A stretch of DNA of 32,003 bases. Origin: Bacilli bacterium (GTDB lineage: Bacteria > Bacillota_I > Bacilli_A > RF39 > UBA660). The notes beneath the pieces were generated by a model. It did not search any database, was not told the DNA's origin, and saw only the letters and a program-made list of their open reading frames with translations. A program made the position numbers and the translations under genes. Location of the stretch: contig JAQXQC010000079.1 in the NCBI GenBank assembly GCA_029100965.1, positions 1 through 32,003 on the forward strand. The letters are read 5' to 3'. Below, piece by piece: positions 1 to 32,003 of the stretch. Within the stretch, counting starts at the first letter, position 1. Each line of letters opens with the position of its first letter.

Positions 1-37
1 AACACCTCATACTTTGTTATTTTTTTTAGCTATAAAC

Positions 38-66
38 ATTGTATCATAGTTGTGTATCAATGTCTT
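38..66 (-). promoter_or_regulatory. Promoter for a gene beyond the left edge
   Basis: On the minus strand AAGACA (61-66) lies 17 bases upstream of TACAAT (38-43), which is preceded by TGA as in extended -10 promoters. A GAGGTG ribosome binding site sits at 3-8, so the start codon would fall just outside the window. The -35 box is poor (4 of 6) and the gene itself is not visible. Confidence 0.5.
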
Positions 67-80
67 TTTATTTGTACAAA

Positions 81-173
81 AAAATTCAGTCCATTAATTT
101 GAACTAAATTTTTCTTTAGGTCCGCTTAATTTCGAATAACCCAAATCTTTTTTTATTAGATCCACTGAATTTT
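81..173 (-). repeat. Inverted repeat with three imperfect direct repeats
   Basis: Perfect 10-base arms AAAATTCAGT/ACTGAATTTT (164-173 and 81-90 on the minus strand) enclose about 73 bases, and the distal arm runs on into more T residues. Inside, the motif TTCRAAATT-AGYGGAYCTAA occurs about three times at spacings of 31 and 40 bases, with drift. It could act as an operon-end terminator with a large loop or be a decayed repeat. No open reading frame crosses it. Confidence 0.4.
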
Positions 174-192
174 GAAGAACTAATAATTATCT

Positions 193-981
193 TTATTTTA
201 ACTGATTAGACTTCTCACTGTTCATATATGCCCTAGTAAATAACTTAGCAATACCTTTAGACCAAAATTTACAATAAATAGAATAATCTTCCTTTGTTCT
301 TATTCCATTTCTTATAATATCGGTAGTAGTTGATTCTAAAGAGATTCTATGACCCATAAGTACTTTTTTCTCATAAATAAATCTCCCCTTTAATTTGCTT
401 AATTTCTCCCAAGCAAACCAATCGACATTACACTGGTAATCTGATGTAAATATCTCTTTTGGGCAATTTTTCACAACAAAAGTAACCGCTGGACAACAAA
501 TAGCATTTCCAAATCTTATTCCCCATCTTTTTACAAATTTTAACTTAGACATTTTATGACATCTTAAAGGAAACAACATAATTCTTTTAATTTTTAAATT
601 AGTATTATTACTTACCTTTTTTTTCTTCCTAATCTCATAATAATCTGAAAATAAAATATTCGCATCAGGATATTTTAAATATAAATCAACCATCCTCTTA
701 GAATAATTCGCATTATAAACATCGTCCTGATGAGCTACCGTCACAAGTTCCGTTTTACCAGTTTGAACAGCAAAATCAAAATCTCCCCCAATATTAGTAT
801 GCTTACCAACAACAACGTCTACTTTATATTTCTTAGCCAAATTTCTAATATATTCATTATCAGTAGTAGTAGCAATTATTACCTTACTCTTATATTCCTG
901 ATTGCTTACTGATTTTAAACATTCTTCTAAATAAGGACTCTCTTTATAAGCAAGTACTACAAATGTATGCAAAATTTTCAC
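193..981 (-). CDS. Family 2 glycosyltransferase
   Basis: This is a 262-residue cytoplasmic GT-A enzyme expected to move a sugar from a nucleotide donor to a growing glycan; donor and acceptor cannot be read. The N-terminal FVVLAYKE strand-turn and the HQDD motif (residues 84-87) replace the classical DxD that binds the metal and donor phosphate, as in a subgroup of GT2 proteins. No membrane segment is visible. The start is GTG and overlaps the stop of the upstream GT2 by GTGA, with AGGTGAG as ribosome binding site, so the two are translationally coupled. It is the last gene of the operon. GT2 membership is secure; specificity is unknown. Confidence 0.85.
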   Translation of the reverse strand: MKILHTFVVLAYKESPYLEECLKSVSNQEYKSKVIIATTTDNEYIRNLAKKYKVDVVVGKHTNIGGDFDFAVQTGKTELVTVAHQDDVYNANYSKRMVDLYLKYPDANILFSDYYEIRKKKKVSNNTNLKIKRIMLFPLRCHKMSKLKFVKRWGIRFGNAICCPAVTFVVKNCPKEIFTSDYQCNVDWFAWEKLSKLKGRFIYEKKVLMGHRISLESTTTDIIRNGIRTKEDYSIYCKFWSKGIAKLFTRAYMNSEKSNQLK

Positions 982-1949
982 TCAACTCTCACCTTACCTT
1001 TTTTTAATAAATAAATAAGTACAGATAAAATCTTTAATTTATAAAAAATAACAAATATATTTACAACAAAATTGATCTTCAAAGTTTCATATTTTAAGTG
1101 AATTGTTTTAAATTTTAAGTCCATTTTCTTTAAAAATTGTTTATACCATTTTACATTATCTTCAAATCGTTTAACTAAAATATCAGTAGAAAAATCATCA
1201 ATAGCAAGCAGAACATCTAAAACAATAGATTTAAGATAAAAATATGATAATAACTTTTTATCAAAATTGCTACAATCTATATCAGTATCAATACATTTTA
1301 ATACATCAAGAATACTATTACTTTTTTTCGTATTCAAAGTATGCGTCACAGAAGTTGGATTCTTTAATCGACAATAACCAGAAGATACAGAAATACTTAT
1401 TTTACTTGTTTTAGAATAACATTCAAACAAAAAATAAGCATCCTCACAAATTTTAAATTTTCTAAATAAAATATCGTTTTCTAATATTAAACGAGATAAA
1501 AACATCTTTCCACCAATAGAACAATATTTAAATTTAGTCCAAGGATTATTTTGAACATTCTCAACAAAAAGTAATGAACCATTAATATCATAACTCTTAA
1601 ACCCAGAAATAACTATGTCATTTTTTTCAATATCATTATGTAATTTAAACAAATAATCTGATTCAATCCAATCATCACTATCAAGAAAAAATATATATTT
1701 TCCAGTAACATGTTTTATTCCCAAATTTCTAGCAGCTCCTACCCCTTTATTAGTTTGATTAAAAACTTTTATCATCTTAGGGTATTGTTTTTCATATTTT
1801 TGTAAAATTTTCAATGAATTATCTTTTGAACCATCATTTACTAAAATAAGTTCAATCTCTTTATAAGTTTGATTGATAACACTTTCTATACATTTATCGA
1901 TAAATTTCTCAGCATTATAAACTGGAACAATTACACTAATTTTATCCAC
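978..1949 (-). CDS. Family 2 glycosyltransferase
   Basis: This 323-residue GT2 enzyme has a clear N-terminal GT-A domain: ISVIVPVYN (residues 4-12), LVNDGSKD (36-43), AARNLG (72-77) and the metal-binding DSDD (90-93). The C-terminal third is variable, as is usual where these enzymes bind their acceptor. The start codon is GTG with AAAGGTAGG upstream. The protein strongly resembles the next upstream gene (1954-2913) over the first 100 residues, which suggests tandem duplication followed by divergence of the acceptor half. It presumably adds one sugar of the surface polysaccharide; which one cannot be told. Confidence 0.9.
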   Translation of the reverse strand: MDKISVIVPVYNAEKFIDKCIESVINQTYKEIELILVNDGSKDNSLKILQKYEKQYPKMIKVFNQTNKGVGAARNLGIKHVTGKYIFFLDSDDWIESDYLFKLHNDIEKNDIVISGFKSYDINGSLLFVENVQNNPWTKFKYCSIGGKMFLSRLILENDILFRKFKICEDAYFLFECYSKTSKISISVSSGYCRLKNPTSVTHTLNTKKSNSILDVLKCIDTDIDCSNFDKKLLSYFYLKSIVLDVLLAIDDFSTDILVKRFEDNVKWYKQFLKKMDLKFKTIHLKYETLKINFVVNIFVIFYKLKILSVLIYLLKKGKVRVE

Positions 1950-1953
1950 AAGA

Positions 1954-2913
1954 CTACCTACCTTTGCAATATACTTTAGAAAACAAGCTTACCATTTTAA
2001 TATTACTTATAAACATAAATAAATTAATAATTAAACGATACTTAAATGGTTCTCCTTTTGGTGCAAATATAGATAAATACTTATTTTTTTTATAATTTGG
2101 AATATTTTTTTCTAACCAATCAAACAATTTATGGTATTCCAAAACAAAACTTTTTGGTGTAGCAGTTTTTCCTGAATAAAGCAAATACCAAATAATATAA
2201 CGAATTACATAATATTGATTTAATTCTAAATTATAACTTTCCTTAACATTAATCAAATCTAATAACTCAATAATTTTAATTTCTTTTTTAAATCCTTTAT
2301 GTGCAGTATTAGAAATTGAATTCGAATTATAAAAATAATAATATCCAGAATAATCAATTATTCCAATTTTATTCGTAGTATTGTAAATCATCAAGTTAAA
2401 ATAAACATCCTCACTACTATTAGTATTTAAAAAAGAAATATTATTTTTTTCCAAAAAACTTTTTTTGATTATCCTACAATAAGGTCCAGTAACAATATAC
2501 TTAGAAAACTCCTCATTTTTTAATTTTAAAATAAATTTAACTTTATCATCAACAACTCGTTTATATCCACCGACTACAACATCATAATTACAATTTTTTA
2601 TTTTATTATAATAAGTTTCTACATAATCTGAATCAATATAATCATCTGAATCAATAAACATAATATAACTTCCTTTAGCAACCGAAATACCAAAATTTCT
2701 AGCCACAGCAGGACCCTGATTTTTTTGAGTAAAAATTCTTACTCTCTTATCCATTCGATATTTTTCAATAATTTCTAAAGATTTATCCTTTGAACCATCA
2801 TTGACCAAAATTAACTCAAAATCTTTAAACGTTTGACTCAATATACTATCAACACATCTATTAATAAATTTCTCAACATTATAAACAGGAACAATTACAC
2901 TAACTTTCACCAT
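1954..2913 (-). CDS. Family 2 glycosyltransferase
   Basis: This is a 319-residue GT2 enzyme with VSVIVPVYN (residues 4-12), LVNDGSKD (36-43), ARNFG (71-75) and DSDD (88-91). The frame is open to an ATG at 2928, but that ATG is part of the GGAGGT ribosome binding site whose proper spacing (7 bases) points to the ATG at 2911-2913, so I start there. The gene then overlaps the end of the flippase gene by 14 bases and its ribosome binding site lies inside that gene, implying coupled translation. It is a paralogue of the following GT2 gene. Substrates are unknown. Confidence 0.9.
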   Translation of the reverse strand: MVKVSVIVPVYNVEKFINRCVDSILSQTFKDFELILVNDGSKDKSLEIIEKYRMDKRVRIFTQKNQGPAVARNFGISVAKGSYIMFIDSDDYIDSDYVETYYNKIKNCNYDVVVGGYKRVVDDKVKFILKLKNEEFSKYIVTGPYCRIIKKSFLEKNNISFLNTNSSEDVYFNLMIYNTTNKIGIIDYSGYYYFYNSNSISNTAHKGFKKEIKIIELLDLINVKESYNLELNQYYVIRYIIWYLLYSGKTATPKSFVLEYHKLFDWLEKNIPNYKKNKYLSIFAPKGEPFKYRLIINLFMFISNIKMVSLFSKVYCKGR

Positions 2914-4141
2914 TTGAATAACCTCCATTCCTCTTAGAATATATCAAAAAGATAACTGCATATACAAAAAATAAAATACCCATAATTAGTAAATAAGCAA
3001 CACTAGCACCCAAAACGCCATGATAATCAATAAGAAAATAAAATAGAAAAAATGCCAATATTATACATGCCAAATAAATATACACTTGTACTTTAATATA
3101 CCTCATTGCAACTAAAAGATTATATAAAATATTTTGAAGTCCACTTAAAATAGCCCCCAAAATAATCAACAACAATGACATCCTATACTTATCTAAATCA
3201 ATACCATAAACAAAATTCAATACAGGTATTCCAAACAACCATGCACATATAACGCCAATAATTCCTCCACACAAAACAAAAAGACAAATATTCTTAACCT
3301 TAACTAAATACTTCTTGATTTCATGATTGCTGTACAATTCAAATAATTCCATAATGAATGGAGCTAAACTAAATTGACCAATTAAAATCATAATTGAAGC
3401 AGGCATTATTATAATTCCCCATACTGCACTTTCACTAGGTGTCTTTAAATCAATTATATATCTAGGAATATTAAGTAAAAGTTGAAGAAAGAAAGCTAAT
3501 AAAAATGGAAGAAATCCTTGCTTTAATATTGAAGTTACATGAGATTTACTCATTTTCAAAATATTAATTTTATACTTTTTTATTGCTTGCATATCATACA
3601 ACAACATTATAACAAAATAATTGATTGTCAAAATAATAGTTGAATATAAAATACTCTTTGTCAAATAATCAACAAGCCCAAACAAAAATAAGCCTAAAAG
3701 ATTTTTAACGACAAGAGAAATACCAACTTTATATAATTCATTATTTTTTTGATAGTAAGCATACAAAACCTCTGCGAAAGCTTCTAATGTTCGATAAATA
3801 GACAAAACAAAAATAATCAATCCTTTTTCTAAATTATAACTATTACAAAGAATAAATAAAATTGAAAGAAGCAACATAAATGTACAAGTCAATAACTTGT
3901 TACCAAAAAAATCACTATCAGTAAACTTGGAATTTTCAGTTACTTGATAAACTCTCCCATAATAAACACCAATAATATTAAAAAGGGCAGATATTGAAAA
4001 AGCATAAGTAAAAATTCCCGCAGAATCAGTACCATTTATACGTATAGCAATAATCATAAAAAACAATGAATTAAATGCATTTAAAGTTGTACCAATTGTA
4101 TTCCAAATAGCATTTTTTTTATCATTAAATTTATTTTTCAT
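2900..4141 (-). CDS. Wzx-type polysaccharide flippase
   Basis: This is a hydrophobic protein of about 413 residues with some twelve membrane spans and short loops, of the oligosaccharide flippase (MATE/PST) superfamily. Such proteins turn undecaprenyl-diphosphate-linked repeat units from the inner to the outer membrane face. The N-terminal span with WNTIGTTLNAFNSLFFMII and the AGIFTYAFSISALF stretch are typical. I prefer the ATG at 4139-4141; a GTG one codon upstream is also possible. It overlaps the DUF2304 gene end by 11 bases. Its presence is notable because the locus also encodes an ABC-type exporter. Assignment rests on topology and general resemblance, since these proteins lack sharp motifs. 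Confidence 0.8.
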   Translation of the reverse strand: MKNKFNDKKNAIWNTIGTTLNAFNSLFFMIIAIRINGTDSAGIFTYAFSISALFNIIGVYYGRVYQVTENSKFTDSDFFGNKLLTCTFMLLLSILFILCNSYNLEKGLIIFVLSIYRTLEAFAEVLYAYYQKNNELYKVGISLVVKNLLGLFLFGLVDYLTKSILYSTIILTINYFVIMLLYDMQAIKKYKINILKMSKSHVTSILKQGFLPFLLAFFLQLLLNIPRYIIDLKTPSESAVWGIIIMPASIMILIGQFSLAPFIMELFELYSNHEIKKYLVKVKNICLFVLCGGIIGVICAWLFGIPVLNFVYGIDLDKYRMSLLLIILGAILSGLQNILYNLLVAMRYIKVQVYIYLACIILAFFLFYFLIDYHGVLGASVAYLLIMGILFFVYAVIFLIYSKRNGGYSNGES

Positions 4142-4469
4142 CACGATTTACCTTTTCTTTAACTATAGCTAATTCTTGTCCAAGTTCCACTACTTTCATT
4201 TGTAATTCAGCAATTCGTCTACTATTTCTAAAATTAATGAATAGTAGAAAAATGATACAAAGAACAAATAATAAAGAGGGAGGATAATCAACCCCTATTT
4301 TCTTTGCAAACCAATCAATAGAATAAGGAAAAATTGATAATAATAACATTACAACCGAAGCAAACACCCACCAAAAACTTTCTTTAATTGAAAATTTCTT
4401 CTTCCTAACAATGTTAACCACATATAAAATAACAATAATTGATAAAATAATAAAATAGCTTCTATTCAT
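4131..4469 (-). CDS. DUF2304 family small membrane protein
   Basis: This 112-residue protein has three predicted membrane spans (about 4-20, 30-48 and 62-80) and a charged C-terminal helix (82-110), matching the layout of DUF2304 proteins. That family is often found beside DPM1-like glycosyltransferases and polysaccharide flippases; its biochemical role is not established. The frame is open further upstream, but GGAGGAG eight bases before the ATG at 4467-4469 fixes the start there. It overlaps the end of the DPM1-like GT2 gene by 8 bases. A role as partner or membrane anchor for that GT2, or in handling polyprenyl-linked sugars, is inference from context. Confidence 0.8.
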   Translation of the reverse strand: MNRSYFIILSIIVILYVVNIVRKKKFSIKESFWWVFASVVMLLLSIFPYSIDWFAKKIGVDYPPSLLFVLCIIFLLFINFRNSRRIAELQMKVVELGQELAIVKEKVNRDEK

Positions 4470-5202
4470 GATTTTTTCTTCTCCTCCAACCAATATTTTG
4501 AATAACAATAAAGAAAATAGTATAAAACATATTTATCATATATTTAATTGGTTTTATAATGCCACCATGCATACTCTCCCCATTTTCACGAAGACGCATT
4601 TTAACTGGTACTTCAACAATTTTATAACCATTCATCAACATATCAATAATTAAATTGGCATCTGGAAATTCTGGATATTCCCCCATTTTAGAATACTTCT
4701 CAATAATTCTTCTATTTAAACATTGAAATCCAGATAATGGATCTGCAATTCTTTCGTGACAAAAACATTTAATCGTCCACTCAAACATTTTCGTACCTAC
4801 GCGCCTAAATAAAGGGCAAGGATAACCCATATCCTTTAAATATCTTGATCCAATAACAATATCAGCATTTTCTTTTTCGGCACATTCTACTAACTTCACA
4901 GCTTCTTTAGCAATATGTTGTCCATCAGCATCAATTTGAACAACATAATCATAATTATTCTGATAAGCATATTTAATCCCAGTTTGTACAGCCCATGCAT
5001 ATCGCATATTAAAAATATTATCAATACATTTTACGTCATTTTCTAATACAATCTTTTTCGTATTATCCCTAGAGCAATCATTAATTACCAAAATATCAGC
5101 AAAACTAGCATCTTTTTTAATTTCATCTAATACCTTTTTTATATTTTCTTCCTCATTATAAGCCGGAATTACAAAAAGTACTTTTTTATCATTCTTTTTC
5201 AC
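4462..5202 (-). CDS. DPM1-like polyprenyl-phosphate glycosyltransferase
   Basis: This is a 246-residue GT2 enzyme of the dolichyl-phosphate-mannose synthase type. VIPAYNEEENI (residues 11-21), INDCSRDNT (40-48) and DADGQH (91-96) are present, as is the ADPLSGFQ segment typical of this subgroup. Such enzymes transfer a hexose from a nucleotide sugar to polyprenyl phosphate on the inner membrane face; the lipid-linked sugar is then used outside by GT-C enzymes. The C-terminus has one hydrophobic stretch (about 221-236). It starts with GTG after AGGAG and is the first gene behind the promoter at 5231-5260. The neighbouring DUF2304 gene is a common companion. The sugar is unknown. Confidence 0.85.
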   Translation of the reverse strand: MKKNDKKVLFVIPAYNEEENIKKVLDEIKKDASFADILVINDCSRDNTKKIVLENDVKCIDNIFNMRYAWAVQTGIKYAYQNNYDYVVQIDADGQHIAKEAVKLVECAEKENADIVIGSRYLKDMGYPCPLFRRVGTKMFEWTIKCFCHERIADPLSGFQCLNRRIIEKYSKMGEYPEFPDANLIIDMLMNGYKIVEVPVKMRLRENGESMHGGIIKPIKYMINMFYTIFFIVIQNIGWRRRKNHE

Positions 5203-5230
5203 AATCTACACTCCTACCTAATATGGCTAA

Positions 5231-5260
5231 ATTATACCATTAATCGCTCTTTTTAGTCAA
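5231..5260 (-). promoter_or_regulatory. Promoter upstream of the DPM1-like GT2
   Basis: On the minus strand TTGACT (5255-5260) is followed after 18 bases by a perfect TATAAT (5231-5236), preceded by TGG as in extended -10 promoters. It lies in the 65-base gap between two glycosyltransferase genes and would start a transcript of six genes (5202 down to 193). The layout is the same as that of the promoter at 16383-16412. Confidence 0.8.
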
Positions 5261-5267
5261 CAAAAGT

Positions 5268-6215
5268 CTACCGTTCCACAATATACTTATCAATGATATA
5301 TCTAGGCCGTGCTTTTGTTTCACTATAAATTTTTCCAATATACTCCCCAATCACCCCAAGGGATAACATTTGAATTCCACCCAAAAGCCATAATGAACAA
5401 ACGATAAAAGTCCAACCGTCAACTGTATTTCCAAATACCTTCTGAATAATAGAATAAAGAATCATCAGGATACTTAAAACTAAAATCAAAATTCCAATAT
5501 TTAAAATCAAACGAATAGGTCTAACACTAAAAGAAGTAATCCCATCCCAAGCAAAGTTTAACATCTTCTTTAAAGGATATTTACTTTCTCCTGCTGCTCT
5601 TTCACCTCTCTCATAGTAAACAATATCACTTTTAAAACCAATTAACGGAAATATTCCTCTCAAAAACAAATTAACTTCTTGATAATCAGCTAATGAATCC
5701 AATACCCGTTTTGAAGTAAGACGATAATCAGCATGATTATAGATAACATCTACACCAAGCATCCTCATCACCTGGTAAAAGCCTTGCGCTGTTGTTCTTT
5801 TAAAAAAGCTGTCTTTCTTCCTACTATTTCTAACACCATAAACAATATCAGCTCCATGATTCCTTTTTTCTATCATCTCATCCATTACTTCAATATCATC
5901 TTGTAAATCAGCATCCATACTAATCACAATATCAGCATCATCCTTAACCGTCAAAAGTCCCGCTAATAAAGCGTTCTGATGTCCTCTATTTCTTGATAAA
6001 TTAATTCCTCCAAAAAGCTTATCTTCTTCGTAAAATTTTTGAATTAAATCCCAGGTTTTATCTTTAGAACCATCATTTATGAAAATAACTTTTGACTGCT
6101 TATTAATTTTTTTCTTTCGGATCAGATCTGTCATTTTCTTCTCCAACACTTTTTTTGTTTTTTCTAAAACTTCTTCCTCGTTATAGCAAGGAATTACAAC
6201 ATATAAATTCTCCAT
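5268..6215 (-). CDS. GtrB/CsbB-like undecaprenyl-phosphate sugar transferase
   Basis: This is a 315-residue GT2 enzyme with VVIPCYNEEEVL near the N-terminus, INDGSKDKT (46-54), SMDADLQDD (99-107) and the AGESKYP motif before two C-terminal membrane spans (about 231-257 and 268-292). This arrangement is that of GtrB, CsbB and YkoT, which load glucose or GlcNAc onto undecaprenyl phosphate at the membrane. A TTG one codon upstream is possible, but GGAGGAG is better spaced (7 bases) for the ATG at 6213-6215. It follows a GT-C-like membrane gene by 4 bases, a plausible user of the lipid-linked sugar. No GtrA/GtcA-type small flippase is seen in the window. Confidence 0.9.
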   Translation of the reverse strand: MENLYVVIPCYNEEEVLEKTKKVLEKKMTDLIRKKKINKQSKVIFINDGSKDKTWDLIQKFYEEDKLFGGINLSRNRGHQNALLAGLLTVKDDADIVISMDADLQDDIEVMDEMIEKRNHGADIVYGVRNSRKKDSFFKRTTAQGFYQVMRMLGVDVIYNHADYRLTSKRVLDSLADYQEVNLFLRGIFPLIGFKSDIVYYERGERAAGESKYPLKKMLNFAWDGITSFSVRPIRLILNIGILILVLSILMILYSIIQKVFGNTVDGWTFIVCSLWLLGGIQMLSLGVIGEYIGKIYSETKARPRYIIDKYIVER

Positions 6216-6219
6216 CAAA

Positions 6220-7725
6220 TTACTCCTCCGTTCCTAACTTTAACATTATCTTATTTATTGTTAAAATAGCTAATATAATAAAATATGGAACATAAATAAA
6301 CAAATACCTAGAACGTGCCTCAAATAAAATTTCAAATAAAAACAAACCAATTAAAGAAAGTTGAATAACCAAAATTTCTCTATTATTTTTCTTACTATAA
6401 CAAAATAATAACAACAACAAAATAAACAACCATACGGCATGTCTAATAGAAGAAATATAAATATAATACTTTCCTGTAGAATAAGCAAAATCAGTAACAA
6501 AACGATTCATTCTAAATTCATTCCGGTAGTATGAAACGTAAAAGCTACCTTCTTCTCCAAAGAAAAATGTTCCATCATTAAAATTAACTAAAATCTTATT
6601 TCTTAAATGTTTTACCGTTCCCGAAAACTTTAGATCATTTAATCTTCTTTTACATTCTTCCAAATTATTTTTTGTTCGCAATTCCCTATTTGAAAAAGAT
6701 GCTGAAAAAGAAATATCACTTCCACTCCAAACTCCATTTGTCTCCTCATTTAATCCCATCATCAAAAAATGGGTTAATCCTATTTCCTTATTGGGATCCA
6801 GTTTCATAACATCATTTTTTATATATGAAATTGGCATTGTTACTAAAAGATAAGTCAAAATTACTATAACTAATTTTTCCCCTAATTTAACTAAAGAATC
6901 TTTTGATAATTTTTTATCAAAAAAATCCAAAAATTCAAATCCAATAATAGAAATAAATATTATTAAAATTTGTGGTTTAATCTGATAACCAATAAATGAT
7001 ATTAATGATAATAAAAATATTTTAAAATATATTTTTTTATTAAAATACAAATAAACAAAAAGTATTAGCATTGGAAATAATAAGCCAATCGAATCAGAAT
7101 ATGGAACCAAAAACCATGAAGATGTCCCGATTAATATTGCATATATTATCCATGAAAGAAATGCCATTTTACGATTATTTACAATTTTCTTAGTGCATAA
7201 ATACACCATCACTCCTACAATCGTAAAAATAAGGCAATTATTAAAAACTAAAATAAAGCTCAAGGTTTTTGGGCCTTTACTAATACTCCTAGTAATAAAA
7301 GCAAAAAACATCTCATACAACAGCAATAATATATTATTTGGATAAGCTTCAAAATATGATTTAGACGCATCAAAGCTTATTTTAGGATACTTGTCAAAAA
7401 CATTTGAATAAGCCGCATCATATATCATACCAACATCCCATCCACTTCTAAAAAGAGCATTTATGGTAACAAATGACTCAAACACAAATAAAATCAAAGA
7501 TAAAATAATCAAAAGACTTTTATCAGATAGTTTAATTTTCATTTTTTGTAAAAGAAAAATGAAAATAATTAGAATTAATCCACCAAACAAAATTAATATA
7601 TTATTATTAAATAAGAAAGAAAGTGTTACATTAATTTTAACATGATTAAATAAAATAACAAAATTAACGAACGAAAATATAATTAAAAAACTAAAGCGAA
7701 TAAATTGATAAATATATTTTTTCAT
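6220..7725 (-). CDS. Multispan GT-C-like membrane protein
   Basis: This 501-residue protein has about eleven or twelve hydrophobic spans. After the third span comes a loop with RSGWDVGMIYDAA (residues 93-105, acidic D97) and then YFEAYPNNILL. That layout matches GT-C glycosyltransferases of the PMT/GT39/GT83 kind, where an acidic residue in the first outer loop is catalytic and the donor is a polyprenyl-phosphate sugar. A soluble loop (about residues 310-385) sits in the second half. It lies directly upstream of the GtrB/CsbB-like enzyme that could supply its donor. I could not place it in a named family; an O-antigen-polymerase-like role is the main alternative. Confidence 0.65.
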   Translation of the reverse strand: MKKYIYQFIRFSFLIIFSFVNFVILFNHVKINVTLSFLFNNNILILFGGLILIIFIFLLQKMKIKLSDKSLLIILSLILFVFESFVTINALFRSGWDVGMIYDAAYSNVFDKYPKISFDASKSYFEAYPNNILLLLYEMFFAFITRSISKGPKTLSFILVFNNCLIFTIVGVMVYLCTKKIVNNRKMAFLSWIIYAILIGTSSWFLVPYSDSIGLLFPMLILFVYLYFNKKIYFKIFLLSLISFIGYQIKPQILIIFISIIGFEFLDFFDKKLSKDSLVKLGEKLVIVILTYLLVTMPISYIKNDVMKLDPNKEIGLTHFLMMGLNEETNGVWSGSDISFSASFSNRELRTKNNLEECKRRLNDLKFSGTVKHLRNKILVNFNDGTFFFGEEGSFYVSYYRNEFRMNRFVTDFAYSTGKYYIYISSIRHAVWLFILLLLLFCYSKKNNREILVIQLSLIGLFLFEILFEARSRYLFIYVPYFIILAILTINKIMLKLGTEE

Positions 7726-7735
7726 TAAAATCCCC

Positions 7736-9592
7736 CTAATAACAATATGTCTTTAATATTAATTCAAAAATTGATAATAACATAGCAAACGACATAACAC
7801 AAAAAATTATACTATTATATTTTCTTTCACTAATTTTATTTTGAATATTTTTAGATTGAATACATATCATCAATGGAAATATAAATGGTATAAAATACCT
7901 AGGTTGAACACCATTAATGGTATTAAAACCAACTGGAGTAAAAGATAAATATAGTGCAGTCCATATCAATAGAATGATTCCTAATAAGGCTAATAGAATC
8001 AAAATTCTATGATATTTTTTTAAACAATTATTTTCTGTATCAGTAATTCCTGTAAATAATAAAGTAAATAAAATAAGATAAGAACAATTAGAGGTAAAAT
8101 AACCAATGTAAGCAAATTTTCCTCCCGTGTTTCCAAAAATCTTTCCTAAAAACTCATTAACCAATGTGTCCTTTAAAACTTTAATATATCCTAAAGGATA
8201 TGAAATAATTAACTTAAGTTGAGAACTAACACTGGTATCTCCTCCTCTTTCATCACCAGCTGGATTAGAAAGAGTAGCTGGTGAAACAAAAGTATATAGC
8301 ACTAATACAAAAATTAAAATAATACCTATTTTCAAAATAATTCTTTGTTTATCACTACTAAATCTATCTTTTGGAACAAATAAAAATAATAAAACAAAGG
8401 GAATATATACTGCTTTTGGAAATGATCCATATAAAATTGAAGCAATAAATAACAGCATTGATTTAAAATCCACTTTTGAATTTTTATCGACAAACCAATT
8501 CATTAAAATTACTAATGCCAATGTAATTCCTGATATAACAGCTGGATCATAAGAATATTGTGAAGATAAAAATAAAGAAACTGGCATAAGACCTATAACA
8601 CATAATAATCTTTTTCCTAATTTACTAATTTTAATTGCATATGCCATAATCAATACAAAAGCTAATAAATTAGTTATTTTTCCCATTTTAAAGCAAATTG
8701 AAAAAGGAAAACCTAAAAATTTAGAAAAGTAGTAACCAATTGCAGAAGGAATATAAGCAATTTTATTATAAGTAATAAACCTACTCCCAGTACTTTGATA
8801 TTTGCTATTTTTATTTTGATTTAAATATCTCATTTGATTAAATTGTTCTTCTATAGAATCTATCGAATCTCTACCAATCGGGGTAGCATCAATCATTGAA
8901 AATTCACCAATATTCCAATTAATATTTCCACTTTTTAATTCAAGCATATTTTTAAAATGAATTTGATCATCCCATGAATAATAAGTAGCAGAAGGCTGAA
9001 GAACTATAAAAGTTACTCCTAACAACATGGCGATACAAATAAAATATTTATGTATTTCTTTTGTTTGAAAACCTTTTTTAAAAAACTTGTACAACAAACA
9101 AAAAATAGAAATAAAAGAGAAAACATAAAATATTCTAAACCAATTCAACTGAAATCTATTATCCACTGATATTTCCTTCAAATCAAGATTATACTTTTTA
9201 TCATATAAAATATGAATTTCCTTAACATTATTTTTAATATTATCAACTAATTCGCCAGTTTCATTATCAAAACAATCATTTAACTCAGTAACTTTATCTT
9301 TCTTATAATAATCCAATTCTGTATATCTAATATTAACTGGTACATCTTTTGAAGTTGAATATTTTACTATTAATTTATTTACATATTTTTTAGATAATTT
9401 AATATCAATACTTTTTTTATCATTACTGGCATTAGATATTTTATAATCTACAACCTTAATTAGTCCTTTCTCTTCTCTAGGCAATGTAAATTTTTTAAAA
9501 TTAAAACCAAAAGATTCAATAAAAATACTTAGCATCAAAATGACAGACATAGCAATAATACATTTTAAGAATTTTTTTAAATTATTTTTCAT
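7736..9592 (-). CDS. DUF2142 family membrane protein, GT-C-like
   Basis: This 618-residue protein has an N-terminal membrane span (about 10-28), an extracytoplasmic segment of about 110 residues rich in beta-strand pattern, then some eleven spans. The YYSWDDQIHF segment (about 204-213) at the first large outer loop, and the later NPAGDERGGDTS and PRYFIPFIFPLM motifs, are characteristic of DUF2142. These proteins have GT-C topology and are usually found in surface polysaccharide loci; their exact reaction is not known. The ATG at 9590-9592 has AGGAGG six bases upstream and overlaps the previous gene by 11 bases. Use of a polyprenyl-phosphate sugar made by the nearby GT2 enzymes is inferred. 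Confidence 0.8.
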   Translation of the reverse strand: MKNNLKKFLKCIIAMSVILMLSIFIESFGFNFKKFTLPREEKGLIKVVDYKISNASNDKKSIDIKLSKKYVNKLIVKYSTSKDVPVNIRYTELDYYKKDKVTELNDCFDNETGELVDNIKNNVKEIHILYDKKYNLDLKEISVDNRFQLNWFRIFYVFSFISIFCLLYKFFKKGFQTKEIHKYFICIAMLLGVTFIVLQPSATYYSWDDQIHFKNMLELKSGNINWNIGEFSMIDATPIGRDSIDSIEEQFNQMRYLNQNKNSKYQSTGSRFITYNKIAYIPSAIGYYFSKFLGFPFSICFKMGKITNLLAFVLIMAYAIKISKLGKRLLCVIGLMPVSLFLSSQYSYDPAVISGITLALVILMNWFVDKNSKVDFKSMLLFIASILYGSFPKAVYIPFVLLFLFVPKDRFSSDKQRIILKIGIILIFVLVLYTFVSPATLSNPAGDERGGDTSVSSQLKLIISYPLGYIKVLKDTLVNEFLGKIFGNTGGKFAYIGYFTSNCSYLILFTLLFTGITDTENNCLKKYHRILILLALLGIILLIWTALYLSFTPVGFNTINGVQPRYFIPFIFPLMICIQSKNIQNKISERKYNSIIFCVMSFAMLLSIFELILKTYCY

Positions 9593-10193
9593 GATTTTCC
9601 TCCTTGGCTAAAGGCAATAAAATTAAACCAATTATAATAGACAATATAGAATACCAATTAAAACTATGGTTTTCTACATAATAATTAAAAGATACACCTA
9701 ATATCTTATTGCTATTTTCAATATAATTATTTTTCTCTTTACTATCTCTATATCCTAATTGAACATTATCACATTCACTGCAATCTATAGTAATAACAAA
9801 TTCCTTACCTTTAGATTTTTTGATTAAAGGAAATTGCATATACACAATGTTTGACTCATAATCTAAGTTAAAATCATGTTTAAAGTATTTTTTCCCATCA
9901 ATATCTTTCAAAGTTACCTTATAAGGATACTGATTAATATCATCATTTCCAAAATATAAAAATATACCATAAGCGTTATCTTCACTTATCTTTATATGTT
10001 GTACTATCGGAAAAGTAGCTGTTTTCTTCTCTGATTCAATAGTATTGTCATATAAATAAGCGTTATTTGTTTTTTGAGGCTTGACAATTAAAACAACTAC
10101 AAATAGCAAAATACCAAGAAATATTAATAAGTAACAAAACAACTTTTTCCAGTATTTTAATAAGTAATTTTTCCAATGCTCTAACCACTCCAT
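9582..10193 (-). CDS. Unrecognised membrane-anchored extracytoplasmic protein
   Basis: I do not recognise this 203-residue protein. It has a strong membrane span near the N-terminus (about 17-37), an outer domain of about 140 residues with alternating hydrophobic pattern suggesting a beta-sandwich, and a C-terminal span (about 180-195). The pattern with GIFLYFGN and later VYMQFPL resembles extracytoplasmic domains found inside some large Bacillota polysaccharide membrane proteins, including DUF2142 members. The start is the ATG at 10191-10193, with GAGGAG seven bases upstream; an in-frame GTG at 10208 overlaps that site and is unlikely. It sits between the two-domain GT2 and the DUF2142 gene, overlapping the latter, so a partner role is plausible. 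Confidence 0.65.
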   Translation of the reverse strand: MEWLEHWKNYLLKYWKKLFCYLLIFLGILLFVVVLIVKPQKTNNAYLYDNTIESEKKTATFPIVQHIKISEDNAYGIFLYFGNDDINQYPYKVTLKDIDGKKYFKHDFNLDYESNIVYMQFPLIKKSKGKEFVITIDCSECDNVQLGYRDSKEKNNYIENSNKILGVSFNYYVENHSFNWYSILSIIIGLILLPLAKEENHEK

Positions 10194-10197
10194 AACT

Positions 10198-12366
10198 CTA
10201 CTCCTCACTTTTCTTATCTAACCTAAAAGCATATCCATAACTCATATTATCATTATAGAATGGATCAGATAATAACTTTTCCTTCCATTTATCACACATA
10301 TAATCCGTTTCTTCCTTAAATCTTTTTATTTGATCATCTCTCATATCATTTCCTCTAGATAAAGATTCATAATGAAATAACTCTACATGAGGAAGAACAA
10401 CATTATTATACCCATTTTTCAATAATTTTAAATTAAAATCAACATCATTATAAGCAACCTTTAATTTTTCATCTAGCCCCAATACTTCTAAGTATTTTTC
10501 TTTTTTGACCATCAAACAAGCAGCAGTCACACAAGACCAATCATATACAGAAACTAATCTACCAAAATAACCGTATTGATTTCTTCCTGTAGAAACATTT
10601 GCATGCATAGCAATACCTCCAACACCAATTACTACACCCGCATGCTGAACAGTTTGATTAGGATACAATAATTTAGCCCCAACACAACCAATATGTTTCT
10701 GACTAGCATAGCCAACCATATCATGAAGCCACAAAGGACTTATCACTTCTGTATCATTATTAAGAAGAACAATATACTCTCCACTTGCCATCTTTACTGC
10801 CTCATTATTTAAATAAGAATAATTAAATTCACACTCTAACCTTAAAACCTTAAAATTATCATATTTCTCTTTATAGATATCAAATAAATCAAAAGTTTCT
10901 TTTAAAGAACTATTATTATCAACAACAATAACCTCAAAATTAGAATATTTTGTCTTTTCATAAATTGATTTTAAACAAGTATCTAATACACGAGCTTTAT
11001 CTTTAGTAGGAATAATAATACTAATCTTAGGTTCCTTTTGATACAAATATTCAATTCTATACATTTCAGGACTACCAATTAAATGGACATTAGCCTTTAT
11101 TTTATTTCTTTTAAAATAATCTTCAAGTGCTCTCTTTCCAGCATCATAAGCATAATTTTTATGACTCCCTCCACTAGAAGTAGACCCTTCAGTCATTCGC
11201 CAATGATAAAGAATTTTATCAACATGCCCTATTTTTCTAGTCTTATCAACTACTCTTAAAAATAAATCATAATCTTGTGCTCCATTATACTCTCCACGAA
11301 ATCCTTTTATTTCATCAATTAAACTTTTTCTAATCACTGTAAAATGACAAAAATAATTAGAAGAAAGAAACGTATCTAAAGAAAAATCAGGCTTAAAGTG
11401 AGGAAAGCATCTTTTTCCATCATAATCTAATTTATCTTCATCACTATAAATCAAATCTAAATCAGAATCTTCATTCAATCTTTTAACCATATAATATAAA
11501 GCATCTTTATCCAAAACATCATCATTATCAACTAACCCAACAAACTCTCCTCGAGCAAGCGTTAAAGCACTATTAGTAGCCTCACTGATATGACCATTCT
11601 TTTTTCGATAAATAACACGAATCTTAGAAGATTTTTTTTCATATTCTTTTAATACTTCCAAAGTCTCTTTCTTAGTAGAACAATCATCACTAAGACAAAT
11701 TTCAAAATTATCATAACTTTGCCCTAAAATACTATCCAAACATTCTTCCAATAATTTCCTTGGTGCATTATAAACAGGAATAACAATACTAATTAAAGGC
11801 TGATAGTCAAACTTTTGATAAATAACTTTTTCTTCGTTTTCCTCTAACCACTTCTGATAATCATTATCTACTAAAGGATTATAAAACAATTCATCAACAT
11901 TTTTATTTTCCATATTATTAGAAAATGAACGAAGATATTGTTTCATCATTCTAGGTGGAACCAAAAAATGATGTCTCTGCCACATTAAACGAATAGTTTT
12001 CACTACAATTTTAGGTAATCTTTTTAATTTAGAAAAAAACTTCTTACCACTTACACAAATCCGAAAAGACATTCTAGAAAATAAAGAAACATTTTTTTTC
12101 AAAAAAACTTCCTGATCATAATAAACTTCCACAATTTTATCTTTTTTTTCTAAAGAAACATAAATATCAAAATCATCAGTTTTTATTCCTTTTATCTTAT
12201 TTACAACATACTCTTTATCTAAAATAATTCTATTTTCATACTTTTTCTCTACACCATCAATAAATATTTTTATTTTACTTTTTGTTTTACAATATCCCTT
12301 TAATTCTAATTTAGCATTTCTAACTCCATTAATATACCAAGTAGATAACCTAAAATCTTTCTTCAT
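10198..12366 (-). CDS. Large protein with two GT2 domains
   Basis: This 722-residue protein carries two complete GT-A domains after an N-terminal region of about 190 residues. Domain 1 (about 191-400) shows ISIVIPVYN, LSDDCS and VDNDD (279-283). Domain 2 (about 447-690) shows ISIIIPTKD, VVDNNS, LLNNDTE (534-540) and the ending HYESLSRG. Bifunctional GT2 proteins of this shape add two sugars in turn or polymerise a disaccharide; rhamnan-type loci often have one. The N-terminal 90 residues look like a small beta domain and are not recognised. The ribosome binding site GGAGGAG lies close to the ATG. It follows the ABC permease by 8 bases, which fits assembly of the exported chain. Linkages are unknown. 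Confidence 0.9.
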   Translation of the reverse strand: MKKDFRLSTWYINGVRNAKLELKGYCKTKSKIKIFIDGVEKKYENRIILDKEYVVNKIKGIKTDDFDIYVSLEKKDKIVEVYYDQEVFLKKNVSLFSRMSFRICVSGKKFFSKLKRLPKIVVKTIRLMWQRHHFLVPPRMMKQYLRSFSNNMENKNVDELFYNPLVDNDYQKWLEENEEKVIYQKFDYQPLISIVIPVYNAPRKLLEECLDSILGQSYDNFEICLSDDCSTKKETLEVLKEYEKKSSKIRVIYRKKNGHISEATNSALTLARGEFVGLVDNDDVLDKDALYYMVKRLNEDSDLDLIYSDEDKLDYDGKRCFPHFKPDFSLDTFLSSNYFCHFTVIRKSLIDEIKGFRGEYNGAQDYDLFLRVVDKTRKIGHVDKILYHWRMTEGSTSSGGSHKNYAYDAGKRALEDYFKRNKIKANVHLIGSPEMYRIEYLYQKEPKISIIIPTKDKARVLDTCLKSIYEKTKYSNFEVIVVDNNSSLKETFDLFDIYKEKYDNFKVLRLECEFNYSYLNNEAVKMASGEYIVLLNNDTEVISPLWLHDMVGYASQKHIGCVGAKLLYPNQTVQHAGVVIGVGGIAMHANVSTGRNQYGYFGRLVSVYDWSCVTAACLMVKKEKYLEVLGLDEKLKVAYNDVDFNLKLLKNGYNNVVLPHVELFHYESLSRGNDMRDDQIKRFKEETDYMCDKWKEKLLSDPFYNDNMSYGYAFRLDKKSEE

Positions 12367-12374
12367 AGCTCCTC

Positions 12375-13148
12375 CTATACTTCTTCTGCAAATCCTTTTT
12401 GTAATTTTTCAAAAATCAAATAGCCAATCATAAAAAGGAAGATACTAAAAATACTTACCACTCCAAGTCCTATTAAATCAGGCATCTTTTGATAAAAGAA
12501 AATACTTCTATAAGCATTAACTAAATAAGCCATTGGATTTACTTTTAAAACCCATGCTAATTTTTCAGGAAAAATATCTGGAGTATAAAGAATAGGTGTT
12601 ACATAAAAAGCCATACTCAAAATAAAATTAACAATATGTTCAATATCTCTCATATACATCTCTATTGCACTTAAAATAAAAGTAAAACCTAATAACATAA
12701 TATATTGAATAATTGCAATTAAAGGCAACCATAAAATTTGACAACTAATTCCAAGTCCACTACCTAAACAAAATAAAACAATAATTAAACAAGAAATTAA
12801 AAAATTAACTAAACAACTTGTAACAGTAGAAATTGGTAAAATAATCCTAGGAAAATAAACTTTTTTAATAATATCTGCATTACTTAAAACAGAAATAAGT
12901 CCCATATTAATCGAACTAGTAAAAAATGTCCAAGGAATAATTCCTGTAATCAAATAAATTAAATAATTCTCTACTTTAATTCGCATAATATATGGAAAAA
13001 CAATAGCATAAACCAAAACAGATAATAAAGGATTAATAAAACTCCATAATACACCCAAAAAAGATCCCTTATACTTACCCCTAATATCTTTCTTTACATT
13101 AGATTTCAAAAACTCCCTATAATGTCTTAAATCATTAACTAAACCCAT
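12375..13148 (-). CDS. wzm: ABC-2 polysaccharide exporter permease
   Basis: This is a 257-residue integral membrane protein with six predicted spans, of the Wzm/TagG/RgpC family. The N-terminal amphipathic segment with DIRGKYKGSFLGVLW is the hallmark of these permeases, and the late VTPILYTPDIFPE and NPMAYLVNAYRS motifs agree. With the ATPase encoded just upstream it would move a completed undecaprenyl-diphosphate-linked polymer across the membrane. Length is normal. The gap to the ATPase gene is 10 bases. Whether the cargo is teichoic-acid-like (TagG) or rhamnan-like (RgpC) cannot be told from the protein. Confidence 0.93.
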   Translation of the reverse strand: MGLVNDLRHYREFLKSNVKKDIRGKYKGSFLGVLWSFINPLLSVLVYAIVFPYIMRIKVENYLIYLITGIIPWTFFTSSINMGLISVLSNADIIKKVYFPRIILPISTVTSCLVNFLISCLIIVLFCLGSGLGISCQILWLPLIAIIQYIMLLGFTFILSAIEMYMRDIEHIVNFILSMAFYVTPILYTPDIFPEKLAWVLKVNPMAYLVNAYRSIFFYQKMPDLIGLGVVSIFSIFLFMIGYLIFEKLQKGFAEEV

Positions 13149-13158
13149 TTCTTATCAC

Positions 13159-13893
13159 CTACTGACATTCCTTTAAGTATTTTTCAATAACATCTTTAGT
13201 ATTTCCATCTTCTTTAACAATACCATCTTTAATCCAAATTGCACGATTACACAACTTTTTAACAGACTCTAAACTATGCGTAACAATAACAATAGTTTTA
13301 TTACTATCCCTTAAACTTTCTAATTTTTTAAAACATTTATCCTGAAAATGTTGATCCCCTACTGCTAAAATTTCATCAATAAGTAATATATCAGCATCAA
13401 CATTAATAGCAACACTAAAAGCAAGACGCATATACATACCAGAAGAATAAGTTCGAACAGGATTATCAATAAATTCTTCTAATTCCGAAAAAGCAATAAT
13501 ATCATCTAATCTCTTATCAATTTCCTTCTTAGAAAGACCAAAGATAGAAGCATTAAAATAAATATTTTCTCTTCCCGAAAAATCAGGATGAAACCCTGCT
13601 CCTAACTCCAATAAAGAGGTAAGTTTTCCTTTAGTCTGAACCGTTCCTTTAGTAGGATAAATAATTTTTGTCATCAATTTTAATAAAGTTGATTTTCCAC
13701 TACCATTTGTTCCAATTAACGCAACTGTTTCACCTTTTTTTATTTCAACATTAATATCTTTTAAAACAGTTCTAACTTCTTTATTTCCTCTTTTCCAAAA
13801 AAGTAATTTCTCCTTCAATGTATTTGCCTTATCAAAATAAACATTAAATACCTTTGTCATATTCTTTACTTCAATTGCATTACCGCGTTTCAT
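13159..13893 (-). CDS. wzt: ABC polysaccharide exporter ATPase
   Basis: This is a 244-residue ATPase of the Wzt/TagH family. It shows Walker A GTNGSGKST (61-69), the short signature YSSGM (149-153), Walker B ADILLIDE (167-174), the DEILAVGD extension typical of polysaccharide exporters, and the switch histidine (206). There is no C-terminal carbohydrate-binding domain, so chain-end recognition of the O9a type is not expected. The frame is open to a TTG at 13905, but GGTGA five bases before the ATG at 13891-13893 favours the later start. It overlaps the GT4-like gene by 14 bases and partners the permease downstream. Confidence 0.93.
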   Translation of the reverse strand: MKRGNAIEVKNMTKVFNVYFDKANTLKEKLLFWKRGNKEVRTVLKDINVEIKKGETVALIGTNGSGKSTLLKLMTKIIYPTKGTVQTKGKLTSLLELGAGFHPDFSGRENIYFNASIFGLSKKEIDKRLDDIIAFSELEEFIDNPVRTYSSGMYMRLAFSVAINVDADILLIDEILAVGDQHFQDKCFKKLESLRDSNKTIVIVTHSLESVKKLCNRAIWIKDGIVKEDGNTKDVIEKYLKECQ

Positions 13894-15070
13894 TACCTTC
13901 ACCAATACTCTCTATGATATCATCATATAATTTTACAATTTTCTCTTCCTGATTTTCATTTCCATATTTTAAATAACACTTTTTCTTAGCTGATTCAATA
14001 ACATCTTGCATTTCTTCATAATTTAAATATATATATTCTATTTTATCATACCAATCCATTTCTGTACACAAAAAGCCATCTTTTCCATCCTCAATAATCT
14101 CATGATAAACAGAATTATCAGTAGCACAACTAACAACATCTACAATACTAGCCTCAAAATACTTAAGTTCACTCTTACATTGATTAAACTCATGATTCTG
14201 TAAAGGAATAATATTCAAATCAACTTCCCCAATTTTATATTGCAATTCTTCATACGAAACAAACTTATCAATTAAAATTCGTCCTTCTTTTTTTAAATTT
14301 TCAAACCGCTCAGACAAAGACATAAACCCAACTATTTTCAAATAAATATTATCATATTTATCCATTAGCTTTACAAGAGCCGATTCAACAATCTCCAAAT
14401 CTCTTTGATGAGAATTAGAGCCACTAAAATAACCAATAATAAATTTATCATTCCTAGTTTCTTTTTTCTTTAATGAACAAATTTTTTTCGATTCTCTTTC
14501 TTGCTCAATATTTAAAAAATTAGAAAGCACCCATACTGGCTTATTAAAATCAGAAGCAATATGTTCTTTTAAATCTTTTGTTGTTACAATAAAACCATCA
14601 CTTATAGAAGCAATTAACTCATATCTCTTAGCAAGAGCAAAAAAAGAATCAATTGTAGCCTCTCGATAATCACCAACACTATTTAAATATTTTGGTACAT
14701 ATTTAGTATGATAAATTAAATCATCCATATCATAAATAACAGGAATTTTATGTTTCTTAATTACTCTAATAAAGCTTTCAAGTTCAAAGCTCCACTTTGC
14801 TCTTTGTAAAATAATTAAATCTATCTTAGAAATCAAATCATATATACTATAAAGTTCACTTACTAAAAAACAAGTTACTAAATATTTAGAATTATCCATC
14901 ATTGCTTCCATTACATTATAAGTTCGATAACGGAACGTAGAATTATCAAAAACATCTTTAATATAAATAACATTCTTCTTCTTACTATTTAAAAACTCAT
15001 AATATCGAATAGAAAACTCTGGTATATTTAATTGCATATCAAAATCAGTATCACACTTTAATTTATACAT
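13880..15070 (-). CDS. GT4-like (GT-B) glycosyltransferase
   Basis: This 396-residue protein has the two-lobed GT-B layout. The N-terminal half contains IDLIILQRAKW and the acidic PVIYDMDDLIY stretch; the C-terminal half contains FIIGYFSGSNSHQRDL, then VDLNIIPLQ with ELKYFEASI, the equivalent of the donor-binding E-x7-E region. Related enzymes often sit in rhamnan and O-antigen loci. No membrane span is visible. AGGAGG six bases upstream supports the ATG at 15068-15070, which overlaps the preceding gene by 8 bases. It directly precedes the ABC exporter genes. Donor and linkage are unknown. Confidence 0.85.
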   Translation of the reverse strand: MYKLKCDTDFDMQLNIPEFSIRYYEFLNSKKKNVIYIKDVFDNSTFRYRTYNVMEAMMDNSKYLVTCFLVSELYSIYDLISKIDLIILQRAKWSFELESFIRVIKKHKIPVIYDMDDLIYHTKYVPKYLNSVGDYREATIDSFFALAKRYELIASISDGFIVTTKDLKEHIASDFNKPVWVLSNFLNIEQERESKKICSLKKKETRNDKFIIGYFSGSNSHQRDLEIVESALVKLMDKYDNIYLKIVGFMSLSERFENLKKEGRILIDKFVSYEELQYKIGEVDLNIIPLQNHEFNQCKSELKYFEASIVDVVSCATDNSVYHEIIEDGKDGFLCTEMDWYDKIEYIYLNYEEMQDVIESAKKKCYLKYGNENQEEKIVKLYDDIIESIGEGNETR

Positions 15071-16349
15071 CTTTATCCTCCTGTATCCTATCTAATTTTT
15101 TTTCAAATTCTTTATAACCATTATCAATTTTAGTATTTTCAAATTGATTATTCCAAACAATATCTTTATCATTCACACAGTTTAAATCAATGATTTCTTT
15201 TTTTACATAATCCATTTCCTTAACAAATCCCATAATAGCAGGTACTTCATAAGTATTTTCTTTTCTTAAATAAGATAACTGAAACACAAAATTAGCATGA
15301 CTATCTATCTCTGTTACTCTTCTAATCCTAACATTTGTATCAAAATGAAATTTAAAATCATTATCATAATCAACAATATTAATCATCCATTCATCTGGAT
15401 TAAATTTACCATTTAAAAAAGCCTCATTTAAAAGTTCAACTCCAACAATAAACATATCATTAAAATCACAATAAAGCTGATTCAAATCATTTATTTTTAA
15501 CTTCTGATGATTAGTTTCAAACTTTAATTGACAAGATTTTAAATGTTGAAGTACTTTTCTATCATCTAATAAACAAATAACATTTGAATTACAACAAATA
15601 TTAGATACCTGATAATAAATAGACTTTTCTAAATTATCTAAATCATTTAAATAAAAATAAATTTTATTATTCATACTTGCCGTATTAAGTAATGCTCTAG
15701 CATTCTTCCATGAAGTACAAACATATTTCTCTTCTAAACCAATCTCTAAATAATTAGAACTCTTCAAATTCAAAAATACAGTATTTTTAGGTAAAGACAA
15801 ATTATTCTTTTGAAGAAATTCTTTTAAAATTTCAAAATCAGCCGAATTATAAATAATTCTTAATTGATAATTATCATGATAACAATACTTTAAAACAAAT
15901 TGAAACAATAAGTTCATCCCATAAACACAATCATCAATCTCATCAAAAAACAAATTAATTCTCTTAATATTACTATCATATACATAAGTCTTATAAAAAT
16001 AAGGACAACCATAAATCTCCTCATAAACCTTCTTTAAACTAAGGCCATTATCTTTTTCAATAATTCTATTTTCAGCCTTACCAAATTTTAAATAATGAAG
16101 AAGTGGATTTACTCCAGCATCTTCTACATCCTTGTAATTTTTTAAATAAAAATTATTAGAAAATTCATAACTAGGAGATCTCCCTTCTTTCCAACCATAA
16201 TAATAATAATGACGGCAAGCGTCCATGTTAATGTTTGGATTTTCTCTTTTATAGTAATCTTCATCAAAATACTTACTGTTTCTAATTAAATTAATATTTT
16301 CTTGATCAACACTATGAGTTCCAAATATTTTTTTTATCAATTCAAACAA
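15063..16349 (-). CDS. WsaF-like protein, possible degenerate GT-B
   Basis: This protein of about 428 residues begins with two copies of a motif known from rhamnan-synthesis and related glycosyltransferases: FDEDYY...HYYYYGWKEGR (about 27-60) and FSNNFY...PLLHYLKFGKAENR (about 62-95). The rest roughly follows the WsaF rhamnosyltransferase pattern (INLFFDEID start, CTSWKNA, IYFYLND), but the C-terminal donor-binding half is short and poorly conserved, so activity is uncertain. The start is an inferred TTG at 16347-16349: GAGGTGA lies five bases before it, and the promoter at 16383-16412 rules out the farther upstream in-frame starts. A GTG at 16358 is less likely. It is the first gene of its transcript. 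Confidence 0.65.
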   Translation of the reverse strand: MFELIKKIFGTHSVDQENINLIRNSKYFDEDYYKRENPNINMDACRHYYYYGWKEGRSPSYEFSNNFYLKNYKDVEDAGVNPLLHYLKFGKAENRIIEKDNGLSLKKVYEEIYGCPYFYKTYVYDSNIKRINLFFDEIDDCVYGMNLLFQFVLKYCYHDNYQLRIIYNSADFEILKEFLQKNNLSLPKNTVFLNLKSSNYLEIGLEEKYVCTSWKNARALLNTASMNNKIYFYLNDLDNLEKSIYYQVSNICCNSNVICLLDDRKVLQHLKSCQLKFETNHQKLKINDLNQLYCDFNDMFIVGVELLNEAFLNGKFNPDEWMINIVDYDNDFKFHFDTNVRIRRVTEIDSHANFVFQLSYLRKENTYEVPAIMGFVKEMDYVKKEIIDLNCVNDKDIVWNNQFENTKIDNGYKEFEKKLDRIQEDKDV

Positions 16350-16382
16350 AACATTCACCTCTTCTATGAAATATACAATATA

Positions 16383-16412
16383 ATTATAACATTCATTTAC
16401 AAATACAGTCAA
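16383..16412 (-). promoter_or_regulatory. Promoter of the second polysaccharide unit
   Basis: On the minus strand TTGACT (16407-16412) and a perfect TATAAT (16383-16388) are 18 bases apart, with TGT before the -10 box (extended -10). Transcription would start near 16376 and give a leader of only about 25 bases before the TTG start at 16349. It would drive nine genes, down to 5268. Confidence 0.85.
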
Positions 16413-16490
16413 GAAATCATAAAAATACTAAAGACTATTACAACCAATTTCATAAACTTTTGCAAATTTGAAACACGATAATAAATATCT

Positions 16491-16533
16491 AAAAAAATTT
16501 CAACCAATAACATTATCAAAATCATTGAATTTT
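16491..16533 (-). terminator. Weak terminator-like hairpin after the GtrII-like gene
   Basis: Six bases past the stop codon at 16539, the minus strand reads AAATTCAA, a loop of about 20 bases, then TTGAAATTT (one bulged A) running into a seven-T tract (16491-16497). The stem is AT-only apart from one GC pair, so it is weak. Its position just ahead of the strong promoter at 16383-16412 supports a transcript boundary here. Confidence 0.4.
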
Positions 16534-16538
16534 AACAA

Positions 16539-18101
16539 CTACTCCTCTACTTCTGATAACTTAACAACAATGATATCATCTATAACAGTAATACAATCTT
16601 TAGCAGGAAATGCAGGTAACTCCTTTATAATTGATCGTTTTGAAAAATTACTAATTAACTTTTCATCGGTAATAATATTCATAGGGTATCCCATAATATT
16701 ATTAATAAATGTTCTATAAGTACCCAAATATGTAACAGCGAAATTTCCAGATAATCCTACATCTTTATAATTAAAATAATTATTTTTAGCAGATATACTA
16801 GAATTTTCTAAATCTCCAATAAACATTACTTGAGAAACTTTAGGAACATAATCGTTAACTTCTTCAATTTTATATATTATTCTATTCAAAGTAGCATAAG
16901 TATAAGAATATTCAACATGCTTCTTCATATATATTTGATTAGAATAAATAACACCATTAAAAATTAAAGCACACATTGTTACTGCATTTATCAAACAATA
17001 CATTATTTTTTTATTTCGAGCAAACTTAATTTTATTATTTTCAAACACAGAAATACAAAATACATAAGGAATAAAAAGAGAGTATAACATTAAACCATGT
17101 TCCATACCATGAGTAATTACATATATTATATTTCCACCTAAAGGTAATAATAAAGTAATGATTACTAGTATTATAACATTTTGAAAATTAATTTTATTTT
17201 TAATTAGATTAATTAAAATTACTCCTCCATTGACGAAAAAGCAAATAAATGATAATACCGAAATCAATCTTTCCGCATATATTGAGGGATGTATATAGTA
17301 TCGAAAAAATTCTTTATAAGCACCTTTTATTAAAAGAATATCATCATTAATATTCAAATATGTTGAAATTGATGGGATACTATTATAAGAATTTACCCCA
17401 GATACACCATAAATTTTTTGAAATATTCCAATAAACATATAATAAACTAAAATACTAAAAATTAATACCAATATATACCTAAGCACTTTTCTCAAAATAT
17501 TCTTAAATTTAATATTTTGTAAAATATCCTGAATCAAACTAAACATAAGAATCAAAATGGCGACTTGCCAATAACTCTGATATAAAGCTAAAGAAATAGC
17601 TAAAAAAATAACTGCTAATATATTTCTATTCTTATATTTAATACAAAAATATGTACCAATACAACTACTCATTAGCGCCAACATAAATACATCTATTGAG
17701 TATATATATGTCGCAGATATTAAACAAAAAACAGAATTAGTCACTAATACTCCGGATGTTAGCACATTACCAAAAACAGTTTTAATTTTTAATATGTCAG
17801 TAATCAAATATGTAGAAAAACTAACATAAACCAAAGATAGCATCCCAACGATAAAGGGAGAATAGAGTTTTCCTCTAAAAATAACATAAATTGGTTGTAA
17901 ATATCTGCCAATCATTACTTGCCATAAACCATCAGATTGAATCATCATACTTGAATCATGAGAAAAGTTAAAATCTAAAAAGCCATATGCATTTCCAATT
18001 AGTCCAAATAGAAAAACACATATAGCAATAATAAATAATCTTTTTGAACCAAATACTTCTTTTAATAGATTTTTTCTAATATCATTAAATAACTTAGACA
18101 T
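16539..18101 (-). CDS. GtrII-like membrane glucosyltransferase
   Basis: This 520-residue protein has about eleven membrane spans followed by a soluble C-terminal tail of about 110 residues. After the first span it carries NFSHDSSMM (45-53) and GRYLQPIY (65-72), the acidic first outer loop and GR-x-L-QP motif typical of the Glucos_trans_II (GtrII) group. Those enzymes move glucose from undecaprenyl-phosphate-glucose onto a polysaccharide outside the membrane. One of the two polyprenyl-phosphate GT2 enzymes at 4462-6215 could make the donor. The ATG has AGGAGG eleven bases upstream. Weak terminator-like hairpins on both sides suggest it may be its own transcript, though no clear promoter is seen in the 147-base gap upstream. 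Confidence 0.8.
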   Translation of the reverse strand: MSKLFNDIRKNLLKEVFGSKRLFIIAICVFLFGLIGNAYGFLDFNFSHDSSMMIQSDGLWQVMIGRYLQPIYVIFRGKLYSPFIVGMLSLVYVSFSTYLITDILKIKTVFGNVLTSGVLVTNSVFCLISATYIYSIDVFMLALMSSCIGTYFCIKYKNRNILAVIFLAISLALYQSYWQVAILILMFSLIQDILQNIKFKNILRKVLRYILVLIFSILVYYMFIGIFQKIYGVSGVNSYNSIPSISTYLNINDDILLIKGAYKEFFRYYIHPSIYAERLISVLSFICFFVNGGVILINLIKNKINFQNVIILVIITLLLPLGGNIIYVITHGMEHGLMLYSLFIPYVFCISVFENNKIKFARNKKIMYCLINAVTMCALIFNGVIYSNQIYMKKHVEYSYTYATLNRIIYKIEEVNDYVPKVSQVMFIGDLENSSISAKNNYFNYKDVGLSGNFAVTYLGTYRTFINNIMGYPMNIITDEKLISNFSKRSIIKELPAFPAKDCITVIDDIIVVKLSEVEE

Positions 18102-18207
18102 TTTAATAAAATCCTCCTATCTTTAAAAATAAAATACAATAATTTTTATATAAACTAAATACGTTCAACAAATTTTTACCTATCTACAACGTCTCTGTAA
18201 AAAGAAA

Positions 18208-18235
18208 AGATAATAAAAATCAAGTATTATTATCT
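18208..18235 (-). terminator. Hairpin followed by T-rich tract after a GT2 gene
   Basis: A perfect 9-base inverted repeat, AGATAATAA/TTATTATCT, with a 10-base loop lies 13 bases past the stop codon at 18249. On the minus strand it is followed by TTTCTTTTT, the form of an intrinsic terminator. The stem has only one GC pair, so read-through is likely. No convincing promoter for the next gene is visible between here and 18101. Confidence 0.45.
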
Positions 18236-18248
18236 ATATTAATTTTAT

Positions 18249-19403
18249 CTAATTACAAAAAACAACTATTTTTCTAATAACATGATATATAAACCTAATC
18301 ATAAAAAGAATTAAATTTACAAAAAAGAAACAACAACTCAAGATAATTAAAAACCTAAAATAAAACTTTTTTAGAAAAACACTATTATACAGATAAATCA
18401 AACAAGTTAATAAGTAAACCATATTTAATAAAAAGTTTATCTTTTCTTTAGCATATACTTTAAAAATATCATCTACTTTATTAATTCTTTTAAAAATAAA
18501 AAACAACAAATTTTTCTTTTTTAACTTTCTAAAAGCCGAAATATCATACGTTACACCGTGAACAGACAAATCTTTTATTCTTTGAACATATGTATTTACA
18601 ATCTTATTCTTATTTTCATAATCAAAAACATTAAAATAAGGGAAAATACAAATTTCAGTTATCTTAATAATATCTTTAAAAAAATCAATATGATGCTGTT
18701 CAAGTTTTCTATTTTCGTCGCGATGAGATATTCCACCATCGCGATGAAACAACCCATTAATTTTAGGATCGAATATCATTTTATAGCCATTTAATGATAA
18801 ATTCAAAAAAAGAGAGTAATCTTCCACATATTTATATCTTTCGTCAAAATTATGAATTTTTTTTAAGGCATCCATTTTTACCATAGAAGCTCCCATAGCA
18901 ATAAAACATTCATTAGAAAGAACTTTAAATTGACCCAAAGAAGATAATTGATTAAACTCTTCTCCTTTATTATAATCAATAAACTTATAACATAATTTAT
19001 TTAATTCTTTATCCATCATATAACACTGACCAAAAATAAGGGCAACATCTTGCTCATTTTTTTCAAACGAATCAACATATTTTTCTATAACATCATTTGA
19101 ATACAATTTATCATCTGCGGCAAAAATTAAAACATAATCCCCAGTACATTTTGTTAAAGCTTGGTTTAAACTTTTTACCGTCCCTAAATTTGTGGAATTA
19201 ATTTGCCAAACAATCTTCATTTTATTTACATTTTTTCTTTGACAATATTTTTTTAAGTCATTTAAATCTATATCATCTGATGCATCATCAGCAAATATCA
19301 ATTCAATTTCCTTATAACTTTGTTGAAACACAGAATCAAGAGCAATTTTTACATACTCTGATTGATTATAATGAATTACTATTATTGAAACTTTTTTTTT
19401 CAT
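18249..19403 (-). CDS. Family 2 glycosyltransferase with C-terminal membrane spans
   Basis: This 384-residue protein has a GT-A domain in its first 230 residues: VSIIVIHYN (5-13), FADDASDD (37-44) and AADD (95-98) in place of DxDD. The last 60 residues are very hydrophobic and contain two or three membrane spans, so the enzyme is probably anchored. The ATG at 19401-19403 has GGAG nine bases upstream and lies six bases after the aminotransferase gene. It is the last gene of the unit that begins with the tagO-like gene. A role in transferring the predicted amino sugar made by its neighbours is possible, but inferred from position only. Confidence 0.85.
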   Translation of the reverse strand: MKKKVSIIVIHYNQSEYVKIALDSVFQQSYKEIELIFADDASDDIDLNDLKKYCQRKNVNKMKIVWQINSTNLGTVKSLNQALTKCTGDYVLIFAADDKLYSNDVIEKYVDSFEKNEQDVALIFGQCYMMDKELNKLCYKFIDYNKGEEFNQLSSLGQFKVLSNECFIAMGASMVKMDALKKIHNFDERYKYVEDYSLFLNLSLNGYKMIFDPKINGLFHRDGGISHRDENRKLEQHHIDFFKDIIKITEICIFPYFNVFDYENKNKIVNTYVQRIKDLSVHGVTYDISAFRKLKKKNLLFFIFKRINKVDDIFKVYAKEKINFLLNMVYLLTCLIYLYNSVFLKKFYFRFLIILSCCFFFVNLILFMIRFIYHVIRKIVVFCN

Positions 19404-19409
19404 TTTACT

Positions 19410-20510
19410 TTACTCCACTTTAAAATTATTTATGATGTTAATCACATATTCTACTTCTTCATCTGTCATCCCATAATAAAGAGGCAAAGACAATTCTTCT
19501 TTGGAAATTTGTTCAGCAATTTCTAGATCATTTAATTTATCAAATTTATATGCCTGTTGTTTAGCGATGGATATTGGATAATGAATTAATGTCTCAATTC
19601 CATTATCTTTTAAATACTCTTGCAATTTATCTCTATTCTTGCATCTTACTGCAAAAATATGCCAAACATGAGTTCTATCGCTCCCAACTTTTGGAAGAAC
19701 TATTTCATTATTGGTTATCTTATTTAAATACATTTCTGCTATTTGCTGTCTCCTAATTGTATACTTGTCTAAATATTTCAACTTAATTCTCAAAAAGCCC
19801 GCTTGAATTTCATCAAGTCTTGAATTTACTCCTTTGTATATGTGGTGATATTTTTCTATTGAACCATAGTTTGCGATTGCCCTAACTTTAGTAGCTAAAT
19901 CCTTATTATTTGTTACAATTGCCCCAGCATCCCCTAATGCACCCAAATTTTTGCCGGGATAAAAACTAAAGCATCCTATGTTAGATAATGAACCAACTTT
20001 TTTTTGCTTGTACATTGCGCCATGAGATTGAGCACAATCTTCAATAACATATAAATTATATTTTTTAGCAACTTCATTTATTTTGTCCATATCACTACTC
20101 TGCCCATACAAATGCACCGCAATAATAGCTTTTGTTTTATTCGTGATATATTTCTCTAGATTTTCCCCAGATAAATTATATGTGTCTATATCTGGATCAA
20201 CCAAAACTGGATGAGCACCAACATAAGAAACTGCTAAAGCAGTTGCAATATAAGTATTTGAAGGAACAATAACCTCATCACCTTCTTTTATCCCCAATGC
20301 CAACAAAGCCAATCGAAGTGCATCTAAACCATTTCCCACTCCAACACAGTATTTTGTTCCTATATATTTTGCGAATTCTTCCTCAAATTTTTTATCCTCT
20401 TCTCCGCAAATGTACCATCCCTTATCATAAATATCTGTAAATTTATTCATCATTTCATCTCTAATTTCATCATGCATATATTTCATGGTAGAAAATAATA
20501 TTTTCATCAT
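19410..20510 (-). CDS. fdtB: FdtB/QdtB-like sugar aminotransferase
   Basis: This is a 366-residue PLP enzyme of the DegT/DnrJ/EryC1/StrS family. The PLP lysine is in [13 protein letters not shown] (K187), the ring-stacking acid in [10 protein letters not shown] (D158), and GNGLDAL marks the phosphate pocket. FdtB and QdtB convert dTDP-3-keto-6-deoxyhexose to the 3-amino sugar with glutamate as donor; the FdtA-like cupin two genes upstream makes that ketone. I start at the ATG at 20508-20510, which overlaps the upstream stop as ATGA and follows AAGGAG; the frame is open to 20564. Position C3 is inferred from the cupin partner. Galacto (Fuc3N) versus gluco (Qui3N) product is not resolved. Confidence 0.85.
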
Positions 20511-21637
20511 TTCACTCTCCTTATTACTTCTTTTAACCATCGTAAAGGTTTTGTAATCTTCCAAGAAACAGAGTTATTCACTCCTTCTATTATATTTAAA
20601 TAATACTCCTCTATCTCCTTTTTCTCACGTTCTATCTCGTCAATACAAAAGTATTTAACCATAACATTACCAGTCTCATGATATAAATCATTTATATTAA
20701 AATCATACTTTAACAGTTTATTCAGTATTTTTCTTTCATTTAAAATTAAATATTCAAAAGCATAACACTTATTATATGAATTAAGATAATTCATATTCAA
20801 AAGTTTGAAAAATTTTTCACACTCAATGCTAAAATCTTTATCATCTATATTCTTCTTAAAATCATTAGCAAATACTTTTTTAAAGTCTTCATCAGTTAAA
20901 CTGGTTATTAATCTACTATTTATAAAAAACATCTCATTTAATTGCCTAATCGTATTATTTAAATTGGAACTACTTAAACTTCCATTATCAATTCTTCTAT
21001 ATCCCATTAATTTTTCGTTAAGGATATAGATATCATACTTTTGAATTAATCTAGTCCAGTATTCATAATCATGTAATTGTCTAAAGCTATTATTATAAAA
21101 GCCAATTTCTTCAAATACCTTTCTCGGCATTAAAGAACTAGAATGACATAAATGATTCCCTACATCATAGAATAATTTTATTCTATCATATCGGCTCATG
21201 TTTTCATTTTTAAAAACATTAAACATTTGTGAATCATCAAATATTTCACTATTTTCATTAATAATATCAGTTTCAGTAAAAACACAACCAACATTATTTA
21301 TATTTTTTTTATAAAGTTTTTCTATATACTTAACTTGTTTTTCTATTTTAGTTGGATACCAAACATCATCAGAACCAATTATAGCAATATAATCCCCAGA
21401 TGCATGTTCTAACAATTTGTTAATCGAATAAACAACGCCCCTATTTTCTTTTGAAAAATATTTTTTTATTCTTTTATCTTTAATTTTATTTATTTCTTTT
21501 GCCGTACTATCCGTAGAACAATCATCAGAAATAAGTATTTCTAAATTTTGATATGTCTGATTAATAACACTACAAATACACTCTTTAATATAAATTTCAT
21601 GATTATATGCTGGAATTAAAACACTCACCAATTTCAT
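20507..21637 (-). CDS. Family 2 glycosyltransferase
   Basis: This is a 376-residue GT2 enzyme with [11 protein letters not shown] (4-14), [11 protein letters not shown] (35-45) and GSDD (88-91), followed by the [13 protein letters not shown] segment usual in O-antigen-type GT2 enzymes. The C-terminus ends in [14 protein letters not shown], a tail common in surface-polysaccharide glycosyltransferases. No membrane span is seen. AGGTGA precedes the ATG at 21635-21637. It sits between the acetyltransferase-cupin fusion and the aminotransferase that together would make the amino sugar, so it may transfer that residue; this is inference from gene order. Confidence 0.87.
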
Positions 21638-21688
21638 TTAATTTCACCTATATTTTTCTCTCATAATAATAATTCAATAATAATTTTA

Positions 21689-22645
21689 TTACTTTTTTAA
21701 TATTTTTTTAAAATAACGCTTTGCCTCTTTTTCGTAATCCTCATAATCTCTAATATAATCATCTTCATTATACTTTTCACTTGCTAAAACCATTAAAACA
21801 GCATCATTAGAAAAATTATACATCTCTCTCCATATCATATTTCCAATATATAATCCTTCACTTGGATTATCTAATATATATTCTTGTTCTTCAAAAGGTG
21901 TCTTTGCTAAAACAACAACACTTCCAGAAGTTGCAATTAATAATTGATCTAAATTATAATGGGAATGTCTCCCACGAACAATATCACTACCAACATTATA
22001 CATATAATAAACTCTATTTAAAGGAAATTTCAAATTTTTAGGGTTTTCCAGTGCAATCAAATCTCCTCTATTATCCGTTATTGGAGCATATTTTACTTTT
22101 TTTACATTTATCATTTCTTTTTCATTATTCTTCCATATTTGAACAAAATTGTTTTTATCAATGCTATACCAGTTAATATCTGACATTACTCCTTTTATTT
22201 CAAGAGATTTATTTTCCACTCTATCAAATTTAAAACCAAATTTTTCATAGAATTTATTTGCTCTTACATTTTCTTTTAAAACATACAAATAAACATTTTC
22301 AAGTTTTAAATCAAAAAAAGCATATTTTAATATCTTTAAAGTTGCCTGAAATGCAACACCTTTTCCCTGTACCCCTTTCCTAATACAAATTGCATATTCG
22401 GCACTTTTAAAATCTTTTTCTATATTTTTTAAACTTATCGTTCCCAAATATTCATCATTTGAATTATCAACAATGGCAAAATTAATATCTCTATCACTGA
22501 TTGAATTCCTAATAAATTCTTTTTGGATTTCCGCATTTGCAAGTTTACTAAAATTGTTTTTTAAATATTTTGTCAACTCCTCATCGGACATCCATTCAAT
22601 CATATATGGAATATCTTTCTCTTCTAATTTTCTTAATTTAATCAT
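21689..22645 (-). CDS. GNAT acetyltransferase fused to FdtA-type 3,4-ketoisomerase
   Basis: This 318-residue protein joins two enzymes. Residues about 1-160 are a GNAT N-acetyltransferase with the acetyl-CoA loop QGKGVA (93-98) and the NVRANKFYEKFGF end motif. Residues about 180-308 are an FdtA/QdtA-like cupin: RGRHSHYNLDQ (225-235), SGSVVV, LYIGNMIWREMYNFS and LASEKYNEDDYIRDYEDY. FdtA/QdtA shift the keto group of dTDP-4-keto-6-deoxyglucose from C4 to C3; the aminotransferase nearby would aminate C3 and the GNAT half would acetylate it. I start at the ATG at 22643-22645, seven bases after AGAGGT; it overlaps the upstream gene by 8 bases. The usual acetyltransferase in this pathway is a hexapeptide-repeat protein, so the GNAT partner is unusual. 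Confidence 0.85.
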   Translation of the reverse strand: MIKLRKLEEKDIPYMIEWMSDEELTKYLKNNFSKLANAEIQKEFIRNSISDRDINFAIVDNSNDEYLGTISLKNIEKDFKSAEYAICIRKGVQGKGVAFQATLKILKYAFFDLKLENVYLYVLKENVRANKFYEKFGFKFDRVENKSLEIKGVMSDINWYSIDKNNFVQIWKNNEKEMINVKKVKYAPITDNRGDLIALENPKNLKFPLNRVYYMYNVGSDIVRGRHSHYNLDQLLIATSGSVVVLAKTPFEEQEYILDNPSEGLYIGNMIWREMYNFSNDAVLMVLASEKYNEDDYIRDYEDYEKEAKRYFKKILKK

Positions 22646-23807
22646 TTTTTTTACCTCTACTTTTACTCTTAGAATAATCATTTTTTATAAAATTTACAAT
22701 TTTATACTTTACTTGACCGTCATATTCATCAAATAACTCTTTAATTAATTTTTCTCTTTCCGATTTTAAAATATCATTTCCCATTTTTAATTCTGAAATT
22801 TGGTTGGTCAATTCTTCAAAATTGTTAACTAAATAACATACTTTATATATTTTCTCTAAAATGCAATTAGAACTCTTTTCATTTCTCTTACAAATAATTA
22901 TTGGCTTATTATAAAGCAAATATTCAATAATTATTGAGGAATAATCTGTTATCAAAATATCAGAATCCCTAAAAGTATCTTGATATTCAGAACTATTATC
23001 ATACACATATCTCAACCCATCATATATTTTTAGATAATTTTTTACCTCTTTTGAACTCATTTGTTTTTTGGCAACAAAATTATCAAACATCATTGGGTGA
23101 GGCCTAAATACAAATTGTACATCATTATATTTTTTTACAAACGATAATAAATTTTCTTTGTATTCAAAAAATGAAGTGCCACAAATTTCATTATCAGTTG
23201 TCCATCTTGGTGTCCACAAAATATTATAATATCCTCTTCCAAACATAGATTTATTATTTTTAATTTGCTTTTTTAACTCATCAAGGTAGGGATAACCATA
23301 ATTAACAGTTATTTTTCTTTTATCTCCTCCAAAAATTTGATTTGCTACACAGTCCTTTTCATATTCATTTTCTGCAAAGAAAATATCTAAATCAGAAAAG
23401 AAGTCATTATTAAATGCCGCATTACTAGTATGTTTCGATAAATTATAACCATAATTCATATAACATGTTCTTGCGTAAGAAGAAATTATTTTTGAATTAT
23501 AGCATTTAGGTAAATAAATATTGTATGGCCTTTGAAAAAAGACATAGTCTGGATTATATTTCTCTAAATCAAACCAATCGTTTCCAACTCTAGCATTAAT
23601 TACACAATCTCCCAATTTTTCTTTCCAATATTTGTAATCTTCTATTGAATAATTATTAATATCACTTGGAAAGGCCAAAACTTTGATTTCAACACTAGGA
23701 TCATCGACCATTGTTTTAATTATATCTTTTACTTTATAATATCCTGCTTTATATTGTACGATATACACAACTCTTATTTTTCTTTGTTTTTTTTTCCAAA
23801 AATTCAT
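22638..23807 (-). CDS. CDP-glycerol glycerophosphotransferase-like protein
   Basis: This 389-residue protein belongs to the TagB/TagF-like glyphos_transf family. The C-terminal GT-B half shows YNILWTPRW, FRPHPMM (234-240) and DILITDYSSI (273-282), the signature of enzymes adding glycerol phosphate, or ribitol phosphate in relatives, from a CDP donor to a lipid-linked acceptor. Length fits a TagB-type primase rather than a long TagF polymerase. Family members in capsule loci can use other donors, so the donor is uncertain; no tagD-like cytidylyltransferase is in the window. AGGAG lies eleven bases before the ATG. It follows rmlC after 60 bases without a clear promoter. Confidence 0.85.
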   Translation of the reverse strand: MNFWKKKQRKIRVVYIVQYKAGYYKVKDIIKTMVDDPSVEIKVLAFPSDINNYSIEDYKYWKEKLGDCVINARVGNDWFDLEKYNPDYVFFQRPYNIYLPKCYNSKIISSYARTCYMNYGYNLSKHTSNAAFNNDFFSDLDIFFAENEYEKDCVANQIFGGDKRKITVNYGYPYLDELKKQIKNNKSMFGRGYYNILWTPRWTTDNEICGTSFFEYKENLLSFVKKYNDVQFVFRPHPMMFDNFVAKKQMSSKEVKNYLKIYDGLRYVYDNSSEYQDTFRDSDILITDYSSIIIEYLLYNKPIIICKRNEKSSNCILEKIYKVCYLVNNFEELTNQISELKMGNDILKSEREKLIKELFDEYDGQVKYKIVNFIKNDYSKSKSRGKKND

Positions 23808-23867
23808 AAAACTAGCATCTCCTTTGTTATAAATGTTATTTTTCTACAAAACTAAATGCACTTCATC

Positions 23868-24458
23868 TTAATACTGAAAATATTTTGGACTCTTTCCTAA
23901 TACCAAATGCTTAGTATCCTTCTCACTAGTAATAGGCTTATCTATTCCATACTTTTTAAACATACCATCCCAATCAATACCAAGTTCAGGATCGTTCCAA
24001 TAAATTCCCCCTTCATAGTCAGGAGCATAATCATTATCAATCAAATACTGAAAAATAGTATTATCCTCTAAACTAATAAATCCATGAGCAAATCCTCTTG
24101 GAACATATAATTGCCTTCCACTTTCCTTATCGTTAGCATCATATGGTTTTAATAAAACTGCTACATGTTTTCCATAAGTAGGAGAACCTTCTCGAATATC
24201 TACAACAACATCAATAGCACTTCCCTGTATTACTTCAACTAACTTAGTCTGACATTTAGGATTCTTTTGAAAATGAAGTCCTCTTACTACACCTTTAGCA
24301 CTTTTACTACGATTACACTGTACAACACCATAAAATTTAATTCCTTCTTTATCCATTTCTTTTTGAATAAAGAAAGGACTAAAATATCCTCTCTCATCTC
24401 CAAAAACACTAGGTTCTAATATATAACAATCTTTTAATTCAGTAGCAATCTTCTTCAT
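23868..24458 (-). CDS. rmlC: dTDP-4-dehydrorhamnose 3,5-epimerase
   Basis: This is a 196-residue cupin-fold epimerase. RGYFSPFF, the catalytic VRGLHFQ (58-64, His62) and the DIREGSPTYGKH and PRGFAHGF segments identify RmlC. It converts dTDP-4-keto-6-deoxyglucose to dTDP-4-keto-L-rhamnose, the step before RmlD. Length is normal for the family. Its start overlaps the rmlB stop as TAATG, so translation is coupled. It is the last of the four dTDP-rhamnose genes. Confidence 0.96.
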   Translation of the reverse strand: MKKIATELKDCYILEPSVFGDERGYFSPFFIQKEMDKEGIKFYGVVQCNRSKSAKGVVRGLHFQKNPKCQTKLVEVIQGSAIDVVVDIREGSPTYGKHVAVLLKPYDANDKESGRQLYVPRGFAHGFISLEDNTIFQYLIDNDYAPDYEGGIYWNDPELGIDWDGMFKKYGIDKPITSEKDTKHLVLGKSPKYFQY

Positions 24459-25468
24459 TATTTATCCTCCTTAAAAGCATTCTTATATTCACCACTTAAA
24501 ATATTTTCTATCCAATCCTCATGATTTAAATACCAATCAACCGTTTCTTTAATTCCCTCATCAAAAGTATAAGTTCTATTCCAACCTAATTCTTTTTCTA
24601 CCTTTGATGAATCAATTGCATATCTTAAATCATGACCCTTTCGATCAGCAACAAAAGTAATTAAATCTTCACTCTTACCCATCTGTTTCAATATTGTTTT
24701 CACAACTTCTAAATTACTTTTCTCAGAGTGTCCACCTAAATTATAAACTTCTCCGTCAACACCTTCACGAACAATCTTATCTACCCCAATATTATGATCG
24801 ATAACGTGAATCCAATCCCTTACATTCTCTCCTGTTCCATAAACTGGAATCTTTTCATCTTTTAACGCCTTAGAAATCACTAAAGGAATTAATTTTTCAG
24901 GAAACTGATAAGGACCATAATTATTACTACATCTACTAATCGTCACAGGAAGTCCATAAGTTCTATGATATGCCATAACAAGTAAATCAGCACTAGCCTT
25001 TGAACTAGAATAAGGACTAGAAGTATGAAGAGGCGTACTTTCTGTAAACAATAAATCTGGTCTATCTAAAGGTAAATCCCCATATACTTCATCTGTAGAA
25101 ACTTGATGATATCTCTTAATCCCATACTTTCTACAAGCATCCATCAAAACACTTGTCCCAATAATATTAGTGGTTAAAAAGATACTAGGATTCTTAATCG
25201 AATTATCTACATGACTCTCAGCAGCAAAATTAATGACAACATCAAATTTTTCTTCTAAAAATAACTTATCAATAAATTCCCTATCCGTAATATCCCCATG
25301 AACAAATTTAAAGTTTTCTTTTCCTTCTAAATCTTTAATATTATTATAATTTCCAGCATAAGTTAATGCATCTAAACAAACAAACATATCACTCTGATAT
25401 TTCTTTACTTCATAATGCATAAAATTACTACCAATAAAACCAGCCCCACCAGTTACTAAAAATTTCAT
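24458..25468 (-). CDS. rmlB: dTDP-glucose 4,6-dehydratase
   Basis: This is a 336-residue extended short-chain dehydrogenase. It shows the NAD-binding GGAGFIG (7-13), STDEVYG (124-130) with the catalytic Thr-Asp-Glu, and YSSSK (153-157). It dehydrates dTDP-glucose to dTDP-4-keto-6-deoxyglucose. In this locus that product feeds two branches: RmlC/RmlD to dTDP-L-rhamnose, and the cupin/aminotransferase pair to a 3-amino sugar. Its ATG overlaps the rmlD stop by 4 bases (ATGA) and its ribosome binding site GGGAG lies in the rmlD end. Full length. Confidence 0.97.
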   Translation of the reverse strand: MKFLVTGGAGFIGSNFMHYEVKKYQSDMFVCLDALTYAGNYNNIKDLEGKENFKFVHGDITDREFIDKLFLEEKFDVVINFAAESHVDNSIKNPSIFLTTNIIGTSVLMDACRKYGIKRYHQVSTDEVYGDLPLDRPDLLFTESTPLHTSSPYSSSKASADLLVMAYHRTYGLPVTISRCSNNYGPYQFPEKLIPLVISKALKDEKIPVYGTGENVRDWIHVIDHNIGVDKIVREGVDGEVYNLGGHSEKSNLEVVKTILKQMGKSEDLITFVADRKGHDLRYAIDSSKVEKELGWNRTYTFDEGIKETVDWYLNHEDWIENILSGEYKNAFKEDK

Positions 25469-26322
25469 TTTACTCCCTCTTTCTTTAACTCACGAATATA
25501 TCTTTTTACGGCATCTTGCCACTCTGGTAATCTTTTCATCCCTATATCATCTAGACTCTCCTTACTAAGTTTAGAATTTAATGGTCTTTTAGCAATTGTT
25601 TTATAATCTTTTGTTAATATAGGATGAACCTTAACTTTCTTACGGCTCTCTTTAAAAATAAATTCTGCAAACTCATACCAACTACAATAGCCTTCATTTG
25701 TCACATGATATAAACCTTTAACATTACTTAAAAACATATTTACTAAAAGACCTGCTAAATCTTTTGTATAAGTTGGACTACCAATTTGATCACAAACAAC
25801 ATTTAACTCTTTATGTGACTCTGCTAAATTTAACATTGTCCGAATAAAATTCTTTCCATTAATCCCAAATACCCAAGAAATTCGAACAATAATATGATTA
25901 TCATACTCACGAATAAAATTCTCTCCTAAGTATTTTGTCTTCCCATAATAATTCACAGGATTAACCTTATCTTCTATTTGATAAAGTCCCTCTTTCGTAC
26001 CATCAAAAACATAATCAGTACTAATATAAATAATTTTTGCTCCCACTTCTTTTGCCGCTTCAGTCAAATACTTTGTTCCAAGAACATTAACTTGATAGCA
26101 TTTTTCTTGCTCTTCTTCTGCCTTATCCACTGCCGTATACGCTGCACAATGAAAGATAACTGAAGGACGATATTCCCTTATCATCTTCTTAACAGCATCC
26201 TCATTCGTAATATCCAAATCTACTCTTGTCGGTGCTAAAATATCTGTATAGCCTCTTTCTAACAATTCACGTTTTACATCATAACCTAATTGTCCATTCA
26301 CACCTGTAATAAAAAACTTCAT
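25465..26322 (-). CDS. rmlD: dTDP-4-dehydrorhamnose reductase
   Basis: This is a 285-residue reductase that makes dTDP-L-rhamnose, the last step of the pathway. It has GVNGQLG (7-13) for NAD(P)H, STDYVFDG (101-108) and the Y126/K130 pair in NYYGKTK. Length is normal. AAAGGAG lies seven bases before the ATG. A 69-base gap separates it from rmlA; this gap carries a 22-base element nearly identical to the hairpin region ahead of cdd. The gene order rmlA-D-B-C differs from the common A-C-B-D. Confidence 0.96.
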   Translation of the reverse strand: MKFFITGVNGQLGYDVKRELLERGYTDILAPTRVDLDITNEDAVKKMIREYRPSVIFHCAAYTAVDKAEEEQEKCYQVNVLGTKYLTEAAKEVGAKIIYISTDYVFDGTKEGLYQIEDKVNPVNYYGKTKYLGENFIREYDNHIIVRISWVFGINGKNFIRTMLNLAESHKELNVVCDQIGSPTYTKDLAGLLVNMFLSNVKGLYHVTNEGYCSWYEFAEFIFKESRKKVKVHPILTKDYKTIAKRPLNSKLSKESLDDIGMKRLPEWQDAVKRYIRELKKEGVK

Positions 26323-26340
26323 TTATTATCTCCTTTTATT

Positions 26341-26362
26341 CTAAAAATACTGAAAAGTCTTA
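26341..26362 (-). repeat. Intergenic copy of the cdd-leader hairpin element
   Basis: Read on the minus strand, these 22 bases match 19 of 22 positions of 30665-30686, including an identical 14-base run ending in TCAGTATTTTTAG. The stem here (AAGACT/AGTATT, loop TTTC) has one mismatch, so it would be a weak attenuator at most. It lies between rmlA and rmlD. Confidence 0.4.
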
Positions 26363-26391
26363 TTAACCAAACATAACAAAATTTTTATATT

Positions 26392-27270
26392 TTATTTCCC
26401 TTTTTCTAAAACTTTCTTTAAATATTTACCATACCTATTCTTTTTCATCAAATCAGCACTCTTTTCTAATTCTTCCTCTGATAACCATCCTTTATAATAA
26501 GCAATTGCCTCAGGACAACAAATTACCTTATCCTTATTATTTTGAATCGAACGAATCATCGCTGTAGCATCAGCCATCGACTCTTCTGTACCAGTATCAA
26601 ACCAAGTATATCCTTCATCTAAAAGACAAGCTTTTAAAATTCCTTCTTGTAAATACATGTCATTTAAAGTAGTAATTTCTAATTCTCCTCTTTTTGAAGG
26701 TCTAACAAGAGAAGCTTTATCGCTTACTCCCTTAGGATAAAAATAAAGTCCCGTAATTGCCAAATCACTCTTAGGTTGAAGTGGTTTTTCTTCAACACTT
26801 AAAACATTTTTGGAAGAATCAATCTCCATAATTCCAAATCTCTCTGGATCTTTAACATGCACCCCAAAGATAGTCGCGTATCCTTCTATTGCATTTTGAG
26901 AAGCATTCATCAATACTTCTTCAAAACCACTACCATAGAAAATATTATCACCTAAAACCATCGCACATGCATCATCCCCAATAAACTCACGACCTAATAA
27001 AAAGGCTTGTGCAAGTCCATCAGGAGAAGGTTGAATAGTATAAGTAATATTCACTCCCAAATGTTTTCCATCTCCTAATAATCTCTTAAAAGATGCTTGA
27101 TCTTCCCTTGTTGTAATCAACAAAATATCTTTTATCCCAGCTTGCATTAAAGTCGATAAAGGATAATAAATCATTGGCTTATCATAAACATTTAATAATT
27201 GTTTAGAAGTCCCCATCGTAATTGGATAAAGTCTTGTACCAGATCCCCCTGCTAAAATAATTCCTTTCAT
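26392..27270 (-). CDS. rmlA: Glucose-1-phosphate thymidylyltransferase
   Basis: This is a 292-residue nucleotidyltransferase joining glucose-1-phosphate and dTTP to give dTDP-glucose. The signature GGSGTRLYP (8-16), LGDNIFYG (106-113) and VEEKPLQPKS match RmlA, and the length is that of the standard short form. The ATG overlaps the stop of the tagO-like gene as ATGA, with AAGGAGGAG upstream inside that gene. It begins the sugar-donor block and would supply both the rhamnose and the amino-sugar branches. Confidence 0.97.
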   Translation of the reverse strand: MKGIILAGGSGTRLYPITMGTSKQLLNVYDKPMIYYPLSTLMQAGIKDILLITTREDQASFKRLLGDGKHLGVNITYTIQPSPDGLAQAFLLGREFIGDDACAMVLGDNIFYGSGFEEVLMNASQNAIEGYATIFGVHVKDPERFGIMEIDSSKNVLSVEEKPLQPKSDLAITGLYFYPKGVSDKASLVRPSKRGELEITTLNDMYLQEGILKACLLDEGYTWFDTGTEESMADATAMIRSIQNNKDKVICCPEAIAYYKGWLSEEELEKSADLMKKNRYGKYLKKVLEKGK

Positions 27271-28349
27271 TTTTTACTCCTCCTTAAATTTTTCTTTTTA
27301 TTTTTATTTAAAAACGGAAGTTTCCCTTCTATTCTTTTATCACTAATAATATCTGTTCTTATTACCAAAGTAATAACCACAATAAATAACAAACTATAAA
27401 TAATAACCCCTGCATTACTATCATCCATAACATAAATGATAGAAGCAATAGCAAATAAAACATCAAAAAAATAAATAATTAAAACAGCTTTTGTTACTGA
27501 AAAATTTAACTTTAATAACTGATGATGCAAATGACACTTATCTGGCATAGCAATAGATTCATGTTTTAACATCCTTCTAATAATAGCAAACAAAGTATCC
27601 AAAATAGGAATAGCAAGTAAAAAGATAGGTACAATCAAAGAAGTAAAAGTAACATTCTTATACCCAAGTAAAGAGATTACAGAAATAATATATCCTAAAA
27701 ATAAACTACCAGAATCCCCCATAAAAATACTAGCCGGATGAAAATTATGAACCAAAAACCCTAAGGTTGCTCCTAACATAACAAAAGTTAATATCACATC
27801 TAATCCAGATGATTTAAACATCACTGCAATAATCCCTATCATCAAAAAGTAAATAGCAGCAATTCCTCCTGCAAGACCATCTAATCCGTCAATAATATTA
27901 ATACAATTCATAATTGCTACAATAAAAACTACCGTAACAATAGAAGCAAATCCTCCAAAATTAAAATATAAACCAAAAGCACTCATATCTTGCAAAACAA
28001 TTCCCCCATAAAAAGGAATAACCATAGCCGCTGCAATTTGTCCAAGAATTTTATAACGAGCAGGAACTGGCTTAATATCGTCAATCATTCCTGTTAAAAT
28101 AATAATAAAACTACCAATCAAAACAGCATTCATCTGAATAGATTCTCTACCAAATAACATATATCCTAGCAAAAAACCAGCATAAATTCCTAAACCACCT
28201 AACCTTGGAATAGGTACCTTATGTACCTTCCTCGCATTAGGAATATCTAACGCCCCAATATGAATCGCAATTCTTTTCACAATAGGGATAAAAATAACCA
28301 CAAATAAAAATACAATAAATACCATCATAAATAGTTTTGAATATTCCAT
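27267..28349 (-). CDS. tagO: TagO/WecA-type undecaprenyl-phosphate sugar-1-phosphate transferase
   Basis: This is a 360-residue membrane protein with about ten or eleven spans of the MraY/WecA superfamily. It transfers a GlcNAc-1-phosphate-type group from a UDP sugar to undecaprenyl phosphate and so starts wall polymer synthesis. The DD pair (90-91), NCINIIDGLDGLAGG (148-162), FMGDSGS (209-215) and HLHH (273-276) are all present. The C-terminal tail is strongly basic. It is the first gene after the promoter at 28367-28395; AGAGGTG sits four bases before the ATG. TagO is preferred over MraY because of the polysaccharide context and the HLHH motif. The UDP-GlcNAc substrate is known for the family, not shown here. 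Confidence 0.92.
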   Translation of the reverse strand: MEYSKLFMMVFIVFLFVVIFIPIVKRIAIHIGALDIPNARKVHKVPIPRLGGLGIYAGFLLGYMLFGRESIQMNAVLIGSFIIILTGMIDDIKPVPARYKILGQIAAAMVIPFYGGIVLQDMSAFGLYFNFGGFASIVTVVFIVAIMNCINIIDGLDGLAGGIAAIYFLMIGIIAVMFKSSGLDVILTFVMLGATLGFLVHNFHPASIFMGDSGSLFLGYIISVISLLGYKNVTFTSLIVPIFLLAIPILDTLFAIIRRMLKHESIAMPDKCHLHHQLLKLNFSVTKAVLIIYFFDVLFAIASIIYVMDDSNAGVIIYSLLFIVVITLVIRTDIISDKRIEGKLPFLNKNKKKNLRRSKK

Positions 28350-28366
28350 ACTACACCTCTATTTAA

Positions 28367-28395
28367 AGTGTAGCACATCTAAGATTACTTGACAA
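28367..28395 (-). promoter_or_regulatory. Promoter of the tagO-rml unit
   Basis: On the minus strand TTGTCA (28390-28395) is 17 bases upstream of TACACT (28367-28372), which is preceded by TGC as in extended -10 promoters. The predicted start lies only about ten bases before the tagO ATG, so the leader is very short. It follows directly on the recO terminator. Confidence 0.7.
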
Positions 28396-28431
28396 CCTAC
28401 TTAACAACGACTTTACAAAAAACATTTTTAC

Positions 28432-28477
28432 AAAAAAAATACTGATATAGACTTTCATCCTCAATCAGTATTTTTAT
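28432..28477 (-). terminator. Intrinsic terminator after recO
   Basis: AATACTGAT (28464-28472) pairs perfectly with ATCAGTATT (28438-28446) around a 17-base loop. The stem can extend by flanking A-T pairs and the minus strand continues into an eight-T run. It begins a few bases after the recO stop and separates the housekeeping operon from the polysaccharide locus. The flanking A-run could let it work in both directions. Confidence 0.85.
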
Positions 28478-29208
28478 TTAAGATAAGAAAACTCTCTTAA
28501 AATATCACGACTTTTTAAATATAATCCTGAATATCTATCATAATAGTCATCAATAAAAATAGATATCTCTTTCTTTACTTCATCCCGAATATCAATTCGC
28601 TTAACCTTATCCAAATCTACCAAAGATAACATTTTAATTAATTTAATCATCTTTAAAGAATAAACAAATTCCCCACCAACACATCTCTTACAAAGATAAC
28701 CTCCCTTATAACTAGAAATCGTAATAATATCTTCCTTATTACCACAACTAACACAGCAAGAAAGTTCTGGCTGAATACCAAGATACTTAAGTAACTGTAA
28801 TTCCACAATATTAGTAATGACTTCAGCATCATAACCTTCCTCAATCTTTGCTAAAGCAGAAATTAATAAAGAATAAATTTGCTTTTGCTTACCATGCCGA
28901 TAAACTTGACTAGCAAGGTCTAATAAAAATAAAGCATAATTTTGTTTAAAGATATCTTTTCGTATTTCTTTATAAGAAATTTCTAAATCGACTTCTGTTA
29001 GTAATGACATTCCTGATCCATACTGTCTTAAATAAAAAGTCCCTTGAGATAGCGGTGTAGATACTGCTCGAAGTTTGCTTTTCATTGTTTTGCATCCTTT
29101 AGAAAGAACCCCAATAATTCCCTCATCTTCTGTAAAAATATTAACAATCTTACTACTTTCTTTGTAGTCTACTGTACTAATCACTATCCCCATTACTTTT
29201 CTTATCAT
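28474..29208 (-). CDS. recO: DNA repair protein RecO
   Basis: This is a 244-residue RecO with an N-terminal OB-fold (about 1-80), a helical middle and a zinc site made of CVSC (152-155) and CKRC (173-176). RecO works with RecR in loading RecA onto SSB-coated single-stranded DNA. The typical opening, GIVISTVDYKESSKIV, and the LSKGCK segment support the call. The ATG at 29206-29208 lies inside the end of the yqzL gene (32-base overlap) with AGGA upstream. It is the last gene of the cdd-era-yqzL-recO run and is followed by a strong terminator. Confidence 0.95.
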   Translation of the reverse strand: MIRKVMGIVISTVDYKESSKIVNIFTEDEGIIGVLSKGCKTMKSKLRAVSTPLSQGTFYLRQYGSGMSLLTEVDLEISYKEIRKDIFKQNYALFLLDLASQVYRHGKQKQIYSLLISALAKIEEGYDAEVITNIVELQLLKYLGIQPELSCCVSCGNKEDIITISSYKGGYLCKRCVGGEFVYSLKMIKLIKMLSLVDLDKVKRIDIRDEVKKEISIFIDDYYDRYSGLYLKSRDILREFSYLK

Positions 29209-29302
29209 GGCAAGTCCTACTTTCTTTGTCTTTTTTATACTTTAAATAATATTCAATTTTCCCAGTCATCTTAAATAAATTCCATAAATCTTCTCTATTC
29301 AT
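29177..29302 (-). CDS. yqzL: YqzL family small protein
   Basis: This 41-residue gene lies between era and recO, the place of yqzL in Bacillus. The peptide begins MNREDLWNLFKMTGKIEYYL, matching the YqzL pattern of an aromatic residue, then F, TG-x-I and YL near the N-terminus. The GGTGA ribosome binding site six bases before the ATG at 29300-29302 supports translation. The last 32 bases overlap recO in another frame. The function of YqzL is not known; conservation of its position is the main sign that it is real. Confidence 0.8.
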   Translation of the reverse strand: MNREDLWNLFKMTGKIEYYLKYKKDKESRTCHDKKSNGDSD

Positions 29303-29349
29303 AAATTATCACCATTAAAATCATGTGCAAAATAGAAAAAATTTATACA

Positions 29350-30243
29350 CTAATCAAGAGAAATATCTTCATAACCAAGTTGCCTAAATAAAAAACTATC
29401 CTTATCACGCCAATTAGGAACAACTTTTACTTGTAAATCTAAATAAACTTTTTTTCCTAACAATTCCTCTATATCCTGTCTTGCTTCCATTCCAATCCTT
29501 TTAATCATAGAACCATTCTTCCCAATTAAAATCTTCTTTAAATTTTCTCGATCCACAATTAAACTAGCAATTACTCGAATACTATATTTATCCTCACTAA
29601 TTTCATCCACAATACAAGCAACAGAATGAGGAACTTCCTCTTTAGTATGATATAAAACTTTTTCTCGAATTAACTCAGATACAGAAAAATTCTCACTAAC
29701 ATTAGTAATAGTTTCTTCATCATAATATTTAATATCATCTTTCAAATATTTACTAACAGTTTGAATTAAATCATCTAAGTTTTTCTTTTTATAAGCAGAT
29801 ACAGGAATAATCTCACTAAAATGATATAAATCCTTATACTCTTCTATCTTAGGCAAAAGTTCTAAATAAGTAATTTTATCCATTTTATTTAAAACTAAAA
29901 TAACAGGAACATCATTTTCTTTTAACTTTTCTAAAATAAACTTATCTCCATTCCCCAACTTTTCTGTAACATCAACCAAAAACAAAATGACATCAACATC
30001 ATTTAAACTATAATAAGCTTGTTTATTTAAAACTTGTCCTAACTTATTATGAGGCTTATGAATACCAGGTGTATCCACAAAAATAATTTGTACATCATCT
30101 CCATGATAAATACCTTGAATCATATTTCTAGTAGTTTGAGCAGTATTTGAAGTAATAGCAATTTTCTTTCCAATAATCGCGTTTAAAAGAGTACTTTTCC
30201 CAACATTAGGTCGACCAACTATACTAACAAATCCACTTTTCAT
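29350..30243 (-). CDS. era: GTPase Era
   Basis: This is a 297-residue ribosome-assembly GTPase that binds the 3' end of 16S rRNA and helps mature the 30S subunit. The G domain shows GRPNVGKST (10-18), DTPG (57-60) and NKMD (119-122); the C-terminal KH domain (about 215-290) has LIGKNGSMIKRIG. Length is standard. The start overlaps the cdd stop as TAATG with GAGGAG just upstream. A short gap of 47 bases separates it from yqzL. Confidence 0.97.
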   Translation of the reverse strand: MKSGFVSIVGRPNVGKSTLLNAIIGKKIAITSNTAQTTRNMIQGIYHGDDVQIIFVDTPGIHKPHNKLGQVLNKQAYYSLNDVDVILFLVDVTEKLGNGDKFILEKLKENDVPVILVLNKMDKITYLELLPKIEEYKDLYHFSEIIPVSAYKKKNLDDLIQTVSKYLKDDIKYYDEETITNVSENFSVSELIREKVLYHTKEEVPHSVACIVDEISEDKYSIRVIASLIVDRENLKKILIGKNGSMIKRIGMEARQDIEELLGKKVYLDLQVKVVPNWRDKDSFLFRQLGYEDISLD

Positions 30244-30641
30244 TACTTCTCCTCTTTCATACTATCATCCCCAAAAGGATATGGGCATAATTCTTCAATC
30301 GTATGCATAACAATTCTACTATCACTAAAAGTATGAGAAAATACTTTAACCTCTTTATCACATAAATCACTAAGAGCATGTCTACAAATAAAGCATGGAA
30401 AACAATCATTTTCTGTTGTACTCATCACATGAATTTCCTTAACATCTCCCTTAGTATAACCATTAGTAATCGCACTATATAAAGCATTTCTCTCAGCACA
30501 AATTCCACTAGCAGGAGAAGAAGTTTCTACGTTAACCCCACTAAACTCCCTGCCATCCTTCATCACAATAACCGATGCTACTGGATAATGATAATATTTA
30601 CTATATGAATTTTTTAATAAACTTTGTAACTTTTCTTTCAT
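30243..30641 (-). CDS. cdd: Cytidine deaminase
   Basis: This is a 132-residue homotetrameric-type cytidine deaminase for pyrimidine salvage, converting cytidine to uridine. The zinc site is CAERNA (Cys48, catalytic Glu50) with PCFIC (Cys83 and Cys86); GVNVE (36-39 region) binds the ribose. It lies directly before era, an order common in Bacillota. AAGGA precedes the ATG by seven bases. The C-terminal tail (KEEK) is charged and overlaps the era start. Confidence 0.94.
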   Translation of the reverse strand: MKEKLQSLLKNSYSKYYHYPVASVIVMKDGREFSGVNVETSSPASGICAERNALYSAITNGYTKGDVKEIHVMSTTENDCFPCFICRHALSDLCDKEVKVFSHTFSDSRIVMHTIEELCPYPFGDDSMKEEK

Positions 30642-30664
30642 TATTTATTCCTTCTTTCTATACA

Positions 30665-30686
30665 CTAAAAATACTGATAAGTATTT
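30665..30686 (-). terminator. Short hairpin between the helicase-like gene and cdd
   Basis: AAATACT (30680-30686) pairs with AGTATTT (30669-30675) around TATC, followed on the minus strand by two more T residues. It lies 16 bases after the stop codon of the repeat protein. The T tract is short, so termination would be partial. A near copy occurs at 26341-26362. Confidence 0.45.
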
Positions 30687-30702
30687 CTCCATAATTAAAG
30701 TC

Positions 30703-32003
30703 TTATCTAGATTTACGATTTAACTCATCTACAAACTTCTGATTTACCCTATCTACATCTTCTTTACTTCCAAAATCTTGATTACCAATATGATTTAACA
30801 AACTCTTGGTTCGATTTAATAATTCTATTTGTTTTTTTCTAGTATTCACTTCAGTTATTTCTTCTTGCTGTAACTTATTATCTACTTTTTCACTCATCCA
30901 CTTGATTCCAATTTGCTCTAACAAAATAATTTGTTCATCAGACATTTCTTTTTTTTGAAAAAATTGTTTTTGATTCGTAAGCCATGCTCCCAACTGAATT
31001 CGACCATCTTTATCATAAGTATATCCATCATTTGTCCGAAATTTATCAGAAATATTTAAATTACCATGATGTTCATAATAAATACAAGCATATCCATACA
31101 TTTTTTCAAAACCTAAAGGACTTTTCATCTCAAAATTCATTTTTATTTTTTTTAGCAAATCATGTTTTTTTTGACTTAATTTATCATTTCTCTTCTGGCG
31201 CTGAACCCACAAACCCAAATGAATTTTTCCATCTTTATCATAAGTATATCCATTATTCGTATTAAATCGAAGTGGAACCTCTAAATTTCCATAATGTTCA
31301 TAATAAGAACAAGCATATGCATACATTTCTTCCCAACTTAAAGTACTCTTTTTATTTTCAAACCGAAATTTGATTTCTGTTAACAATTTTCCTCGTTCAC
31401 TATCAGGAAGAACAGTCTTTCTTTGTAACTTTATCCATTCCCCTAAAGGAATTTTTCCCATTTCATCATAAGTATATCCATCATTCGTACGGAACTTTGT
31501 AAGAACTTCTAAATTTCCATGATATTGATAATAAGTACAGGCATATTTATACATTTCTTCCCAACTTCGCTGATGATTATTAAAATCTATTCCAATTTTT
31601 AATAATAACTTTCCTCGTTCTGTTTCAAAATTTTCTCTATTTCTTTGATAAGCAAGCCATTTTCCTAAATTAATCTCCCCCATCTCATCATAAGTATATC
31701 CATCATTAGTTTTAAATTTAATCGGCACCCTTAAATTACCATAATGTTCATAATAAATACAAGCATACCTATACATATCTTCCCATGAATGACTTAACTT
31801 TTTCTTCAAATTCATCAAAGTATCAAAAAGATCAATATTTTCTACTTCTATATCAAACGATGCATCAATGAGTTTTCTTCTTTGATAAGTATTATTTTTT
31901 CTTCCTGTATTTTCTTTTAATCTATTCTTTAAATGATCTTCTAACTCTTTAATCCATTCATAATTACAAGTTAAATCAATAATAAGAGGAGAAAGTAATT
32001 TTT
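30703..32003 (-). CDS. C-terminal part of a helicase-like protein with four helicase-associated repeats
   Basis: The frame is open without a stop to the right edge, so only the last 433 codons are visible; a start at 31818 (TTG) would be an artefact, because coding-like sequence (PLIIDLTCNYEWIKELEDH, then RKLIDASFDIEVENIDLFD) continues upstream of it. That upstream part resembles the linker after the helicase core in DEAD/DEAH-box proteins with helicase-associated domains. Four repeats of about 70-75 residues follow, each with SWE-x-MY-x-YA-x-x-YYEH-x-GNL, then a TNDGYTYD turn, LG-x-W and an RGKLL-like helix; the fourth is the most diverged. The repeats are expected to bind nucleic acid. The helicase core itself is not in the window, so the function is provisional. 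Confidence 0.75.
   Translation of the reverse strand, partial: KLLSPLIIDLTCNYEWIKELEDHLKNRLKENTGRKNNTYQRRKLIDASFDIEVENIDLFDTLMNLKKKLSHSWEDMYRYACIYYEHYGNLRVPIKFKTNDGYTYDEMGEINLGKWLAYQRNRENFETERGKLLLKIGIDFNNHQRSWEEMYKYACTYYQYHGNLEVLTKFRTNDGYTYDEMGKIPLGEWIKLQRKTVLPDSERGKLLTEIKFRFENKKSTLSWEEMYAYACSYYEHYGNLEVPLRFNTNNGYTYDKDGKIHLGLWVQRQKRNDKLSQKKHDLLKKIKMNFEMKSPLGFEKMYGYACIYYEHHGNLNISDKFRTNDGYTYDKDGRIQLGAWLTNQKQFFQKKEMSDEQIILLEQIGIKWMSEKVDNKLQQEEITEVNTRKKQIELLNRTKSLLNHIGNQDFGSKEDVDRVNQKFVDELNRKSR

Follow-up and report, generated by a model that had tools for sequence, protein, structure and literature searches.

The window, by which we mean the whole 32,003-nucleotide stretch analysed here, is a contig occupied mostly by one polysaccharide gene cluster. 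The first part of the cluster encodes a WecA-like transferase, RmlA, RmlD, RmlB, RmlC, a CDP-glycerol transferase-like protein and a fusion of a GNAT domain with an FdtA/QdtA cupin. The fusion is followed by a GT2 glycosyltransferase, an aminotransferase, more glycosyltransferases, a GtrII-like protein and an ABC exporter. The features relevant to the fusion are as follows.

19410..20510, minus strand: DegT/DnrJ/EryC1 aminotransferase; closest solved relative QdtB (3frk)
20507..21637, minus strand: GT2 glycosyltransferase; accompanies the FdtA/aminotransferase/GNAT set in five family relatives
21689..22645, minus strand: putative bifunctional GNAT-FdtA/QdtA gene, 318 aa; ATG at 22645, with an in-frame upstream ATG at 22681
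21692..22120, minus strand: FdtA/QdtA cupin of the fusion, residues 176-318; H227/H229, R273 and R193
22121..22144, minus strand: linker, residues 168-175, within and after helix 164-174 and up to Met176
22145..22645, minus strand: GNAT domain of the fusion, residues 1-167; E83 and Y133 conserved, CoA-loop QGKGVA at 93-98, S20
22638..23807, minus strand: CDP-glycerol glycerophosphotransferase-like protein (PF04464); accompanies the FdtA/aminotransferase/GNAT set
24458..25468, minus strand: RmlB, dTDP-glucose 4,6-dehydratase (TIGR01181, 470 bits against a cut-off of 365); predicted to make the cupin substrate
26392..27270, minus strand: RmlA, glucose-1-phosphate thymidylyltransferase (TIGR01207, 412 bits against a cut-off of 361)

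The minus strand at 21689-22645 is a single open frame of 318 codons, whereas the plus strand is full of stops. In Pfam searches, Acetyltransf_3 (PF13302) matched residues 3-139 (5.9e-22, 79.3 bits against a cut-off of 25.4) and FdtA (PF05523) matched residues 181-307 (1e-42, 145.5 bits against a cut-off of 23). An AlphaFold2 model of the fusion, built from 41 relatives, had a mean pLDDT of 95.7 over the full chain and a pTM of 0.78, and consisted of two domains connected by the short helix 164-174. A chance open frame was rejected: both domains are intact, and relatives carry the fusion too. The first-pass annotation had described a GNAT and a ketoisomerase in one reading frame, giving no strand, and the Pfam domains and the two-domain model agree with this. 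Its QGKGVA loop lies exactly at residues 93-98, and the RGRHSH motif of the cupin is also present, with numbering that was one residue off (224-229 instead of 225-230). Residues 1-160 fall inside GNAT, as had been claimed, and matched GNAT families only, both in Pfam and in fold comparison. By the same two methods, a hexapeptide (LbH) acetyltransferase domain was absent from the fusion chain. Met176 was probably the start codon of a once separate FdtA gene, judging from the split genes at loci L062 and L096.

The enzyme for the middle step had been placed at 19410-20510, and an aminotransferase of the expected kind is indeed encoded there, in the same cluster. Its top match among solved structures was QdtB (3frk; 1.3e-143, 481 bits), with WlaRG, a C3-aminotransferase (PMC7725333), in third place (5u1z, 414 bits) and ArnB at 166 bits. 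The solved relatives closest to it are C-3 sugar enzymes, and the C-4 enzymes are far behind. Judged by its predicted proteins, the cluster encodes every step from glucose-1-phosphate to a 3-amino sugar.

The GNAT domain modelled alone had a pLDDT of 96.7. The closest solved folds to this half were SpeG (Z 24), PseH (21.3) and FdhC (20.1), and it was nearer to SpeG than to PseH or FdhC by sequence as well as by fold. The scores stayed below the equivalog cut-offs of both the SpeG spermidine N-acetyltransferase model in NCBIfam (NF011709, 49 bits against 218) and the PseH model (TIGR03585, 53.9 bits against 93.1). E83 and Y133 are conserved among relatives of the GNAT half, at places where a base and a general acid are often kept in GNAT enzymes. 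Residue 20 is a Ser in the window, and His occupies this position in 84 of the 85 sampled relatives, a biased sample drawn largely with a scan pattern that allowed only His or Ser there. Ser20 was rejected as proof of a dead GNAT, because two FdtA-linked GNATs found outside that pattern also lack the His and have Lys or Asn instead. That the GNAT half transfers a different acyl group such as 3-hydroxybutanoyl is unlikely on the general ground that acetyl-CoA is the commonest GNAT donor. The argument for such a donor comes from FdhC, which was crystallised with 3-[(R)-3-hydroxybutanoylamino]-3,6-dideoxy-D-galactose (5ktc; Salinger 2016, as cited in PMC12273574). The FdhC precedent also shows that a GNAT is able to act at this position of 3-amino-3,6-dideoxy sugars.

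The closest solved relative of the cupin half was QdtA (47% identity, TMt 0.95), and the best solved relatives were QdtA, HCAN_0198, FdtA, WlaRB and the FdtD cupin. Alignment to 2pa7 and 4o9e placed H227 and H229 at the catalytic residues His49 and His51 of FdtA, both of which are kept. R273 aligned with His95 of FdtA and Arg97 of QdtA, a position that is Arg in retaining isomerases and His in inverting ones (review, PMC2943079). R193 aligned with Tyr17 of QdtA, so that the Tyr of wild-type QdtA is absent; Arg at this position is the FdtA residue, and it is also the Y17R residue of the QdtA Y17R/R97H double mutant. The R193/R273 pair is the same as in WlaRB, the structure of which is titled a TDP-quinovose 3,4-ketoisomerase. 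Since WlaRB has Arg there, a Tyr at QdtA position 17 seems to be no defining feature of retaining isomerases. Because R273 is the retaining Arg and the R193/R273 pair is WlaRB-like, the cupin is predicted most likely to retain the configuration at C-4' and to yield dTDP-3-keto-6-deoxyglucose, in the quinovose series (Qui3NAc). The QdtB-like aminotransferase of the cluster agrees with this series and provides further support for Qui3NAc. The same fusion with a cupin that inverts C-4', giving dTDP-Fuc3NAc of galactose configuration, would fit R193, which resembles FdtA and the QdtA double mutant in this one residue, but it is quite improbable in view of R273, where inverting enzymes carry His, of the Arg/Arg pair of a quinovose isomerase and of an aminotransferase nearest to QdtB.

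Taken with the gene context, retention at C-4' leads to a proposal for the whole route. By analogy with the named families, RmlA and RmlB would provide dTDP-4-keto-6-deoxyglucose, and the C-terminal cupin would convert it into dTDP-3-keto-6-deoxyglucose with C-4' retained. The separate QdtB-like aminotransferase would add the amino group at C-3', and the N-terminal GNAT would acylate this group with an acyl-CoA as donor, in the simplest case acetyl-CoA. The finished sugar would then be incorporated into the polymer that the cluster builds, a surface polysaccharide or a teichoic-acid-like one. Hence, the fusion is probably a bifunctional enzyme in the pathway to a dTDP-3-acylamino-3,6-dideoxy-D-glucose, most likely dTDP-Qui3NAc, and it very probably carries the first and last dedicated steps of dTDP-3-acetamido-3,6-dideoxyglucose synthesis. 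That the first and last steps share one chain had been suggested for a 3-acetamido-3,6-dideoxyhexose; the two domains are joined and a C-3 aminotransferase is present in the cluster, and the expected hexose can now be narrowed to the predicted Qui3NAc.

The best six GNAT matches outside the window, among 386 genomes of the family (G468, G626, G474, G729, G686 and G557), each had an FdtA gene no more than about 1.2 kb away and lay beside an FdtB-like gene. In five of these six cases, the GNAT belongs to a conserved set composed of a GT2 glycosyltransferase, FdtA, an aminotransferase, the GNAT and a CDP-glycerol transferase-like protein. The window contains the same five functions in an altered order, with GNAT and FdtA joined. 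A similar cluster in G729 contains another fusion: the first part of a 437-aa open reading frame (L065, 7147-8460) matches RmlC and the second part matches RmlD.

The genome to which the window belongs (1.37 Mb, 95.7% complete) encodes at least one other GNAT, with 24% identity, and gave no match to the hexapeptide acetyltransferase model PF00132, which was present in 14 of 14 control genomes. Pfam scans of the cluster detected no acetyltransferase besides the GNAT. With no hexapeptide match in the genome, the GNAT is therefore the obvious acylating enzyme. It could instead act on a polyamine, a protein N-terminus or another sugar of the cluster, having been joined merely as a gene neighbour: SpeG is first in its fold list, and stop loss between abutting genes can fuse them for no functional reason. 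We regard this as very unlikely, because the SpeG model is far below its cut-off, the genome has no hexapeptide alternative, and the GNAT keeps with FdtA and the aminotransferase despite rearranged gene orders and is fused to FdtA in three separate tree groups (see below).

In G468, GNAT and FdtA are neighbours 2 nt apart and in different frames, and in the nearest relatives (L096, L100 and L108) the two genes are separate, with a gap of 1-2 nt or an overlap of 8 nt between them. In the same family search, four more genomes from the window's genus showed no FdtA part, and the fused junction in this lineage is therefore known from one assembly. It is highly unlikely that the junction is an assembly or sequencing indel and that the cell makes two abutting genes like these relatives, even with an open junction read once and Met176 located where a separate FdtA would begin, since indels are rare in short-read assemblies outside long homopolymers, the junction was modelled at pLDDT 88-96, and 35 other loci, some from isolates, have the same architecture.

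These loci came from a scan of GTDB genomes that yielded 80 in total. GNAT and FdtA share a frame in 35 of them and are separate genes in 45, proportions that are biased because the loci were picked by GNAT patterns and ranked by their similarity to the fused query. The fused proteins are 301-320 aa long, except for one open reading frame extended upstream to 393. An aminotransferase of at least 44% identity was found within the examined stretch of 31 of the 35 fused loci; its gene was directly adjacent in 29, and upstream in 28 of these. Cultured carriers of the fusion include Blautia parvula, Oribacterium sinus, Acetatifactor muris and Ruminococcus flavefaciens. In less biased samples, each including the genome that prompted it, GNAT fusions accounted for 2 of the 11 FdtA genes in 392 genomes from the phylum to which the window belongs, and for 3 of the 20 in 391 genomes from Blautia's class. 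GNAT-FdtA is a widespread architecture in Clostridia, including many gut species. On plasmids of Roseobacter, separate genes for GNAT, FdtA and the aminotransferase follow one another (L201, 4462-6536; L202, 4002-6086), the GNAT being of a different subfamily.

Several known systems resemble the fusion in part. The structure 4mzu of FdtD from Shewanella denitrificans (Chantigian et al. 2013, as cited in PMC8040287) bears the title of a bifunctional ketoisomerase/N-acetyltransferase, and in Acinetobacter baumannii QdtE combines FdtA with Hexapep (PMC10327509); the statement in the first-pass annotation that FdtD joins the cupin to a hexapeptide-repeat acetyltransferase was right by this title and the QdtE parallel. 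Like both proteins, the window fusion is predicted to hold the ketoisomerase cupin and the acetyltransferase of a dTDP-3-acetamido-3,6-dideoxyhexose pathway in one chain, and its cupin is C-terminal as in FdtD. Unlike them, it has a GNAT domain in place of the left-handed beta-helix (hexapeptide). It would thus work like FdtD and QdtE but is no strict member of their group, the hexapeptide domain being absent. The system of Thermoanaerobacterium thermosaccharolyticum has the nearest aminotransferase (QdtB), a cupin with 47% identity (QdtA) and the same expected product, but there the steps are divided among three proteins, QdtA, QdtB and QdtC, the last of which is a hexapeptide acetyltransferase. 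FdhC of Acinetobacter nosocomialis (5kta/5ktc) shares the GNAT fold and acylates a 3-amino-3,6-dideoxy sugar; it is a separate protein that uses a galactose-configured sugar and a 3-hydroxybutanoyl donor, with 21% identity over the aligned part. WlaRB and HCAN_0198 (5tpu, 7n67) are stand-alone isomerases that share the Arg/Arg pair at the positions determining the product. Our literature search, which covered few subscription journals, found no paper describing a GNAT-FdtA fusion.

On the domain trees, the fused proteins fell in three places. The window fusion was placed among split Bacilli genes with a support of 98, the second group was a large set of fusions from Clostridia, and the third (L072 and L073) was located among cupins with Asn for the second catalytic His. 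The trees of both domains rejected a single clade of all fused proteins (p 2e-18 and 3e-6). Holding the window and the Clostridia type together was rejected on GNAT (p 2e-5, 3e-4) and not on the cupin (p 0.37, 0.095), and holding the window together with L072/L073 was rejected on the cupin (p 2e-57) and not on GNAT (p 0.15). Since the fusions form three groups and a single clade is rejected, the architecture changed repeatedly. Repeated fusion of adjacent genes would be the simplest explanation, and repeated fission appears less likely. The GNAT partner had been proposed as an independent solution to the same problem: the acetyltransferase fold does differ and the joining apparently happened several times, but an architecture peculiar to the window was rejected, as it is common in Clostridia (35 of the 80 loci).

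The skip-one fusion of FdtD, with the first and last enzymes joined and the middle one apart, was therefore reached again with an unrelated acetyltransferase fold, apparently more than once. Another FdtA gene from the less biased samples (L172, 5317-6480; G805 contig C17) encodes an N-terminal FdtA cupin with a C-terminal NeuD/PglD-type hexapeptide acetyltransferase, the reverse of the FdtD domain order. We tentatively consider that linkage of the first and last enzymes may be under positive selection and may have arisen several times over: two or three times with GNAT as the partner, and also with a hexapeptide domain at the N-terminus (FdtD) and with one of NeuD type at the C-terminus (L172). 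The linked enzyme would dock the aminotransferase and channel the unstable 3-keto sugar within a closed complex. Whether such fusions serve substrate handling or shared expression is testable in Blautia parvula, Oribacterium sinus and Acetatifactor muris. The architecture also gives an annotation rule for proteins otherwise called just 'GNAT family' or 'FdtA/QdtA cupin'.

A class of FdtA-like cupins was also observed in which H-x-N replaces H-x-H, with Asn at the position of His51, and Lys replaces the Arg or His on which the stereochemistry at C-4' depends. These cupins were encoded by separate genes at 16 loci and were part of fusions at two (L072 and L073). For FdtA and QdtA, H51N is known from structures of laboratory mutants, and its natural occurrence in the H-x-N cupins suggests that their chemistry or substrate may be altered.
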